64,000 nucleotides of DNA from Saccharothrix sp. HUAS TT1 (GTDB taxonomy: Bacteria > Actinomycetota > Actinomycetes > Mycobacteriales > Pseudonocardiaceae): contig NZ_CP160453.1 in the NCBI RefSeq assembly GCF_040744945.1, forward strand, positions 4,340,001 through 4,404,000, in the 5' to 3' direction. A program made the translations under genes and the position numbers. The notes beneath the pieces were generated by a model. The model searched no databases. It saw nothing but the letters and a program-made list of their open reading frames with translations, and was not told the DNA's origin. Numbering within the stretch: the first letter of the stretch is position 1; each line of letters begins with the position of its first letter. Shown piece after piece: positions 1-64,000 of this stretch.

Positions 1-653
1 CCGACTGGCGGCCGGACGCCGAGGTCCACGAGGTCAAGGAGCACTCGCTGGACCGCTTCACCCGCCAGTGGCGGGAGACGGAGGACCTGCTCGGCGCGCA
101 CGTCGGGCTCTACCAGGTGCACTCGCTGACGTCCGACAGCGGGCTGTTCGGCGACCTCGACCTGCTCGTCGCGCTCGGCGGGCTGCGGGACTCCGGGGTG
201 CGGCTCGGCTTCTCCACGTCCGGCCCGCGCCAGGCCGAAACGATCCGCCGGGCCCTGGAGCTGACCGTGGAGGGACGGCGGCTGTTCGACAGCGTCCAGT
301 CCACCTGGAACGTGCTGGAGACGTCGGCGGGACCGGCGCTGGCGTTCGCGCGGGACGCCGGCGCGGAGGTGTTCGTCAAGGAGGGCCTGGCCAACGGCAG
401 GCTGGCCGTCAACCCGCCGCCGCCCGTGCGCGAGCTGGCCGACCGGCACGGCGTGGGCGCGGACGCCATCGCGCTGGCCGCCGTCCGCGCGCAGCCGTGG
501 GCCGACGTGGTCCTGTCCGGGGCGGCGAGCGCGGACCAGCTGCACGCCAACCTCAAGGCGCAGCACGTCGAGCTGGACCCGGACGAGCTGGCCGACTGCG
601 CCGAACCCGCCGAGCGGTACTGGGCTACTCGGGCGTCGCTGGCTTGGGGGTGA
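1..653 (+). CDS. Aldo/keto reductase, 5'-truncated
   Basis: The frame is open from base 3 with no start codon, so the gene begins left of the window. About 216 C-terminal residues are visible. The segment LYQVHSL resembles the active-site His strand of the aldo/keto reductase barrel, and SGAASADQLHANL matches the C-terminal NADP(H)-binding segment of the family. The members are cytosolic NADPH-dependent oxidoreductases acting on carbonyl substrates; the substrate here cannot be told. The catalytic Asp, Tyr and Lys lie outside or cannot be placed. Its 3' end overlaps the convergent small membrane protein gene by 29 bases. Confidence 0.8.
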   Translation, partial: DWRPDAEVHEVKEHSLDRFTRQWRETEDLLGAHVGLYQVHSLTSDSGLFGDLDLLVALGGLRDSGVRLGFSTSGPRQAETIRRALELTVEGRRLFDSVQSTWNVLETSAGPALAFARDAGAEVFVKEGLANGRLAVNPPPPVRELADRHGVGADAIALAAVRAQPWADVVLSGAASADQLHANLKAQHVELDPDELADCAEPAERYWATRASLAWG

Positions 654-921
654 GCCGCACCCGGCCGGAGTCCAGGTCGAGCGGCCCGCGCGGCGGCGCG
701 GACGACTCCTCGTCCTCGCCCAGCATCAGCGACACCTGGCGCTGCTCCAGCTCGACGTGCTTGCCGCCCTGGAACAGGGTGGTGAACTCCTCCAGCACGG
801 TCGCGGACACGACCGGGTGACCCTTGCGCCGTCGCGCCCACCTCGACAGCTGCTCCCCGGTCGCCAGGCCCAGCAGCAGCAGGGCGAGGCCGGGGATCGA
901 CATCGCGAAGATCATGCCCAT
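625..921 (-). CDS. Small membrane protein, DUF6191-like
   Basis: This encodes 98 residues: one N-terminal membrane segment (about residues 4-22), then a basic patch (SRWARRRKG) and a hydrophilic tail ending in TPKPATPE. The layout resembles the short actinobacterial DUF6191 proteins; that assignment is from memory of the family and no function is known. I chose the ATG at 921, which overlaps the stop of the upstream Nudix gene by ten bases and so suggests translational coupling; the ATG two codons later is an alternative. The reading frame stays open further upstream, but that part is antisense-like noise over the Nudix gene. Confidence 0.6.
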   Translation of the reverse strand: MGMIFAMSIPGLALLLLGLATGEQLSRWARRRKGHPVVSATVLEEFTTLFQGGKHVELEQRQVSLMLGEDEESSAPPRGPLDLDSGRVRLTPKPATPE

Positions 922-1406
922 GTGAACCACTTCCGGATCAGGACCCGGCCGTCCGGCACGACCGGCCACCCCGGGTCTTCCGCTCTCGCCCGCACCTCGT
1001 CCAGCGCCATCCAGCCGCCCCAGGCCACCTCCTCCGGCTGGAGGGTGAACGGCCCGTCGCTGCGCGCTTCGTAAACGTGCGCGACGTAGCGGATGGTTCC
1101 GTCGACGAACGGCGTGCGGAACCGGAACTCCGGCGTCGCCGAGACGCCCAGCTCCTCGCCCAGCTCGCGCACCGCGCACTCGTCCGGCGTCTCACCCGCC
1201 GCGACGACGCCGCCGCACGTCGGGTCGTACAGCCCGGGGTAGACGTCCTTGGTCCCGGTACGCCGGTGCACGTACAGCCGCGTCCCGTCGAGCGAGCGCA
1301 CCACGATCACCGCGCACGCGTGCCACAAGCCCTCCGCGCGCATCCGGGCGCGCGTCGCCGTGCCGACGGGGGTGCCGTCGGGGTCCACCACCACCACTCG
1401 TTCCAC
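912..1406 (-). CDS. Nudix hydrolase
   Basis: This 164-residue protein has a complete Nudix box at residues 66-88: Gly66, Glu72, Arg80-Glu81, Glu84-Glu85 and Gly87 fit GX5EX7REUXEEXGU exactly. The box binds Mg2+ and positions hydrolysis of a nucleoside-diphosphate-linked compound. The upstream part (LWHACAVIVV, LYVHRRT) resembles the YfcD/isopentenyl-diphosphate-isomerase-like branch, whose substrates are poorly defined. It is probably cytosolic. Its stop overlaps the start of the small membrane protein gene, so the two are likely one transcript, divergent from the permease gene. Confidence 0.85.
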   Translation of the reverse strand: MERVVVVDPDGTPVGTATRARMRAEGLWHACAVIVVRSLDGTRLYVHRRTGTKDVYPGLYDPTCGGVVAAGETPDECAVRELGEELGVSATPEFRFRTPFVDGTIRYVAHVYEARSDGPFTLQPEEVAWGGWMALDEVRARAEDPGWPVVPDGRVLIRKWFTWA

Positions 1407-1423
1407 GGGAAGATCCTCCCCAG

Positions 1424-1443
1424 GTAGTACCGGCCGGTGCTAC
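1424..1443. promoter_or_regulatory. Near-perfect 20-bp palindrome, possible operator
   Basis: GTAGTACCGG is followed directly by CCGGTGCTAC; nine of ten base pairs match. It lies in the 104-bp divergent gap between the Nudix gene and the FtsX permease, where a repressor could control both. No regulator gene is adjacent, so function is inference. Confidence 0.3.
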
Positions 1444-1510
1444 CCCGGGCCGACGCCTGCCGACGTCCCCGCTTCCTACCGTCGTGGCGTTCGCGTCACG
1501 AGGAGGAGTT

Positions 1511-3988
1511 GTGCCCACATCCCTGCGGCTCGCGGTCGCCGAGTTCCGCAACCGGCCCGGCCGCGCCGTGCTGCCCGGTGTCGCCCTGGTCGTCGGCGTC
1601 GCCTGCCTGCTGGCGGCCCTGATGCTCAGCGACGCGATGGTCCGCGCCACGAACGACGGCACGCCCTCCGCGCCGGCCGGGGTGGACCTGGTGGTCCGCC
1701 CGCCGCTGCCCGGCTCCGACGCGGTCCTCGACCAGGCGACCGCCGACCGGGTGGCGCAGGTGGCCGGGGTGACGCTGGCGCAACCGATCCGCGAGGTCCG
1801 CGCCGACCTGCTGCTCGACGGTGGCCGGGCGAGCGGTCGCCGGGCCACCGCCGACGTCGAGCCGGACCGGGAGGACCTGCACCGCGTCCCGATCCTGGAG
1901 GGCCGTTCGCCCGGCTCGGACGGCGAGATCGCGGTCGACCGGGTCACCGCCCACGAGCACGGCCTGATGCCGGGCGCGGCGGTGCGGCTGGCCGACGCGG
2001 CGGGCAAGCCGCTGGACGTGGTGGTCCGGGGCGTCACCAAGCGCGGCTCGGTCGGCGAGGAGCCGCTGATCGTGGTCGGCGAGCGCCTGGCGGCCAAGCT
2101 CGGCGGCACGCCCCGGGTCGAGGCGCTGTACGTGGTCGGCGGCGACCGCGCCGCCGTGGCCCAGGCAGCGGGCGCGGACTTCCGGGTGGACACCAGGGCG
2201 GCCATCGCCGCGGAGCCCGCGGACAACAGCCTGGCCGCCGTGCTGCTGCCGTTCAGCATCCTGGCGCTGGCCACGTCGGTGTTCGTCGCCTCCGCGACCT
2301 ACCGCGCCGTCTACGCGCAGCGCCAGCGGCACACCGCCCTGCTGCGCTGCCTCGGCGCGCACCGAGGACCACTCGTCTGGGCGAACTTGCTCGAAGCTCT
2401 GCTCACCGGAGCGGTCGCGGGCGTGGTGGGCGCGGTGCTCGGCGGGTCCGTGGCCTGGCTGCTGGCCAGGCTGTTCGACGCCACCGGCCTGTCCGCGCTG
2501 CTCGGCGCGGTGGAGCTGAGCCCGCCGCTGCTGCCGACCACCGGCCAGCTGCTGATCGGCGTGGCCACTGCGGCCGCCCTGAGCGCGTTCGCCGCGGTCC
2601 GGCCCTCGCTGACCGCCGCCCGCATCCCACCCCTGGCGGCGCTGCGGACGTCCGAAGGCCAGACGCCGGACCAGGCCGTGGTGCGCCGTCGCCGGGTCTT
2701 CGGCGTCGTGCTGGTCGCCGCCGCCGCGGTCATGGCCGCGCTCGGCGTGCTGGCGGCCGGTTCGCTGGCGGCGATCTTCCTGGTCCTGTTCTCCGGCATC
2801 ACCGCGGTGTTCGGCCTGTTCGGCGTCCTCGGACCGGTCATCGTGCCCGCGCTGGGCCGGATCTTCGGCTCGGTCGCGAGCCGGTTCGGCGGCGCGCAGT
2901 GGAAGCTGGCCGCCGCCGAGGTGCGGCGGGTGCCGCAGCGGTCCGCGTCGGTGGCGATGCCGCTGCTCCTGGCCGCCGCCATGGTCACGTTCTTCGCCGT
3001 CACGGTCGGTTCGGCGCAGCGCATGGAGGACGAGTTCAGCAACGAGCCCCAGCCGGACGCCGTGGTGGCGGACGCGGGCGGGCGCGCGCTCGACGGCGGT
3101 GTCGGCGCGGCGGCCGAGCAGCCCGAGGCGGCGAGCACCGTCGTCCTGCACGGCGTCGAGGTCGACCAGCGCGACGGCGAGGGCTACGCGTTCCCGACGC
3201 TGGTCGTCGGCGCCGACCCCGACCGCCTGCGCGACTGGCTGGGCGGGCGGGGCGTCGGGGCCACCGACTTCACGACCGGCGCCGTGCTGCTCAACGAGTG
3301 GTACGCCGAGCGGTTCGGCGCGCGGCTCGGCGAGCCGTTCACCGTCCAGGGCCTGCCCGGCGGACCGCGCACGGCCACGTTCGTCGGCACGTTCACCGGC
3401 TCCCTGCTCGACGACGCCGACGTGGTGCTGCCCGACCCGGGGCTGGCCCCGGCGTCCAAGGTGCTGGTGGCGTTCAAGCCGGGCGCGGACCCGGCGGCCT
3501 ACCAGCGGGGCGTGCGGGCCGCCCTGGCCGACGCGCCCACCGTCCTGGTGAAGACCAGGGCCGAGACCAGCGCCGAGAACCAGCGCTACCTCGACCTGGG
3601 CATCGTGCTGCTGATGGTGCTGCTGGGGCTGTCCGTCGCGGTCGCGGTGACCGGGATCGGGACCGCGTTGACGATCTCCGTGCAGGAGCGCCGCAAGGAG
3701 CTGGCGCTGCGCCGCGCGCTCGGCGTCACCAAGGGCGGCATCCAGGGCGGCGTGGTGGCCGAAGCGGTGCTGTTGTCGCTGGTCGGCGTGCTGGGCGGCG
3801 GTGTGTTCGGCCTGGTCTACGCGGAGCTGGCGCTGGCCGCCGTCGGCGTGTTCGCCTGGCCCACCGCAGCCGTGCTCCCGCTGCTGGTCGGTGGCGCGGG
3901 CGTGGTGGTCCTGGCGGTGCTCGCGGCGTTCGGCCCGGCCCGCGGCGCGGCCCGGATCAGGCCGGCCGCCGGACTCGCCGCCGGCTGA
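1511..3988 (+). CDS. ABC transporter permease, FtsX/MacB type
   Basis: This is an 825-residue inner-membrane protein. I chose the GTG at 1511 because AGGAGGAG lies just upstream (1501-1508); an in-frame ATG at 1484 has no such site. After one N-terminal membrane helix comes a large extracytoplasmic region, then FtsX modules at about residues 241-320 and 694-768. The second carries the typical coupling sequence ERRKELALRRALGVTKG, which contacts the ATPase. Such permeases work with a LolD/MacB-type ATPase to move lipids, peptides or lipoproteins, or as mechanotransmitters. No ATPase gene is visible here, so it must lie outside the window or elsewhere. Confidence 0.85.
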   Translation: MPTSLRLAVAEFRNRPGRAVLPGVALVVGVACLLAALMLSDAMVRATNDGTPSAPAGVDLVVRPPLPGSDAVLDQATADRVAQVAGVTLAQPIREVRADLLLDGGRASGRRATADVEPDREDLHRVPILEGRSPGSDGEIAVDRVTAHEHGLMPGAAVRLADAAGKPLDVVVRGVTKRGSVGEEPLIVVGERLAAKLGGTPRVEALYVVGGDRAAVAQAAGADFRVDTRAAIAAEPADNSLAAVLLPFSILALATSVFVASATYRAVYAQRQRHTALLRCLGAHRGPLVWANLLEALLTGAVAGVVGAVLGGSVAWLLARLFDATGLSALLGAVELSPPLLPTTGQLLIGVATAAALSAFAAVRPSLTAARIPPLAALRTSEGQTPDQAVVRRRRVFGVVLVAAAAVMAALGVLAAGSLAAIFLVLFSGITAVFGLFGVLGPVIVPALGRIFGSVASRFGGAQWKLAAAEVRRVPQRSASVAMPLLLAAAMVTFFAVTVGSAQRMEDEFSNEPQPDAVVADAGGRALDGGVGAAAEQPEAASTVVLHGVEVDQRDGEGYAFPTLVVGADPDRLRDWLGGRGVGATDFTTGAVLLNEWYAERFGARLGEPFTVQGLPGGPRTATFVGTFTGSLLDDADVVLPDPGLAPASKVLVAFKPGADPAAYQRGVRAALADAPTVLVKTRAETSAENQRYLDLGIVLLMVLLGLSVAVAVTGIGTALTISVQERRKELALRRALGVTKGGIQGGVVAEAVLLSLVGVLGGGVFGLVYAELALAAVGVFAWPTAAVLPLLVGGAGVVVLAVLAAFGPARGAARIRPAAGLAAG

Positions 3989-4028
3989 AACGTGACCTTC
4001 GTCCGGGCGGTGCGCGGGTGGTTGGTCG

Positions 4029-4034
4029 TAGGCT
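4029..4034 (+). promoter_or_regulatory. Candidate -10 of dop (TAGGCT), leaderless layout
   Basis: TAGGCT ends six bases before the dop ATG. The short gap would place transcription initiation at or beside the start codon. No convincing -35 was found. Confidence 0.4.
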
Positions 4035-4040
4035 GGAGCC

Positions 4041-5534
4041 ATGCGGCGGATCATGGGAACCGAAGTCGAGTACGGCATCTCGGTGCCGGGTGACGCGACG
4101 GCGAACCCGGTGCTCACCTCGACACAGGTGGTGCTCGCCTACGCGGCCGCCGCCGACATACCGCGGGCCCGCCGGGCGCGCTGGGACTACGAGGTCGAAT
4201 CGCCGCTGCGCGACGCGCGCGGCTTCGACCTCGGCGCCCCCGGCGGCCACCCGGGCGACAACGACGTCGAGGACCTCGGCGCGGCCAACGTCATCCTCAC
4301 CAACGGCGCGCGCCTCTACGTCGACCACGCCCACCCCGAGTACTCCGCGCCCGAGGTCACCAACGCGCGCGACGCGGTGATCTGGGACAAGGCGGGGGAG
4401 CGGGTGATGGAGGAGGCCGCGATGCGCGCGGCCACCGTGCCCGGCCAGCCCCGGCTCCAGCTGTACAAGAACAACGTGGACGGCAAGGGCGCCAGCTACG
4501 GCACCCACGAGAACTACCTGATGCAGCGCAGCACGCCGTTCACCGCCGTGATCGCCGGGCTCACGCCGTTCTTCGTGTCCCGCCAGGTCGTGGTCGGCTC
4601 CGGCCGGGTCGGCATCGGCGCGGCGGGCGAGGAGGCCGGCTACCAGCTGTCCCAGCGCTCGGACTACATCGAGGTCGAGGTCGGCCTGGAGACCACGCTC
4701 AAGCGCGGCATCATCAACACCCGCGACGAGCCGCACGCCGACGCGGACAAGTACCGCCGGCTGCACGTGATCATCGGCGACGCCAACCTCGCCGAGTACT
4801 CCACCTACCTCAAGTGCGGCGCCACGTCGCTGGTGCTCGACATGATCGAGGCCGGCCGCCGGTTCGACGACCTGCGGCTGCAGGAGCCGGTCCGCGCGGT
4901 GCACCAGATCAGCCACGACCCGACGCTGAAGACCAGGGTGGAGCTGACCAACGGGCGCAAGGTCACCGGGCTCGACCTCCAGTTCGCCTACCACGAGCGC
5001 GCCGCCGCGTTCGTGGAGCAGGAGGGCTACGGCGACCGGGACGTGCTGCGCGTGTGGGGCGAGGTGCTGGACGCGCTGGCCCGCGACCCGCAGGAGTGCG
5101 CCGACCGGCTCGACTGGGTGGCGAAGCTGCGGTTGCTCGAAGGTTATCGCGCCCGGGACGGCCTGGCCTGGGGCTCGCCCCGGCTGTCGCTGGTCGACCT
5201 GCAGTACTCCGACGTGCGGCTGGACAAGGGCCTGTACAACCGGCTGGTGGCCCGCGGCTCGATGAAGCGCCTGGTCGGCGAGGAGGAGGTGCGCGCGGCC
5301 GTCCTCGCGCCGCCGGAGGACACCCGCGCCTACTTCCGCGGCCGCTGCCTGGAGCGCTACCCCACTTCGGTGGCCGCCGCGTCGTGGGATTCGGTGATCT
5401 TCGACCTCGGTCGGGAATCACTCGTTCGGATTCCCACCCTGGAACCGCTGCGCGGCACGAAAGCCCACGTCGGAGCCCTGTTGGAAGCCTCCGACACAGC
5501 CGAGCAACTGGTGGAGGCGCTGACCCGGGGCTGA
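4041..5534 (+). CDS. dop: Dop, Pup deamidase/depupylase
   Basis: This 497-residue protein is collinear with mycobacterial Dop. The N-terminal GTEVEYG carries the Mg-ATP-binding Glu. [11 protein letters not shown] contains the catalytic Asp (residue 95). [34 protein letters not shown] and [19 protein letters not shown] are family signatures, and the Dop-specific loop missing from PafA is present near residues 37-80. The family deamidates Pup-Gln to Pup-Glu and cleaves Pup from substrates. Because Pup here already ends in Glu, depupylation is the likely main job. It heads the dop-pup-prcB-prcA cluster in the cytosol. The start follows a TAGGCT box and no Shine-Dalgarno sequence, suggesting a leaderless message. 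Confidence 0.97.
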
Positions 5535-5618
5535 TCAACAGACCCGAGTGGCAGGCGCAGTTCGTCGTACCTCGTGGGTAGGCTTTAACTCGCAGGACCC
5601 GAAGACCGGGAGGTCGAC

Positions 5619-5813
5619 ATGGCCCAGGAACAGGTTCAGCGCCAAGGCGGCGGTGACGGCGACGAGAACGGCGACGGCGCGGCGGGCGCCGGTCAGGAAC
5701 GCCGGGAGAAGCTCGGCGAGGACGTCGACGCCATCCTCGACGAGATCGACGACGTCCTGGAGGAGAACGCCGAGGACTTCGTCCGCGCGTACGTGCAAAA
5801 GGGCGGCGAGTAA
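5619..5813 (+). CDS. pup: Pup, prokaryotic ubiquitin-like modifier
   Basis: This 64-residue disordered protein starts after GGGAGG. The Gly/Asp-rich N-terminal half is expected to thread into the proteasomal ATPase. The helical segment [20 protein letters not shown] would bind the ATPase coiled coil and PafA. It ends in YVQKGGE, so the C-terminal residue is Glu, the ligatable form, and needs no deamidation. PafA couples that Glu to substrate lysines. The gene sits 84 bp after dop and 34 bp before prcB, as in other actinobacteria, and was recognised by context and the GG-Glu terminus. Confidence 0.97.
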
Positions 5814-5847
5814 GAAGCCGCCGGCGGGACAGGAGAGAAACCCACAC

Positions 5848-6696
5848 ATGGACCACAGCTCGACCGGGCACTACCCGGCCGCGTCGCTGCCCCCGGCCTA
5901 CCTCAGGCCGGGGTCGTCGTCGTTCACCGATTTCCTCCGCGCCCAGGCACCCGAACTGCTGCCGTCGAGCCGCAAGCTCCCCGAGGGCAGCGCGGTGCAG
6001 GCTCCGCACGGCACCACCATCGTCGCCCTGACCTTCAAGGGCGGCGTGGTGATCGCGGGCGACCGGCGCGCCACGATGGGCAACGTGATCGCCCAGCGCG
6101 ACATGAAGAAGGTCTTCGTCACCGACGACTACTCGGCGGTGGGCATCGCGGGCACGGCGGGCATCGCGGTCGAGATCGTCCGGCTCTACGCGGTCGAGCT
6201 CCGGCACTACGAGAAGATCGAGGGCGTCTCGCTGTCGCTGGACGGCAAGGCGAACCGGCTCTCCGCGATGATCAAGGGCAACCTGGACGCCGCGCTGGCG
6301 GGCCTCGCGGTCGTGCCGCTGTTCGCGGGCTTCGACACCGACGCGCCCGACCCGGAGCGCGCGGGCCGCATCATCTCCTACGACGTGACCGGCGGGCGGT
6401 ACGAGGAGTCGCAGGGCTACCAGGCCGTCGGCTCCGGTTCGCTGTTCGCGAAGTCGGCGCTGAAGAAGCTGTACGACCCCGACGCGGAAGCGGAGCGGGC
6501 CGTCCGGACCGCGATCGAGGCGCTGTACGACGCGGCCGACGACGACTCGGGCACCGGCGGGCCGGACGTGATCCGCAAGATCTACCCGGTCGTCGTGACG
6601 ATCACCGCCGACGGTGCGGCGCACCTGCCCGACGAGGAGACGGCCGCGCTCGCCGAGGCGGTCGTCGAGGGCCGCAAGGCCCGGCCGTCGGGCTGA
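5848..6696 (+). CDS. prcB: 20S proteasome beta subunit PrcB
   Basis: This is a 282-residue Ntn-hydrolase. I chose the ATG at 5848, preceded by AGGAGA. Residues 1-55 are the propeptide. Thr56 in [13 protein letters not shown] becomes the N-terminal nucleophile after autocleavage, and GDRRATMGN follows as in the family. It assembles with PrcA into the alpha7-beta7-beta7-alpha7 core that degrades pupylated proteins. Length and propeptide size match mycobacterial PrcB. It is co-directional with pup and prcA in one likely operon. Confidence 0.96.
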
Positions 6697-6751
6697 GCGC
6701 CGTGCCGACCCCGATCCCCACCCGCATCCGCCGAGCCCGGGAGCCGCACCA

Positions 6752-7564
6752 GTGACGATGCCGTTGTACGCCTCACCCGAGCAGATCCTCCGCGACCGCG
6801 CGGAGTACGCGCGGAAGGGCATCGCCCGAGGCCGGAGCGTCGTCGTGCTCCGGTACGCCGACGGCGTGCTGTTCGTGGCGGAGAACCCGTCCGCCACCCT
6901 GCACAAGGTGTCCGAGATCTACGACCGAATCGCGTTCGCCGCGGTCGGCCGCTACAGCGAGTTCGAGAACCTGCGGCAGGCGGGCATCCGGTTCGCCGAC
7001 ATCCGCGGGTACCAGAACGACCCGCGCGACGTGACCGGGCGGTCGCTGGCCAACGTCTACGCGCAGACGCTGGGCTCGATCTTCGCCGAGCAGATCAAGC
7101 CGCTGGAGGTGGAGATCTGCGTGGCCGAGGTCGGCACCGCGCCCGAGCAGGACACGCTGTACCGGCTCACCTACGACGGCTCGATCGTCGAGGAGCCGCA
7201 GTACGTGGTGATGGGCGGCCAGGCCGAGGCCACCGGCACCGCGCTGAAGGACGCCTACACCGAGTCCCAGCCCCTGGCCGACGCCGTCCGCACGGCGGTG
7301 AAGGCCCTGAGCGCGGGCAGCACCACCACCGGCAACGGCAAGCCGGACCTGCTGGACCGCGGCAAGCTGGAGGTCGCGGTCCTGGAGCGTTCCCGGCCGC
7401 GGCGCGCGTTCCGCCGCATCGCGGGCGCCGCGCTGGCGGCCCTGCTCCCCGGCGACGACCCGGCGCCGGCCGAGGCGGCCGAAGCCGAGGAGCCGTCCGC
7501 CGAGGGCGGCGGGAAGAAGCCCGCGTCGGACGCGAACCTGCCGCCGAACGACGACAAGGCGTAG
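6752..7564 (+). CDS. prcA: 20S proteasome alpha subunit PrcA
   Basis: This 270-residue alpha-type subunit carries [20 protein letters not shown], the N-terminal gate and H0 helix region, and [14 protein letters not shown] and [10 protein letters not shown] as in mycobacterial PrcA. The GTG at 6752 is chosen because GGGAG lies eight bases upstream; the ATG two codons later is equally plausible. It forms the outer rings, gates entry and docks the ATPase. The C-terminal 40 residues are a charged Ala/Glu/Pro-rich tail likely to be disordered. A strong hairpin terminator follows. Confidence 0.95.
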
Positions 7565-7578
7565 GTCCCACCCGACCG

Positions 7579-7612
7579 CGAAGGCCCCCGGTGATCCCAC
7601 CGGGGGCCTTCG
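7579..7612. terminator. Terminator hairpin after prcA
   Basis: A perfect 15-bp stem (7579-7593 with 7598-7612) closes a four-base loop, 15 bases after the prcA stop. There is no T-run, as is usual in high-GC actinobacteria. It may also serve the convergent PAP2-kinase gene. Confidence 0.75.
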
Positions 7613-7737
7613 CCGTGCCCGGAGGCGTCCCTCCTGCTCGCAGCACACCCGGGTCCGCGCGAACAGCGTGAACCCGGTCGAGCAGCGATGGGTCGTCCAG
7701 CGCGGGCACCCCGTGGCTCACCGTTGACGGGGCACCC

Positions 7738-9159
7738 TCACCCCTGGGGTCGGTAGACGGCGAGGGCGGCGGGCCGGGCCCGGAACTCGAAGCGGGAGCC
7801 GGTCGGCCCGACCTCGCCGTCGGTCGCGATCGCCACCGCGCCGTCGAGCAGCCGCACGTCCAGCCACCGCGTCTCCAGGTGCCGGTACGTCCGGCTGCGG
7901 TGCAGGGAGCCCAGCAGCGCGCCGGCGAAGAACCGGGCGCGGGAGAACCGGGTGTCCGCGCGGATGTACCGGACGTCCATCAGGCCCGCGTCCAGCGCGG
8001 GCCGCATGGTCGGCGCGAACCCCTTCGGCCGGTACGGGCCGTTGCCGACGAACAGCATCCACACCAGCTGCGGCTCGCCGTTCAGCTCCACCCGCATGGG
8101 CCGCGACGTGCGCAGCACCGAGGCCAGCGCGATCGCCGCCGCCGGCCACTTGCCCCACCGGTCCTGCAACTGCTCCCGCAGCCGCACCATGTCGGGGTAG
8201 CCGCCCAGGCTCGCGGTGTTGACGAACCAGCGCGGCCCGTCGCCGTCCACGGACACCGCGGCCAGGTCGACCAGCACGCCGTCGCCGTCCGCGGTCGCCC
8301 GCGCCGCGTCGTCCAGCCCCCGCACGCCGACGTCGCGCGCGAAGTGGTTCAGCGTCCCGGCGGGCACCAGCACGAGCGGCAGCCGGTGCGCCGCCGCCAG
8401 CGCCGCGACCGCCGCCACCGACCCGTCACCGCCGGCCACGCCGAGCGCCTGCGGAGCGTGGTCCTCGATCACCGTGTCGAGGTCTTCGATTCCCACGAAC
8501 GTGGCTTTCGGCCACTCCTGGGCCAACGCCCCGGTCGGGTCCGCGCCGCCCAGCCCGGCGCTCGGGTTCACCACGACCACCAGGCCCTCGCCGTCGACCA
8601 GCGGCTCCAGCTCCCGGTGCTCCCGCGCCGACGCGGCCTCGGTCCGCCCCAGCGGCCACCAGCGCCTGGTCACCAGGCCCGCGCTGACCCCGATCGCGGC
8701 GCCCGCGACCACGTCCGACGGCCAGTGCACGCCGGTGTGCACCCGCGAGTACGCCACCGCCGCCGCGACCGGCGCGACCACCGCCGCCAGCGCGGGCGAC
8801 TCCATCGCCAACGCCGTGGTGAACGCCGCCGCCGACGCCGAGTGCCCGGACGGGAACGACGACGACGTGGGCCGCTTGGTCAGCCGCCGGCCCGGCGTCA
8901 GCAGGTCCGCGGCGGGCCGGCGGCGCGGGAACAGGCGCTTGGCCACCAGGCTCGAACCGAAGCTCGCGCCCGCGATGGCCGCCACCCCGCGCAGCGCCGC
9001 GCGCCTGGTCACGCCCTTGCGGACGGCCAGCACGCCGGCCACCGCGAACCACAGCGCGCTGTGGTTCGCGGCGCGCGACAACTTCTTCATCCCGCGGTCG
9101 GCGGACGGGGCGCGCAACGCCCCGGAACGCCGCATCAGGGCCTGGTCCAGGCGGTTCAC
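7738..9159 (-). CDS. PAP2 phosphatase fused to diacylglycerol/sphingosine-type lipid kinase
   Basis: This 473-residue fusion has an N-terminal PAP2 (type 2 phosphatidate phosphatase) domain (about residues 20-160) with all three motifs: KRLFPRRRP, PSGH and SRVHTGVHWPSD, the two His being catalytic. The C-terminal DAGK domain carries VVVNPSAGLGG, GGDGS and PAGTLNHFARD, the nucleotide-binding signatures. It probably dephosphorylates and phosphorylates membrane lipids; the exact lipids are unknown. PAP2 membrane helices place it in the inner membrane. The start is uncertain: GTG at 9159 is chosen, GTG at 9171 also fits. It runs opposite to and interrupts the expected prcA-pafA neighbourhood. Confidence 0.88.
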   Translation of the reverse strand: MNRLDQALMRRSGALRAPSADRGMKKLSRAANHSALWFAVAGVLAVRKGVTRRAALRGVAAIAGASFGSSLVAKRLFPRRRPAADLLTPGRRLTKRPTSSSFPSGHSASAAAFTTALAMESPALAAVVAPVAAAVAYSRVHTGVHWPSDVVAGAAIGVSAGLVTRRWWPLGRTEAASAREHRELEPLVDGEGLVVVVNPSAGLGGADPTGALAQEWPKATFVGIEDLDTVIEDHAPQALGVAGGDGSVAAVAALAAAHRLPLVLVPAGTLNHFARDVGVRGLDDAARATADGDGVLVDLAAVSVDGDGPRWFVNTASLGGYPDMVRLREQLQDRWGKWPAAAIALASVLRTSRPMRVELNGEPQLVWMLFVGNGPYRPKGFAPTMRPALDAGLMDVRYIRADTRFSRARFFAGALLGSLHRSRTYRHLETRWLDVRLLDGAVAIATDGEVGPTGSRFEFRARPAALAVYRPQG

Positions 9160-9240
9160 TCGTCGGAGCACGACAGGAACGTTATCCGCGAAATCGGCGC
9201 GACGCCCGATTGGATCACTGATGAAAGCGCCGAATGCGCC

Positions 9241-9246
9241 TACTGT
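9241..9246 (+). promoter_or_regulatory. Candidate -10 of pafA (TACTGT), leaderless layout
   Basis: TACTGT ends six bases before the pafA ATG. GAGGG lies within that gap, but it is too close to the ATG to act as a normal ribosome binding site. Confidence 0.4.
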
Positions 9247-9252
9247 TGAGGG

Positions 9253-10611
9253 ATGCAGCGGCGGATCTTCGGCATTGAGACTGAGTTCGGGGTGACCTGC
9301 ACCTTCCACGGGCAGCGCAGGCTGTCCCCGGATGAGGTCGCGCGTTATCTGTTCCGCCGGGTCGTCTCGTGGGGACGCTCGTCGAACGTCTTCCTGCGCA
9401 ACGGCTCTCGGCTCTACCTCGACGTCGGCTCGCACCCCGAGTACGCCACGGCGGAGTGCGACGACCTCGCCCAGCTCGTCACGCACGACAAGGCTGGTGA
9501 GCGGATCCTCGAAGACCTGCTCGTCGACGCCGAGCGCAGGCTCGCCGACGAGGGCATCGGGGGCGACATCTTCCTGTTCAAGAACAACACGGACTCCGCG
9601 GGCAACTCCTACGGTTGCCACGAGAACTACCTGGTCGCGCGGGCGGGGGAGTTCTCCCGCATCGCCGACGTCCTGCTGCCGTTCCTGGTGACCCGGCAGC
9701 TCATCTGCGGCGCGGGCAAGGTGCTCCAGACGCCGCGCGGAGCGGTCTACTGCCTGTCGCAGCGGGCCGAGCACATCTGGGAGGGCGTGTCCAGCGCCAC
9801 CACCCGGTCGCGCCCCATCATCAACACCCGCGACGAGCCGCACGCCGACGCCGAGCGCTACCGGCGGCTGCACGTCATCGTGGGCGACTCGAACATGTCC
9901 GAGGTGACCACGCTGCTCAAGGTGGGCAGCGCCAACCTCGTGCTGGAGATGATCGAGCAGGGCGTCCAGTTCCGCGACTTCAGCCTGGACAACCCGATCC
10001 GCGCGATCCGCGAGATCAGCCACGACCTGACCGGCAGGCGCACCGTGCGGCTGGCGGGCGGCAAGGAGGCGTCGGCGCTGGACATCCAGCGCGAGTACTA
10101 CGAGCGCGCGGTGGAGCACGTCGCCAAGCGCGCGCCGGACCCCATGGCCGAGCGGGTGCTGGAGCTGTGGGGCCGCACGTTGGACGCGGTCGAGGCGGAG
10201 GACCTGTCCAAGATCGACCGCGAGATCGACTGGGCCATCAAGTACCGGCTGATGGAGCGCTACCAGGCCAAGCACGACATGGACCTGTCCAACCCGCGCA
10301 TCGCCCAGCTCGACCTCGCCTACCACGACATCCGGCGCGGCCGGGGCATCTTCGACCTGCTCCAGCGCAAGGACCAGGTCGAACGGATCACCGACGACGG
10401 CGAGATCGAGGCCGCCAAGGACACCCCGCCGCAGACCACGCGGGCCAAGCTGCGCGGTGACTTCATCGCCGCCGCGCAGGCCGCGGGCCGCGACTTCACC
10501 GTCGACTGGGTGCACCTGAAGCTGAACGACCAGGCCCAGCGCACCGTCCTGTGCAAGGACCCGTTCCGCGCGGTGGACGAGCGCGTGGAGCGGCTGATCT
10601 CGTCCCTGTAA
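9253..10611 (+). CDS. pafA: PafA, Pup-protein ligase
   Basis: This 452-residue protein is collinear with mycobacterial PafA. GIETEFGV carries the Mg-ATP-binding Glu; [12 protein letters not shown] has the catalytic Asp (residue 57); [28 protein letters not shown] and [20 protein letters not shown] follow; and the C-terminal domain contains [20 protein letters not shown]. It phosphorylates the C-terminal Glu of Pup and forms the isopeptide bond to lysine. It lacks the Dop loop. It is separated from prcA by the PAP2-kinase gene and from pafB by three unrelated genes. Confidence 0.97.
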
Positions 10612-10622
10612 GAGCTGGTCGG

Positions 10623-10650
10623 GAGCCCCGGGCCCGGTGGTCCGGGGCTC
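10623..10650 (+). terminator. Terminator hairpin after pafA
   Basis: A nine-base-pair stem, GAGCCCCGG (10623-10631) with CCGGGGCTC (10642-10650), starts 11 bases after the pafA stop and is followed by TCTTC. Confidence 0.65.
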
Positions 10651-10660
10651 TCTTCAGCCC

Positions 10661-10698
10661 AATTGAAAAAATACTTTTTTACGTACAAGGTGATTTTC
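10661..10698 (+). promoter_or_regulatory. AT-rich promoter/operator island with A6-TAC-T6 inverted repeat
   Basis: This stretch is strikingly AT-rich for the replicon. It contains AAAAAA-TAC-TTTTTT and the 8-bp palindrome TACGTACA-like core just upstream of the ArsR gene. Autoregulation by the ArsR protein is the simplest reading. Confidence 0.4.
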
Positions 10699-10701
10699 GC
10701 G

Positions 10702-11259
10702 ATGAGAGACGTCCTGTACCTGGAGCAGATCGAGCAGGCCGAGGCGCTGCTCAAGCCGCAGCGCATCGAGGTGCTGCGGCAACTGGCCGAGCCGCGCTCG
10801 TGCACCGAGGTCGCGGCGGCGCTCGACCAGACCCCGCAGCGGGTCTACTACCACGTGAAACGCCTGGTCGAAGCCGGTCTGGTGGCCCAGGTGGGCGAAC
10901 GGCGGGTGCGCGGCGTCCACGAGGGCGTCTACCAGGCCGGCGCGCGGTCGTACTGGCTGTCACCGGGCCTGGTCGGCCGGCTCGGGCTGCGCCGCGCCCA
11001 GGACGAGCTGAGCCTGGGCTACCTGCTCGACCTGGTCGAACAGGTCCAGTCGGACATCGCGGGCCTGGACCGGGCCCGCCCCGAGCTGCCGTCGCTGGGC
11101 GTGTCCGGCGACATCAGGGTGCGGCCGGACCAGCGGCAGCAGTTCTTCGACGACCTCAGGACGACCCTGCAGGACCTGTTCGCCCGCTACGGCGGCGCGG
11201 AGGGCGACGCCTTCCGGCTGGCCGTGGCGTGCTACCCGAAGGAGGAGACCGATGAGTGA
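10702..11259 (+). CDS. ArsR-family transcriptional regulator
   Basis: This 185-residue winged-helix protein carries a helix-turn-helix at about residues 15-75: LLKPQRIEVLRQLAEPRSCT, then ALDQTPQRVYYHVKRLVEAGL, typical of the ArsR-like HTH_20/HTH_5 group. No metal-binding Cys cluster is seen, so it is unlikely to be a metal sensor. I chose the ATG at 10702 with AAGGTG upstream; a TTG 13 codons earlier lies in the AT-rich promoter stretch. Its stop overlaps the ATG of the SRPBCC gene, the common ArsR-SRPBCC arrangement in actinobacteria. Confidence 0.8.
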   Translation: MRDVLYLEQIEQAEALLKPQRIEVLRQLAEPRSCTEVAAALDQTPQRVYYHVKRLVEAGLVAQVGERRVRGVHEGVYQAGARSYWLSPGLVGRLGLRRAQDELSLGYLLDLVEQVQSDIAGLDRARPELPSLGVSGDIRVRPDQRQQFFDDLRTTLQDLFARYGGAEGDAFRLAVACYPKEETDE

Positions 11260-12126
11260 GACCGCGGTCCTCCGCGCCCGCACCACCGCGCCCGTCGACC
11301 GGGTGCGCCGGGCGCTCACCGACGCCGGCGAGCTGGGCACGTGGCTGGCCGAGCACGTGGACGTCGAGCTGCCCGACCGGTTCGGGTTCTGAGGCCGCAC
11401 CACGCCGGGGGCGACCGGCCGCGCCAGGTGCTGCGGCACGTGGGCGCGGGTTCGCTGCGCTTCGGCTGGCACGTCGGCGGCGAGGGCACCACCGTCCCCG
11501 TCGACCGGGCCGCCGAGGAGGGCGGCGCCGTGGTCACGCTCGCGCAGAGCCACTTCCCCGGCTGGCGGGAGGCCGTGGCCGAGAGCGGCGTGCTCGGCCA
11601 CCTCCACACCTACTGGCGCCTGTCGCCGGCCAACCTGGTCGACCACGTCGAAGGCCGCCCGCTCACCCCGAAGGTCGACTTCACCACCGCCGAGATGCGC
11701 GGCGAGGTGCTGGTCGGCGCGCCCGTCGAGGCGGTGGCCCGGTCCCTGGTCGACGCCGAGGAGCACTCGCGGTGGTTCGGCGCGAAGATCGACATCGAGG
11801 CGTGGGAGGGCGGCCGGGTCCCCATGGGCGGGTTCGAGATGAACCCGCAGCCGGCCGAGGTGGTCGACTTCGAGCCCGGCAGGAGGATGGGCGTCGACCG
11901 GGGCGGCATGGTGTCCACCCGGGAGCTGGCCGGGTCCGACGGCGGCACGCGGCTCACGTTCGTGCAGAGCGGGTTCGACCCCGGCCTGCCGCCGCACGGC
12001 GCGTGGGCGGGCCGGCTGTCCGGCGTCGCCGAGCTGCGCCGCTACCACGAGCTGGCCGACTGGCGGCCGATCCGGCTCCAGCCGGACGTGCCCGGCCTGC
12101 CCGAGGGCGTGCTCGTCGAGGGCTGG
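11252..12126 (+). pseudogene. SRPBCC (AHSA1-like) protein gene, frameshifted
   Basis: The ATG at 11252 overlaps the ArsR stop and opens a frame of 47 residues that ends at a TGA near 11389-11391 (PDRFGF-stop). The protein then continues in another frame from about 11392: GGDRPRQVLRHVG, then a second SRPBCC lobe (LVGAPVEAVARSLVDAEEHS, WFGAKIDIEAWEGG). Gaining one base near 11391 would join both parts. The second frame has no stop where the domain ends; it runs antisense through the nitroreductase gene to 12945. Intact relatives are small-ligand-binding or Hsp90-activator-like proteins. I set the end at the convergent gene boundary. A sequencing error is possible. Confidence 0.6.
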
Positions 12127-12816
12127 TCACCGGGGGTCGGCCGGCGAGGGCCGGTCGCCGACGAAGACGACCGTCTCGGCCAGCGGCGCCCGACCCGTCC
12201 GCGGGTGGTGCGCCGCGACGTCCTCGTACCCGATCGACACGCCGCAGAAGAGGATCAGCCCCTCCGGCGGCGACAGGACGTCCGCGACCGTCTTCCGGTA
12301 CACCGACCAGGCCATCTGCGGGCAGCTGTGCAGCCCCTCGGCGCGCAGCAGCAGCATGACCGTCTGGAGGAACATGCCGACGTCGGACCACTGGGGCAGG
12401 CCCAGGTCGCGGTCGACGTAGCAGAACAGGGCGGCGGGCGCGCCGAAGCAGTCCCAGTTCCCCGCGGCGGCCCTCTGCCTGGCCTCGACGTCCTCGCGGG
12501 TGACGCCGAGCGAGCCGTAGCGCTGCTCGCCGAAGGCGGCCCGGCGCTCGCGGTACGGCGACCCCAGCGCGGCCGGGTACATCTCGTACTCCCGCTCGTC
12601 CCACGGGTCGCCCGCGACGACCCGCTCACCGGCCCGCTCCTTGATCTCGGCCAGCGGCGTGCCGGTCACCACGTAGGCGTGCCACGGCTGGAGGTTGGAC
12701 CCCGACGGCGACCACGCCGCCGCGGCCAGCACCCGTCGCAGCACCTCGTCCGGCACCGGCCGGTCGGTGAACGCGCGCACCGCCCGCCTGCCGGTGACCG
12801 CCTCGTAGACGTCCAT
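12127..12816 (-). CDS. Nitroreductase family protein
   Basis: This is a 229-residue FMN-dependent nitroreductase-like protein. The N-terminal AVTGRRAVRAFTDRPVPDEV with its Arg pair and AAAWSPSGSNLQPWH match the FMN-binding start of the family, and PQWSDVGMFLQTVMLLLRAEG is the central helix. The family reduces nitro compounds, quinones or related substrates with NAD(P)H. I chose the ATG at 12816 because GGAGGAG ends nine bases before it; the ATG at 12825 is too close to that site. It is divergent from pafB and convergent with the broken SRPBCC gene. Confidence 0.88.
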   Translation of the reverse strand: MDVYEAVTGRRAVRAFTDRPVPDEVLRRVLAAAAWSPSGSNLQPWHAYVVTGTPLAEIKERAGERVVAGDPWDEREYEMYPAALGSPYRERRAAFGEQRYGSLGVTREDVEARQRAAAGNWDCFGAPAALFCYVDRDLGLPQWSDVGMFLQTVMLLLRAEGLHSCPQMAWSVYRKTVADVLSPPEGLILFCGVSIGYEDVAAHHPRTGRAPLAETVVFVGDRPSPADPR

Positions 12817-12895
12817 GGTCCCCATCTCCTCCGCTCGACGCTCCTGTCAAGTGGACGATCGGGGATCGCGGGTTGTGACAGTGTGCCAGATCACC

Positions 12896-12910
12896 GTGAC
12901 CGATGGTCAC
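12896..12910. promoter_or_regulatory. Inverted repeat GTGACC-GAT-GGTCAC
   Basis: Perfect six-base arms around three bases, in the divergent nitroreductase/pafB gap. A similar GGTCAC/GTGACC pair recurs at 32323-32341. Confidence 0.3.
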
Positions 12911-12974
12911 CGAAATGCCTGTTTCGCGAGGTGGGGGGCCGCTGAACGGCGGCCTCCCACCGCTGGCAATCGAC

Positions 12975-12989
12975 TGAATGGACCATTCA
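12975..12989. promoter_or_regulatory. 15-bp palindrome TGAATGG-A-CCATTCA
   Basis: Perfect seven-base arms with a single central base, about 60 bp upstream of pafB. Size and symmetry are like a TetR-type operator. No TetR gene is adjacent. Confidence 0.35.
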
Positions 12990-13035
12990 TCTGCTTCGGG
13001 GGCGGGTATGGCGTCACCCCGCCCCCGTCCGGGGA

Positions 13036-13041
13036 TAGGGT
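13036..13041 (+). promoter_or_regulatory. Candidate -10 of pafB (TAGGGT), leaderless layout
   Basis: TAGGGT ends six bases before the pafB GTG, and there is no Shine-Dalgarno sequence. Confidence 0.4.
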
Positions 13042-13047
13042 TCCGGT

Positions 13048-14034
13048 GTGGCCATCGCACGTGCCGAACGGCTCGTCAACCTGGTGCTGTGCCTGCTCTC
13101 GACCCGGCAGTACCTGACCGCCGAGCGCATCCGCGCCATCGTCCCCGGCTATGCCGACGCACCCACGGACGAGGCGTTCTTCCGCATGTTCGAACGCGAC
13201 AAGACCGAGCTGCGCGACCTCGGCGTGCCGCTGGAGACCGGCCGCAGCGCGGGCTTCGACGCCGTCGACGGCTACCGCATCGCCCGCCGGGACTACGAGC
13301 TCGGCGACATCGACCTGGAACCCGACGAGGCCGCCGCCGTCGCCCTGGCCGCCCGGCTGTGGGACTCGCCGCAGTTCACCGGCGCCGCGCACGGCGCCCT
13401 GATCAAGCTCCGCGCCGCGGGCGTCGACGTCGACCAGGACGTGCACGTGCCGGTCGAGCCGAAGGTCCGCACCAGCGAACCCGCGTTCCCGCCGCTGCTC
13501 GCCGCCGTCCAGGAGGGCCGCGTGGTCGAGTTCGACTACCGCCGCCCGTCACCGGTCGAGGTGCGCGCCCGCACCGTCGAGCCGTGGGGCGTGGTCGCCT
13601 GGCGCGGTCGCTGGTACCTCGTCGGGCACGACCGCGACCGGGACGCGCCGCGCTGCTTCCGGCTGTCCCGCATCGTCGGCGACGTGCGGCTCACCGGCAA
13701 GCCCGGCGCCGTGCAGCGGCCCGACCAGGTCGACCTGCTGTCGTTCGTGGCCCGCACCCAGCCCGCCGCCGACCAGGCGCCCGCCACCGCCGAGCTGTGG
13801 GTGGCCCGCGGCCGGGCGCAGGGCGTGCGCCGCCGGGCCCGCGTCATCGGCACCAGGGACTTCGACGGCGAGCCCGGCGACGTGCTGCGGATCGAGCTGA
13901 GGTTCCCCGACTCGGCCGCGACCTGGATCGCCGGGTTCGGCCCCGACGTGGTGGTGCTGGAGCCCGAAGTGCTGGCCAAGTCCGTGCGGGAGAAGCTGCT
14001 CGGCGCGCTGCGCGGTGCGGGGGTGCGCGCGTGA
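13048..14034 (+). CDS. pafB: PafB, WYL-domain DNA-damage response activator subunit
   Basis: This 328-residue protein has an N-terminal winged helix (residues 1-80, RAERLVNLVLCLLSTRQYLT), a WYL domain at about 150-230 (VVEFDYRRPS, EPWGVVAWRGRWYLVGHDRD, CFRLSRIVGDV) and a WCX-type C-terminal domain. In mycobacteria PafB and PafC form the heterodimer that activates LexA/RecA-independent DNA repair genes. The GTG start follows a TAGGGT box. Its stop overlaps the pafC start (GTGA), so the two proteins are made in a coupled way. Confidence 0.93.
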   Translation: MAIARAERLVNLVLCLLSTRQYLTAERIRAIVPGYADAPTDEAFFRMFERDKTELRDLGVPLETGRSAGFDAVDGYRIARRDYELGDIDLEPDEAAAVALAARLWDSPQFTGAAHGALIKLRAAGVDVDQDVHVPVEPKVRTSEPAFPPLLAAVQEGRVVEFDYRRPSPVEVRARTVEPWGVVAWRGRWYLVGHDRDRDAPRCFRLSRIVGDVRLTGKPGAVQRPDQVDLLSFVARTQPAADQAPATAELWVARGRAQGVRRRARVIGTRDFDGEPGDVLRIELRFPDSAATWIAGFGPDVVVLEPEVLAKSVREKLLGALRGAGVRA

Positions 14035-15002
14035 ACGCCGCCACCGACCGGCTGCCCCGGCTGCTCGCCCTGGTGCCCTACCTGCTGGCCCGCCCCGGCA
14101 TCCCGATCGAGGAGGTCGCCGAGGACTTCGAGGTCACGCCCAAGCAGGTGCGCAAGGACCTCGAACTGCTGTGGATGTGCGGCCTGCCCGGCTACGGCCC
14201 CGGCGACCTGATCGACCTGTCCTTCGAGGGCGACACGGTCACCGTCACCTTCGACGCGGGCATGAGCCGGCCGCTGCGGCTCACCGCCGCGGAGGCCACG
14301 TCGCTGCTGGTGGCGCTGCGCGCGCTGGCCGAGACGCCGGGCGTCGCCGACCAGGACGCCGTGCAGCGCGCGGTGGCCAAGATCGAGGCCGCCGTGGGGC
14401 AGGCCCAGCCCGCCGGGGTGGCCGTCGGCCTGGCCGTCCGGGAGGCCCCGGAGACCGCGCGCGTGCGCGACGCGGTGTCCGACGGCGTGCTGCGCCGCCG
14501 CGCCCTGCACCTGCGCTACTACACCCCGTCGCGCGACGAGGTCACCGAACGCGTCGTCGACCCGATGCGGATGCTGCTGGTCGAGGGCCGCGGCTACCTG
14601 GAGGCGTGGTGCCGCGCCGCAGACGGCGTGCGGCTGTTCCGGCTCGACCGGATCGACGCCGTCGACGTGCTGGCCGAGCCCGCCGCCCCGCCGCCGCACG
14701 CCACCCCCACCGACACGTCGGAGGGGTTGTTCCAACCCGACCCGTCGCAGCGGACGGCCGTGCTGGTGCTCGAACCGGACGCCCGCTGGGTGGCCGAGTA
14801 CTACCCGACGGACGGCCTGGTCGAGCTGGCCGAAGGCCGGGCCAGGGTGCTCATGCGGTACGCCGACACGGCCTGGATGGTGCGCCTGCTGCTCGGCTTG
14901 GGCGGGGAGGTGCACGTCGAGCAGCCGCCCGACCTGGTCGCCGAAGTCGCCCGGCAGGCCGAGGCCGCATTGCGCCGGGCAGATCACCTCCCGGCAACCT
15001 AG
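14031..15002 (+). CDS. pafC: PafC, WYL-domain DNA-damage response activator subunit
   Basis: This 323-residue partner of PafB has a winged helix (residues 1-60, with VTPKQVRKDLELLWMCGLPG as recognition region), a WYL domain at about 145-215 (LRYYTPSRDEVTERVVDPMR, VEGRGYLEAWCRAADGVRLF, LDRID) and a WCX domain at the end (VLVLEPDARWVAEYYPTDG). The GTG overlaps the pafB stop by three bases. The long open frame upstream is a shadow of pafB. Function follows from the family: PafBC directs RNA polymerase to DNA-damage promoters. Confidence 0.93.
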   Translation: MNAATDRLPRLLALVPYLLARPGIPIEEVAEDFEVTPKQVRKDLELLWMCGLPGYGPGDLIDLSFEGDTVTVTFDAGMSRPLRLTAAEATSLLVALRALAETPGVADQDAVQRAVAKIEAAVGQAQPAGVAVGLAVREAPETARVRDAVSDGVLRRRALHLRYYTPSRDEVTERVVDPMRMLLVEGRGYLEAWCRAADGVRLFRLDRIDAVDVLAEPAAPPPHATPTDTSEGLFQPDPSQRTAVLVLEPDARWVAEYYPTDGLVELAEGRARVLMRYADTAWMVRLLLGLGGEVHVEQPPDLVAEVARQAEAALRRADHLPAT

Positions 15003-15008
15003 GGCCAG

Positions 15009-15014
15009 TACGGT
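15009..15014 (+). promoter_or_regulatory. Candidate -10 of the small membrane protein gene (TACGGT), leaderless layout
   Basis: TACGGT ends six bases before the GTG at 15021. It could also drive tatA and tatC. Confidence 0.35.
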
Positions 15015-15020
15015 GGTGCC

Positions 15021-15287
15021 GTGCCGTACTTGCCGATCCTGGCCCTGGTCCTGCTCGGGCTGGTCCTGCTGGTCCTGACCGTCCTGCGAGTCGTCGGACC
15101 CTTGCGCCGCTTCCGCGCCGCAAGCACTCTGGTGGGTGACAGGGTCGGCGACGGCGTCGGTCTGCTGCGGGCGCGCTCTGCCGCGCTCGGAGTGGCCATC
15201 GCCCAACGGCGTCCGGATCACGCCCGCCAGGGCAAGCCCCGCGTACCATCGGTGGACCGGGGGAGACAGGAGGACAACCGTGGGTAA
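15021..15287 (+). CDS. Small single-pass membrane protein
   Basis: This 88-residue product has one N-terminal membrane helix (about residues 3-27, rich in Leu/Val), then a basic, hydrophilic tail. I do not recognise a family. The GTG start sits in the leaderless layout described for other genes here. Its last seven bases overlap the tatA start, so it is probably co-transcribed and translationally coupled with tatA. That position raises the possibility of a link to the Tat pathway, but nothing in the sequence proves it. Confidence 0.6.
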   Translation: MPYLPILALVLLGLVLLVLTVLRVVGPLRRFRAASTLVGDRVGDGVGLLRARSAALGVAIAQRRPDHARQGKPRVPSVDRGRQEDNRG

Positions 15288-15651
15288 CCTCGGACCAACC
15301 GAACTGATCATCATCGCCGTGGTGATCATCCTGCTGTTCGGCGCGAAGAAGCTGCCCGACATGGCCCGCTCGATCGGCCGCTCGGCGAAGATCCTCAAGG
15401 CCGAGACCAAGGGCCTGCGCAACGAGGACGACCCGCAGCAGCAGGCCACCACCGCGCAGCAGGTCCCCGCGCCGCAGCAGCTGCCGGTCGCCCAGCCGGT
15501 GGTCCAGCAGCCCGTCGCCCAGCAGCCCGTGGTCCAGCCCCAGGTCGCGCAGCCGGTCACGCCGCCGCAGCCGCAGGTGACCCAGCCGCAGGTCGCCCAG
15601 CCCATCGAGCAGTCCGCGCAGAACCTGCAGAACAAGCAGAACACCAACTAG
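15280..15651 (+). CDS. tatA: TatA, twin-arginine translocase pore subunit
   Basis: This 123-residue protein has a short N-terminal membrane helix (LIIIAVVIILLFGAKKLPD), the hinge with the conserved FG, and the amphipathic helix MARSIGRSAKILKAETKG, which together define TatA. GTG at 15280 follows AGGAGG by six bases. The remaining 75 residues are an unusual Gln/Pro/Val-rich tail with repeats such as QPVVQQPVAQQPVVQP, ending in a Gln/Asn stretch. TatA oligomerises in the inner membrane to pass folded proteins recruited by TatC. Confidence 0.95.
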   Translation: MGNLGPTELIIIAVVIILLFGAKKLPDMARSIGRSAKILKAETKGLRNEDDPQQQATTAQQVPAPQQLPVAQPVVQQPVAQQPVVQPQVAQPVTPPQPQVTQPQVAQPIEQSAQNLQNKQNTN

Positions 15652-15687
15652 AGCCGCGTCAACAAGAGCCGAAGGACGGTCCGCACG

Positions 15688-16689
15688 GTGGGGGCAAGTC
15701 CGGTCCGGTGGTGGGCCCAAGTCCGGGAGCGCCGCAAGATCACGAGCCGTCGGGGCAACCCGGACGGCACCATGTCGCTGAAGGACCACCTCTACGAGCT
15801 GCGGCGCAGGCTCGGGTGGGCGCTGCTGTTCATCTCGGGCGGCGCGATCTTCGGCTTCATCTGGTGGGAGTGGAACATCTTCGGCCTGCCGGACCTGGGC
15901 GACGTCGTCGTCGACCCCTACTGCGCGATCCCGGAGACCCAGCGGCTCACCCAGCAGGGGCAGGGCTGCCAGCTGCTGCAGACCAAGCCGTTCGAGATCT
16001 TCATGATCCGGCTCAAGGTCGGCGCGGGCGCGGGCATGGCGCTGACCGCGCCGCTGTGGCTCTACCAGGTGTGGCGGTTCATCTCGCCCGGCCTGTACGC
16101 CAAGGAGCGGCGCTTCGCGGTCGTGTTCGTGGCCATCGCGTCGGTGCTGTTCGTCGCGGGCGCCACGCTGGCGTTCTACGTGGTCCCGCAGGGCCTGGAG
16201 GTGCTGGTCGGCTTCGGTGACGAGAAGTTCATCACCGCGCTGACCGCGGGGGAGTACGTCAGCTTCCTCGTCGCGCTGCTGCTGATCTTCGGGGTGAGCT
16301 TCGAGCTGCCGCTGATCGTGGTGATGCTCAACCAGGTCGGCGTGGTCAGCTACGCGAAGCTGCACAAGTGGCGGCGCGGCATCGTGTTCGCCCTGTTCAT
16401 CTTCGCCGCGGTCGCGACGCCGGGCACCGACCCGTTCTCGATGGTCGCCCTGGCCATCGCGCTCACCCTGCTGTTCGAGGTGGCGATCCAGATCGCCCGG
16501 GTGCACGACCGGCGGGCCGAGCGCAGGCGCAAGGCCGAGGGCCTGGACGACGTGCCGGACGACGAGGCCGCGCCGTTCGACTACACGCCGTCGCCGGAAC
16601 CCGTGGCGTCACCCGAACCGGTGCCGACGCCGGACCCGGTGGCCGCGCCGGAGACCTCCGGACGCGCCCGCTACGACGACGTGACCTGA
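15688..16689 (+). CDS. tatC: TatC, twin-arginine translocase receptor subunit
   Basis: This 333-residue polytopic protein has six predicted helices between residues 38 and 265. GTMSLKDHLYELRRRLGWA is the conserved cytoplasmic entry that binds twin-arginine signal peptides, and FISPGLYAKERRF and GVSFELPLIVVMLNQVGVV are family signatures. The C-terminal tail (residues 275-333) is Pro/Glu-rich with repeated PEPV/PDPV units. The GTG at 15688 gives about 25 residues before the conserved core. Together with TatA this is a TatAC system; no tatB is visible in the window. Confidence 0.95.
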   Translation: MGASPVRWWAQVRERRKITSRRGNPDGTMSLKDHLYELRRRLGWALLFISGGAIFGFIWWEWNIFGLPDLGDVVVDPYCAIPETQRLTQQGQGCQLLQTKPFEIFMIRLKVGAGAGMALTAPLWLYQVWRFISPGLYAKERRFAVVFVAIASVLFVAGATLAFYVVPQGLEVLVGFGDEKFITALTAGEYVSFLVALLLIFGVSFELPLIVVMLNQVGVVSYAKLHKWRRGIVFALFIFAAVATPGTDPFSMVALAIALTLLFEVAIQIARVHDRRAERRRKAEGLDDVPDDEAAPFDYTPSPEPVASPEPVPTPDPVAAPETSGRARYDDVT

Positions 16690-16719
16690 GCGAGATCACC
16701 TGATCCGGTGAAGCCTTTG

Positions 16720-16725
16720 TAGGCT
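16720..16725 (+). promoter_or_regulatory. Candidate -10 of the lipid kinase gene (TAGGCT), leaderless layout
   Basis: TAGGCT ends eight bases before the ATG at 16734, with no Shine-Dalgarno sequence. Confidence 0.35.
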
Positions 16726-16733
16726 TCCCGACC

Positions 16734-17642
16734 ATGTCGACGTCAACGCGGGCGGCCCTGCTGGTGAACCCCACCTCGGGCAAGGGCAGGGCCGGCCGCA
16801 TGGCGGGCACCGTCGCCGAACGGCTGCGCGACGTGGTCGACCACCTGGACCTGCACGTCGCGCCCACCGCCGCCGGCACCGCCGACCTGGCGCGCCGCGC
16901 CGTGGCCGACGGCGTGGACGTGCTGGTGGTCCTCGGCGGCGACGGCGGCGCCCACCTGGCCGTGCAGGCGTGCGCCGGGTCCTCGACCGCGCTCGCCGTG
17001 GTGCCCGCCGGCACCGGCAACGACCTGGCCACCGCCCTCGGCACCACCTCGCTGGACGACGTGGTCACCGCCCTGCGCGAGGGCTCCCGCGGCCCGCTCG
17101 ACCTCGGCCGCGTCGAGGGCGGGCCGTGGTTCGCCACCGTGCTGTGCGCGGGCTTCGACTCGGCGGTCAACGAGCGGGCGAACGCGATGCGCTGGCCCGC
17201 CGGACCCCGCCGCTACGACCTGGCGATCCTGGCCGAGCTGGCCGCGCTGCGACCGCGGCGCCTGGTGGTCGAGACCGAGGACGACGTGCTGGAGCTGGAC
17301 GCGCTGCTGGTCGCGGTCGGCAACACCACCAGCTACGGCGGCGGCATCCCCGTCTGCCCGGACGCCTCCACCACCGACGGCCTGTTCGACCTGACCGTGG
17401 TGCGCGCCACGCCCCGCCGCACCCTGCTGCGGATGCTGCCCACCCTGCGCACCGGGCGGCACGTCGACCACCCCGCGGTGCGCACGCTGCGCGCCCGTTC
17501 CGTGCGGCTGTCCGGGCCGCCCTGGGTGGCCTACGCCGACGGCGAGCGGCTGAGCGAGGTCCCGCTGACCGCGACGTGCGTCCCGGGCGCCCTCACCGCC
17601 GTGACCCGCGCCGCCGCCGGTCCCGTCACCGGTGCCGGCTGA
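16734..17642 (+). CDS. Diacylglycerol kinase family lipid kinase
   Basis: This 302-residue soluble kinase carries ALLVNPTSGKGRAG, VLGGDGGAHLAVQ and VVPAGTGNDLATALG, the nucleotide and catalytic signatures of the DgkB/YegS family, which phosphorylates diacylglycerol or related lipids at the membrane surface. A C-terminal beta domain contains PPWVAYADGERLSEVPLT. It stands between tatC and helY. It is the second lipid kinase in this locus, after the PAP2 fusion at 7738-9159. Its 3' end overlaps the convergent hypothetical gene by 17 bases. Confidence 0.92.
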   Translation: MSTSTRAALLVNPTSGKGRAGRMAGTVAERLRDVVDHLDLHVAPTAAGTADLARRAVADGVDVLVVLGGDGGAHLAVQACAGSSTALAVVPAGTGNDLATALGTTSLDDVVTALREGSRGPLDLGRVEGGPWFATVLCAGFDSAVNERANAMRWPAGPRRYDLAILAELAALRPRRLVVETEDDVLELDALLVAVGNTTSYGGGIPVCPDASTTDGLFDLTVVRATPRRTLLRMLPTLRTGRHVDHPAVRTLRARSVRLSGPPWVAYADGERLSEVPLTATCVPGALTAVTRAAAGPVTGAG

Positions 17643-18111
17643 GCACGTCGCGCCTGCGCCACGAGTCGCGCGGCTCGGCCGTGCCCCGCCCGAACAGCCA
17701 CCCGGCCACCGCCAGCACCCCGTTGGCCGCGTCCAACGGTGTGCCGTGCGCCGACTCGACCGTCTCGATCTCGTGCCTGCCGCAGTCCCGGATGGCGTCG
17801 CAGCGCACCGAGATCTCACCCTCCACCTGCCACGGCGGGGGCGGCGCGACCACGTTCCGGTGCGGGTCGCGCGGCAGCGACAGGTGGACGTGGAACGCCA
17901 CCTCGTCCACCTCGGCGAGGGCCGACAATCCCGCGTAGGGCGCGCCCGGCAGGTGGTCGAACACCAGGCCGGTGCCCGGTCTGCCCAGGTGACCGGCCAG
18001 CTGCTCGACCCGCGCCGCGGCCTGCCGCAGCACGTCCAGCACCGGGTCCACGTCCTCCAGGTCCGGGAACACCCACCGGAGGTCGCCCTCCGCCAGCGGA
18101 ATCGCCTCCAC
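17626..18111 (-). CDS. Hypothetical protein
   Basis: I do not recognise this 161-residue protein. It is acidic and soluble with no signal peptide or membrane helix. Notable segments are DLRWVFPDLEDVDPVLDVLR near the start and DEVAFHVHLSLPRDPHRNVV in the middle. I chose the GTG at 18111; GTG at 18129 or TTG at 18135 are alternatives. A TATAGA hexamer on the minus strand (18146-18151) could be its -10 element. It is convergent with the lipid kinase gene and divergent from helY. Confidence 0.6.
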   Translation of the reverse strand: MEAIPLAEGDLRWVFPDLEDVDPVLDVLRQAAARVEQLAGHLGRPGTGLVFDHLPGAPYAGLSALAEVDEVAFHVHLSLPRDPHRNVVAPPPPWQVEGEISVRCDAIRDCGRHEIETVESAHGTPLDAANGVLAVAGWLFGRGTAEPRDSWRRRDVLSRHR

Positions 18112-18208
18112 GCCTGCAGTGTGCCGCACGATCAAGGCCGGTAGTCTCTATAGCTTCAGTGTTGACCGAAGCCAGTCCGTTCCGGTCCGCTGCGGATCTG
18201 AAGCGATT

Positions 18209-18231
18209 TTGTCGGTCCCATGTGACAGCCT
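18209..18231 (+). promoter_or_regulatory. PafBC-type (RecA-NDp-like) promoter candidate of helY
   Basis: TTGTCGGTC, eight bases, then CAGCCT, then six bases to the helY GTG. The known PafBC promoter motif is TTGTCRGTG-N8-TAnnnT. The upstream box matches eight of nine positions, and the -10 box keeps the A and the final T. Confidence 0.45.
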
Positions 18232-18237
18232 GGACAG

Positions 18238-21003
18238 GTGTCAAGCACTTCGCGGTCTCCGGCCGACTCGTACGCGGACTTCCGCCGCCGCGCCTCCCGG
18301 CCCAAGCTGGCCGACTTCCTGGGAGTCATCTCGTTCGACCTCGACCCGTTCCAGCAACGCGCCTGCGAGGCGCTGGAGGACGGGCACGGCGTGCTGGTCT
18401 GCGCCCCCACCGGCGCCGGCAAGACCATCGTCGGCGAGTTCGCCGTGCACCTGGCCCTGTCCGAGGGCAGCAAGTGCTTCTACACCACCCCCATCAAGGC
18501 GCTGTCCAACCAGAAGTACGCCGACCTCGTCGCCCGCTACGGCCCCGAGAAGGTCGGCCTGCTCACCGGCGACACCTCGGTCAACGGCGACGCGCCCATC
18601 GTCGTGATGACCACCGAAGTGCTGCGCAACATGCTGTACGCCGGGTCCTCCACCCTCAAGACCCTCGCCTACGTGGTGATGGACGAGATCCACTACCTGG
18701 CCGACCGGTTCCGCGGCCCGGTGTGGGAGGAGGTCATCCTGCACCTGCCCGAGTCCGTCCGGCTCGTCGGCCTGTCCGCCACCGTCAGCAACGCCGAGGA
18801 GTTCGGCGAGTGGCTGGTCGAGGTGCGCGGCGACACCACCGTCGTCGTGGACGAGCACCGGCCCGTGCCGCTGTGGCAGCACATGATGGCGGGCGGCCGG
18901 ATGATGGACCTCTTCGCCGGCGAAGGGCCCGACGGGCACACCAGGATCAACCCGCAGCTGCTCCGGCACACCGACGACCTGGCCCGCTTCCACGTGCCGT
19001 GGAGCCGCAACCGCAACAACAAGGACCAGCGCGGCAGGCCGCCGCGCGGCTCCGGCTTCAAACCGCCGTCCCGGGTCGACGTCGTGCAGCGGCTCGACGG
19101 CGCCGGGCTGCTGCCCGCCATCGACTTCGTGTTCAGCCGCGCCGGCTGCGACGCCGCCGTCACCCAGTGCGTGCGCGCCGGGCTGCGGCTCAACTCCACC
19201 GACGAGGTCGAGCAGATCCGCGAGGTCATCGACCAGAAGACCAAGGACCTCCCCCAGGGCGACCTGATGGTGCTCGGCTACTGGGAGTGGCGCGAGGCGC
19301 TGGAGCGCGGCATCGCCAGCCACCACGCCGGCCTGCTGCCCGCGTTCAAGGAAACCGTCGAGGAGCTGTTCGTCCGCGGCCTGGTCAAGGTCGTCTTCGC
19401 CACCGAGACGCTGGCGCTGGGCATCAACATGCCCGCCCGCACGGTCGTGCTGGAGAAGCTGGTCAAGTACAACGGCGAAGCGCACGTCGACCTCACCCCC
19501 GGCGAGTACACCCAGCTCACCGGCCGCGCCGGGCGGCGCGGCATCGACGTCGAGGGCCACGCGGTCGTCGTGTGGCAGCCCGGCGTCGACCCCAAGGCCG
19601 TCGGCGGCCTCGCCTCCACCCGCACCTACCCGCTGCGCTCGTCGTTCCGGCCCGGCTACAACATGGCCGTCAACCTGGTCAACCAGCTCGGCGCCGCCGC
19701 CGCCCGGGAGATCCTGGAGCAGTCGTTCGCCCAGTTCCAGGCCGACCGGTCGGTGGTCGGCCTGGCCCGCCGCATCGAGCGCAACCGCGAGGCGCTGACC
19801 GGCTACGCCGACGCCATGACCTGCCACCTCGGCGACTTCGCCGAGTACGCGTCGCTGCGCCGCCGCGTCGCCGACCGGGAGAAGGCGCTGGCGCGGCAGA
19901 ACACCACCGCCAAGCGGGCCGAGGCGGCGGCGTCGCTGGAACGGCTGCGCAAGGGCGACGTGATCGCCGTGCCGTCCGGCCGCCGCTCCGGGCTCGCCGT
20001 CGTCATCGACCCCGGGCTGGAACCGCTCGGCGAGGCGCGCCCGTTCGTCGTGACCGAGGACCGGTGGGCGGGCCGGCTGTCGTCGGCCGACTTCCCGCTG
20101 CCCGTCGAGGTGCTGGGCCGGATGCGGCTGCCCAAGCAGGTCGACACCCGGTCCCCGAAGGCGCGCCGCGACCTCGCCGCGTCCCTGCGCGCCACCGGCA
20201 TCGTCGCGCCCGCGATGCGCAAGCGGCGCTCCACCGCGGACGACGACGCCGAGCTGGCCACGTTGCGGCGCGCGCTGCGGGCCCACCCGTGCCACGGCTG
20301 CGAGAAGCGCGAGGACCACGCCCGCTGGGGCGAGCGGTACCACCGGCTGCTGGCCGAGACCGAGCAGGTCGAGCGCAAGGTCGCCGCCACCACCCACTCG
20401 CTGGCCCGCGAGTTCGACCGCATCCGCGGCCTGCTGCGCGAACGCGGCTACCTGCACGCCGGCGAGAACGGGCCGGGCGAGGAGGTCACCGAGCACGGCA
20501 AGCGGCTGACCAGGCTCTACAGCGAGTCCGACCTGCTGGCCGCCGAGTGCCTGCGGCACGGCGTGTGGCGCGACCTCGACCCGGCCGAGCTGGCCGCCGT
20601 CGTGTCCGCGCTGGTCTACGAGGCCCGCCGGGACGGGCCGCTGGAAGCGCGGCTGCCACCGGGCAAGGTGTCCGACGCGCTCACCGCCACCGCCCGGCTG
20701 TGGGCCGAGCTGGAGGACGACGAGCGCCGGCACCGGCTCGACCGCACCCGCCAGCCCGACCCCGGGTTCGCCTGGGCGGTCTACCGGTGGGCGCGCGGCG
20801 AGTCGCTGGAGAAGGTGCTGTCCGCGGCCGAGGAGAACGGCGCCGAGCTGGGCGCGGGCGACTTCGTCCGGTGGTGCCGGCAGGTGATCGACTTCCTGGA
20901 CCAGATCCGGGACGTCGTCGGCGGCGGCGACCCGGTCGGCGCGTCCGCCCGGAAGGCGGTCGACGCGCTGCGCCGCGGGGTGGTGGCGATGGCCACCGTT
21001 TGA
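18238..21003 (+). CDS. helY: HelY-type DEAD/DEAH superfamily 2 helicase
   Basis: This 921-residue Ski2/Mtr4-like helicase carries Walker A APTGAGKT (residues 56-63), TTPIKALSNQKY (motif Ia), the DEIH box (149-152), LSATVSN (motif III) and YTQLTGRAGRRGID (motif VI), then a long C-terminal DSHCT domain ending near VVAMATV. The family unwinds RNA or DNA with ATP; in mycobacteria HelY sits next to the tat and paf genes as here. The C-terminal part has HPCHGCEKRE, a possible metal-binding Cys/His pair. GTG is the start, with a PafBC-like promoter just upstream. Confidence 0.93.
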   Translation: MSSTSRSPADSYADFRRRASRPKLADFLGVISFDLDPFQQRACEALEDGHGVLVCAPTGAGKTIVGEFAVHLALSEGSKCFYTTPIKALSNQKYADLVARYGPEKVGLLTGDTSVNGDAPIVVMTTEVLRNMLYAGSSTLKTLAYVVMDEIHYLADRFRGPVWEEVILHLPESVRLVGLSATVSNAEEFGEWLVEVRGDTTVVVDEHRPVPLWQHMMAGGRMMDLFAGEGPDGHTRINPQLLRHTDDLARFHVPWSRNRNNKDQRGRPPRGSGFKPPSRVDVVQRLDGAGLLPAIDFVFSRAGCDAAVTQCVRAGLRLNSTDEVEQIREVIDQKTKDLPQGDLMVLGYWEWREALERGIASHHAGLLPAFKETVEELFVRGLVKVVFATETLALGINMPARTVVLEKLVKYNGEAHVDLTPGEYTQLTGRAGRRGIDVEGHAVVVWQPGVDPKAVGGLASTRTYPLRSSFRPGYNMAVNLVNQLGAAAAREILEQSFAQFQADRSVVGLARRIERNREALTGYADAMTCHLGDFAEYASLRRRVADREKALARQNTTAKRAEAAASLERLRKGDVIAVPSGRRSGLAVVIDPGLEPLGEARPFVVTEDRWAGRLSSADFPLPVEVLGRMRLPKQVDTRSPKARRDLAASLRATGIVAPAMRKRRSTADDDAELATLRRALRAHPCHGCEKREDHARWGERYHRLLAETEQVERKVAATTHSLAREFDRIRGLLRERGYLHAGENGPGEEVTEHGKRLTRLYSESDLLAAECLRHGVWRDLDPAELAAVVSALVYEARRDGPLEARLPPGKVSDALTATARLWAELEDDERRHRLDRTRQPDPGFAWAVYRWARGESLEKVLSAAEENGAELGAGDFVRWCRQVIDFLDQIRDVVGGGDPVGASARKAVDALRRGVVAMATV

Positions 21004-21117
21004 CAAAGCTTTGCGGGGCGGGTGGGTCACGCCCGCGCGGCTGTGGTTTGATCGCGCCCGCAAGGCTTGCAAGAGCACTGCCACACCTTTTTCCAGACCG
21101 ACCGTCGGAGGCCGAGC

Positions 21118-21846
21118 ATGACCAGTCCGTACGGATCCGGAGGGAACGACCCGCAACCGCAGTGGGGCCAGCAACAGCAGCCCTACGGTGGTGGGTACCC
21201 CGGCACGCCGTCGGGTGGTTTCCCCGCTCAGCAGCCCAACCCCTACGGGCAGCCGGACCCGTCGCAGCAGCAGCCCAACCCCTACGGCCAGCCGGACCCG
21301 TCGCAGCAGCAGTGGGGGCAGCAGCCCCAGCAGCAGCCGTACACCCAGCAGTACCCGGCGGGCTACGACCCGAACAACCCGCAGTCCAACCCGTACGGCC
21401 AGCCGCAGCAGGGCCAGTACGGGCAGCCGGGTCAGCCGGGGCAGTACGGCCAGCCCGGTCAGTACGGGCAGCAGCCCGGCCAGTACGGGCAGCCGGGGCA
21501 GTACGGGCAGCCGCCGGCGCCGAAGAAGTCCAGCGCTGTGGTGTGGGTGATCGTCGCGATCGTCGTGCTCGTGGTCGCGGCCGTCGGCATCACCGGGTTC
21601 GTGACGCCCGGCTTCTTCAACAAGAAGGTGTTCGACCAGACGGCCGTGCAGAACGGCGTCGTCGGCGTGCTGAAGGACGACTACAAGATCTCCGACGTCG
21701 AGGGCGCCACCTGCCCGGCCGAGCAGGAGGTCAAGCCGAACACGACCTTCGAGTGCACGGTGAAGGTCGGCGGCAAGGACAAGACGGTCAAGATCACGGT
21801 GAAGACCGAGGACGGCGAGTACGAGGTCGGCCAGCCCGCCGGCTGA
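21118..21846 (+). CDS. DUF4333 membrane-anchored protein with PYGQ repeats
   Basis: The first 135 residues of this 242-residue protein are low-complexity, with many Gln/Pro/Tyr/Gly repeats (NPYGQPDPSQQQ, QYGQPGQ). One membrane helix follows (about residues 140-165, VVWVIVAIVVLVVAAVGITG), then an extracytoplasmic DUF4333 domain with VFDQTAVQNGVVGVL, the conserved Cys pair (GATCPAEQ and FECTV) and a C-terminal VGQPAG. Function is unknown. It starts with ATG after GGAGG, 115 bases past helY, and matches the position of Rv2091c in M. tuberculosis. A strong terminator follows. Confidence 0.85.
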   Translation: MTSPYGSGGNDPQPQWGQQQQPYGGGYPGTPSGGFPAQQPNPYGQPDPSQQQPNPYGQPDPSQQQWGQQPQQQPYTQQYPAGYDPNNPQSNPYGQPQQGQYGQPGQPGQYGQPGQYGQQPGQYGQPGQYGQPPAPKKSSAVVWVIVAIVVLVVAAVGITGFVTPGFFNKKVFDQTAVQNGVVGVLKDDYKISDVEGATCPAEQEVKPNTTFECTVKVGGKDKTVKITVKTEDGEYEVGQPAG

Positions 21847-21869
21847 CCCGCTCCGCCCGTTGTGGTGTC

Positions 21870-21902
21870 GAGGCCACTCCCGCGGTGTGCGGGAGTGGCC
21901 TC
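21870..21902 (+). terminator. Terminator hairpin after the DUF4333 gene
   Basis: A perfect 14-bp stem (21870-21883 with 21889-21902) and five-base loop, 23 bases after the stop. Confidence 0.75.
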
Positions 21903-21993
21903 TGCCGTTCGGCGGTGTCGCCGCCCTGTGGCGTCGTTCACCCGACCGTGAAACTCGTTAGCGGTGCGAGCGACCGTCCGGCACCATGCGGTG

Positions 21994-23250
21994 GTGACCG
22001 ACCACGACGTCCGCGCCCTGGACGACTCCCAGTACCGCACCGCCCACAGCCTGTTCCGCGGCACCCTGCACCACGCCCCCGCGCCGGACGACATGTGGAA
22101 GTTCGTGCAGGAGTCGTACGAGCCCGGACGCGCGTTCGGCGCCTTCGCCGACGACGAGCTGGTCGGCACCGTCCAGTCCTTCCCGTCCCGACTGGCCGTG
22201 CCCGGCGGCGCCGTCGTGCCGCACGCCGCCGTCAGCCGCGTCGGCGTGCGCGCCGACTGGACCCGCCGGGGCGTGCTCAGCGCGTTGCAGCGGGTGCAGC
22301 TGCGGGACCTGCGCTCGGCCGGCGACGTCGTCGCCACCCTGCGCGCCTCCGAAACCGCGATCTACGGCCGCTACGGCTACGGCGTGGCCACCCGCTACCG
22401 GTTCCTGCGCCTCGACCGCCGCCGAGCCGTGCCCCGCACCCGCCCCACCGGCCGCGTCCGGCTGGTCGACGGCGAAGCGGGGGAGCGCATCGCGCGCGCG
22501 TTGTTCGAAGAACTGTCACCGCGCCGCGCCGGCACCATCGCCCGCTGGCCCGCCTGGTGGGCCACCACCGTGCGCCGCGTGGCCGTCGAGGAGAACATCA
22601 AGATCGCCGTGCGCTCACCGTCCGACTCCGGCGCACCGTCCGGTTCCAGCGCACCGTCCGGTTCCAGCGCACCGTCCGCCGATGACGGCTACGTGATGTT
22701 CAAGGTGACCCCCGGCGACCACTCCGTCGACGGAAAACCGACCACCCTGACCGTCACCGACCTGTGGGCGCGCACCGCCGAGGCGTGGGTCGACCTGTGG
22801 CTGTTCGTCCTGGGCGTGGACCTGGTGGACGAGATCACCGCCCACGGCCGGCCGCTGGACGAGCCGGTGCAGTGGCTGCTCGGCGACCGGCGGGCGTGCC
22901 GCGTCGTCGACGAGGAGGACGAGGTGTGGCTGCGCCTGCTCGACGTCCCCGCCGCCCTGTCCGCCCGCACCTACCGCACCGGCGAACCCGTGGTGCTCGG
23001 CGTGCGCGACACCTACCTGCCCGAGAACTCGGGCTCCTACCGCATCACCGCGGACGGCGCGACCCGAGTCGACTCCGCACCGGAACTGGTGCTGGACGTC
23101 GACGTCCTAGCCTCCGCCTACCTGGGCGACGTGCCGTTCACGACCCTGGCCGCCACCCGCAGGCTGGACGCAGTCGACCCGACCGCCCCATCCCGCGCCG
23201 ACCAGCTCTTCGCCGTCTCCGAAGTTCCTTGGTGCGGCACCTACTTCTGA
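21994..23250 (+). CDS. Eis-like GNAT N-acetyltransferase
   Basis: This 418-residue protein has the Eis architecture: two GNAT lobes and an SCP2-like C-terminal domain. SRVGVRADWTRRGVLSAL is the acetyl-CoA-binding region. IYGRYGYGVATRY contains the Tyr expected as general acid. The chain ends in Phe, whose free carboxylate is the general base in Eis. Family members acetylate aminoglycosides and other amines. GTG at 21994 is chosen; GTG at 21991 is adjacent. An 18-bp repeat inserts Ser/Gly/Ala/Pro residues near position 210-228, and the last codons are duplicated after the stop. Confidence 0.82.
   Translation: MTDHDVRALDDSQYRTAHSLFRGTLHHAPAPDDMWKFVQESYEPGRAFGAFADDELVGTVQSFPSRLAVPGGAVVPHAAVSRVGVRADWTRRGVLSALQRVQLRDLRSAGDVVATLRASETAIYGRYGYGVATRYRFLRLDRRRAVPRTRPTGRVRLVDGEAGERIARALFEELSPRRAGTIARWPAWWATTVRRVAVEENIKIAVRSPSDSGAPSGSSAPSGSSAPSADDGYVMFKVTPGDHSVDGKPTTLTVTDLWARTAEAWVDLWLFVLGVDLVDEITAHGRPLDEPVQWLLGDRRACRVVDEEDEVWLRLLDVPAALSARTYRTGEPVVLGVRDTYLPENSGSYRITADGATRVDSAPELVLDVDVLASAYLGDVPFTTLAATRRLDAVDPTAPSRADQLFAVSEVPWCGTYF
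22631..22680 (+). repeat. 18-bp tandem repeat inside the Eis-like gene
   Basis: Two perfect 18-bp units (22631-22648 and 22649-22666) and a partial third (22667-22680). They encode (S)APSGS repeats, a likely flexible linker between domains. Confidence 0.8.
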
Positions 23251-23276
23251 AGTTCCTTTGCGGCACCTGCTTCTGA
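23222..23276 (+). repeat. Tandem duplication of the Eis-like gene 3' end
   Basis: Bases 23222-23249, covering the last codons up to the stop, are repeated with one base lost and one substitution at 23250-23276. The second copy sits in the spacer and ends with the same TTCTGA. Confidence 0.8.
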
Positions 23277-23281
23277 TTCCC

Positions 23282-24154
23282 TCACGCCCCCGGCCGAAGC
23301 CGCCCGACCTTCGACAGATCACCGCGCACCAGATCGTCCCGCGACAACACGAAATCCCCATTGGGCAAGAGCCCACCCCACTCACCCCCGACCCCACCCC
23401 ACTCACTCCACTCGCCCCCGCTCCCGCTCCCGCCGACCCGCACCCCGATCACCCGATCCGGCAAGAACTCCCGCAACTTGTGCCGCACCTTGCCCCCGTA
23501 GTCGACCTCGTGCCCCCACCCCACCCCGACCTCGTCCGTGCCGAAGAGCAACCAGTGATCGACCGGCACCAACGCATCCAGGTCGGGCACGTCCCCGGTG
23601 TGGCAGTCCAACGCGGGCAGCACCAACCGATCCGGCTCGGTCGGCCGGTACCACAGCATCAACGGCCTGGCCCACCGCGCCTCCGCGTTGTCGAAGCAGC
23701 ACAACACGATCGCGTGCCCCGGGAACACATCCGCGTAGAACCGGAACAACTCCGCCCCCACCCGGGGCCGCTTGTGCGGCGGCACCTGCTCCAGCGCCTG
23801 CGGGATGCGCGTCGGATCAGAGGCGAGCACCACGGTGTAGATGTCGTGCTCGAACACCTCCACCCCACCGCCCGTCCAGTCCATCGACGCCACCCCACCA
23901 CCAACCGCGACGTGCGCCCGCGCAGCCTCGACCATCCGCCCGAGCACCGCCCCATCCCGCCCCACCGACAGGAAGTTCTCCCGCGTCACCCCGACCGCGG
24001 GCACGTGCAGCACCATCGCGTTGGGCCCAGCCGCCAGGTTCACCGCCTGGTTCTGGTACCCGAGCACTTCGACAGCCCCGTGCAACGGGTGCTCACACCG
24101 GCCGACGTACAAAACCGTGCCGCTGAAGTCTGCCTCGTCAGTGGAAACGCACAC
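23282..24154 (-). CDS. Hypothetical protein with possible N-terminal Cys
   Basis: I do not recognise this 290-residue soluble protein. Starting at GTG 24154 gives a chain opening V-C-V-S-T-D-E-A-D-F, so Met removal would leave Cys at position 1, as in Ntn hydrolases. This is speculation; GTG at 24175 would bury the Cys. The sequence GYQNQAVNLAAGPNAMVLHV follows. The C-terminal region has a Gly/Trp-rich low-complexity insertion (GGSGSGGEWSEWGGVGGEWG) before PNGDFVLSRDD. No signal peptide or membrane helix is seen. It is convergent with the Eis-like gene. Confidence 0.65.
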   Translation of the reverse strand: MCVSTDEADFSGTVLYVGRCEHPLHGAVEVLGYQNQAVNLAAGPNAMVLHVPAVGVTRENFLSVGRDGAVLGRMVEAARAHVAVGGGVASMDWTGGGVEVFEHDIYTVVLASDPTRIPQALEQVPPHKRPRVGAELFRFYADVFPGHAIVLCCFDNAEARWARPLMLWYRPTEPDRLVLPALDCHTGDVPDLDALVPVDHWLLFGTDEVGVGWGHEVDYGGKVRHKLREFLPDRVIGVRVGGSGSGGEWSEWGGVGGEWGGLLPNGDFVLSRDDLVRGDLSKVGRLRPGA

Positions 24155-24249
24155 GCCACGAACCGTAACAACCACCCCGGCCGGCCAACCCCCAGCCGAG
24201 GGCGGCCGTCGCCTGACTCACGCCCTGGACGTCCCAGACCTCGCCGTGC

Positions 24250-25191
24250 TCAACGACGCTCCAACGCGGACACCAGCCTCGGCAGGGAACTGCCGAGGCC
24301 CCAGCGGCGGGTCAGCTCGGCGACGCGGTCCGGGTCGACCGGTGCGGCGGGCACGGGGTCGGGGCGGTCCATGACGATCTCCGCGTCGGTCGCCACGTTG
24401 ACCACGGTCGGTGCGACGGCGAGGTAGTCCTGCGCGTTGAGCAGGGCGGTGCGGGCGCGAGTGGTGAGCTTGCGGTCGCGGCCGTCGTGCACGGCGGCGA
24501 GGACGGCGTCCAGGGAGCCGAACTCGGTGATCAACTTCGCCGCCGTCTTCTCGCCGATGCCGGCCACGCCGGGCAGGCCGTCCGACGGGTCGCCGCGCAG
24601 CACGGCCATCCCGGCGTACGCGCGCCCGGCGTCCTGCACCGGCAGCGCGTACTTGGCGGCCAGTTCTTCGGGGCCGAGCAGTTCGGCCTTGGCCCAGCCG
24701 CGGCCGAGGTAGAGGACGCGCACGGGGGTCGGGTCTTCGCGCACGACCTGGAACAGGTCGCGGTCACCGGTGATCACCTCGACGGGGTCGGCGGTCTCGC
24801 GGGCGGCGAGGGTGCCGATGACGTCGTCGGCCTCGTAGCCGGCGGCCTCGGCGGTCGCGATGCCGACTGCGTCGAGCACGTCGAGGATGATCGGGACCTG
24901 CGGGGTGAGGGTGTCGGGGACTTCCTCCTCACCGTCGGCTGCGCCCTCGGCGACGCGGTGCGCCTTGTAGGACGGCAGGGCGGCGACGCGGAACTCCGGG
25001 CGCCAGTCGGCGTCGAGGCACGCGACCAGGCGGCTCGCCTTCCGCTCGGTGATGACCTTGGCGATCGTGTCGACGAAGCCGCGCACCGCGTTCACCGGTG
25101 TGCCGTCCGGGGCGGTCATCGACTCGGGCAGTGCGTAGAACGCCCGGAAGTACAGGCTGGCGGCGTCCATCAGGACCAGCGGATTGCTCAC
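24250..25191 (-). CDS. 5'-3' exonuclease (FEN-like, DNA polymerase I N-domain type)
   Basis: This 313-residue protein matches the stand-alone 5'-3' exonuclease domain. PLVLMDAASLYFRAFYALPE opens with the metal-binding Asp. Further acidic clusters are ACLDADWRPEFR, AAGYEADDVIGTLA and VITGDRDLFQVV, with GLPGVAGIGEKTAAKLI as the helix-hairpin-helix DNA-binding motif. The family removes 5' flaps and RNA primers. Start: GTG at 25191 puts the conserved strand at residue 4; ATG at 25221 is an alternative. In M. tuberculosis the equivalent gene (Rv2090) also lies beside pepE. Confidence 0.9.
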   Translation of the reverse strand: MSNPLVLMDAASLYFRAFYALPESMTAPDGTPVNAVRGFVDTIAKVITERKASRLVACLDADWRPEFRVAALPSYKAHRVAEGAADGEEEVPDTLTPQVPIILDVLDAVGIATAEAAGYEADDVIGTLAARETADPVEVITGDRDLFQVVREDPTPVRVLYLGRGWAKAELLGPEELAAKYALPVQDAGRAYAGMAVLRGDPSDGLPGVAGIGEKTAAKLITEFGSLDAVLAAVHDGRDRKLTTRARTALLNAQDYLAVAPTVVNVATDAEIVMDRPDPVPAAPVDPDRVAELTRRWGLGSSLPRLVSALERR

Positions 25192-25221
25192 CTGGGACAG
25201 CTTGCCAGAGATCACTGACAT

Positions 25222-25616
25222 CCCGGGGTGCTCGTCCGCTGACTGTGGATAACTCGGATTTGGGAGGAGGAGTGCGGTGGCAAGAGGGTGGAAGGCAAGG
25301 GGGCGGAGGGGGGGAGGTAGCGGAGGGGGAGCGGAGGGGGAGGGAGATGCGGGGGAGATGCGGGGGGAGGGGGGAGCGGGGGAGGAGGGGGAGGGGTGTG
25401 GGGGTGGTTGCGGCGGGCCTCGTTGTTTTAACCGACGTTTGAGGGTGGTGGTAACAGTGTTTCTGATGGGTGGGATTGGAGTAGTTCACTCGGTTGGGGA
25501 GTGGCGGTTCATGGTGAGCTGGGGAAATGCGGTGAGCGTGTCACTCGGTGGGGACGCGTGATCTGTTGGAGCGGCGTGTGGCGTGGGACGGGGTGGGCAC
25601 GACTAGGCTTCTTCCC
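25222..25616. other. Divergent intergenic region with G-rich polypurine tract
   Basis: No gene is supported in these 395 bases. From about 25255 to 25415 the plus strand is almost all purine, with more than ten runs of four or more G, giving many possible G-quadruplexes. After 25420 the composition becomes AT-richer (GTTGTTTTAACC), a likely promoter area. A candidate -10 for pepE lies at 25604-25609. Confidence 0.7.
25604..25609 (+). promoter_or_regulatory. Candidate -10 of pepE (TAGGCT), leaderless layout
   Basis: TAGGCT ends seven bases before the ATG at 25617, with no ribosome binding site. Confidence 0.4.
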
Positions 25617-26744
25617 ATGTCGACCCAAGTCGGGCCTATCGACGTGGACGCGTTGCGCGCGCGCCTCGACCGGGCCACTGCTGCGGCTTCCATCGCTGGC
25701 GTCGAGGCGTTGCTCATCACGCCCGGCTCGGATCTGCGCTACCTCCTCGGGGCCGGTGGGTCGTCGTTCGAGCGGTTGACGTGCCTCGTGCTGCCGGTCG
25801 GTGGCACGCCTGTCCTGGTGGTGCCGAAGTTGGAGGAGCCCGGGTACGCGGGCGTGCCCACCGACGCGCTGGGCGTGGAGGTCGCCACCTGGGTCGACGG
25901 GGAAGATCCCTACGCGCTGGTCAAGAAGGCGCTGAAGGGGACGCGCACCGCCGTCTCGGACATGATGCCCGCGCTGCACACGTTGCGGTTGCGGGACGTG
26001 GTGGGGGCGGACCAGGTGTTGGCCGGGCCGGTGTTGCGGGAGCTCCGCATGCGCAAGGACGCGGCCGAGGTGGCGGCGTTGCGGAAGGCGGGCGCGGCGA
26101 TCGACCGGGTGCACGCGCGGATGGGGGAGTGGCTTCGCGTCGGGCGCACCGAGGCCGAGGTGGGGGCGGACATCGCGGCTGCCATCGTCGCCGAGGGGCA
26201 CGTGGTGGCGGACTTCGTGATCGTCGGGTCCGGGCCGAACGGCGCGTCGCCGCACCACGACGTGTCCGACCGGGTGATCGAGGCCGGTGACGTGGTCGTG
26301 GTCGACATCGGCGGTCCGGTGGCGGAGGGGTACAACTCCGACTCCACCCGCACCTACGTGCTCGGTGAGCCGCGGGACGCGGACGTGTGGGAGACGTACT
26401 CGGTCCTGCAGGCGGCGCAGAAGGCGGCGGTCGAGGCGGTCCGGCCCGGTGTCACGTGCGAGGCGGTCGACGCGGCCGCGCGCGACGTCATCGCCGACGC
26501 CGGGTTCGGCGAGCGGTTCGTCCACCGCACGGGCCACGGCATCGGGCTGGACGTGCACGAGGACCCCTACATCGTCGGTGGCAACGACCTGCCGCTGGAG
26601 GCGGGCATGGCGTTCAGCGTGGAGCCCGGCATCTACCTGCCCGGCCGGTGGGGCGCGCGGATCGAGGACATCGTGATCGCGACCGCCGACGGCGTGGAGA
26701 GCGTCAACAACCGTCCGCACGAGCTGGTGGTGCTGCCCGCGTGA
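25617..26744 (+). CDS. pepE: M24-family Xaa-Pro dipeptidase (PepE/PepQ type)
   Basis: This 375-residue cytosolic metallopeptidase has a creatinase-like N-terminal domain (residues 1-130) followed by the pita-bread domain with all five metal ligands: Asp230 and Asp242 (VVDIGG, NSDSTRT), His307 (GHGIG), Glu336 (VEPGIY) and Glu350 (IEDI). Members cleave X-Pro dipeptides or the first residue before Pro. The ATG at 25617 follows a TAGGCT box. Its stop overlaps the start of the Lrp/AsnC gene. Position next to the 5'-3' exonuclease matches pepE of M. tuberculosis. Confidence 0.92.
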   Translation: MSTQVGPIDVDALRARLDRATAAASIAGVEALLITPGSDLRYLLGAGGSSFERLTCLVLPVGGTPVLVVPKLEEPGYAGVPTDALGVEVATWVDGEDPYALVKKALKGTRTAVSDMMPALHTLRLRDVVGADQVLAGPVLRELRMRKDAAEVAALRKAGAAIDRVHARMGEWLRVGRTEAEVGADIAAAIVAEGHVVADFVIVGSGPNGASPHHDVSDRVIEAGDVVVVDIGGPVAEGYNSDSTRTYVLGEPRDADVWETYSVLQAAQKAAVEAVRPGVTCEAVDAAARDVIADAGFGERFVHRTGHGIGLDVHEDPYIVGGNDLPLEAGMAFSVEPGIYLPGRWGARIEDIVIATADGVESVNNRPHELVVLPA

Positions 26745-27190
26745 CGAACCTGGAGCCCATAGACCGGGCGATCCTGCGCGAGCTGGCCGCCGACGGCCGG
26801 TGCAGCTTCACCGACCTCGCCGAACGCGTGGGGCTGAGCGTGTCGGCCGTGCACCAGCGGGTGCGGCGGTTGGAGCAGCGCGGCGTGGTCCGCGGGTACG
26901 CGGCGCGGTTGGACGGCGACGAGGTCGGCCTGCCGCTGACCGCGTTCATCTCCCTGACCCCGATCGACCCGGCCGCGCCGGACGACTACCCGAAGCGGCT
27001 GGAGCACCTGCCGCAGATCGAAGCCTGCTACTCGGTCGCGGGCGACGCCTCGTACGTGCTGCGGGTGCGGGTGGCGTCGCCGACGGCGCTGGAGGAGCTG
27101 CTGCGGCAGATCCGCGAGGTCGCCAACGTGTCCACCCGCACCACGGTGGTGCTGTCCACGCCGTACGAGGACCGGCCGCCCGCGGTCTGA
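26741..27190 (+). CDS. Lrp/AsnC family transcriptional regulator
   Basis: This 149-residue regulator has an N-terminal helix-turn-helix (residues 3-55, LEPIDRAILRELAADGRCS, SVSAVHQRVRRLEQRGVV) and a C-terminal RAM effector domain (residues 65-145, with AGDASYVLRVRV). The GTG overlaps the pepE stop (GTGA), so it is coupled to the peptidase gene. Lrp-type proteins sense amino acids; a dipeptidase partner would supply such ligands, which is inference. It ends directly against the convergent aminotransferase stop. Confidence 0.9.
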   Translation: MTNLEPIDRAILRELAADGRCSFTDLAERVGLSVSAVHQRVRRLEQRGVVRGYAARLDGDEVGLPLTAFISLTPIDPAAPDDYPKRLEHLPQIEACYSVAGDASYVLRVRVASPTALEELLRQIREVANVSTRTTVVLSTPYEDRPPAV

Positions 27191-27937
27191 TCAGTCGAGC
27201 GGGTCGGCGGGGACGGCGTCGTAGGCGGCCTGGACGCGGGCGAGCGCGGCGGCGTCCACCTCGTACTCGACGTGGTCGATCCGGGACACGCCGACCACGC
27301 CGATCGAGTTGGTCAGGAACGCGCCCCGGTAGCGGCCGACGTCCGCCGAACGAATGACCTCCCGACGGGTGGGCATCACTTGTTCGAGGAGCTGCATGGT
27401 GACGCCGTGCAGCCAGTCGGCCTGTGGCCACACCACGTCGTCGCCGTCGAGGAACGCGATGTTGGCGGTCGAGCCCTCCACCACGACGCCGTCGGCGGTG
27501 AGCAGCGCGTCGTCGTGACCCGCTCGGCGGGCGAGGGTGCGGTGGTGGAGCTGACCGAAACCGCCGAGGTGCTTTACGTGCGGCAGCGGGCGGGTGTAGG
27601 GCGCCGACATCAGGCGTTGCGGTGCCGCCGGGGGAGTGAGCGGCGGGCGCACCACCACCATGACGGACGGTGCGTCGGCGCCGAACACGATGACGCGCAC
27701 GGCCGCGTCGCGGAGGTCGCCCAGGGCGTGGTGGACGAGGGTGCGGACGTGGTCGCCGTCCAGTCCCGTGCCGTACAGCTCGCGGTTGCCCTGGTCCAGG
27801 CGGTGCAGGTGCCGGTGCAGGCCCCGCACGCGGCGGTCGCGGACCTGCAGGGCGGTGAAGTGGCCGTAGTTGGCCAGCAGGCCGGGCGCGCAGTGGTCGG
27901 CCGTCGCGGGCTCGCCGTCGACCTCGATTCTCAGCAC
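27191..27937 (-). CDS. Class IV PLP-dependent aminotransferase
   Basis: This 248-residue protein belongs to the branched-chain aminotransferase/aminodeoxychorismate lyase fold. The PLP lysine is Lys122 in LPHVKHLGGF. Further family marks are DDALLTADGVVVEGSTANIAF and WLHGVTMQLL. Substrate is uncertain; it could be an ADC lyase-like, D-amino acid or (R)-amine aminotransferase. I chose the GTG at 27937, which opens VLRIEVDGEPA. It is convergent with the Lrp/AsnC gene and divergent from the GlxA-like gene, separated from it by an 18-bp tandem repeat. Confidence 0.85.
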   Translation of the reverse strand: MLRIEVDGEPATADHCAPGLLANYGHFTALQVRDRRVRGLHRHLHRLDQGNRELYGTGLDGDHVRTLVHHALGDLRDAAVRVIVFGADAPSVMVVVRPPLTPPAAPQRLMSAPYTRPLPHVKHLGGFGQLHHRTLARRAGHDDALLTADGVVVEGSTANIAFLDGDDVVWPQADWLHGVTMQLLEQVMPTRREVIRSADVGRYRGAFLTNSIGVVGVSRIDHVEYEVDAAALARVQAAYDAVPADPLD

Positions 27938-27955
27938 GGACGGGACCGTAGCGCG

Positions 27956-28027
27956 GCGGGAACCGGGAGCGTGGCGGGAACCGGGAGCGTGGCGGGAATC
28001 GGGAGCGTGGCGGGAATCGAGGGTTGC
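27956..28027. repeat. Four 18-bp tandem repeats in a divergent promoter region
   Basis: Units are at 27956-27973, 27974-27991, 27992-28009 and a degenerate fourth at 28010-28027. The consensus begins GCGGGAAYCGGGAGC. They fill most of the gap between the aminotransferase and GlxA-like starts. Confidence 0.85.
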
Positions 28028-28069
28028 GGGTCGTTGCCGCCGGCCGGGGTGGTGGGGAGGGTGGACGGT

Positions 28070-29131
28070 GTGGAGCGCGAGGTGCTGGTGGTCGGGTACG
28101 ACGGTGCGGCGCTGACCGACATCGCCGGGCCGGCGGACGTGTTCGCCGGGGCGAACCGGGTGGTCGAGGCCAATCGGGCGGCGGAGGTCGGGCGGGCGGC
28201 GGAGGTCGGGCGGGCGGCGGAGGTCGGGCGGGTGGTCGGGAGCGGTGAGTCGGGTCGGGGTGGTGGGGCGCTCGGGTACCGGGTGCGGTTGGCGGCGGTC
28301 GGTGGTGGGTTCGAGGTGACCGGTGGGCTGCGGATGGAGGCGGAGGACCTGCGGGAGGTGTCCGGAGGGGTGGACACGGTCCTGGTGGTCGGCGGCTTCA
28401 CGTTCGCCGAGGCGGCCCGCGATGCCGAGCTGCTGCACCACCTGCGTCGCGTCACGGCCGGCGCACGGCGGGTCGCCGGTGTCTGCACGGGCGCGTTCGT
28501 GCTGGCCGCGGCCGGTTTGCTGGACGGCGCGAGGGCGACGACGCACTGGGCGTACTGCGGTCGGCTCGCCGCCGACCACCCGTCGGTCGACGTCGTCCCG
28601 GACGCGATCTACGTGCGGGACGGGCGGCTGGCCACGTCGGCCGGTGTCACCGCGGGCATCGACCTGGCGCTGGCCCTGGTGGAGCGCGACCACGACGCCG
28701 CGCTGGCCCGCCTGGTGGCCCGCTGGATGGTGGTGTTCCTGCAGCGGCCGGGCGGCCAGTCGCAGTTCAGCGTGCGGTCCAGGGTCCCGCCGGTGCGGGA
28801 GCCGGGGCTGCGGGCCGTGCTGGACGCGATCGCCGACGACCCGGCGGCCCGGTGGACCGTCGACGAGATGGCCCGCCGCGCCGCGATGAGCCCGCGGCAC
28901 TTCGCCCGGGTGTTCCCGCGCCGGGTGGGCGTGTCGCCCGCCCGGCACGTGGAGCAGGCCCGGGTGGAGGCGGCGGCGTCGGCGCTGGAGTCGGGCGACG
29001 AGGGCTTGGACGTCGTCGCCCGCCGGTGCGGTTTCGGTTCGGCCGAGACGCTGCGCCGCGCGTTCCTGCGGGTGCTCGGCGTGCCGCCGGGCAGTTACCG
29101 CGACAGGTTCCGCACCACCGGTGCGGCGTGA
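28070..29131 (+). CDS. GlxA-type regulator: DJ-1/PfpI domain with AraC helix-turn-helix
   Basis: The N-terminal 175 residues of this 353-residue protein are a DJ-1/PfpI domain with a nucleophile-elbow Cys139 (GVCTGAFVLAAAGLLDG). Residues 240-350 are an AraC-type double helix-turn-helix (WTVDEMARRAAMSPRHFARV, then LDVVARRCGFGSAETLRRAF). Such proteins are transcriptional activators; whether the DJ-1 part has enzymatic activity is unknown. I chose the GTG at 28070 because GGGGAGG lies nine bases upstream. A repeated AAEVGR segment (residues 37-54) expands the first lobe. It is followed by a second DJ-1 gene. Confidence 0.87.
   Translation: MEREVLVVGYDGAALTDIAGPADVFAGANRVVEANRAAEVGRAAEVGRAAEVGRVVGSGESGRGGGALGYRVRLAAVGGGFEVTGGLRMEAEDLREVSGGVDTVLVVGGFTFAEAARDAELLHHLRRVTAGARRVAGVCTGAFVLAAAGLLDGARATTHWAYCGRLAADHPSVDVVPDAIYVRDGRLATSAGVTAGIDLALALVERDHDAALARLVARWMVVFLQRPGGQSQFSVRSRVPPVREPGLRAVLDAIADDPAARWTVDEMARRAAMSPRHFARVFPRRVGVSPARHVEQARVEAAASALESGDEGLDVVARRCGFGSAETLRRAFLRVLGVPPGSYRDRFRTTGAA
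28178..28231 (+). repeat. Three 18-bp tandem repeats inside the GlxA-like gene
   Basis: Three identical units (28178-28195, 28196-28213, 28214-28231) each encode six residues (RAAEVG). They insert into the first lobe of the DJ-1 domain. Confidence 0.85.
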
Positions 29132-29145
29132 ACGAGGGGGACCGG

Positions 29146-29772
29146 ATGGACATCGCTTTCGTGCTCTACCCGCGGCTGACCGCGCTGGACCTGGCCGGCC
29201 CGTACGACGTGCTGGCGCACCAGCCGGAGGTGACGGCGCACCTGGTGGCGGCGTCACCCGACCCGGTGCGCACCGACGCCGGGCTGACGATCGTGCCGAC
29301 GACCACGTTCGCCGAGCTGGACCGCGCCGACGTGGTCGTCGTGCCCGGCGGCGCCGGCTGGGCGGAGGTGCTGGCCGACGGCGTGGTCGCCGACTGGCTG
29401 CGCGCCGTGCACCCGACGGCGACCTGGACGACGTCGGTGTGCAGCGGGTCGACGTTGCTGGCGCAGGCGGGCATCCTCGACGGCCGGACCGCGACCACGC
29501 ACTGGGCGCTGCGCGACGAGCTGGCCGCCCTCGGCGCGGTCGTCAGCACCGAGCGGGTGGTGTTCGACGGGGACGTGGCCACCGGCGCCGGGGTGTCCGC
29601 CGGGATCGACCTGGCGCTCACCCTCGTCGGCCGGATCTGGGGCGACGAGCGGGCCCGGCTCACCCAGCTGTTCATCGAGTACGACCCCCGGCCGCCCTAC
29701 CGGGCCGGGTCGCCGGAGCAGGTGCCCGACGAGCTGGTCGCCCTGGCCCGCGGCGTCTTCGCGGGCCGGTGA
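29146..29772 (+). CDS. DJ-1/PfpI family protein, isonitrile hydratase-like
   Basis: This 208-residue single-domain protein has the nucleophile-elbow Cys99 in TTSVCSGSTLLAQAGILDG and Asp15 in LTALDLAGPYD, the pair seen in isonitrile hydratase. The C-terminal part is typical of the GlxA sister family. The ATG at 29146 is preceded by GAGGGGG; a GTG at 29128 overlaps the stop of the regulator gene and is an alternative. It is likely co-transcribed with that regulator, so it may be its target enzyme. The substrate is unknown. Confidence 0.85.
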   Translation: MDIAFVLYPRLTALDLAGPYDVLAHQPEVTAHLVAASPDPVRTDAGLTIVPTTTFAELDRADVVVVPGGAGWAEVLADGVVADWLRAVHPTATWTTSVCSGSTLLAQAGILDGRTATTHWALRDELAALGAVVSTERVVFDGDVATGAGVSAGIDLALTLVGRIWGDERARLTQLFIEYDPRPPYRAGSPEQVPDELVALARGVFAGR

Positions 29773-29782
29773 AGGCGGCCGG

Positions 29783-30721
29783 TCACAACGCCGTGGGCAG
29801 GCCGAACAGCGGGAACCGGTCCGACGGGAAGGTGATCACCTCGGCGATGCGGTCGCCCTCGACCCGCAGCACGTCCAGCGCCACCGGTTCGAAGTGCTCG
29901 CGGCCGGGCTCGCGGACGTAGTTCGCCACGGCGGGCTGCCGGTTGGCCCGGGTCTCGACGACCTTCCACTCGCCGAACGCGTCGGGGCCGACCATGACCG
30001 GCGCCCAGATGCCGACCACGACGTCCCGCCCGCGGTGCCACTCGGGCTGCGGCGGCATGGTCCAGGTGACGTCCTCGCTGAGCGCGGCGGCCATCAGCCC
30101 CATGTCGCTGCGCTCGGTGGCCTCCACGAACTTGCGGACCACCGCCTTCTCCCGCGGGTTCGGCTCGCCCGACCAGTCGGCGCGCCGCGGCGGCAGGTGC
30201 TTGCGCATGGTGGCGCGGGCGCGTTGCAGCGCGCTGTTCACCGCGGGCACCGAGTCGTCCAGCAGTTCCGCCGCCTCGCTCGCCCGCCAGCCCAGCACGT
30301 CCCGCAGCACCAGCACCGCCCGCTGCTTGGCGGGCAGGTGCTGCACCGCGGCCAGGAACGCCAGCTCGATGGTCTCCCGCGCCACCACCTCGGCGTCCGG
30401 TTCGGCGTCCAGCAGGGCGTCCGGGAACGGCTGGAGCCACGGCACGTCGGCCGCCGGCATCCCGTCGGTCGTGGCGAGCGGGGGACGGCGGCCGATCACG
30501 TCCAGGCAGGCGTTCGTGGCGATCCGGTACAGCCACGCGCGGAACGACGAGCGCCCCGCGAACGTGTCCCTGGCCCGCCACGCCCTCAGGAACGTCTCCT
30601 GCACCAGGTCCTCGGCCTCGTCGAACGAGCCGAGCAGCCGGTAGCAGTGCACCCGCAGCTCGTGCCGGTGCCGTTCGGCCTCCTGCGTGAAGTCGACCGT
30701 CATCCGCGCGACCTCGCTCAT
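29783..30721 (-). CDS. ECF RNA polymerase sigma factor with SnoaL-like C-terminal domain
   Basis: This 312-residue protein has sigma region 2 (residues 10-80: ELRVHCYRLLGSFDEAEDLV, SSFRAWLYRIATNACLD) and region 4 (about 125-180: LPAKQRAVLVLRDVLGWRA, VPAVNSALQRARATM). The C-terminal 120 residues look like a SnoaL-type domain (FVEATERSDMGLMAAALSED), as in SigG-type or TIGR02960 sigma factors, whose own tail replaces a separate anti-sigma factor. The ATG at 30721 has GGAGGG six bases upstream. It is convergent with the DJ-1 gene and divergent from the MFS gene. Confidence 0.88.
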   Translation of the reverse strand: MSEVARMTVDFTQEAERHRHELRVHCYRLLGSFDEAEDLVQETFLRAWRARDTFAGRSSFRAWLYRIATNACLDVIGRRPPLATTDGMPAADVPWLQPFPDALLDAEPDAEVVARETIELAFLAAVQHLPAKQRAVLVLRDVLGWRASEAAELLDDSVPAVNSALQRARATMRKHLPPRRADWSGEPNPREKAVVRKFVEATERSDMGLMAAALSEDVTWTMPPQPEWHRGRDVVVGIWAPVMVGPDAFGEWKVVETRANRQPAVANYVREPGREHFEPVALDVLRVEGDRIAEVITFPSDRFPLFGLPTAL

Positions 30722-30824
30722 GGTCACCCTCCGGGCTTGTACGGTGACGTGCCGGTCGCACGTCGCACAAGTGGGACTCGACCGACGCGGAAAACTCATC
30801 GGTCTCGGCTGATCGGGGGATCGG

Positions 30825-32021
30825 GTGGTCGGGGGCACGGGGTTCCGCGCGGTGTTCGCGGCGCCGGAGTTCCGGGTGCTGTGGTCGGCGGCGGCGCTGT
30901 CGACGGTGGGCGACCAGCTGGCCCGGGTGGCGCTGTCGGTGCTGGTGTTCCAGCGGACCGGGTCGGCCGCGTGGACGGCGTTGACCTACGCGCTGACGAT
31001 GCTGCCCGCGCTGGTCTCCGGGGTGCTGCTGACCGGGCTCGCCGACCGCTACCCGCGGCGGACCGTGATGGTGGTCGCGGACGCGGTGCGGGCCGTGCTG
31101 CTGGCCGTGATGGCGGTGCCGGGCGTGCCGCTGCCGGTGGTGGCGGCGTTGCTGGTGGTCGCGCAGCTCGCCGAGCCGCCGTTCGCCGCCGCGCAGGGCG
31201 CGCTGCTGCCGACCGTGCTGGGCGACCGGTACGAGGCCGGGCAGTCGGTGCACCTGATCACGCACCAGGCGGGGCTGCTGCTGGGGTTCGTCGGCGGTGG
31301 TCTGGCGGTGGCGTGGCTGGGGACGTCCGGGGCGCTGCTGGCGGACGCGGTGACGTTCGCGCTGTCGGCGCTGGTGCTGCGGTTCGGCCTGCGGGCGCGG
31401 CCCGCGCCGGCGTCCGTGCCGGCCGCGCGCGTGCGGATCAGGGCGGGCGCGGCGCTGGTGTGGCGGGACCGGCGGCTGCGGCTGCTGGTCGGGTTGGGGT
31501 GGCTGGCGCTGTTCACCGTCGTGCCGGAGGGGCTGGCGGCGCCGTTCTCGGCGGAGGTCGGCGCCGGTGCGGCCGGGGTGGGGCTGCTGCTGGCCGCCGA
31601 CCCGGCCGGGATGGTGCTGGGGACGGTGCTGCTGCGGTTCCTGCCCGCGTCGCTGCGGGTGCGGCTGCTGGGCCTGCTGGCGGTGGCGACGGCGTTGCCG
31701 CTGGTCGGGTACCTGTTCGCGCCGAACCTGGTGGGCGCGGTGGCGCTGCTGGCGTTGAGCGGGGTGTTCAGCGCGTACCAGGTGACGGCGGGCGCGACGT
31801 TCGTCCGGCTGGTGCCGGACGAGCAGCGCGGTCAGGCGTTGGGCTTCGCGCGCAGCGGCCTGGTCGCCGCGCAGGGCATCGGCGTGGCCGCCGGGGGGCT
31901 GCTGGCGTCCGCCACGGGCTCCGCGACCACCGCCATCGCCGTGGCGGGTGTCGCGGGCACTGCCCTGGCCCTCACCGCGACCACCGCCTGGTCCCGGGTG
32001 GCGCCGTCGGCGGCGGGGTGA
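30825..32021 (+). CDS. MFS transporter
   Basis: This 398-residue inner-membrane protein has about 12 hydrophobic helices. The cytoplasmic loop LADRYPRRTVMVV after helix 2 is the MFS signature (GxxxDxxGRR-like), and the N-terminus is FRVLWSAAALSTVGDQL. It belongs to the drug-efflux/MFS_3 group (Enterobactin exporter EntS-like); substrate unknown. It starts with GTG, divergent from the sigma factor gene with a 103-bp gap. Downstream is the micro-ORF array on the other strand, so it could export their product, which is only a guess. Confidence 0.85.
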   Translation: MVGGTGFRAVFAAPEFRVLWSAAALSTVGDQLARVALSVLVFQRTGSAAWTALTYALTMLPALVSGVLLTGLADRYPRRTVMVVADAVRAVLLAVMAVPGVPLPVVAALLVVAQLAEPPFAAAQGALLPTVLGDRYEAGQSVHLITHQAGLLLGFVGGGLAVAWLGTSGALLADAVTFALSALVLRFGLRARPAPASVPAARVRIRAGAALVWRDRRLRLLVGLGWLALFTVVPEGLAAPFSAEVGAGAAGVGLLLAADPAGMVLGTVLLRFLPASLRVRLLGLLAVATALPLVGYLFAPNLVGAVALLALSGVFSAYQVTAGATFVRLVPDEQRGQALGFARSGLVAAQGIGVAAGGLLASATGSATTAIAVAGVAGTALALTATTAWSRVAPSAAG

Positions 32022-32108
32022 GGGGATGGCCGCGCCGGCCGCGGGAGACGGGGCTCGACGCGGCCCGCGTGGTGGCCTCGGTGGGGTCTTCACCGGGTGG
32101 TGGCTGTT

Positions 32109-32129
32109 TCACCAGATCTTGTCGCGCAT
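32109..32129 (-). CDS. Micro-ORF MRDKIW, copy 1
   Basis: ATG CGC GAC AAG ATC TGG TGA encodes MRDKIW. GGGGAGG lies nine bases upstream of the ATG, a good ribosome binding site. It is the last copy in the direction of transcription. The 20-bp core is identical in all three copies. No modifying enzyme is adjacent. Whether it is translated is not proven by sequence alone. Confidence 0.5.
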   Translation of the reverse strand: MRDKIW

Positions 32130-32184
32130 GGCGGCGCACCTCCCCTCGACGTGGTGCTCGGCGGGAACGCGGGCGGGGGCGGGG

Positions 32185-32205
32185 TCACCAGATCTTGTCG
32201 CGCAC
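32185..32205 (-). CDS. Micro-ORF (M)RDKIW, copy 2
   Basis: GTG CGC GAC AAG ATC TGG TGA encodes (M)RDKIW. GGAGG lies seven bases upstream. It differs from copy 1 only in the start codon, while the flanking spacer is unrelated. The retained ribosome binding site in a diverged spacer is the main argument for translation. Confidence 0.5.
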   Translation of the reverse strand: MRDKIW

Positions 32206-32248
32206 GACGACACCTCCGTCTCCTGTGGAGCGGTCCTGAGCTGCGGGT

Positions 32249-32269
32249 TCACCAGATCTTGTCGCGCAC
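32249..32269 (-). CDS. Micro-ORF (M)RDKIW, copy 3
   Basis: GTG CGC GAC AAG ATC TGG TGA encodes (M)RDKIW. TGGAGG ends eight bases upstream. It is the first copy in the direction of transcription, 120 bp from the divergent diguanylate cyclase start. Confidence 0.5.
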   Translation of the reverse strand: MRDKIW

Positions 32270-32322
32270 CGCAATCACCTCCAGTGGGTCGCGTCACCCC
32301 GGTAGCGGCTGACATCGGCACA

Positions 32323-32341
32323 GGTCACCACTACTGTGACC
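32323..32341. promoter_or_regulatory. Inverted repeat GGTCAC-N7-GTGACC
   Basis: Perfect six-base arms in the divergent gap between the micro-ORF array and the diguanylate cyclase gene. The same hexamers occur with a different spacer at 12896-12910. Confidence 0.35.
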
Positions 32342-32389
32342 CTCCGTCCGGACGCCATGACGGTCCGGGGTAGACGGTCGTGAGGAACC

Positions 32390-33715
32390 ATGGGCAGAGC
32401 GCGTTCGACGTCGTCGGGCGATCGACGCTGGTCACTATGGTCCCTGCCCGGGCAGGCCCTGGTGTACGTGCTGTCGGTGGATCTCTCGGCCGCGATCGCG
32501 ATCGCCGCGACCACCGCCTGGCCGGTGCCGCCCGGCTCGTGGACCACGTTCGCGGTGCTGCTCGGGTGCGCCGCGCTGCACCTGCACTGCTCCCGCTGGA
32601 TCGAGCGCATCCGCCGCGACCACAGCCACCTGCCGCACGTCGACCTGTGCAGCATCTGGATCCTGGCCGGCGCCCTCGTGCTGCCGCCGTCGTTGGCCGT
32701 GGCGCTCGTCGTCCTCATGTACGCGCACCGCTGGTGGGTCGTCGGCCGCTGGGACGCCTCGCGCCCACCGCACCGGTGCGTGTTCACCACCTCGATGATG
32801 GTGCTGGCGACGCTCGCCGCGAACGCCGTCGCGGGCCTCACCGGCCTGCGCGCCCACCTCCAGGCCGGGCAGCCCGGCGGCGCGCTCGACCTCGTCGGCG
32901 TGGTCGGCGCGGGCGCGGCGCAGTGGCTGGTCAACACCGCCCTGGTGGCCGCGGTGATCCTGCTGACGGTCCGGCCGCGCTCGGTGCGCGACTCGATCGG
33001 CAGCGGCGCGGACAACCTGCTGGAGGCCGGTCAGCTCGCGATGGGCGGGTTCGTGGCCCTGGCGGTGGCGTGGTGGCCCGGGTTCGCGCTGCCGATGGTC
33101 GTCGCGGCCGTCGCCCTGCACCGCACCGTGCTCATCCACCAGCTGGAGCTGGCCGCCCGCACCGACACCAAGACCGGCCTGCTCAACGCCGAGGCGTGGC
33201 ACCTGCAGGCGAAGCTGGAGCTGCGGCGCACCCGGCAGCAGCCGCCCGGCGCGCGGGTCGGCCTGTTCATGATCGACGTCGACCACTTCAAGGACGTCAA
33301 CGACACCCACGGCCACCAGGCCGGCGACCTGGTGCTGCGGCGCATCGCGGCGGCGCTGGGGAGCGCGGTCCGGCGCGGCGACGCCGTCGGCCGGTTCGGC
33401 GGCGAGGAGTTCGCCGTGCTGCTGCCCGGCGTCGAGCACGAGGAGGCGGTGGCGATCGCCGAGCGGGTGCGCTCGGAGGTGCACCGGGTGCTCGTGGACG
33501 TCGGCGACGGCCGCGTGGTGGCGGGCCTCACCGTCAGCGTCGGCGTCGCGGTGTGGCCGGAGGTCGCCGAGGACACCGTGGAGGGGCTGCTCGCCGCCGC
33601 CGACGCGGCGCTGTACGAGGCCAAGCGGCTCGGCCGGGACCAGGTGCAGGCCGCGGGCGGCCGGCGTCGCGCCCCGTGGACGCCCGCCGCCCGGTCCGAG
33701 CGGCCCGGCGTGTAA
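32390..33715 (+). CDS. Membrane-bound diguanylate cyclase (GGDEF)
   Basis: This 441-residue protein has an N-terminal half with about six membrane helices (residues 20-250) and no recognised sensor domain, followed by a GGDEF domain at residues 260-430. The active site is intact (GGEEF, residues 337-341, in VGRFGGEEFAVLLPG), and RRGD (328-331) five residues before it is the product-inhibition I-site. It should make cyclic di-GMP from GTP under allosteric control. The ATG follows GAGGAACC. It runs divergently from the micro-ORF array. Confidence 0.92.
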   Translation: MGRARSTSSGDRRWSLWSLPGQALVYVLSVDLSAAIAIAATTAWPVPPGSWTTFAVLLGCAALHLHCSRWIERIRRDHSHLPHVDLCSIWILAGALVLPPSLAVALVVLMYAHRWWVVGRWDASRPPHRCVFTTSMMVLATLAANAVAGLTGLRAHLQAGQPGGALDLVGVVGAGAAQWLVNTALVAAVILLTVRPRSVRDSIGSGADNLLEAGQLAMGGFVALAVAWWPGFALPMVVAAVALHRTVLIHQLELAARTDTKTGLLNAEAWHLQAKLELRRTRQQPPGARVGLFMIDVDHFKDVNDTHGHQAGDLVLRRIAAALGSAVRRGDAVGRFGGEEFAVLLPGVEHEEAVAIAERVRSEVHRVLVDVGDGRVVAGLTVSVGVAVWPEVAEDTVEGLLAAADAALYEAKRLGRDQVQAAGGRRRAPWTPAARSERPGV

Positions 33716-33818
33716 CGAGCACGACTACCCGGGCGGATTTCCCCCAGGTCGGGCCGTCGGTGGCGTAGTTTCTGCCCGCCACCCCCGACACGGTGGACTC
33801 GCCTCGCTTGCAAGGGTC

Positions 33819-36800
33819 GTGACGCCCGTGGACCTCGGTGCCCCGCACGGAATCCGCTTCCGCTTCGAAGCGGGGCTGCTGCGCGCCGTCCTGCTCGACG
33901 TGCACCGCAAACCACCGGTCGAGGCCGGTGAGGAGCTGACCGCCGAGGCGGGCGCCCGCGACCTGGTCGTGGACGAGACCCGGGACGGGCACGTGCGCGC
34001 GGTGCTGCGGCAGCGCTTCGACCTGCCGTCGCCCGCCCGCTGGCGGCTCGCCGTCGACGCGCCCGCCGCCGAGACCCCGGACGGGGTGGTGTTCTCGCTG
34101 CCGGGCTCGGTGACGCTGCTGGTGTCCGGCTCGTCGCCGTGCGTGCTCGACGACGGCGGCGTGCGCGTCGACCTGCCCGCGGGCGAGTCGGAACTGGCCG
34201 TCGCGGTGACCAGCGAGCCGGTGTTCGAGGTCGGCGACACGGTCGTGGTGTGCCGACCGGACCAGGTGCGCGAGGCCGCGGTCGTGGTGTCGTGCCTGCC
34301 GCCGGACCGGGTCACGCCGGTCCTCGCGCTGAGACCCGCGACCGGGTCGTCGCACCGGCACGACCGGCTGGTGGCGGACCTGCTCGACGCCGTGGGCGTG
34401 CGCCGCGCGGTGCTCCTCGCCGAACCGGGCGCCGGCGTCGGCCCGGCCGTCGACCTGCCCGAACACCTGCACCTGCCGTGCGACGACCCGATCGGCCTGA
34501 CCGCCAAGGCGTGGGAGCTGCTGCGCGGCGGCGAGCCCGAGCGCACCCTCGACGTCGCGCCGGACGCCGACTTCGCCGCCGCCCTGTTCACCGCCCTGCG
34601 CACCGGGGCGGCGCTGCGGGTGGACGACGACGCGCCACCCGTCCCGTTCGCCGCGCACAACCCGGCCGACGCCGACGAGGCCGTGCTGGTCGAGCGCACC
34701 GGCGGCGCGGACGACCTGGTCGCCGCCGTCTACGCCCACCACCGCGGCGCCCGGCTCGTCGTCACGCCCGCGCCCGACCTGGCCGAGGTGCGCGCGGTGG
34801 TGGCCGAGGAGCAGGAGCGGGTCACCGCGGCGGCCGGCGCGATCGGCGACGCGGTCAAGGGCATCGGGTTCGTCGAGGCGCTGTGGCGGTACCTGTCCAC
34901 CGGCGGGCACGACCCGTTCGCGGCGGTCGAGGCCGTGGTCACCGCGCAGGTGCCCGTCGCGGCGGTCGAGGAGGTCGGCGACCGCGGGCTGACCGCGTTC
35001 ACCACCGGCCTGCCCTACTCGTTCGTGCACACCGGCGACGTCAGCTGGGCGCGCAAGCCGATCGGGCACGTGGTCGCCGACCCGGCGCTGGTGGTGCTCA
35101 CCGAGCTGCACCGGGCGGGCGTCGCCCGCGAGCCCGCCGCGTTCAGCCTGGTCTTCGACTCCGGCCCGTTCCCGGAGCCGCCGCGGACCACCCCGTCGCC
35201 CGGCCACCACACCCACCCGATCGTGCTGGCCGACGAGGACGCCTCGGCCGACGCGCTGCGCGACCTGGCCGCGGACCTGCCGGTCGAGGTGGTGTTCTTC
35301 AACCGGCACGACGCCGACGACGCCATCGCGCTGGGCGACGACGTGCTGCCCGACGACGACCTCCCGGTCGACCTGCGGCACCGGCCGATCGTGTTCAACA
35401 ACTCGTGCCGCTCGTGGACCGGGCTCGGCCGCGAGTTCGTCCGCGCCGGGGCCCGCGGCTACATCGGCACCCTGTGGACGATCCCGCCGAACCTGGCCGC
35501 CGGGTTCGCCCGCACCGTCCTGCGCCGGCTCACCGCCGAGGAGGCGCCCGCCGCGCGCGCCATCGTCAACACCGGCACGCCCGGCGGCATCGAGCGGTCC
35601 TACCTGTACGTGGGCACGGTCAACGGCCGGCTGGACGAGTGGCGCGACCGGTCCACCACCGACGCCGAGGCGGCGCTGACCGGGTGCGAGCTGCTGGCCG
35701 CCGCCGCGCGCGACCGGGCCGACCCGCGGGCGCCCGTGCTGCGCCGGGAGCTGGCGGCGCTGCGCGAGGTCGCCGAGGCGGGCGGCGCGACCGGCACCCC
35801 GTCCTACGCCGACGTGCTGCTGGCCGAGCTGCGGCTGACCGACGACGACGAGCGGGCCGCCGCGCTGGCCGAGCGGGTCGACGCGCTGCTGACCGGCCTC
35901 GACCTGCCCGACGAGGAGCTGGAGCCGCGCTGGGCGACCCGGTTCGCGCTCACCGGGGCGCGGTTCGAGCGGCGCGGGGAATACGGGGCCGCGGTCGCGG
36001 ACTTCGAGAAGAGTGTGGGCTTGGGCGACGCGTGCCGCGACCGGGCGGACGTCCTGCTGCGGATGGCGAGGCTGCTGATGCACGAGGGCAGGACCGAGGA
36101 AGCCGGCCAGGCGGCGCGGCTGGCGCACGACGAGCACCGCCTCGGCGGTGACCGGGCGGGGCTGCTGGAAGCCGTCACCGTCCTGCACGACCTCGGCGAC
36201 GCGGACGGCGGGACGTCCCTCCGGCACGCCGTCGAGGGGCACGACCTGGCCGAGGAGCTGGGCGACCGGGCCAGGCAGGCCGCGTTCAAGCTCGCCGAGT
36301 GCGACCGGCGGCGCGAGCGCGGCGAGCTGGACGCGGCGATCGACGCCGGGTCGCGCGCGGTCGAGCTGTTCCGCGCCGAGGGCGACGACCGGCAGGAGCT
36401 GGCCGCGCTGCGCCGGCTCGGCGCGTGCCACCGCGACCGGGGCGACCTGGAGACCGCGCAGCACTACGCCGCCGTCGGGCTGGCCCGCGCAGAGCAGCTG
36501 GGCGCGGCGGCCGAGGTGGCGTCGTTCCACGACGACCTGGGCGGCGTGCTGACCGCGCGCGGCGAGCACGGCCAGGCGCTGGGGCACTACCGGCACGCGG
36601 TGGAGAAGCTGGTCGCCACCGGCGCGTGGGAGCGCGGCGCCGAGCTGCTGCCGCACCTGGCCGTCGGCGCGGTCCGGGCGCGCGACCCGGAGGCGCTGTG
36701 GACCGCGGCCCTGTGCGGCGGCCTGATCTGCGAGGTCGCGCCGCGCGAGGTGTGGGCGTCGGTGCTGCCGCTGGTCGTGGACTCGATGAAGCGGGCGATC

Positions 36801-37088
36801 GAGACCGGGCCGCTGCCGCTGACCGAGCGCGGCATGACCGACTTCGCCAGCGCCGTGACCGCGGGCAACCGGGCGGAGATGCCGTTCCAGGTCGGCCTGC
36901 TCGCCGACGTGGTGGTCGTGCTGCTGGCGTGGCTGATGGACCGCGCCGACGCGCACATCCTCGCGTTCGCCCGCGAGCTGGACCGCACCAGCGGCGGCGT
37001 GCTCGACCTGGTCGGCTACGTGTCCCTGCCCTACGCCGAGCGCGCCCGCGAACCCGGGACCGGCCGGTCCCGCCCCGGGGTGCACTGA
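33819..37088 (+). CDS. CHAT-domain protease-like protein with C-terminal TPR repeats
   Basis: This 1089-residue protein has an N-terminal third with no recognised domain. Residues about 350-620 form a CHAT (caspase-like) domain: a catalytic-type His497 (FFNRHDADD) and Cys530 (FNNSCRSWTG), followed by GARGYIGTLWTIPP, the conserved end of the family. Residues 640-1080 are helical TPR repeats (EYGAAVADFEKSVGLGD, ELDAAIDAGSRAVELF). CHAT-TPR proteins are predicted cysteine proteases or scaffolds, some in defence or cell-death systems. No partner gene is evident. The GTG start has a weak AAGGG upstream. TAGTTT at 33767-33772 may be the -10. Confidence 0.85.
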   Translation: MTPVDLGAPHGIRFRFEAGLLRAVLLDVHRKPPVEAGEELTAEAGARDLVVDETRDGHVRAVLRQRFDLPSPARWRLAVDAPAAETPDGVVFSLPGSVTLLVSGSSPCVLDDGGVRVDLPAGESELAVAVTSEPVFEVGDTVVVCRPDQVREAAVVVSCLPPDRVTPVLALRPATGSSHRHDRLVADLLDAVGVRRAVLLAEPGAGVGPAVDLPEHLHLPCDDPIGLTAKAWELLRGGEPERTLDVAPDADFAAALFTALRTGAALRVDDDAPPVPFAAHNPADADEAVLVERTGGADDLVAAVYAHHRGARLVVTPAPDLAEVRAVVAEEQERVTAAAGAIGDAVKGIGFVEALWRYLSTGGHDPFAAVEAVVTAQVPVAAVEEVGDRGLTAFTTGLPYSFVHTGDVSWARKPIGHVVADPALVVLTELHRAGVAREPAAFSLVFDSGPFPEPPRTTPSPGHHTHPIVLADEDASADALRDLAADLPVEVVFFNRHDADDAIALGDDVLPDDDLPVDLRHRPIVFNNSCRSWTGLGREFVRAGARGYIGTLWTIPPNLAAGFARTVLRRLTAEEAPAARAIVNTGTPGGIERSYLYVGTVNGRLDEWRDRSTTDAEAALTGCELLAAAARDRADPRAPVLRRELAALREVAEAGGATGTPSYADVLLAELRLTDDDERAAALAERVDALLTGLDLPDEELEPRWATRFALTGARFERRGEYGAAVADFEKSVGLGDACRDRADVLLRMARLLMHEGRTEEAGQAARLAHDEHRLGGDRAGLLEAVTVLHDLGDADGGTSLRHAVEGHDLAEELGDRARQAAFKLAECDRRRERGELDAAIDAGSRAVELFRAEGDDRQELAALRRLGACHRDRGDLETAQHYAAVGLARAEQLGAAAEVASFHDDLGGVLTARGEHGQALGHYRHAVEKLVATGAWERGAELLPHLAVGAVRARDPEALWTAALCGGLICEVAPREVWASVLPLVVDSMKRAIETGPLPLTERGMTDFASAVTAGNRAEMPFQVGLLADVVVVLLAWLMDRADAHILAFARELDRTSGGVLDLVGYVSLPYAERAREPGTGRSRPGVH

Positions 37089-37102
37089 GCGCGGCCCGGG
37101 GG

Positions 37103-38050
37103 TCAGGCTCCGCCGTACGCGGCGGCCGTGCGGGGGTACAGCTCGCGGTAGGCGGGGAAGTGGCCCTGCGGCGTGGTGACGGACTCGGCGCGCAGCAGGC
37201 CGTGCACCAGCGCGCGGGCGAAGACCGCGCGGGCGGCGGCGAGCACCGGTCCCGCGTCCGCGTCGCGGGCGCCGGTCGAGGAGGCGAACACCGTGTCCCC
37301 GTCGGTCAGGCCGTGCGCCGGGCGGACGGCGATCGCCAGGCCGTCCTGGGCGGCCTCGGCCAGCGCGAACAGCCGGGGCAGGCGGGCGTTGGTGACGACC
37401 ACGCCGATGACGGTGTTGAACGGCCGGACCGGCGTCATCGCGGCGGCGCGCGCGGCGGCCAGGTCGTCGCCCCGGTAGGCCGGGAACTCGCCGGGCAGGC
37501 CGAGGTGCGCGGCGAACGGCAGGCCGGTGTCGAGGTCCACCGACGGGCCGACCGCGTTCAGGGCGGCGATCGCGCCGACGACCACACCGCCCGGCAGCTC
37601 CGCGCTCGCGGTGCCCAGACCGCCCTTCAGCGTGGCGTTGAGCGCGCCCGTGCCCGCGCCGACGTTGCCCTGGGCGACCTCGACCCCGGCGGCCCGCACC
37701 GCCGCCGCGCCGTCGTCCGGCCCGGGACGGGCGTGGAAGTCACCGCCCCGACCCAGGTCGAACAACGCGGCGGCGGGCACGAACGACCCCAGCTCCCGCG
37801 CCGCGCCCTCGGCCGCCGCCAACCCGTACGCGCTCCCACCCGCCAGCACGATTCCGCGCACCGCCCGGCCGCCGTGGCGCGGGTCGAGCGCGGCGGTGTC
37901 GCGGGTCGCCGGGGCGCCGCCGCGAACGTCCACAGTGGACAGTGAGCCGGTCGGCAGCAGCACGGCCGTGACGCCGGTCAGCGCGCCGCCGCCGACGCGC
38001 GTGGCGTGTCCCGCCAGCACGCCGGGCACGTCGGTGATCGAGTTCCGCAC
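37103..38050 (-). CDS. P1-family aminopeptidase (DmpA/PepT-like autoprocessing)
   Basis: This 315-residue protein has ITDVPGVLAGHATRV at its start, typical of P1 peptidases (DmpA, BapA). The autocleavage site is expected between Asn212 and Thr213 in FNTVIGVVVTNA, which exposes the new N-terminal nucleophile of the beta subunit. Family members release N-terminal residues, including D- or beta-amino acids. No signal peptide is seen. GTG at 38050 is the start. It is convergent with the CHAT-TPR gene. Confidence 0.88.
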   Translation of the reverse strand: MRNSITDVPGVLAGHATRVGGGALTGVTAVLLPTGSLSTVDVRGGAPATRDTAALDPRHGGRAVRGIVLAGGSAYGLAAAEGAARELGSFVPAAALFDLGRGGDFHARPGPDDGAAAVRAAGVEVAQGNVGAGTGALNATLKGGLGTASAELPGGVVVGAIAALNAVGPSVDLDTGLPFAAHLGLPGEFPAYRGDDLAAARAAAMTPVRPFNTVIGVVVTNARLPRLFALAEAAQDGLAIAVRPAHGLTDGDTVFASSTGARDADAGPVLAAARAVFARALVHGLLRAESVTTPQGHFPAYRELYPRTAAAYGGA

Positions 38051-38384
38051 GCCGTCGATGCTAGGGCCGGGACCGGCTCCGGGCCCGCGGCGCGGGCGGT
38101 CGGTGAATGTGACGAAGTCTCGAATCCATCACGACCGGTCCTGCGGCGGGACAGCGGCCCGCCGCGGCCGGAATCGGGGGCCTGCGACAAAGTGCCTGGT
38201 CAAACCCGGTGCGCGGGTCGGGAAGGGCGGCCGTCCGTCCACACCGGACTGCTCCGAACGGTTCAACCCGGGGTGATTGGGCCGTTCGGGCGAGTGAGCG
38301 CCGCCGCGTCGTGAGGCATTGTTCTGCCCCGTTCGCATCGTGTCGGCAGCCCTCGCCCGGTTGCCCGGTCCGGGGGGTACCCAG
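38051..38384. other. Intergenic region between P1 peptidase and LamG gene
   Basis: No gene is supported in these 334 bases. They hold the divergent promoter area of the two genes. An inverted repeat CCGAACGG (38254-38261) with CCGTTCGG (38282-38289) around a 20-base loop is the only structure noted. Confidence 0.5.
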
Positions 38385-41300
38385 ATGACGTCGTTCTTCG
38401 GCATGCGCGGGAACAGATCGCGCGGCAGCGGACTCGTGGCCGCGCTGGCCGCCTCGCTCGTCGCGTTCGCCGTCGTGCAGCCGGTCGCGCGGGCCGCTCC
38501 CGCGCCCGCCCCGGCGCCGGTGGTGGACGAGGCGGTGGACGAGGTCTCGGCCCAGGCGCTGGCCAAGCGGCTCGGCCGGCCGGTGCGGATCACCGGGAAG
38601 ACCACCGAGGTCGACGAGTTCTGGGCGACCCCGGACGGCGCGTTCACCTGGCGCCAGCACGAGCGCCCGGTGCGCGTGCGCCGCGACGGCGGGTGGACCG
38701 CCGCCGACACCACGCTGGAGCGGCGGCCGGACGGGACCGTGGCGCCGAGGGCCGCGGTGGTCGAGCTGACCCTGTCGGGCGGCGGCAAGGGCTCCAAGGA
38801 CCGCGGACCGCTGGTCAAGATGGCGCACCAGGGCGCCGAGGTCGGCCTGGGCTGGCACGCCGACCTGCCCGAGCCGGTCCTGGACGGCCCGACCGCGACC
38901 TACCCAGAGGTGCTGCCCGGCGTCGACCTCAAGGTCACCGCGGACGTGATCGGGTTCTCCGAGGTGCTGGTGGTCAAGACGCCACAGGCGGCGAAGAACC
39001 CCGACCTGCGCAAGATCACGTTCGGCTCGCACACCAAGAATTCCCGGGTCCGCGCGGTCGAGCGCAAGGCCAAGGCCACCGACCCCGGGCTGGAGGTCGT
39101 CGACGCCGGGGGCGAGGTGGTGTTCACCGGCGACGCGACCCGGATGTGGGACTCCAGCGGCGACGAGCGGCGTGAGCCGCGACGCGCGGAGATGGGCGCC
39201 GAGGTGGCCGACGGCAGCGTCAGCATCATCCCCGACCAGGAGTTCCTGGCCCACCCGGACACCCGCTACCCGGTCTACCTCGACCCCGACTACTCGTGCA
39301 CCTCGTGCGGCAAGGCCCACCACGTCGTGGTGCAGTCCGGCTACCGCACGGCCAAGAACTTCGACGCGACCACCGGCTCGCTCAGCGACCTCAAGGCGGG
39401 CTACCAGACTTCGGACTCCTCCGGGATCTCCCGCACCTACCTGCAGATGAACACCAGCGCCATCATCGGCAAGACGGTCGACTGGGCGACGCTGAACACC
39501 ACGCTGCTGTACTCGTGGTGGGGCAGCGCGCAGGCCAAGCCGACCGAGCTGCACCTCGCGGGCTGGGTCGACGCCAACACCACCTGGGACAACCAGCCCG
39601 GCGGCGGACCGGTGCCCGGCACGTCGTCGTCGCACCTGTCGTCGGTCAACACGGTCAACCAGTCCCAGGCGGCCAACGTGCCGATGCAGTTCGGCGCGAC
39701 CGCGGCGGCGCGGGCGGCGGCGGCCGGCGGCTGGGGCCTCACCACGTTCCTGCTCAAGGGCGAGCAGGAGAACACCACCTACTCGTGGCGGCGGTTCGGG
39801 CTCAACCCGTACCTCGAAGTGCACTACAACTCCACTCCCAACGACCCGACCAACCACGCCATGCAGAACGGCACGGTGCCGTGCGTGAAGGGCGCGAACC
39901 GGCCGTACGTGTTCACCCGCACGCCGCAGCTCCAGGCGTGGGTGTCCGACCCGGACGGCGGCAGCCTCAACGTGCTGGTCGCCACCAGCGGCGGCCCGTA
40001 CGGCGCGGACGTGCCGAACACCTACCACGACAACAACGGCTCGCAGCCCTGGGTCGGCACGGCCGGGCCGGGTCAGGGCGCGCTCGCCCAGGTGCAGGTG
40101 CCCCAGGGGTGGATCACCACCGACGGCATCTACAAGTGGGCGATGCGGGTGTCGGACGGCGCGCTGTCCTCGCCCCGGTGGGACTGGGACTGCGAGTTCT
40201 ACGTCAACACCGCGGTGCCGCTCGCGCCGACCGTGCAAGCCCAGAGCATCCCGGCGAACCAGGGCGGCACGGCGACGTTCGACATCAGCGTCCCCATGGC
40301 CACCGCCGGCCTGTTCGACATCGACCGGTTCGTCTACACCACCGACGGCAGCGAGCCGTCGACCCAGGGCTCGCTGAGCGTGCCCGCGACCAGCGACACC
40401 GGCACCGGCCAGCTCCTGGCCAAGGCGAGCCTGTCGACCACCGCGCTCAACCCGCAGCAGAACCTGCTCAAGGTCCGCGCGGTGAACAAGGCGGGCACGC
40501 CGGGGCCGGACGGCTCCTGCGCGGCGCCGCTGACCACCGTCGGCACCGCGCCCAACACCGCGTGCGCCTACACCGTGCTGCCGCTGACCTCCGCGAACGC
40601 GCTCAAGGGCGCCTGGGCGCTGGACGACGCGGCGGGCCCCACGGCCGCGGACAACGTCGCCGTGCTCAACGAGGGCCAGACCCCGCACCCGGCGACGCTC
40701 ACCGAAGCGGGCTGGGCGGTCGGGTACAGCCGGGGCAGCGCCTGGACCCAGGCCGACGCCTTCGGCGCCAAGGACGGCGTCAAGGGCGGGATCAACATCC
40801 GGCCGGGCGGCTACCTGTCCACCTCCGGTCCGGTGGTCGACACCGACAAGTCGTTCAGCGTCGCCGCCTGGGCCTACCTCCAGCAGACCACCGGCTACCA
40901 CACCGTCCTGTCCCAGGACGGCGGCAGCGTCAGCGGCTTCTACCTGCAGTACTCGGCCGACGTGGGCAAGTGGACGTTCAGCGCGACGCCCTCCGACGCC
41001 GTCACCACCAACCCGGTCCGGGTGACCTCGGCCGACGGCACCGCCGTGCCCAAGGTCAACCGGTGGGTCCACCTGATCGGCACCTACGACGAGAACAGCG
41101 ACCAGCTGTCGCTGTACGTGGACGGCAAGCCCGCCGGGTCGCAGGCCCTGGGAAGCCCGCTGTGGGACGCCGACGGGCCGTTCGTCATCGGCGCGGCCAA
41201 GTGGGACGGCGTGCGGGCCGACCACTTCCCGGGCCAGGTCGACGACGTGCAGGCGTGGCAGCGGGTGCTGTCGCCGAAGGACGCGCACGACCTCGCCACC

Positions 41301-42722
41301 GCCTCCGCGCCGCGCGCCAACCTCGGCCTGGCCGAGGGCGCGACCGAGCTGCTGGCCACCGGCGCGTCCGGTGACGAGTACGCCGGAACCTACGTGCCCG
41401 CGCCGGTGAAGTCGCTCCAGGGCTACTGGAAGTTCGACGAGAACTCCGGCAGCACCGCGGCGGACTCCAGCAACAACGGCGCCGGGTACGAGAACAACCT
41501 CATCACCACCGGCGCGTCCTGGGTGCCCGGCAAGACGGGCAGCGCCCTGCGCTACAGCGGCGCGGCGGACAGCTACAGCCACTCGACCGGGCCCGCGGTG
41601 AACACCTCGCAGTCGTTCTCGGTGTCCGCGTGGGTCAAGCTGGACGACCTCAACGGCTACTACGCCGTGGTGGGCCAGTCGGGCCAGAACGTGCCCGGCT
41701 TCGCCATCCGCTACTCCCAGGACGTGCAAGCCTGGATCTTCGGCGTCGCCCCCGCCGACCAGGTGGGCGCGCACCCGCAGTGGACGTACCGGAGCAACTC
41801 GGTGACCGCGGCCGGGGTCTGGACCCTGGTGACGGGCGTCTACAACAACGAGTCCAAGCGCATGCAGCTCTACGTGGACGGCGAGCTGATGGGGTCGCGG
41901 CTGTACACCGGCACGCCGTGGAACGCGCCCGGACCGGTCACCGTCGGCGCCTACGACTTCGGCGGGATGGTCCACCAGTTCAAGGGCTCGATCGACTCGG
42001 TGCAGGTGTGGCAGCAGGCGCTGACCGCCAGCCAGGTCGCCGCGCTCGCCGGTCGGTCCTACGTGGACAGCGTGTGGAGCGTGACCGGCCCGGTCACCGG
42101 CGCCGCCACCGGCGCGGTGTCGCTGGTCGCGCAGGACGGCGCGGCGAACGCGGCGCTGACGGGCCAGCCGGGCGCGGCGATCACCCTGCCCCGGCCGCGC
42201 GACTTCCGCCCCGACCGCTCCTACACCGTCGAGGCGTGGGTCAGGCACGACACGACCGACACCAGCACCCGGACCGCGGTGAGCATGGACGACACCACGA
42301 ACAGCCCGTTCATGCTCGGCTTCCGCCCGGCCACGACCGGCTCCGGGGGCCAGTGGGCCTTCGCCGTGTCCTGCAACCGGACCGTCGCCAACTGCCTGCG
42401 CGCGGCGCGCAGCGACGCGCCGGCCGTGATCGGCGAGTGGACGCACCTGGCGGCGACGTTCGACACCGTGACCGGCCGGGCGTGCCTGTTCGTCAACGGC
42501 GTCAAGCAGGACGACCAGACCGGCTGCGCGGACATCACCGGCTTCCACGACTCCACCGGGTCGCTGGTCCTCGGCCGCGGCTTCTGGAACGGCGGCAACG
42601 CCGACCTGTGGCACGGCGGCATCGCGGGCGTGCGCGTGCACTCCGGCGTGCGCACGGTCGACCAGATCAAGGACGACCGCACCGCCGACGACCCCGGCAC
42701 GCTGTTCGGCACCGTCCACTGA
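38385..42722 (+). CDS. Large secreted protein with three LamG-like domains
   Basis: The N-terminus of this 1445-residue protein is a Sec-type signal peptide, with SLVAFAVVQPVARA before the AAPAPAPAP cleavage region. Residues 300-480 look like a DNRLRE/CBM-type beta region (YPVYLDPDYSCTSC, TTWDNQPGG). Three LamG/concanavalin-like jelly-roll domains follow at about 805-970, 1005-1222 and 1265-1425, each with the SFSVSAWV-like strand (DKSFSVAAWAYLQ, SQSFSVSAWVKLD, RSYTVEAWVRHD). LamG domains bind carbohydrate or proteins. It precedes the RHS gene by 33 bp in one operon and may partner with it outside the cell, by analogy with similar pairs in Streptomyces. Confidence 0.87.
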   Translation: MTSFFGMRGNRSRGSGLVAALAASLVAFAVVQPVARAAPAPAPAPVVDEAVDEVSAQALAKRLGRPVRITGKTTEVDEFWATPDGAFTWRQHERPVRVRRDGGWTAADTTLERRPDGTVAPRAAVVELTLSGGGKGSKDRGPLVKMAHQGAEVGLGWHADLPEPVLDGPTATYPEVLPGVDLKVTADVIGFSEVLVVKTPQAAKNPDLRKITFGSHTKNSRVRAVERKAKATDPGLEVVDAGGEVVFTGDATRMWDSSGDERREPRRAEMGAEVADGSVSIIPDQEFLAHPDTRYPVYLDPDYSCTSCGKAHHVVVQSGYRTAKNFDATTGSLSDLKAGYQTSDSSGISRTYLQMNTSAIIGKTVDWATLNTTLLYSWWGSAQAKPTELHLAGWVDANTTWDNQPGGGPVPGTSSSHLSSVNTVNQSQAANVPMQFGATAAARAAAAGGWGLTTFLLKGEQENTTYSWRRFGLNPYLEVHYNSTPNDPTNHAMQNGTVPCVKGANRPYVFTRTPQLQAWVSDPDGGSLNVLVATSGGPYGADVPNTYHDNNGSQPWVGTAGPGQGALAQVQVPQGWITTDGIYKWAMRVSDGALSSPRWDWDCEFYVNTAVPLAPTVQAQSIPANQGGTATFDISVPMATAGLFDIDRFVYTTDGSEPSTQGSLSVPATSDTGTGQLLAKASLSTTALNPQQNLLKVRAVNKAGTPGPDGSCAAPLTTVGTAPNTACAYTVLPLTSANALKGAWALDDAAGPTAADNVAVLNEGQTPHPATLTEAGWAVGYSRGSAWTQADAFGAKDGVKGGINIRPGGYLSTSGPVVDTDKSFSVAAWAYLQQTTGYHTVLSQDGGSVSGFYLQYSADVGKWTFSATPSDAVTTNPVRVTSADGTAVPKVNRWVHLIGTYDENSDQLSLYVDGKPAGSQALGSPLWDADGPFVIGAAKWDGVRADHFPGQVDDVQAWQRVLSPKDAHDLATASAPRANLGLAEGATELLATGASGDEYAGTYVPAPVKSLQGYWKFDENSGSTAADSSNNGAGYENNLITTGASWVPGKTGSALRYSGAADSYSHSTGPAVNTSQSFSVSAWVKLDDLNGYYAVVGQSGQNVPGFAIRYSQDVQAWIFGVAPADQVGAHPQWTYRSNSVTAAGVWTLVTGVYNNESKRMQLYVDGELMGSRLYTGTPWNAPGPVTVGAYDFGGMVHQFKGSIDSVQVWQQALTASQVAALAGRSYVDSVWSVTGPVTGAATGAVSLVAQDGAANAALTGQPGAAITLPRPRDFRPDRSYTVEAWVRHDTTDTSTRTAVSMDDTTNSPFMLGFRPATTGSGGQWAFAVSCNRTVANCLRAARSDAPAVIGEWTHLAATFDTVTGRACLFVNGVKQDDQTGCADITGFHDSTGSLVLGRGFWNGGNADLWHGGIAGVRVHSGVRTVDQIKDDRTADDPGTLFGTVH

Positions 42723-42755
42723 CCCGGCCACTTCTCCCACACCCAGGTTGAGAAC

Positions 42756-45700
42756 ATGACCAGACGCAGAGCCAGCGCCCTCACCAAGTCCGTCGTGCTC
42801 GCGGTCGTCGTCCTGATGGGCACGGCCACCGCCACCCCCGCCGTCGCCGCGCCCGACGAGGGCTGGCACGGCCTCGGCTGGGACCTGCCCGGGCTCCAGC
42901 GGACCGAGTCGGTCCCCGGCGTCGAGGACCGGCACCGGCCCGCGCCGCGCGCCGAGTCCGCCGACCGGGCCCTGACCGCGCCGCCCGAGGTCCGGCTGCC
43001 GCAGCCGGGCCGGGCCGCGGTCGACCTCCCCGCCTCCGCCGCCACGGCGCGCACGGCCGCCGTCGGCGCCGGGGCCACCGGCCTGGAGATCGGCCGCGGT
43101 CGCGGCAAGGCGGGCCGCGGTCCTGACGGCGCGCCCACCGCCCGCCGGTCGTCCGGCCGGGTCGAGGTGGAGCTGGTCGACACCGCGCGGGCCGACCGGG
43201 CGGGCGTCACCGGGCCGCTGTACCGGATCAGCCCGGTGTCGGGCGACGTGTCCGGACCGCTGTCGGTCCGGCTGGACTACTCCGCGTTCACGGCGGCCTA
43301 CGGCGGCGACTACGGGCGGCGGTTGCGCCTGGTCTCCTACCCGGACTGCGTGCTGTCCACACCGGACGAACCGCGGTGCCGCGAGGCCACCCCGGTCGAG
43401 CACGTGAACTCGGAGGGCAAGCACCTGGTCGGCGAGGTCGCGTTGGCCTCACCGACGAGCGCGACCGTGCTGGCCGCGACCGCCGACGCCGACAGCGGCG
43501 AGGGCGACTACACCGCCACGCCGCTGTCGCCGACCGGCACCTGGACGGCGGGTGGCTCGGGTGGCGACTTCACCTACAGCTACCCGTTCAAGCTGCCCGC
43601 CGCCCTCGGCGGGGCCACGCCCGGCCTGAAGCTCGCGTACTCGTCGGGCGCCGTGGACGGCGCCACGTCGGCGACGAACAACCAGGCGTCCTGGATCGGC
43701 GACGGCTGGTCCCTCGCTGCCGGCGGGTTCATCGAGCGGCAGTACAAGTCGTGCGCCAAGGACCTCGGCGGCAACAACGGCCAGACCAAGACCGGCGACC
43801 AGTGCTGGGCCACCGACAACGCGGTCATGTCGTTGGGCGGCAGCAGCAACACGCTGGTGAAGGACACCTCGAACCCGAACGTCGAGACCTGGCGGCCCCG
43901 CCAGGACGACGGTTCCCGGGTCGAGCGGCTGCACGGCGCGACCAACGGCGCGCGCGACGGCGAGCACTGGAAGGTCACGGCGGTCGACGGCACGCAGTAC
44001 TTCTTCGGCCTCAACCGGATGCCCGGCTGGACCGAGGGCAAGCCGGAGACCCAGTCGACGTTCACCGCGCCGGTGTTCGGCAACCACGGCGGGGAACCGT
44101 GCAACGCGACCACGTTCGCCGCCTCGTGGTGCACGCAGGCGTGGCGGTGGAACCTGGACTACGTGGTGGATCCGCACGGCAACATCGCGTCCTACTACTA
44201 CCAGCCCGAGACCAACGCCTACGGCCGCAACCTCAACGTCACCACGGCGGGCACGTCGTACGTGCGTGGCGGCTATCTGCTGCGCATGGAGTACGGCCTG
44301 AACACCAACGCGGGCGGCGCGTACGCCCAGGCCCCCGCGCGGGTGCTGTTCGACACCGCCGAGCGGTGCGTGCCCGGCAACGGCGTCACGTGCGACCCGG
44401 CGCAGTTGAACGACACCACCGCGAAGTCCTGGCCCGACGTGCCCGCCGACCTGATCTGCGCGCCCGGCGCGGTGTGCAAGAGCGTGTCGCCGTCCTTCTT
44501 CACCCGCAAGAAGCTCACGACCGTCACCACGCAGGTCGCCAACGGCGCCGGCGGCTGGCTCGACGCCGACCGCTGGAACCTCGACCACGCGTTCCCCGTC
44601 ACCGGTGACGGCGGCAACCCCGCGCTGTGGCTGGAGAGCATCACCCGCACCGGCCTCGCCGGTGGGTCGGCCGCCATGCCGGCCACCACGTTCGGCGGCA
44701 CCGCCAAGACCAACCGCACCCGCGCCCACCAGGACTACACCAGCCTGTCGCGCTACCGGATCACCTCGATCACCGGCGAGCTGGGCGGCGTCACCACGAT
44801 CGACTACACCGGACCGGACTGCCAGTCGGGCACCCCGGACCCCGGCACGAACACGACCCGCTGCTACCCGGTGCACTGGACGCCCAACGGCGCGACGGAC
44901 CCGGTCCTCGACTGGTTCAACAAGTACGTCGTCACCGACGTGCACGCCGACGGCCGCACGACGCTGGGCAAGCAGACCCGCACCCACTACGACTACCTCG
45001 ACGGCGGCGCCTGGCACTACGACGAGAAGTTCTTCTCCGAACCGGCGCACCGGACGTGGTCGCAGTGGCGCGGCTACGGCAGGGTGAAGACCACGGTCGG
45101 CAACCCCGACGACCCGTCCGGGCCGCGCACCGTCACCGAGAAGCTGTACCTGCGCGGCATGGACGGCGACGTCGCGCCCGGCGGCGGCACCCGGTCCGTG
45201 TCGGTCGGAAACTCGCTGGGCGAGAGCGTCGTCGACGGCAAGCAGTTCGCGGGCGTCACCCGGGAGACGTTGACCCACCTGGGCAACCAGGTGATCAAGT
45301 CGGTGGTGGACGACCCGTGGTCCTCGGCCGCGACGGCCACCGACCTGCACGGCGTCCAGTCCTTCCACACCGCCACCGGGGCCACCCGGACGCGGGTGCG
45401 GCTCGCGGCGTCGAACGAGTGGCGCACCTCGCGCACGACCACCTCGTACGACGGCCACGGCCTGGTGACCTCGGTGCAGACCGAAGGCGACATCGACGAC
45501 CCGGACCAGACCACGTGCGTCCGCACCACCTACGCGCAGAACACCGGCACGTGGCTGCTGAACTACCCGAAGGCCGTGCAGAAGGTCTCCGGGCCGTGCT
45601 CCGAGACCAACACCGCGACCAGCGCCAACATCATCTCCGACGTGCGGTCGCTCTACGACGGCCAGGCGTTCGGGGCGGCGCCGACCCGCGGCGACGTGAC

Positions 45701-48700
45701 CGAGGCGCACACCCTCTCCCAGTGGCCCGCCGGCGGCGCGGAGGTCTTCCAGGCGCCGACGACCAAGACCACGTACGACACCGTCTACGGCCGGGTGCTG
45801 ACCAGGACCGACGCGCTCGACCGGACCACGACCACCACCTACACCCCCGCCACGGGCAGCCCGGTCACCAAGGTCGTCACCACCACGCCCAAGGTGAACA
45901 TCGCCAACACGCCCACCGCGCTGACCTCGTCCGAAGAACTCGACCCCGCCTCCGGCCTGGTCACCGGCAAGGTCGACCGGAGCGGGCTGCGGACCGACAT
46001 CGCCCACGACCCGCTCGGCCGGATCACCGCGGTCTGGCGGCCCGGTCACGACAAGGCCGCGAACGCGCAACCCGACCTGAAGTTCGAGTACACCGTGAAC
46101 ACCTCCTCGCCGAGCGTCACGGCGTCCAAGCGGTTGCTGGCCTCCGGCCAGTACGCCACCACCTACGCGCTGGTCGACGGCCTCGGCCGGACGGTGCAGA
46201 CGCAGGAGCCCACCTCGTACGCGGAGGGCGGGCGGGTCGTCGCGGACACCCTGCACGACAGCCAGGGCCGGGTCTGGAAGACCCACGCGTCCTACTGGAA
46301 CAGCGCCGCGCCCGCGCCGTCGCTGCTCGTCGTGCAGGACAACGCGGTGCCCAACACCACCGAGACGCGCTACGACTCGGCCGGGCGCGCGACGGACGTG
46401 CTGTCGCTGCGCGACGGCGCCGAGCAGTGGCGGACCACCACCGCGTACGACGGCGACCGCGTCACCACGGTCCCGCCGCTGGGCGGCACCGCGTCGGCGG
46501 TCGTCACCAACGGGCTCGGCCAGAAGGTGCTGACCCAGCAGTTCGAGGACCGGGCGCACACCGCGCCGACCGACCCCGCCGTCACCACCACCTACACCTA
46601 CCACCGGTCGGGCCTGCTGCACACGGTCACGGACGGCACCGGCGCCAACACCTGGACCCACGACTACGACCTCATGGGCCGCAAGGTGGCGCAGACCGAC
46701 CCGGACTCGGGTGCCAGCTCGACCACCTACGACGCCGTCGGCCAGGTGCTGACCACCACGGACGCCCGCGGCAAGACCCTCGCGTACAGCTATGACGCGC
46801 TGGGTCGCCGGACCGGCATGTTCAACACCACCACGACGGGCGCCAGGCTCGCGAGCTGGGTGTACGACACCCTCCTCAAGGGCAGGCAGACGAGTTCGGT
46901 GCGCTTCTCGGGCGGCAAGGCCTACGTGCGCGCCGTCTCCGGCTACGACGCGGCGGGCCGGTCGACCGGCACCACCCTGGTGATCCCCACCAGCGAGACC
47001 GGCATCGGCGGCTCGCACTCGTTCCCCATCACCTACGACCCCAACACCGGAGCCGTCGCCACGGTCAGCTCGCCCGGCGTGGGCGGCCTGCCGGCGGAGA
47101 CGATCTACCACTCCTACGACGCGCTGGGCAAGCCGACCGAGTCGTTCGCGGCCGACGGCAACGGCGGCACCAAGCTGGTCTCGCTGACCACCTACAACGC
47201 GTTCGGCCAGGTGCTGCGCACGAACTACGCCGACGCCAACGACCCCAAGCAGGTCTCCACCACCCACACCTACGACGACTTCACCTCCCGCCTCACCTCC
47301 ACCCTGGCGGTGCGCGCCACCACCACCGACCAGTTCCTGGTCAACCGCTCGTACACCTACAACCAGGTCGGCGACATCACCGAGGTGGACGACACCGCGC
47401 CGGCGATCCCCGACAACCAGTGCTTCGAGCACGACCACCTGCGCCGCCTGACCGCGGCGTGGACCCCGACCTCCGGCGACTGCGCGGTCGCGCCGTCGGT
47501 GGCCGGGCTCGGCGGGCCCGCGCCGTACTGGACGGACTGGGAGTACGACCAGGCGGGCAACCGGAAGAAGCAGGTCCGGCACGCCGCGGCCGGCGACACG
47601 GTCACCGAGCTGGCCTACCCGGACCCCGGCCAGCCCCGGCCGCACGCCGTCACCTCCACGACCACCACGAACCCCGGCGGCGGACAGACCTCGGCGAGCT
47701 ACGACTACAACCAGGCGGGTAGCACCGTGGTCCGGCCCGGCCGCGAGCTCGACCACGACCTGGAGGGCCGGGTCGCCGTCGACGAGGACACGGCCACCGG
47801 CAAGGAGACCACCCACCTCTACGACGCCGACGGCGAGAGGCTGATCTCGAAGGAGCCTGCGGGCACCACCCTGTACGCCGTCGACCTGGAGCTGTTCGTC
47901 CCGACCGGCTCCACCACGGCCACCGGCACCCGCTTCTACGACCACGGCGGCAAGAACGTCGCCCGGCGCACCGCGGGCGTCCTGACGTGGACGGTCGAGG
48001 ACCACCAGGGCACCGCGATGTGCTCCGTGGACGCGAGCACCCTCGCGGTCACCAAGCGCTACCAGGACCCGTTCGGCGTGGTCCGCGGCGCGCCGCCCGG
48101 CTGGTGGCCGGACCGGCACGGGTTCGTCGACGGCGTGCGGGACCCCGGTGGCACCGTGCACCTGGGCGCGCGCGAGTACGACCCGGCGCTGGGCAGGTTC
48201 ACCGCGGTCGACCCGGTGTTCGACCTGGACGACCCGCAGCAGTGGAACGGCTACGCCTACGCCGACAACAACCCGGTGACGCTGAGCGACCCGACCGGCC
48301 TGGCGACGTGGATGTGCCCCGACGGCGAGTGCGGCCGGCACGGCAAGAACGGGCTGGGCTACGACCGGAGCGGCCCGAACCCGTCGACCCCGGCGGCGCC
48401 TGCGTACCCCGAGGAGATCCCGGAGGAGTACCAGACCGCCGCGCCGCAGTACAAGCAGCCCTACCTGCTGAACCGCCTGCGGACGCTGCAGCAGACGCCG
48501 TACAAGGCCCAGGCGGCCGAGCAGTTCAAGCAGGCGTACTGCCACGAGTTCGCGGCGGACTCGATGTGCCGCAAGTCGAAGTCGATGAGCATCGGCCAGC
48601 AGGTGAGCATGGTGCTCACCCTGGCGAAGGCGTCGCAGGAGGCCACCTCGACGGCGATGACGCCCAGCCTCGACGACCTGGCCGACCTCGCCCGCCGCGG

Positions 48701-49055
48701 GTTCCACGTGGGCCGCTTCGCGACCAACGCGCCCTTCACCGGGGGAGCCGTGCTCTGGGGCGAGTTCAACGGTGGCTCGTGCGGCATGGAGCAGGGCATG
48801 ATGGTGCACTGCACGGGCATGGAGAGCGGTTATGGCGTCCTCGCGGGGATGACGATCGGGAACACCTTCCTCACCGGCGAGACGGAGGTGGGCCCGCCAC
48901 TGGCCGAGCACGAGGCGAACCACGCCACGCAGTGGGCGCTGATCCCAGGGTTCCCGGTGCTCTACGCCGCGGCCGCGATCCCGGCGGCGATCACGGGCGA
49001 CTGCAACGTGTTCGAGGTCATGGCGGATGCGGAGAAGGGCGGTTACGAGTGCTGA
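42756..49055 (+). CDS. Secreted RHS-repeat protein with metalloprotease-like C-terminus
   Basis: This 2099-residue protein has a signal peptide over residues 1-31 (VVLAVVVLMGTATATPAVAA). An SpvB/Tc-like N-terminal beta region (YSYPFKLPAALGGATPGLK, SWIGDGWSLAAGG) is followed by YD/RHS repeats and the RHS-associated core (VHLGAREYDPALGRFTAVDP, YAYADNNPVTLSDPTGL), which ends near residue 1850. The variable C-terminal region (1850-2099) carries LAEHEANHATQW, an HExxH-type zinc motif, and CNVFEVMADAEKGGY with a possible third ligand. RHS proteins encase polymorphic toxins; this one could release a zinc peptidase. The lipoprotein gene overlapping its stop is a candidate immunity gene. Confidence 0.9.
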   Translation: MTRRRASALTKSVVLAVVVLMGTATATPAVAAPDEGWHGLGWDLPGLQRTESVPGVEDRHRPAPRAESADRALTAPPEVRLPQPGRAAVDLPASAATARTAAVGAGATGLEIGRGRGKAGRGPDGAPTARRSSGRVEVELVDTARADRAGVTGPLYRISPVSGDVSGPLSVRLDYSAFTAAYGGDYGRRLRLVSYPDCVLSTPDEPRCREATPVEHVNSEGKHLVGEVALASPTSATVLAATADADSGEGDYTATPLSPTGTWTAGGSGGDFTYSYPFKLPAALGGATPGLKLAYSSGAVDGATSATNNQASWIGDGWSLAAGGFIERQYKSCAKDLGGNNGQTKTGDQCWATDNAVMSLGGSSNTLVKDTSNPNVETWRPRQDDGSRVERLHGATNGARDGEHWKVTAVDGTQYFFGLNRMPGWTEGKPETQSTFTAPVFGNHGGEPCNATTFAASWCTQAWRWNLDYVVDPHGNIASYYYQPETNAYGRNLNVTTAGTSYVRGGYLLRMEYGLNTNAGGAYAQAPARVLFDTAERCVPGNGVTCDPAQLNDTTAKSWPDVPADLICAPGAVCKSVSPSFFTRKKLTTVTTQVANGAGGWLDADRWNLDHAFPVTGDGGNPALWLESITRTGLAGGSAAMPATTFGGTAKTNRTRAHQDYTSLSRYRITSITGELGGVTTIDYTGPDCQSGTPDPGTNTTRCYPVHWTPNGATDPVLDWFNKYVVTDVHADGRTTLGKQTRTHYDYLDGGAWHYDEKFFSEPAHRTWSQWRGYGRVKTTVGNPDDPSGPRTVTEKLYLRGMDGDVAPGGGTRSVSVGNSLGESVVDGKQFAGVTRETLTHLGNQVIKSVVDDPWSSAATATDLHGVQSFHTATGATRTRVRLAASNEWRTSRTTTSYDGHGLVTSVQTEGDIDDPDQTTCVRTTYAQNTGTWLLNYPKAVQKVSGPCSETNTATSANIISDVRSLYDGQAFGAAPTRGDVTEAHTLSQWPAGGAEVFQAPTTKTTYDTVYGRVLTRTDALDRTTTTTYTPATGSPVTKVVTTTPKVNIANTPTALTSSEELDPASGLVTGKVDRSGLRTDIAHDPLGRITAVWRPGHDKAANAQPDLKFEYTVNTSSPSVTASKRLLASGQYATTYALVDGLGRTVQTQEPTSYAEGGRVVADTLHDSQGRVWKTHASYWNSAAPAPSLLVVQDNAVPNTTETRYDSAGRATDVLSLRDGAEQWRTTTAYDGDRVTTVPPLGGTASAVVTNGLGQKVLTQQFEDRAHTAPTDPAVTTTYTYHRSGLLHTVTDGTGANTWTHDYDLMGRKVAQTDPDSGASSTTYDAVGQVLTTTDARGKTLAYSYDALGRRTGMFNTTTTGARLASWVYDTLLKGRQTSSVRFSGGKAYVRAVSGYDAAGRSTGTTLVIPTSETGIGGSHSFPITYDPNTGAVATVSSPGVGGLPAETIYHSYDALGKPTESFAADGNGGTKLVSLTTYNAFGQVLRTNYADANDPKQVSTTHTYDDFTSRLTSTLAVRATTTDQFLVNRSYTYNQVGDITEVDDTAPAIPDNQCFEHDHLRRLTAAWTPTSGDCAVAPSVAGLGGPAPYWTDWEYDQAGNRKKQVRHAAAGDTVTELAYPDPGQPRPHAVTSTTTTNPGGGQTSASYDYNQAGSTVVRPGRELDHDLEGRVAVDEDTATGKETTHLYDADGERLISKEPAGTTLYAVDLELFVPTGSTTATGTRFYDHGGKNVARRTAGVLTWTVEDHQGTAMCSVDASTLAVTKRYQDPFGVVRGAPPGWWPDRHGFVDGVRDPGGTVHLGAREYDPALGRFTAVDPVFDLDDPQQWNGYAYADNNPVTLSDPTGLATWMCPDGECGRHGKNGLGYDRSGPNPSTPAAPAYPEEIPEEYQTAAPQYKQPYLLNRLRTLQQTPYKAQAAEQFKQAYCHEFAADSMCRKSKSMSIGQQVSMVLTLAKASQEATSTAMTPSLDDLADLARRGFHVGRFATNAPFTGGAVLWGEFNGGSCGMEQGMMVHCTGMESGYGVLAGMTIGNTFLTGETEVGPPLAEHEANHATQWALIPGFPVLYAAAAIPAAITGDCNVFEVMADAEKGGYEC

Positions 49056-49516
49056 CCAGGCACCTCGTCGCCGCGCTGTGCCTCGCCCTCGTCGGCGCGG
49101 CTTCGGCGGCGTGCGTGCCGCAGACGCCGTTCGCCCCGATCGCCGTCCGGCTCGACCACTCCGGGGCCATCGAGATCTGGGTGACCGAGTGCGACGTGGA
49201 GGGGGTGAGCAGGGTGGAGATCCTGATGCCGAACGCCGACCGCGTCGTGGACGCCGACGACCCGGTGGCCTGGCGGCTGGACCTGGACCCGCCCTCGATG
49301 GCGCGCACGTACGTCGTCGGCGAGATCCCACCGGGGGCTCGGGAAACCGTCGAGTGGCAGGAGCCGCCACCCGACCAGCGGTTCTTCGTCCAGGTCGTCG
49401 ACGGGGGGATGACCACGGGCACGGGGTTCGCCCTCGGCGACCTGGCCGACGGCAAGGTCCGGTTCGAGCTGAAGAACATGTCGTACGGGGAATTCCTCCG
49501 GGAATCCCAGTGCTGA
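49049..49516 (+). CDS. Lipoprotein, candidate immunity/partner of the RHS protein
   Basis: The 155-residue product begins VLTRHLVAALCLALVGAASAACV. The signal peptide ends in the lipobox ASAAC, so the mature protein would be lipid-anchored at Cys23 on the outside of the membrane. The GTG overlaps the RHS stop by seven bases, so it is coupled to the RHS gene. The mature part is acidic with two extra Cys residues (TECDVEG and the final C). No family is recognised. Immunity against the RHS C-terminus is inference from position and location. Confidence 0.75.
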   Translation: MLTRHLVAALCLALVGAASAACVPQTPFAPIAVRLDHSGAIEIWVTECDVEGVSRVEILMPNADRVVDADDPVAWRLDLDPPSMARTYVVGEIPPGARETVEWQEPPPDQRFFVQVVDGGMTTGTGFALGDLADGKVRFELKNMSYGEFLRESQC

Positions 49517-49527
49517 CCGCGGGGTAG

Positions 49528-50958
49528 TCAGGTCGCCCGGAGCAGGCGGGCGCCCAGCTCGCGGACCACGGAGGCCAGGAGGTCGACGTCCTCCTCCGTG
49601 GTCCGCCAGTTCACGATGGCGGGCCGCAGGGCCACCACGCCGCGGTAGACGGTGGTGCCCGCGTAGACCCGGGCGTCCTCGATCAGCTCCTCGCCGAGGC
49701 GGCGGTTGAGGGCGTCCAGGTCTTCGGCGGGCACGCCCGGCGGGTGGAAGCGGAAGCAGACGACGAACAGGGTGACCGGGGCCAGCAGCTCCAGGTCCGG
49801 CGCCTCGGCGATCCGGCGGCCCAGGCGCAGCGCCAGGTCCTGGTGCCGCTCCACCATCGCCCGGTGGCCGTCCCGCCCGTACGCCCGCAGCGTCGCCCAG
49901 ATCGGCAGCGCCCGCGCCCGCCGCGCCGACTCCGGCCCCAGGTTGTTGTAGTTCACGAACTCGTCGTCCGGCTCCGGCAGGTACGGGGCGTTCCACCCGC
50001 CGAACGCGCGCCCCAGCACCGACCGGTCCCGCACGAACGCCATCCCGCTCTCGTACGGCACGTTCAGCCACTTGTGGCCGTCCGCGGCCACCGAGTCGGC
50101 CCGCTCCACGCCGCGCACCAGCCCCGCCGTGCGCGGCGACAGCGCCGCGAACAGCCCGAACGCGCCGTCCACGTGCAGCCACGCCCCGTGCCGCTCGGCC
50201 AGGTCGGCCAGCTCGTCGAGCGGGTCGTGGTCGCCGCCGTTGACCTCGCCCGCGGTGCCGATCAGCACCGCGGGCCCGGACGACGCCAGCTCGCGGTCCA
50301 GCGCCCCGACGTCCAGCCTGCCCGCCTCGTCCCGGGCCAGCACGCGCACCGAGTCCCGGCCCAGGCCGAGCAGCTGCAGCGCCTTGCGGCTGCTCGGGTG
50401 CACGTAACCGCTGGAGAACACCGGCAGCCGCGGCAGCCCGGCCAGGCCGTCCGCCGTCACGTCCACCCCGTGCCGCCCCGCCCACCAGTGCCGCGCGCAC
50501 GCCAGCCCGGTCAGGTTCGCCATCGTCGCGCTCGGCGTGAGCACGCCGCCGTACGACGGGGGCAGGCCGAACAGCTCCTTCAACCACCGCAGGACCACCG
50601 TCTCGGCCCGCGCGGCGAACGGCGAGGCCAGCCACAGCCCGCCCGCCTGGTCCAGCAGCGACGTCACCCAGTCCGCCGCCTGCGCGGCCGGTGTCGCGCC
50701 GCCGACCACGAAGTGGAAGAACCGCGGCCCGGACGAGTGCGTGGCCGCCCGGGTGCCGATCCGCAGCAGGTCCGCGATGGCGGCGACGGTGCCGTCGCCG
50801 GACTCCGGCAGCGGGCCGTCCAGGTCGTCGAGCAGGTGGGCGTGCGTGGCGTCGCGCACCGGCAGGTGCGGCAGCGCGTCGAGGTAGGGCCCCGCGGCGC
50901 GCGCGACCATGCCCAACGCCTCGGCGGCGTCCTCTCTCGCGTTCAGCGGGTCACCCAT
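49528..50958 (-). CDS. Group II PLP-dependent decarboxylase
   Basis: This 476-residue protein belongs to the group II amino acid decarboxylase fold (aromatic-amino-acid/diaminobutyrate/glutamate decarboxylase group). The PLP-lysine is Lys296 in ADGHKWLNVPYESG; Asp264 in WLHVDGAFG binds the pyridine N; and His187 in SGYVHPSS stacks on the ring. The N-terminus PRFFHFVVGGATPAA is typical of the family. The substrate cannot be decided from sequence. I chose the ATG at 50958. It is convergent with the RHS-lipoprotein operon. Confidence 0.88.
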   Translation of the reverse strand: MGDPLNAREDAAEALGMVARAAGPYLDALPHLPVRDATHAHLLDDLDGPLPESGDGTVAAIADLLRIGTRAATHSSGPRFFHFVVGGATPAAQAADWVTSLLDQAGGLWLASPFAARAETVVLRWLKELFGLPPSYGGVLTPSATMANLTGLACARHWWAGRHGVDVTADGLAGLPRLPVFSSGYVHPSSRKALQLLGLGRDSVRVLARDEAGRLDVGALDRELASSGPAVLIGTAGEVNGGDHDPLDELADLAERHGAWLHVDGAFGLFAALSPRTAGLVRGVERADSVAADGHKWLNVPYESGMAFVRDRSVLGRAFGGWNAPYLPEPDDEFVNYNNLGPESARRARALPIWATLRAYGRDGHRAMVERHQDLALRLGRRIAEAPDLELLAPVTLFVVCFRFHPPGVPAEDLDALNRRLGEELIEDARVYAGTTVYRGVVALRPAIVNWRTTEEDVDLLASVVRELGARLLRAT

Positions 50959-51246
50959 CTTGGCAGGGTAGGCGCTGATGACGACGCGGGGACAGCTCCG
51001 GGGCCGCGGTCGGCGGCGTCCGAGCGGCTGCCCCGCGCGCCGGCGCGGCGGCCCGGCGACGAGGACGTGCCGACCCGGAACACCTGGACGCCGTCCACAG
51101 CGGACGGTCCGCTGCCTCGGGCACGTGCCCGGCCGGCCCGCCGACCGCGAGCTGCTCGACCAGCGGGTGCGGGGGAACATCGCGACCCGTGACCGCGCGG
51201 GTGGTCCGCGCCGCGAACCGCGACAGCCCGCGGCACGGGTCCGGGG
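50959..51246. other. Intergenic region, no supported gene
   Basis: Frames in these 288 bases are Arg/Gly/Pro-rich and match no family. They are probably an upstream region of the decarboxylase gene. No hairpin or repeat stood out. Confidence 0.5.
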
Positions 51247-52932
51247 TCAGCGCGGGTCGTCGCGCTCCCGGCGCACGGTGACCTTGCGGCCCTTGATGGT
51301 GGCGCCCCGCAGTGACGCGATGACCTGCTGCGCCGCCGAGTCCGGCACCTCGACCAGCGAGAACCGGTCGGCGATCTCGATCGCGCCGATGTCGCGGCCG
51401 TTCAGCCTGGCCTCGCCCGCGATCGCGCCGACCAGGTCCTGCGGCCGGATGCCCGAGCTGCGGCCCGCGCCGACGAACAGCCTGGTCATCCCCGCCGACG
51501 GGCGGCGCGGCCGGCGCGGCTCACGGCGGTCGCCGCCGCCGTCGCGGCCGCGGCGCTCACCGGAGCCCGCCCGCGGCACGTACTCGGGGATCTCCTCCTC
51601 GTCCGCCGCCGCGCCGGTGGCCTCGTGGGCCAGCTTGACCGCCGCCAGCGCCACCTCCATGACGTCGAACTCGTCGGTCAGCGTCTCCACCACGACCCGG
51701 AAGTGCTCCAGGTCGTCCTCCAGCAGGCTCTCGTGCAGCGCGGCCCGGGTCAGCTCCAGCCTGCGCGCCCGCAGGTCGGCGATGGTCGGGACCTTCTCCA
51801 CCTGGATGCGCTGCTTGGTGACCCGCTCGATGGTCTTGAGCATGCCGTGCTCGCGCGGCTCGGCCAGGGTGATCGCCACGCCCTCGCGGCCCGCCCGGCC
51901 GACCCGGCCGATGCGGTGCACGTACGACTCCGGCGCGGACGGCACGTTGTAGTTGACGACGTGCGTCAACTGCTCGACGTCCAGGCCGCGGGCCGCCACG
52001 TCGGTGGCCACCAGCAGGTCCGCGGTGCCGTTGCGCAACCGGGCCATCACCCGGTCGCGCTGCTCCTGGCTGATGCCGCCGTGCAGCGACTCCGCCCGGT
52101 AACCGCGGCCGTTCAGCGTCTCGGTGAGCTGGTCGACCTCGTCGCGGGTCCGGCAGAACACGATCGCCGCGGTCGGCGCCTCGACGTCCAGCACCCGGCC
52201 CAGCGCGGCCGGCTTGTGCGCGCGCGGCACGACGTAGGCGCTCTGCCGCACCTTCGGCGCCTCGCCCGGCTCGGCCTGCTCGCGGCCGATGGTGATGCGC
52301 ACCGGGTCGGACAGGTGCTGGCGGGCCAGCCGGTCGATGCGCCCCGGCATGGTCGCCGAGAACAGCACCGTCTGCCGCTCGGCCGGCGTCTCGGCCAGGA
52401 TCGTGTCCAGGTCCTCGGCGAAGCCCATGTCCAGCATCTCGTCGGCCTCGTCCAGCACGACGACTTCCAGGTGCTCCAGCTTCAGCGTGCCCCGGCTGAG
52501 GTGGTCGACCGCGCGACCCGGCGTGGCCACCACGACGTCCACGCCCTGCTCCAGCACCCGCAGCTGCCGCCCGATGGGCTGGCCGCCGTAGATCGGCAGC
52601 ACCCGCGCGCCCAGCTCCCGGCCGTACCGGTGCACCGCCTCGGAGACCTGCACCGCCAGCTCCCGCGTGGGCACCAGCACGAGCGCGAACGGCTCCCGCC
52701 GGGACCGCTCGCCGCCCGCCATGCGCTCCAGCACGGGCAGCGCGAACGCGGCCGTCTTGCCGGTGCCGGTGGCCGCCTGCCCGAGCAGGTCGCGGCCCGC
52801 GCTCAACGGCGGGATGGCCTCGCGCTGGATGGGGGTGGGCTCCTCGTAGCCGAGGCCGGACAGCGCCCGGAGGAGTTCGGGGCGCAACCCGAGGTCGGCG
52901 AAGCTGGTCCGGTCGTCGGGCTCGTCGTTCAT
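51247..52932 (-). CDS. DEAD-box RNA helicase (DeaD/CsdA-like)
   Basis: This 561-residue protein has the full helicase motif set: the Q motif (GYEEPTPIQREAIPPL), Walker A ATGTGKT, PTRELAVQ, VATPGRAVDHL, DEAD in VLDEADEMLDMGF, FSATMPGRI, and HRIGRVGRAGREG. The C-terminal part has an Arg/Gly-rich linker and a DbpA-type RNA-binding domain (TRLFVGAGRSSGIRPQDL, ends RGATIKGRKVTVRRE). The family remodels structured RNA in ribosome assembly and mRNA decay, often at low temperature. The ATG at 52932 opens MNDEPDD. It is divergent from the Gfo/Idh/MocA gene. Confidence 0.92.
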   Translation of the reverse strand: MNDEPDDRTSFADLGLRPELLRALSGLGYEEPTPIQREAIPPLSAGRDLLGQAATGTGKTAAFALPVLERMAGGERSRREPFALVLVPTRELAVQVSEAVHRYGRELGARVLPIYGGQPIGRQLRVLEQGVDVVVATPGRAVDHLSRGTLKLEHLEVVVLDEADEMLDMGFAEDLDTILAETPAERQTVLFSATMPGRIDRLARQHLSDPVRITIGREQAEPGEAPKVRQSAYVVPRAHKPAALGRVLDVEAPTAAIVFCRTRDEVDQLTETLNGRGYRAESLHGGISQEQRDRVMARLRNGTADLLVATDVAARGLDVEQLTHVVNYNVPSAPESYVHRIGRVGRAGREGVAITLAEPREHGMLKTIERVTKQRIQVEKVPTIADLRARRLELTRAALHESLLEDDLEHFRVVVETLTDEFDVMEVALAAVKLAHEATGAAADEEEIPEYVPRAGSGERRGRDGGGDRREPRRPRRPSAGMTRLFVGAGRSSGIRPQDLVGAIAGEARLNGRDIGAIEIADRFSLVEVPDSAAQQVIASLRGATIKGRKVTVRRERDDPR

Positions 52933-53036
52933 ACCCTCAAGTCTCGCTGATCGCCCCCGAACCGCTCGGTGAGGGGGGTGGGGGAGGCCCGGTCGGGCCT
53001 CGCGCACGCTCGTTCCCGGTGGGGGACGCCCAAGGC

Positions 53037-53042
53037 TAGTGT
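53037..53042 (+). promoter_or_regulatory. Candidate -10 of the Gfo/Idh/MocA gene (TAGTGT), leaderless layout
   Basis: TAGTGT ends six bases before the GTG at 53049, with no Shine-Dalgarno sequence. Confidence 0.4.
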
Positions 53043-53048
53043 TCCGCT

Positions 53049-54035
53049 GTGAAGCCGCTGCGCTGGGGTGTCCTCGGGGCCACCTCCCACATCGCGAGCC
53101 GGGTCGTCCCCGCGATCCACCGCACGCCCGGCAACGCGGTCGCCGCGGTGGCCGCCCGCGCCGGTCGCCTGGCCGCGGCGGCGGAGGTGGCGCGGCCGTT
53201 CGGGGCGCGGGTGCACGACGGCTACGACGCGCTGCTGGCCGACCCGGGCGTCGACGCCGTGTACATCGCGCTGCCCAACACGCAGCACGTGCCGTGGACG
53301 TTGCGCTCGCTCGAAGCGGGCAAGCACGTGCTGGTGGAGAAGCCGATGGCGCTGTCCGAAGAGGACTGCGTCCGGGTCGAGCGCGCCGCCGCCGACCTCG
53401 TGGTGATGGAGGCGTACATGTACCGCTTCCACCCGCAGCAGACCCGGGCGGCCGCGCTGCTCGCGTCCGGCGAGATCGGCGAGCTGCGGGTGGTGCGGTC
53501 GGCGTTCGCGTACCCGACGGCCACCGGGGGCAACATCCGGTTCGACCCGGCGCTGGGCGGCGGCGCGACGTGGGACGTCGGCTGCTACGCGTTCGACGTG
53601 CCGCTGTGGGCGTTCGACGCCGAGCCGCGCGCGGTGCGGGCCCGGTTCCACTCGCGGGAGGTGGACCTGAGCGCGGTGGCTGCCCTGGACTTCGGCGACG
53701 GCCGCTCGGCGGTGCTGGACTACAGCCTGGAGTACGGGCCGCGGGCCGCGTACGAGTTCCAGGGCACGCGCGGTTCGATCTCCGTGCGCAACGCGTGGAC
53801 CCGGCCGGACGAGGAGGGGTCGATCACGGTCGTCACGCTGGACGGCGTGCGGGAGGAGGTCGTCCCGGCGTCGGACGCCTACGCGCACCAGGCCGCCGCG
53901 TTCGCCGAGGCGGTCCGCGAGAAGGTCACGCCGCTGGTGTCGCCGGCCCACTCCGCGCGCACCGCCAGGGTCGGCCAGGCCCTGGTCCGCTCGGCCGCGA
54001 CGGACGCCGAGGTCCACCTCCGCCGCCGCCCCTGA
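53049..54035 (+). CDS. Gfo/Idh/MocA family oxidoreductase
   Basis: This 328-residue NAD(P)-dependent dehydrogenase has a Rossmann N-terminus (RWGVLGATSHIASRVVPAI), ALPNTQHVPW and LVEKPMAL with the catalytic-type Lys98, then the C-terminal beta-sheet substrate domain (GGGATWDVGCYAFD). Members act on sugars or inositols; the specific one is not clear. The start is GTG, 116 bases from the divergent DEAD-box gene. It is convergent with the P-loop kinase. Confidence 0.9.
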   Translation: MKPLRWGVLGATSHIASRVVPAIHRTPGNAVAAVAARAGRLAAAAEVARPFGARVHDGYDALLADPGVDAVYIALPNTQHVPWTLRSLEAGKHVLVEKPMALSEEDCVRVERAAADLVVMEAYMYRFHPQQTRAAALLASGEIGELRVVRSAFAYPTATGGNIRFDPALGGGATWDVGCYAFDVPLWAFDAEPRAVRARFHSREVDLSAVAALDFGDGRSAVLDYSLEYGPRAAYEFQGTRGSISVRNAWTRPDEEGSITVVTLDGVREEVVPASDAYAHQAAAFAEAVREKVTPLVSPAHSARTARVGQALVRSAATDAEVHLRRRP

Positions 54036-54039
54036 CCGG

Positions 54040-54603
54040 TCAGGGGGAACCGGGGTGGTCCGCCCCCGGCGGCCGGCGGCTCACCGCGCCGAACCCGGCC
54101 AGCCACCGCCGCACCTCGGCGGGCGACCGCAGCCGCACCCACGGGACCCCCGTGCGCGGCAACCGGTCCGGGTAGGTCGACCGGTGCCTGCGGTGCGCGC
54201 GCACCGCCCACCCCAGCGTCGAGTCGCGCCCGACCAGCGAGCCCCAGCCCTCCCGGTTGCCGTTCCACAGCACGGTCCGGCGCACGATCCGACTCGTCGT
54301 GCGCCGCGCCAGCCGGGGCAGGAACACCCACAGCGGCATGTCCAGCCACACGATCAGGTCGGCCCGGTGCCACAGCACGTCGGCGGTCTGCGCCACGAAG
54401 TTGCCGTCCACCACCCAGGCCGGCCCGTCGGTCGCCGCCGCGAGCCGCGCGTGGTACTCCGCCACCGGCGGCGACGTCCAGTCCGGGCCGTGCTGGATCG
54501 CGTCCAGCTCGACGTGCGCGCCGCCGACCACGCGGGCCAGCCGGCGCGACAGCGTCGACTTGCCGCCGCCGCTCACCCCGAGCACGACGATCCTGCGGGT
54601 CAC
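54040..54603 (-). CDS. P-loop kinase, adenylate kinase/FlaR-like
   Basis: This 187-residue protein has Walker A at residues 9-17 (GVSGGGKST). GPAWVVDGNF is a Walker-B-like strand. VWLDMPLWVFLPRLARRT resembles the LID region of adenylate kinase-like proteins (topology modulation protein FlaR group). Substrate unknown. GTG at 54603 or 54606 is the likely start; the open frame continues to 54720 but the extra part is not family-like. It is convergent with the oxidoreductase and lies 20 bases before the LCP stop region. Confidence 0.75.
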   Translation of the reverse strand: MTRRIVVLGVSGGGKSTLSRRLARVVGGAHVELDAIQHGPDWTSPPVAEYHARLAAATDGPAWVVDGNFVAQTADVLWHRADLIVWLDMPLWVFLPRLARRTTSRIVRRTVLWNGNREGWGSLVGRDSTLGWAVRAHRRHRSTYPDRLPRTGVPWVRLRSPAEVRRWLAGFGAVSRRPPGADHPGSP

Positions 54604-54739
54604 CACGCCGGCACACCCCCACCGGGGGCCGGTCCGGACCGGAACACGTCGACCGCGAGGCTCACGGTCACACTCGACCACACCGCCGCGCCGGCCGTCC
54701 ACGGCATTCGCCGACGCCACTCCGGCCGGGGCCGCGCGA

Positions 54740-55918
54740 CTACCGCACGCAGCCGGCGGGGACTTCGGTGGCGGTTCCGGCGGGCGGCACGGCGGGCGGC
54801 ACGGCGGGTGCGCCGGTGGGCGGCACGGTGGCCGTGTCGGCAGGTGCGCCGGTGGGTGTGTCGACAGGCGGGTCGGAGGGCGCGTCAGTGGGCGCGTCAG
54901 TGGGCGCGCCGGCGGGTGCGCTGGTGGGTGTGTCAGCGGGTGCGTCGTCGGCGAAGAACCCGGCCATGAACTCCCGGACCGCCGCCGGGTCGACCACCAG
55001 CCCCTGGCCCCGGTCGGTGTCGGCCACCCCCTCGACCGGGATGGTCGCGGTCCGCACGGTCGGGCCCAGCCGCCGGGCGAACCCCGCCAGGTCCCAGCCG
55101 GGGTCGGTGCGCACGTTGTCCCGCACCGCGTCGACCACCCGCGCCAGGGCCGCCGGGTCGGCGTCGCCCGCCAGCTCCGCCGCGACCGAGCGCAGGAACG
55201 CCTGGTGCCGCGCGATCCGGTCCAGGTCGCCGCCGGGCAGCCCGTGCCGCTGCCGCAGGAACGCCAGCACCTGCGCGCCGCGCACCGTCTGCGGCCCGGC
55301 GGGCAGGTCGACGCCGGAGTGCTCGTCGCGGGCGGCGGCCCGCAGGCAGACGTCCACGCCGTCCACCGCCTCGGCCAGCGCGGTGAACCCGGCCGTGTCG
55401 ACGGTCGCGTGGTGGTCGACCTCCACGCCGGTCAGCGACTCGACCGCCGCCACCAGGGCCTCCGCGCCCGCGGCGGCGCCGTCCCGCCCCTCGGCCTCGG
55501 CCGCCGAGCGGGCCCGGCGGAACACCGCGCTCACCTTGTCGACACCCCCGCCCGGGACGTCGACCAACGAGTCGCGCGGCACCGAGGCCGCGCTGGTCGT
55601 GCCGTCCGGGCCGACCCGGGCGAGCACGACCAGGTCGGTGTTCCCGGTGTCGTCCAGACCGGCCAGCAGCACGGTCCCCGGCGCGCCGCCGGTCGCGGCC
55701 GGGTCCGGCGCCGCGCCCCGGTCCGCGCCGAGCGGCACGACCACCGCGACGACCGCCGCCGCCGCGGTCAGCCCGGCCGCGGCGAACAGCGCGAACGGCC
55801 GCCGCCGCCGGGCCTGCCCGTCGCGCAGGCCGGCGAGCACGGCGCGGTGGTCGACGGCCTGGTCGGCCTCGGCCGCGATGGCCTCGCGGATCAGGGCCTC
55901 CTGGCGGGAACCGGTCAT
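54740..55918 (-). CDS. LCP-domain membrane protein with Ala/Pro/Thr-rich tail
   Basis: This 392-residue protein has a cytoplasmic N-terminus of about 40 residues, one membrane helix (about 42-62), an LCP (LytR-CpsA-Psr) domain over residues 80-300 with VPRDSLVDVPGGGVDKVSAV, FLRQRHGLPGGDLDRIARHQ, and a C-terminal tail of repeated (A/P)TDAP-type units rich in Ala, Pro and Thr. LCP enzymes attach wall polymers to peptidoglycan. Its ATG overlaps the stop of the ECF sigma gene by three bases. The short N-terminus may act like an anti-sigma anchor; this is inference. Confidence 0.8.
   Translation of the reverse strand: MTGSRQEALIREAIAAEADQAVDHRAVLAGLRDGQARRRRPFALFAAAGLTAAAAVVAVVVPLGADRGAAPDPAATGGAPGTVLLAGLDDTGNTDLVVLARVGPDGTTSAASVPRDSLVDVPGGGVDKVSAVFRRARSAAEAEGRDGAAAGAEALVAAVESLTGVEVDHHATVDTAGFTALAEAVDGVDVCLRAAARDEHSGVDLPAGPQTVRGAQVLAFLRQRHGLPGGDLDRIARHQAFLRSVAAELAGDADPAALARVVDAVRDNVRTDPGWDLAGFARRLGPTVRTATIPVEGVADTDRGQGLVVDPAAVREFMAGFFADDAPADTPTSAPAGAPTDAPTDAPSDPPVDTPTGAPADTATVPPTGAPAVPPAVPPAGTATEVPAGCVR
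54781..54945 (-). repeat. Degenerate 12/18-bp repeats in the LCP tail
   Basis: Imperfect repeats built on GGTGCGCCGGTGGG and GGCGCGTCAGTG encode the Ala/Pro/Thr-rich C-terminal tail of the LCP protein (PTSAPAGAPTDAPTDAP). Confidence 0.65.
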
Positions 55919-56424
55919 CGCAGCACCTCCGACGGGCTGTTCTCGTTGATCCGCAGCGTGTGGAGCGCTCGGGAGACGTGGCTGCGCACGGTGGCTTCCG
56001 CGCAGCCGAGGACGGCGGCGATCTCGGCGTCCGTGCTGTCCTCGTAGTAGCGCAGCACCAGCGCGGCGCGCTGCTTGCGCGGCAGCACGGCGATCCGGGC
56101 GCGCATCGCGTCCCGCTCGGCGTGCCCGACCGCGTGGTCGGCCACCACCGGGGACAGCTCGTCCAGCCTGGCGTGCGTGGCCGACACGTCCCGGGCCGCC
56201 CGCCGGCGACGCCACGACAGGTACTCGTTGGTCACCATCCGCTTGACGTAGAGGTGCGGCACGTCCACCGCGCCGATCCGCGCCCACCGCTGCCTGGCGC
56301 GCAGCAGCACGTCCTGGACGATGTCCTGGGCCAGGTGCTTGTCGCACGTCAACGCCGTGGCGTAGCGCAATAGTCGATCAAGGCGATCGGTGACGAACCG
56401 GTCGAAGTCGTCGTCGTCCCGCAC
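55915..56424 (-). CDS. SigE-family ECF RNA polymerase sigma factor
   Basis: This 169-residue protein carries region 2 (RLLRYATALTCDKHLAQDIV, RIGAVDVPHLYVKRMVTNEY) and region 4 (LPRKQRAALVLRYYEDSTDA, CAEATVRSHVSRALHTL). It matches the actinobacterial SigE-like short sigma group (TIGR02983). GTG at 56424, after AGGGGG, gives VRDDDDFDRFV; the open frame upstream is not family-like. Its stop overlaps the ATG of the LCP gene, suggesting a coupled two-gene unit, with the LCP protein possibly controlling the sigma factor. Confidence 0.88.
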   Translation of the reverse strand: MRDDDDFDRFVTDRLDRLLRYATALTCDKHLAQDIVQDVLLRARQRWARIGAVDVPHLYVKRMVTNEYLSWRRRRAARDVSATHARLDELSPVVADHAVGHAERDAMRARIAVLPRKQRAALVLRYYEDSTDAEIAAVLGCAEATVRSHVSRALHTLRINENSPSEVLR

Positions 56425-56585
56425 GTCGCCCCCTTCTGCCGCTGTCGGGTCGGTTGCGGACGGGAAACCCTTCGGAGGACGTCCCGCGTTGCACCGGGCG
56501 GGTGTGACCTGTGCCACCGGACTCCTCTGGTGGGTGAGTCGCGCCGGGTAGTTTCGGCGTCGTCCGGACCAGCCACGGGGGGCAC

Positions 56586-57818
56586 ATGCGATTCCTCTTC
56601 CGCCCACCCGCCACCGAGGCGGGCGGGCTGCTCGCGCTGCCGTGGGACCGACCGCTGGAGGAGTGGGACGAGCGGCTGCTGCTGACCGTCCCCCAGCGGG
56701 GCATCTCGCGGCACGTCGTGCGGTTCGTGGCCAGCGAGGGTCGGGTCTACGCGCTCAAGGAGATCGCCGAGTCGCTGGCCAGGCACGAGTACGCGGTGCT
56801 CGGCGAGCTGGAGCGGGAGGGGATGCCCTCGGTGACGGTGCTCGGGCTGTGCGTCGACCGCCCGGAGGACCAGCAGGCGATCCTCGTCACCCGCTACCTA
56901 GAGCACTCGATGTCCTACCGCTACCTGTTCTCCGGCCCGCGCGACGAGCACTCGGCCGACCGGCTGGTGGACGTGCTGGTCGAACTGCTGGTGCGGCTGC
57001 ACCTGTCCGGCACGTTCTGGGGCGACTGCTCGCTGTCGAACACGCTGTTCCGGCTGGACGCGGGCGGCCTGGCCGCGTACCTGGTGGACGCCGAGACCGT
57101 CGAGCGGCACCCGCAGCTGTCCGCCGGCCAGCGCACCTACGACGTCGACCTGGCGCGCGAGCGCATCGGCGGCGAGCTGATGGACCTCGAAGCGGGCGGC
57201 CTGCTGCCCGCCGACATCGACCCGGTCGAGGTCGCCGACAGCGTGCCCCGCCGGTACGCGGCGCTGTGGGACGAGGTGACCCGGGAGGAGTTCTTCCGGC
57301 TGGACGAGCAGCGCTACCGGGTCGCCGAGCGGCTGCGCAGGCTCAACGACCTGGGCTTCGACGTCGGCGAGGTGGAGCTGGTCACCTCCGACAGCGGCGC
57401 GCGGCTGCGGGTCGACATCCGGGTCGCCGAGATCGGCCAGAGCCGCCGCGAGCTGTTCAAGCTCACCGGCCTGGAGGTGCAGGAGGGCCAGGCCCGGCGG
57501 CTGCTCAACGACCTGCGCTCGTTCCGCGCGTACCTGGAGCAGCGCGACGGCGCGCCGGTGCCCGAGACGACGGCCGGCCACCTGTGGCGCAACGAGGTGT
57601 ACGACCCGGTCGTCGCCGCCGTGCCGCGCGACCTGCTGGGGGTGCTGGCGCCGGCGGAGCTGTTCCACGAGGTCCTGGTGCACCGCTGGTACCTGTCCGA
57701 GAACGCGGGCCGCGACGTCGGCACCACGGCCGCGCTGCGGTCCTACCTCGCCACCGTGCTGCCGGACCGCGAGGCGGCGGCGGACGAGGCGGCGGCGGAC
57801 CAGGACGAGGTGGACTGA
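56586..57818 (+). CDS. DUF4032 kinase-like protein
   Basis: The N-terminal half (residues 40-190) of this 410-residue soluble protein resembles a lipopolysaccharide-kinase-type protein kinase fold: YALKEIAESLARHEYAVL has the ATP-binding Lys, GTFWGDCSLSNTLF the catalytic Asp, and AYLVDAETVE the metal-binding Asp. The second half is DUF4032 (residues 215-390), with LFKLTGLEVQEGQARRLLND. Substrate and role are unknown. ATG at 56586, with GGGGGG just upstream, is the start. It is divergent from the sigma-LCP pair and precedes the YdcF-like gene. Confidence 0.82.
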   Translation: MRFLFRPPATEAGGLLALPWDRPLEEWDERLLLTVPQRGISRHVVRFVASEGRVYALKEIAESLARHEYAVLGELEREGMPSVTVLGLCVDRPEDQQAILVTRYLEHSMSYRYLFSGPRDEHSADRLVDVLVELLVRLHLSGTFWGDCSLSNTLFRLDAGGLAAYLVDAETVERHPQLSAGQRTYDVDLARERIGGELMDLEAGGLLPADIDPVEVADSVPRRYAALWDEVTREEFFRLDEQRYRVAERLRRLNDLGFDVGEVELVTSDSGARLRVDIRVAEIGQSRRELFKLTGLEVQEGQARRLLNDLRSFRAYLEQRDGAPVPETTAGHLWRNEVYDPVVAAVPRDLLGVLAPAELFHEVLVHRWYLSENAGRDVGTTAALRSYLATVLPDREAAADEAAADQDEVD

Positions 57819-57850
57819 CCTGCGACGCGACAGCCGGGCGGTCCGCCGCC

Positions 57851-57856
57851 TACATT
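57851..57856 (+). promoter_or_regulatory. Candidate -10 of the YdcF-like gene (TACATT), leaderless layout
   Basis: TACATT ends seven bases before the ATG at 57864, with no Shine-Dalgarno sequence. Confidence 0.4.
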
Positions 57857-57863
57857 GACCCGC

Positions 57864-58862
57864 ATGATCTTCGGGATCGCGGCCATCGTCCCCGCGCTGT
57901 TCTTCGTCGTCGGCGTGCTCCGCGACCGGCGGCGGATCGGCAACGCGGTGTGGCTCGGCGTGACCCTGGTGCTCCTGCTGCTCTGGCTGGTCTTCCGGGC
58001 CTCGGCCAACGGCGGGTGGTCGGCCGCCGCCGTCGGCTACGCGTTCGTGCTGCTCCTGCTGGGGCTGGGCTTCGTGCTGCCGAGCGCGCTGATCGTCAAC
58101 GGCGTGGTGATGCTGCGCCGGGAGGGGTTCGGCCTGGCCAACCTGCTCTCGCTGCTGGCCGGGTTGGCGATCTTCGGCGTGGTCGCGGCGTTCGGCTTCG
58201 CCACCGCGCACACCGGGCCGGTGGTCGACGCGGTGATCGGGTCGCTGCTGGTCGTCGCGGCCTACGTGGCGTTCCTGTTCGTCAGCCTGCTGCTGTACTC
58301 GATCGTCTACGGCAGCGTCGGCCGCCGCACCGGCTTCGACGCCGTCGTGGTGCTCGGCGCGGGCCTGTCCGGCGACCGCGTCCCGCCGCTGCTGGCCGCG
58401 CGGTTGGACCGGGGCCTGAGCGTGCACCGGCGCGAGGTGGCCGCCGGCCGCACGCCGCTGATCGTCGTCTCCGGCGGGCAGGGCGCGGACGAGGCGGTGT
58501 CCGAGGCGGCGGCGATGCGCGACTACCTGCTCCGCCGCGGCGTGCCCGACGAGCTGATCGTGCCGGAGGACCGGGCGGCCACCACCGAGCAGAACCTCCG
58601 GTACAGCGCGAACCTGCTCGCCGAGCGCGGCTGGACCGGGCGGGCGGTCGCCGTGACGAACAACTACCACGTCTTCCGCGCCGCCGTGCTGGCCCGCAGG
58701 CTCCGGCTGCGGATGCAGATCATCGGCGCGCCCACGGCGTGGTACTTCCTGCCCAGCGCGTTCCTGCGCGAGTTCGCCGCGCTGCTCGCGCAGAACCCGG
58801 TCGCGCACACCGCCACGTGCGGCCTGCTGGTCGCGCTGCACCTGGTGCTGACCCTGACGTGA
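57864..58862 (+). CDS. YdcF-like (DUF218) membrane protein
   Basis: The first 150 residues of this 332-residue protein form about five membrane helices (PALFFVVGVL, WLGVTLVLLLLWLVF, VLLLLGLGFVLPSALIV, GFATAHTGPVVDAVIGSLLV). The DUF218/YdcF domain (residues 155-310) follows: FDAVVVLGAGL, IVVSGGQGADEAVSEA, PEDRAATTEQNLRYSANLL and AVAVTNNYHVFRAAVLARR. The Asp/Glu/Asn pattern is that of the family, which binds nucleotide- or sugar-like ligands; SanA/YdcF are tied to cell-envelope functions. ATG at 57864 is the start, 45 bp after the DUF4032 gene. Confidence 0.85.
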   Translation: MIFGIAAIVPALFFVVGVLRDRRRIGNAVWLGVTLVLLLLWLVFRASANGGWSAAAVGYAFVLLLLGLGFVLPSALIVNGVVMLRREGFGLANLLSLLAGLAIFGVVAAFGFATAHTGPVVDAVIGSLLVVAAYVAFLFVSLLLYSIVYGSVGRRTGFDAVVVLGAGLSGDRVPPLLAARLDRGLSVHRREVAAGRTPLIVVSGGQGADEAVSEAAAMRDYLLRRGVPDELIVPEDRAATTEQNLRYSANLLAERGWTGRAVAVTNNYHVFRAAVLARRLRLRMQIIGAPTAWYFLPSAFLREFAALLAQNPVAHTATCGLLVALHLVLTLT

Positions 58863-58884
58863 CCGTCCGCCTGCACCCCCCGGG

Positions 58885-60684
58885 TCAGCGGAGGTGTTCG
58901 GCGAACCACGAGACGATCAGGCCCACCACGTCGGCCAACCCGGCCCGGTCCCACTCGTGGCCGACGCCGGGGTGCAGCACCAGCCGCGCCGGTTTGCCCA
59001 GCTCGCGCAGCCTCCGGTACATCCGCTCGGACTCCGCCGGGTCGACCCTGGTGTCGTTCTCGCCGTGCATGATCAGCACCGGCGCGCTCAGCCGGTGGGC
59101 GTGGGTGAGCGGGCTGCGCGCGGTCATCGCGGCCGCGTCGGCCGGGTCGTCGGGGTCGCCGATCCAGTCGACCGCCCGCTTGCGCCAGGTCGGCGGGAAC
59201 GACCGGACGTCGCCGATCAGGTCCGCCGACCCGCACTCGCTCACCCCGGCCCGCCACCGGTGCGGCAGCCTGGTCAGGCAGGACAGCGCGGCGAAGCCGC
59301 CGTACGACGCGCCGTGCACGCCGAGCCGCGTCGTGTCGGCCCACGGCACGCCGTCGAGGACGCCCACCGCCGCCTCCAGGTCGGCGAGGTCGCCGCCGCC
59401 CCAGTCGCGGTAGATCGACCGCTGGTAGCGCAGCCCGTACCCGGACGACCCGCGGACGTTCGGCGCGAGCACGCCGATGCCCGCCGCGAGGAGCGACTGG
59501 ACCAGGGGGTCGAACACGGGGCGCGCCTGCGCTTCCGGTCCGCCGTGGACGGTCATGACCACCGGCGCCGGGCGGTCCGCGCTCGCCGACGGCGGGCGGT
59601 AGAGCAGGCAGGGCACGGCGCCGTCGGCCGTGCGCACGACGGTCGGCGGCACGGCCGCGCCGGGCAGCCGCGCGCCGGAGCGGGTGAGCTGCCGGGCCGT
59701 GCCGGCGGCCGGGTCCACCAGGAACAGGTCGGTCGCCGCGTCCGGCCGGCCGAGCTGGACCAGCAGGTCGCCGGCCGCGGTGAACCGCGGGGCGTGCCCG
59801 TCGAGGCCGAACTCGGTCACCGCGACACCGCGCGGCAGGCCCGTCACGTCCCGCGGTTCGCCGCCCACGTCGGCCCACCTCAGCCGGGTGTAGCCGTCCT
59901 CGTTGAGGCCCCACGCCAACCGCGTGCCGTCCGGTGACAGGGCGGCCCCGTCCACATCGGACTCGGGGGTGTCGATCCAGGTCAGGTCGCCGGTCAGGGA
60001 CAGGACCGCGAGCCCGAGGAAGTCGCGGCCCAGGGTCGTGCACAAGTAGAGGCCGGACGAGTCGGGCAGCCACCCGACCGGGTGGTGCTTCGCCGGTCCT
60101 CCGGCCGGGGTGAGCCGCCGGACCGCCCCGTCGGCGAGGTCGACCGCGAACAGGTCCTGCTCGGTGTTCTGGTGCAGCCGCAGCACGAGCAGCAGCCGCG
60201 AGTCGGGGGAGAAGCCCACCGGCAGGTAGCGGTCGTCGCCGCGCAGCGCGATCCGCACGTCGCCCGTGCGCAGGTCGCGCACCAGCACGTCGAACACCTC
60301 GCGGTCACGGGCGTTGCAGGCGTACGCGAGCAGCGCGCCGTCCGGGCTGTAGGGCTGCCCGGTGCTGCCGTAGGGCACGCCGATCTCGCACCGCACGCCC
60401 TCCTCGGCGGCCAGCCACTCCACCTCGCCCGTCCCGAGGTCCACCTCGGCGAGGCGGTGGTCCTCGCGGCCGTCGGGATCGGTCAGCACCAGCAGGCGCC
60501 GGCCGTCCGGCCGCCACGCGCACCGGCGGACCGATCCGGGCACCTCGACCAGTCGCGGTGGCGTCCCGTCGAGCGGCAGCAGCCACGGTTGCGGACGTCC
60601 GGAGGCGTCGCTCAGGTAGGCGACGCTCCGCCCGTCGGGGCTGGGCTCGGCGCCGGACAGCCACTCGAAGTCGGTCCAGCTCAC
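58885..60684 (-). CDS. S9-family prolyl oligopeptidase-like serine peptidase
   Basis: Residues 1-340 of this 599-residue protein form a beta-propeller with repeated FSPDSRLL/LSPDGTRLAW units, and residues 360-599 an alpha/beta-hydrolase domain. The triad is Ser460 (GASYGG), Asp544 (GENDTRV) and His576 (GVGHEW). Family members cleave peptides after proline or release acyl amino acids. No signal peptide is seen. Start MSWTDFEWLSG at 60684 has GAGGAACGGTGAGC upstream. It is divergent from the ArsR gene and may be repressed by it through the inverted repeat at 60721-60732. Confidence 0.9.
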   Translation of the reverse strand: MSWTDFEWLSGAEPSPDGRSVAYLSDASGRPQPWLLPLDGTPPRLVEVPGSVRRCAWRPDGRRLLVLTDPDGREDHRLAEVDLGTGEVEWLAAEEGVRCEIGVPYGSTGQPYSPDGALLAYACNARDREVFDVLVRDLRTGDVRIALRGDDRYLPVGFSPDSRLLLVLRLHQNTEQDLFAVDLADGAVRRLTPAGGPAKHHPVGWLPDSSGLYLCTTLGRDFLGLAVLSLTGDLTWIDTPESDVDGAALSPDGTRLAWGLNEDGYTRLRWADVGGEPRDVTGLPRGVAVTEFGLDGHAPRFTAAGDLLVQLGRPDAATDLFLVDPAAGTARQLTRSGARLPGAAVPPTVVRTADGAVPCLLYRPPSASADRPAPVVMTVHGGPEAQARPVFDPLVQSLLAAGIGVLAPNVRGSSGYGLRYQRSIYRDWGGGDLADLEAAVGVLDGVPWADTTRLGVHGASYGGFAALSCLTRLPHRWRAGVSECGSADLIGDVRSFPPTWRKRAVDWIGDPDDPADAAAMTARSPLTHAHRLSAPVLIMHGENDTRVDPAESERMYRRLRELGKPARLVLHPGVGHEWDRAGLADVVGLIVSWFAEHLR

Positions 60685-60720
60685 CGTTCCTCCTCGCGGT
60701 GGGGCGACATGCGGCGCATG

Positions 60721-60732
60721 AGTGATTTCACT
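60721..60732. promoter_or_regulatory. Inverted repeat AGTGA-TT-TCACT, possible operator
   Basis: Perfect five-base arms around TT in the AT-richer divergent gap between the S9 peptidase and ArsR genes. A TTGACT sequence on the minus strand nearby could be a -35. Binding by the neighbouring ArsR protein is inference. Confidence 0.4.
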
Positions 60733-60790
60733 TATTGCAACCGATGACAGTCAAGCAAACCAGTGCCGGGCGCGGCAAGGGCGCTTGGGT

Positions 60791-60796
60791 TAACCT
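60791..60796 (+). promoter_or_regulatory. Candidate -10 of the ArsR gene (TAACCT), leaderless layout
   Basis: TAACCT ends six bases before the GTG at 60803, with no Shine-Dalgarno sequence. Confidence 0.4.
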
Positions 60797-60802
60797 CTGC
60801 GC

Positions 60803-61336
60803 GTGCCGCCGCCCGATCACCCCGCCCGCGACGCCACGGTGGAGGAGCTGAAGGCGCTCGCGCACCCGCTGCGGTGGCGCGTCCTGCGGCTGTGCCTGGA
60901 CCGGGCGTGGACCAACAAGGAGCTGTCGGACCGGCTGGGCGTCGCGCCGGCGACCGTGCTGCGGCACGTGCGGGCGCTGGTGAAGACCGGGTTCCTGGCC
61001 GCCGAGCCGGTGCGCAGCGGTGCGCGGGGCGCGTTGGAGCGGCCGTACCGGGCGACCGGTCGGACGTGGCGGCTCGGCCTGGTGGACGTCGAGGGGGAGG
61101 GGCTGGCGCAGCGGGTGGACCTGGCGCTGCTGGCCGCGCACCGGGCCGAGGTGGCGGAGGCCGGTCCGGACGCCAACCGCGAGACGGCCAGGGGCGTGCT
61201 GCGCCTGGGGGCGGCTTCGCAGGCGGAGCTGAAGGCCCGGGTGGAGGAGCTGATCGCCGAGTTCGCCGAGCGCGACGAGCCCGACGGCGAGGCGTTGAGC
61301 TACCTGTGGTCCGTCGTGGCCCGCTTGGAGCGGTAG
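60803..61336 (+). CDS. ArsR-like winged-helix regulator
   Basis: This 177-residue protein has a winged helix over residues 12-70: ELKALAHPLRWRVLRLCLDR, NKELSDRLGVAPATVLRHVR, and the wing GARGALERPYRATG. The C-terminal helical part (100-177) is like the HTH_20 group, with no metal-binding Cys. The GTG start shows the leaderless layout. It is divergent from the S9 peptidase gene and ends facing the LanB-like gene, with a hairpin between. Confidence 0.85.
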   Translation: MPPPDHPARDATVEELKALAHPLRWRVLRLCLDRAWTNKELSDRLGVAPATVLRHVRALVKTGFLAAEPVRSGARGALERPYRATGRTWRLGLVDVEGEGLAQRVDLALLAAHRAEVAEAGPDANRETARGVLRLGAASQAELKARVEELIAEFAERDEPDGEALSYLWSVVARLER

Positions 61337-61353
61337 AGCCGGGAAGTGCCTGT

Positions 61354-61375
61354 GGCCCCGCCCGGGGGCGGGGCC
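61354..61375. terminator. Bidirectional terminator hairpin
   Basis: GGCCCCGCC (61354-61362) pairs with GGCGGGGCC (61367-61375) around a four-base loop, between the convergent ArsR and LanB-like genes. Confidence 0.6.
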
Positions 61376-61403
61376 GTGTGGGGCCGTGTGGGCTTCGGCG
61401 AGG

Positions 61404-63692
61404 TCAGGAAGCCGTGTCGTGCAGGACGAAGCGCAGTTCCGACGTGTAGACCTCCCCCCTGTCGTCGGTCAGCCACGTCTGCTCCGGGGTGGGCAGCATC
61501 TCCGTCACCGTCAGCCTGGCCGAGGCGTCGGCGCGGGCCAGCCGGCGGGCGGCCTTGGCCAGCAGGGTCACCGAGGCCGGGCTGTCGAAGTCGACGAACA
61601 CCGGGCGCGGTTCGGCGGGGGAGGTGAAGAACACGAACCGGGGCAGGTCGTGCCCCGCCCGCCACGCCCTGGCGCCCACGAAGCGCCGCGCCTCGGTCTT
61701 GGCGTCGGCGAAACCCAGCTCCGCCACCGGGAACCGCCACGTCTCCCGCGACACCACCAGCCCGCCCACCCGCACCCTGGGCGTGTGGTCGGCTTCGGGC
61801 AGCACCCGGAAACCGTCGACCACCAGCGTGGTGAGCACGTGGCCGAACACGTCGGCCACCGGGAAGACCGCGCCGTCGGGCAGCACCGCCACCAGCTCGT
61901 CGTCGCGCAGCTCCACCCGCACGTCGGCGCTGCGCGGGGTGCGCGGGCGGTGCGGGTCGGCGGTGTCGTCGACCAGCGCCACGCAGTAGTCCTCGGGGCG
62001 CACCAGGCTCTGGCGGACCCGCGTGGACAACCGGGACCGGTGCTCCTTGGGCAGCAGCGGCAGCAGCCGCGGGCCCGGCACGTCGCGGGTGGTCAGCCCG
62101 ACCAGCTCCGAGCGGTCCGGGTGCTGGTCGAGGTACAGCGACGCGCCCAGGGTGTTCATCGCCACGTGCAGCTCGCCCAGCACCAGGTCGAACTCGCCGC
62201 GCCGCACCGCGTCCACGCCCGCCGCGGCGATCATCACGTCCGGGCTGAGGTAGCGGGCGGCGTTCCAGCCGCCGCCGGGGGAGGCGAACGCCCCGGCCGC
62301 CCGCGCCGAGACCTCCGCCGTCGACAACCGCACGTCCCGCGCGCCCGCCGGCAGGTCCAGCACGTCGGCCCAGCGCCGCCAGAACTCGGCGCGCAGCTCG
62401 GCGAGGTCGGCCACCGCGTCCCGGTGCAGCACCGGCATGCAGGCGAACCAGAACGTCGCCAGGTCCACCGGCCCGGAGGCGTCGAACACCCGCCGCGCGC
62501 CGGCCAGCACCCGCCGCGCCAGCGAGGAGGTCAGCCAGGCGGCGCCGGCCAGCAGCGGCTCCAGCGCGCCCAGCTCCCGCAGCACCGCCCCGCCGAGCCG
62601 GACGGTGGCCGAGCGCCGGGCGTCGGAGTGCGCCAGCGCCCGTCCCGGCGCGGTGGACCCGCCCTTCTCACGGGCCGCCGCGGCGTCGGTCAGCGCCTCG
62701 AACTCCCGCTCCAGCGCCGACATCGCCTCGACCAGCTCGTCCGGAGTGGACGCCCGCGCGACCCGGCCGCGGCCCAGCTCCAACGCCCCCAGCGCGGCGA
62801 GGCCGGGTGCGGCCACCTCGGCGGGCACCCCCTCCAGCCACGTCCGCAGGGCGCGTTCGGGGTGGGAGCCTGCGGGGACCTCCAGCCGCCGCACCAGGTA
62901 CCGGCGGCTTTCCAGCCGCGCCAGGTCGTCGGTGACGTCGCGGCCCAGCTCCTCGCCGATCGCGACGGCGGACCGGGTGCCGTCGCAGAGCGACAGGACC
63001 TCCAGCAGCGGCGCGGCCACCGGTTTCGGCGGGCAGCCCGGCAGGGCCGCCTCGCCGTCGCCGACGCGCACGAACGGCACGCGGCGCGGTGCGACCCACG
63101 GCGCGAGCGCCGGGTCCTCGCCGAGCACGCGGGCCAGCGCGTCGATCGCCCAGCTGGCGAAGTACACGGTGGTCTCGGCGACCAGCCCCTCTCCGGGGTC
63201 GACCTCGACGCCGTCGACGCCGTCGTCCAGCCGACCCCAGCCGACCGGGCCGAAGAAGCCGATGGTGTCGTTCTTGACGCAGAACCGCTGCCAGTAGTGG
63301 GAGATCAGCTCCTCGCGCTGCCGGGTGCGGCTGGTGCGCCCGTCACCCGGCTCCCACTCCAGGAACGGCCGCACCGCCCGGCCGAGCACCGCCCGGTTCT
63401 GCCAGGCGATCGCGCTCTGGAACGCGTCGCCCGCGGCGATGTCCCGCATCTCCAGCGCCGCCTTGGCCGCCGCCGCCTCGAACGCCGCCTCGAAGACCTC
63501 CCACTCCGCGCCCCGCTGGGACTTCGCCGACGCGAACCGGTCGGCCGCCAGCCCCAGCCCTTGCGGGGCCAGCCGCAGCACGCCCTGGGCGGGGAAGCCC
63601 GCGCCGCGCACGCTGAACTGGTCCCACAGCCGCCACCGCCCGCCGGGCAGCGCCCGTTCCCCCCGGGCCGGCCCCTCCCGCTCGTCCGCCAT
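61404..63692 (-). CDS. LanB-like lantibiotic dehydratase (glutamylation-type N domain)
   Basis: This 762-residue protein matches the Lant_dehydr_N domain. The N-terminal FSVRGAGFPAQGVLRLA has the Arg/Gly/Phe pattern of the family start, and YWQRFCVKNDTIGFFGPVGWG the conserved region that binds the glutamyl-tRNA 3' end in LanBs. The C-terminal GFRVLPEADHTPRVRVG is also LanB-like. No SpaB_C elimination domain is present, so this is a split-type enzyme. Full-length LanBs glutamylate Ser/Thr of a RiPP precursor and then eliminate. Its ATG lies one base after the carrier protein stop, so the two are coupled; the partner may be a carrier-bound amino acid or peptide rather than a free precursor. Confidence 0.82.
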   Translation of the reverse strand: MADEREGPARGERALPGGRWRLWDQFSVRGAGFPAQGVLRLAPQGLGLAADRFASAKSQRGAEWEVFEAAFEAAAAKAALEMRDIAAGDAFQSAIAWQNRAVLGRAVRPFLEWEPGDGRTSRTRQREELISHYWQRFCVKNDTIGFFGPVGWGRLDDGVDGVEVDPGEGLVAETTVYFASWAIDALARVLGEDPALAPWVAPRRVPFVRVGDGEAALPGCPPKPVAAPLLEVLSLCDGTRSAVAIGEELGRDVTDDLARLESRRYLVRRLEVPAGSHPERALRTWLEGVPAEVAAPGLAALGALELGRGRVARASTPDELVEAMSALEREFEALTDAAAAREKGGSTAPGRALAHSDARRSATVRLGGAVLRELGALEPLLAGAAWLTSSLARRVLAGARRVFDASGPVDLATFWFACMPVLHRDAVADLAELRAEFWRRWADVLDLPAGARDVRLSTAEVSARAAGAFASPGGGWNAARYLSPDVMIAAAGVDAVRRGEFDLVLGELHVAMNTLGASLYLDQHPDRSELVGLTTRDVPGPRLLPLLPKEHRSRLSTRVRQSLVRPEDYCVALVDDTADPHRPRTPRSADVRVELRDDELVAVLPDGAVFPVADVFGHVLTTLVVDGFRVLPEADHTPRVRVGGLVVSRETWRFPVAELGFADAKTEARRFVGARAWRAGHDLPRFVFFTSPAEPRPVFVDFDSPASVTLLAKAARRLARADASARLTVTEMLPTPEQTWLTDDRGEVYTSELRFVLHDTAS

Positions 63693-63693
63693 C

Positions 63694-63948
63694 TCAGCCG
63701 ACCTCCAGCTCCTGCTCGACCACCGACGCGAGGTCGGCGGGGGACGGGTAGGCGAAGACCAGCGCCACCGGCACGTCCACGCCCAGCGTGGCCTGCAGGC
63801 GCGCGGTGATCTGGAACGCGGCCAGCGAGTCGCCGCCCGCCTCGAAGAAGTCGCTCTCGGAGTCGAGCGACGGGTTGGCCAGCGCCTCGCGGTAGACGTC
63901 GACGACGAGGTCGGTCAGCTCGGTCGCGGTGATGCCGATGGCGGTCAT
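63694..63948 (-). CDS. Acyl/peptidyl carrier protein
   Basis: This 84-residue protein has the classical four-helix carrier fold. The phosphopantetheine site is Ser41 in FFEAGGDSLAAFQ; VPVALVFAYPSPADLASVVE is helix III/IV, and the sequence is most like stand-alone NRPS carrier proteins. The ATG is preceded by GAGGAGACC. It must be activated by a phosphopantetheinyl transferase and loaded by an adenylating enzyme that is not in the window. It is translated just before the LanB-like gene. Confidence 0.92.
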   Translation of the reverse strand: MTAIGITATELTDLVVDVYREALANPSLDSESDFFEAGGDSLAAFQITARLQATLGVDVPVALVFAYPSPADLASVVEQELEVG

Positions 63949-64000
63949 GGTCGGTCTCCTCTGGTGGTGGTGCGGTGGTCGACGTGCGGTGGTGGGACGG

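Follow-up and report, generated by a model that had tools for sequence, protein, structure and literature searches.

Tandem genes of only six codons, each encoding (M)RDKIW behind its own ribosome-binding site, belong to an apparently undescribed family of RxxxW micro-genes that recurs in actinomycetes beside genes for a transporter of the major facilitator superfamily (MFS) and a membrane diguanylate cyclase. The array studied here has three such genes and lies in the window, by which we mean the whole analysed stretch of 64,000 nucleotides of Saccharothrix sp. HUAS TT1. Their setting beside genes for a transporter and for a membrane enzyme that makes c-di-GMP points to signalling by very short peptides in actinomycetes. 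With a probability of roughly 0.53, the array would provide a multicopy leaderless micropeptide signal; the MFS protein would export it, and its detection by the membrane domain of the cyclase would change c-di-GMP synthesis. Translation and the cassette arrangement are well supported by sequence; export, sensing and the c-di-GMP output are inferred.

Organization of the array and its neighbourhood

An earlier sequence-only reading of this region had described three minus-strand copies of a 20-bp sequence, and apart from this length its coordinates proved right (Table 1). Together with its start codon each copy is a 21-nt element, (A/G)TG CGC GAC AAG ATC TGG TGA, located behind GGAGGTG and a short spacer. 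The same reading had assigned a separate Shine-Dalgarno sequence to each copy, and GGAGGTG was found ahead of all three; the spacers between copies, which it had called unrelated, are indeed mostly unrelated to each other. A both-strand scan for a Shine-Dalgarno sequence, 4-9 nt, ATG or GTG, 0-2 codons and RxxxW in a short ORF detected these three micro-ORFs and no more in the 64-kb window. In 765 kb of sequence from relatives, the scan counted 213 matches as array members and 4 as outside, and those 4 belong to arrays too, with reading begun one codon earlier. Any MR[DE]xxW match was scored as array, which would hide isolated chance matches of that form.

Table 1. Positions of the micro-ORFs, associated elements and neighbouring genes in the window
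Feature	Position	Strand	Remarks
MFS transporter gene, proposed peptide exporter	30825..32021	+	convergent with array; in 19/20 regions
G+C-rich hairpin	32028..32065	-	after last micro-ORF; z -1.9; possible terminator
Micro-ORF 3	32109..32129	-	ATG start, (M)RDKIW, TGA
Shine-Dalgarno GGAGGTG, micro-ORF 3	32137..32143	-	kept in relatives
Micro-ORF 2	32185..32205	-	GTG start, (M)RDKIW, TGA
Shine-Dalgarno GGAGGTG, micro-ORF 2	32211..32217	-	kept in relatives
Micro-ORF 1, first transcribed	32249..32269	-	GTG start, (M)RDKIW, TGA
Shine-Dalgarno GGAGGTG, micro-ORF 1	32276..32282	-	kept in relatives
Conserved block GTCAGCCGCTACCGGGGTGAC	32293..32313	-	immediately upstream of array; from alignment; possible promoter
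Inverted repeat GGTCAC-N7-GTGACC	32323..32341		between divergent cyclase gene and array; from alignment; possible promoter/operator
Membrane diguanylate cyclase gene, proposed receptor	32390..33715	+	GGDEF, GGEEF and RxxD kept; 20/20 same-pattern regions
Cyclase N-terminal membrane domain (aa 1-245), proposed peptide sensor	32390..33124	+	predicted ECF S-component-like fold

Three candidate regulatory elements flank the micro-ORFs. The inverted repeat, of which most of the 20 relatives in the alignment have a similar version, is possibly a promoter or operator, and the conserved block may be a promoter; a simple scan detected no sigma-70 match in this block and no sigma-70 promoter around the array. 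The hairpin, with similar sequence in many aligned relatives, is a possible terminator, perhaps bidirectional; a simple terminator scan gave no T-tailed terminator after the array. A BldD-like box in the intergenic region was rejected, having 2 mismatches to the consensus and equally good matches in 77 of 500 shuffles.

The array lies where the sequence-only reading had placed it, flanked by the 3' end of the MFS gene on one side and on the other by the divergent cyclase gene, which points away from it. The nearest NCBIfam model of the MFS protein is TIGR00900 of the DHA3 type, with a score below the cut-off of the model. The putative cyclase carries the GG(D/E)EF signature and the RxxD I-site of diguanylate cyclases: its GGDEF domain was detected by Pfam at E 6.2e-41, and R328, D331, G337, G338, E339, E340 and F341 are invariant among 18 cyclases. 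Its membrane domain is predicted to resemble the S-components of ECF transporters, which bind small ligands; in the 14 best structural alignments the identity is 8-17%. A PDB sequence search with this domain returned one match only (E 0.75), Pfam gave no credible match to it, and VIA-align with the whole cyclase found GGDEF proteins only among the 50 matches listed. Residues 14-17 of the cyclase (32429-32440) form a nearly invariant W-x-L-W motif, often preceded by Arg, that resembles the RxxxW peptide.

Among the eight neighbour proteins scanned (22.1-38.1 kb), Pfam domains of P450, radical SAM and MccB-type/ThiF proteins were absent, in keeping with the earlier statement that no modification enzyme is nearby; EcfT and EcfA were likewise absent from these eight. 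The MFS gene adjoins a gene (29786-30838, minus strand) for a sigma-70-family factor with a SnoaL_2 C-terminal domain, which we take to be ECF41-like and which occurs in many, not all, relatives. Just downstream of the cyclase gene, 33819-37085 (plus strand) encodes a 1089-aa protein with a weak TPR match that is present in the genus regions and was not found in the two regions of other genera. Five loci (L036, L038, L042, L043 and L046) have, as judged by eye, a second MFS-like gene, also convergent, that separates the array from its usual MFS neighbour.

Selection for the encoded peptide and its distribution

The sequence-only reading had suggested a search of relatives for start-RDKIW-stop. 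A pattern that left synonymous freedom was found in 20 of 99 genomes, namely in 18 of 25 of the genus (own genome included), 2 of 34 of the same family and none of 40 of the same order, and the backwards control pattern in none of the 99. The 18-mer CGCGACAAGATCTGGTGA occurred in a single one of 394 class genomes, the own genome. The cyclase gene stands on the divergent side in all 20 regions, 122-200 nt from the first exact copy (122-124 nt in 17 of these 20 regions, each of 20 kb); in 19 of them a convergent MFS gene flanks the array on its other side. Relatives have 1-4 exact copies, which start with ATG, GTG or, once, TTG. Every exact-pattern copy listed in the genus uses identical codons, including the free third position of CGN, which might reflect a recent spread, a preference for certain codons or some further constraint.

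Seven genus genomes lack the exact pattern. At a cyclase/MFS pair, three of them (G003, G011 and G013) have two copies of MREKIW, another three (G005, G008 and G023) have MRNREW, and G021 has an ORF with three RPNDW repeats. Since these seven carry a related gene, an RxxxW peptide gene is present in all 25 genus genomes searched. Further ORFs with six and four GNEW repeats were found in G005 and G021, respectively. One array (L048, genome G018) is in decay, with one copy that reads through, having TAC for the stop codon, and a degenerate upstream copy. A second paralogous cyclase/MFS pair is accompanied by a single MRNREW micro-ORF in four genus loci (L191, L192, L194 and L239) and by MRNRDM in G018 (L238).

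Comparison of the copies shows that the micro-ORFs are selected as peptide-coding ORFs, as the sequence-only reading had argued in preferring translation to a DNA repeat. Strong support comes from the REKIW relatives, where aspartate is replaced by glutamate in both copies at once. Start codons interchange among ATG, GTG and TTG, and the Shine-Dalgarno sites are kept within diverged spacers; the 30-nt windows upstream of copies differ at 63% of positions. In other genera the same peptide is encoded by synonymous codons (CGC/CGT, ACC/ACG/ACT, GTC/GTG and AAG/AAA). Across 51 arrays with 274 copies, neighbouring copies show 109 synonymous and 9 nonsynonymous differences in their core codons, counted only for copies matching R[DE]xxW, so that other residues at R, D/E or W are missed. 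Because this pattern fixes R, D/E and W, the fair test is given by the two free core codons, with 14 synonymous and 8 nonsynonymous differences against an expected fraction of 0.16 (nominal p = 6e-7, with shared descent ignored). Synonymous change is also favoured in the codons after Trp (67 against 51, expected fraction 0.29). These codons replace residues far more often, which marks RxxxW as the constrained core. The peptide RDKIW is unchanged between cyclases that are about 60% identical (L063 and L064 versus the window).

A cyclase search of 150 family genomes gave at least 30 loci, and all 30 listed have a short ORF preceded by a Shine-Dalgarno sequence on the divergent side. These ORFs encode RxxxW peptides in 17 loci (RDKIW, REKIW, RPTDW, RPNDW, RPADW and RGKDW) and other Trp peptides in three (SDKGW, STDWTF repeats). 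The case for peptide genes is weaker for the remaining ten (MNGRED, MTSRDQ, MATREG, MRGVEY, MKATRKTRD and MTGARKTRD). As background, a short ORF occurred in 28 of 840 windows of 300 nt, true cases included, under criteria stricter than those for the family loci (ATG only, 5-13 codons, longer repeat ORFs excluded). Trp-less micro-ORFs of the form M-x-x-R-[DE]-x (MNGRED, MTSRDQ, MATREG and MSNRDS) occupy the same place in eight loci (L069, L070, L072, L075, L077, L079, L081 and L222). In some genomes a single ORF with internal repeats (RPTDW, STDW or GNEW) replaces the separate micro-ORFs; a protein search with the STDWTF-repeat ORF gave no homologue.

At the class level the cyclase was detected in 54 of 296 genomes at E 1e-85, none of them from family f33, which we take to be Streptomyces. 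The 29 class loci listed besides the own one comprise 21 with RxxxW micro-ORFs, one with MRSRDR and seven with no RxxxW ORF. Across 84,980 species, 47 stretches matched a pattern of two tandem (M)R[DE]xxW ORFs. Eight of them (L118, L124, L129, L130, L134, L136, L137 and L152) do not hold ORFs with a Shine-Dalgarno sequence and a stop codon and look like chance matches. The other 39, two of which are pieces of one contig, do hold such ORFs and come from Amycolatopsis, Saccharothrix, Umezawaea, Actinosynnema, Jiangella, Phytoactinopolyspora, Actinocatenispora, Nonomuraea, Glycomyces and two MAGs. Their peptides include RDNNWTR, RDTTWS, REHNWS and others, and in the family as a whole the C-terminal residue varies (W, T, S, N, D, G, R, P and E among others). 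The largest array, in Amycolatopsis echigonensis, has 20 copies, mostly of RDNNWTR. The family extends beyond the order of the host.

Cassettes and module-specific peptides

Gene neighbourhoods show that the peptide gene recurs as a cassette with genes for an MFS transporter and a membrane diguanylate cyclase: all 39 verified loci have a GGDEF protein (36) and/or an MFS protein (31). Both genes are conserved partners of the array. Two loci (L123 and L148) have the array and an MFS gene with no adjacent cyclase. In Nonomuraea the array is co-directional with the MFS gene and lies upstream of it. In Actinocatenispora and the MAG RSA1 it is followed directly by a co-directional membrane GGDEF-EAL gene, with no MFS match within the 8-kb locus. 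The membrane domains of the cyclase and of the GGDEF-EAL proteins were compared by hhalign (probability 4.5%, E 0.009). The GGDEF-EAL part alone of the Actinocatenispora protein, not its membrane part, was matched in 13 f33 genomes, and two further GGDEF-EAL homologues (L161 and L162) had no RxxxW array found.

Not every homologous cyclase has a peptide gene. An RxxxW micro-ORF (MRGQTW) accompanies one of nine further paralogues in G043, and none was found at other cyclases in the genomes of L120, L123, L131 and L141.

Comparison of paralogues also showed that the cassette duplicates as a unit and that the duplicates carry their own peptides. In genomes of the Jiangella group (f34), paralogous cyclase/MFS modules encode MRDNTWT and MRGNSWD (G217), MRDTTWS and MRGNSWD (G327), MRDNHWTP, MRDNKWSR and MRANSWD (G195), or MRANSWD, MRENCW and MRDAHWES (G276). 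On a cyclase tree of 68 rows, the 34 peptide types require 34 changes, close to the minimum of 33 and below the shuffled mean of 56.9; none of 200 shuffles was as low. The rows are loci with an assigned peptide only, the peptide-less cyclases (L103, L106-L113, L185, L187, L189, L190, L193 and L219-L226) standing outside the tree, and linkage explains part of the low count. The pattern shows that each peptide is passed on together with its cyclase rather than with the genome.

Proposed function, alternatives and related systems

We propose that the multicopy gene encodes one ultrashort peptide, (fM)RDKIW, with the core RxxxW. Each copy has a ribosome-binding site of its own and does without a leader, and many minigenes would yield large amounts of peptide. 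The neighbouring MFS protein would export it, the S-component-like membrane domain of the cyclase would bind it, and binding would change c-di-GMP synthesis, so that a short-peptide signal is read directly as a second messenger. Tandem micro-ORFs and repeats within one ORF are two routes to many copies, which suggests that the product is the peptide, made in quantity, and a secreted signal fits such a product better than a cis-acting leader does. A more general version, that widespread leaderless micropeptide pheromones of actinomycetes, encoded by tandem genes of 6-10 codons, are read directly by S-component-like membrane diguanylate cyclases and so set c-di-GMP through signalling between cells, is offered tentatively, at clearly less than even odds. 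Within the pheromone reading, the W-x-L-W motif of the cyclase might be a built-in plug in the same pocket that is displaced by the RxxxW peptide.

The peptide may instead act inside the producer as a cofactor or inhibitor of the cyclase or the MFS protein, with no cell-to-cell signalling and with the transporter removing the peptide or serving another purpose. The six-residue peptide has no secretion signal, several conserved charged residues of the membrane domain sit in loops that may lie on either side of the membrane, and the Actinocatenispora and RSA1 arrays with a downstream GGDEF-EAL gene have no MFS match in the locus. We nevertheless consider intracellular action unlikely, given the frequency of MFS genes at array loci, the two arrays with an MFS gene and no adjacent cyclase, the MFS homologues found away from the array in the genomes that contain L131, L141 and L120, and the expectation that an S-component-like domain binds its ligand from outside.

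An exported effector, a small antibiotic of the microcin or RiPP type with the MFS protein as exporter and the cyclase only as regulator, seems improbable as well. The DHA3-type model nearest to the MFS protein agrees with it. So does a formal likeness to microcin C, whose mccA (MRTGNAN) is described in PMC6495379 as a seven-codon gene with a strong Shine-Dalgarno sequence, a leaderless peptide and a linked pump, MccC; reiterative translation of such short ORFs is also reported there. The RDKIW array shares the very short gene with a strong Shine-Dalgarno sequence and the leaderless peptide, and the adjacent MFS gene might encode a pump for it. In contrast to microcin C, no MccB-type/ThiF protein was found among the eight neighbours, which also lack P450 and radical SAM domains. 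The one partial exception comes from Jiangella rhizosphaerae: of two proteins scanned at other loci, one (L122:5599-7767), encoded on the far side of the MFS gene, is a ThiF-nitroreductase protein. All McC precursors of that study end in Asn (PMC6495379), whereas RDKIW ends in Trp in all window copies and C-termini vary in the family, which also has up to 20 tandem copies. A link to a cyclase is not known to be a feature of such systems. Biarylitides are pentapeptide RiPPs whose minimal precursor gene, only 18 bp long, reportedly escapes automated detection; five-residue precursors thus exist, and the RDKIW gene is similarly minimal. Biarylitides have the motif MxYxH with two cross-linkable aromatic residues, whereas RDKIW has one aromatic residue, a different motif, tandem genes and no P450 among the eight neighbours.

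It is quite improbable that the micro-ORFs are leaders or minigenes whose translation matters and not its product, through attenuation, ribosome stalling or tRNA sequestration. Short ORFs with strong Shine-Dalgarno sequences would suit such a role, and the array precedes a same-strand gene in Actinocatenispora, RSA1 and Nonomuraea. However, the same-strand downstream gene that an attenuator needs is absent from the window and is found only exceptionally (L120, L123, L131 and L141), the MFS gene being convergent here as well as in 19 of the 20 regions from relatives. The peptide is kept despite codon change, and single ORFs that repeat a similar core internally would be superfluous for a stalling leader. 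It is very improbable that the 20-bp repeats bind a protein as DNA or act as RNA, through structure or base pairing, and that the ORFs are incidental, a reading compatible with the nucleotide identity of the genus copies and largely refuted for the family by codons that vary while the peptide is kept in other genera, by the paired D-to-E change, by the lack of Rfam matches at E up to 1 in 31900-32600 and by array RNA that folds worse than shuffles (z +1.65).

The sequence-only reading had listed a very short RiPP precursor, an exported signal and a ribosome-targeting leader as candidate functions. The exported signal is now favoured and the leader disfavoured, because nothing co-directional follows the array in the window; a RiPP is conceivable.

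The signal reading has partial parallels elsewhere. In Gram-positive peptide pheromone systems (AgrD/AgrC, Phr and SHP) the peptide gene, exporter and receptor are encoded together, and the RxxxW cassette likewise joins a peptide, a putative exporter and a putative receptor, with duplicated modules that carry different peptides. It differs in having no leader or signal-peptide precursor, an MFS transporter, and as proposed receptor a diguanylate cyclase, the output of which would be a second messenger. Yeast alpha-factor also derives from a multi-repeat precursor; many copies of one short peptide per locus, and internal repeats in some relatives, are shared with it, whereas the copies in the window and in other arrays are separate genes with their own ribosome-binding sites. 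The membrane domain has a predicted fold like that of the ECF S-components RibU, ThiT, BioY, PanT and CbiM, but unlike them it is fused to GGDEF, and a transporter role would be only conjectural.

In the literature covered, which is partial and no proof of absence, no description of such arrays was found. The string MRDKIW gave no match, and RDNNW, RDTTWS, RDNTWT, REHNWS, MRDNNW and RPTDW gave one unrelated match, under the same partial coverage. Titles and abstract beginnings showed nothing relevant that links a peptide pheromone with a diguanylate cyclase. The gene architecture and its cyclase link match no system known to us. Genes of six to ten codons fall below usual annotation thresholds, so that a conserved peptide family has apparently been overlooked in actinomycetes, including the known antibiotic producers Amycolatopsis, Saccharothrix and Actinosynnema. 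To our knowledge, the ligands of membrane cyclases are mostly unknown. In streptomycetes, c-di-GMP controls development and natural-product synthesis (PMC7026642). For each such cyclase the micro-genes supply a candidate ligand that can be synthesized and tested at low cost, and the paralogous modules in one genome are natural specificity pairs.
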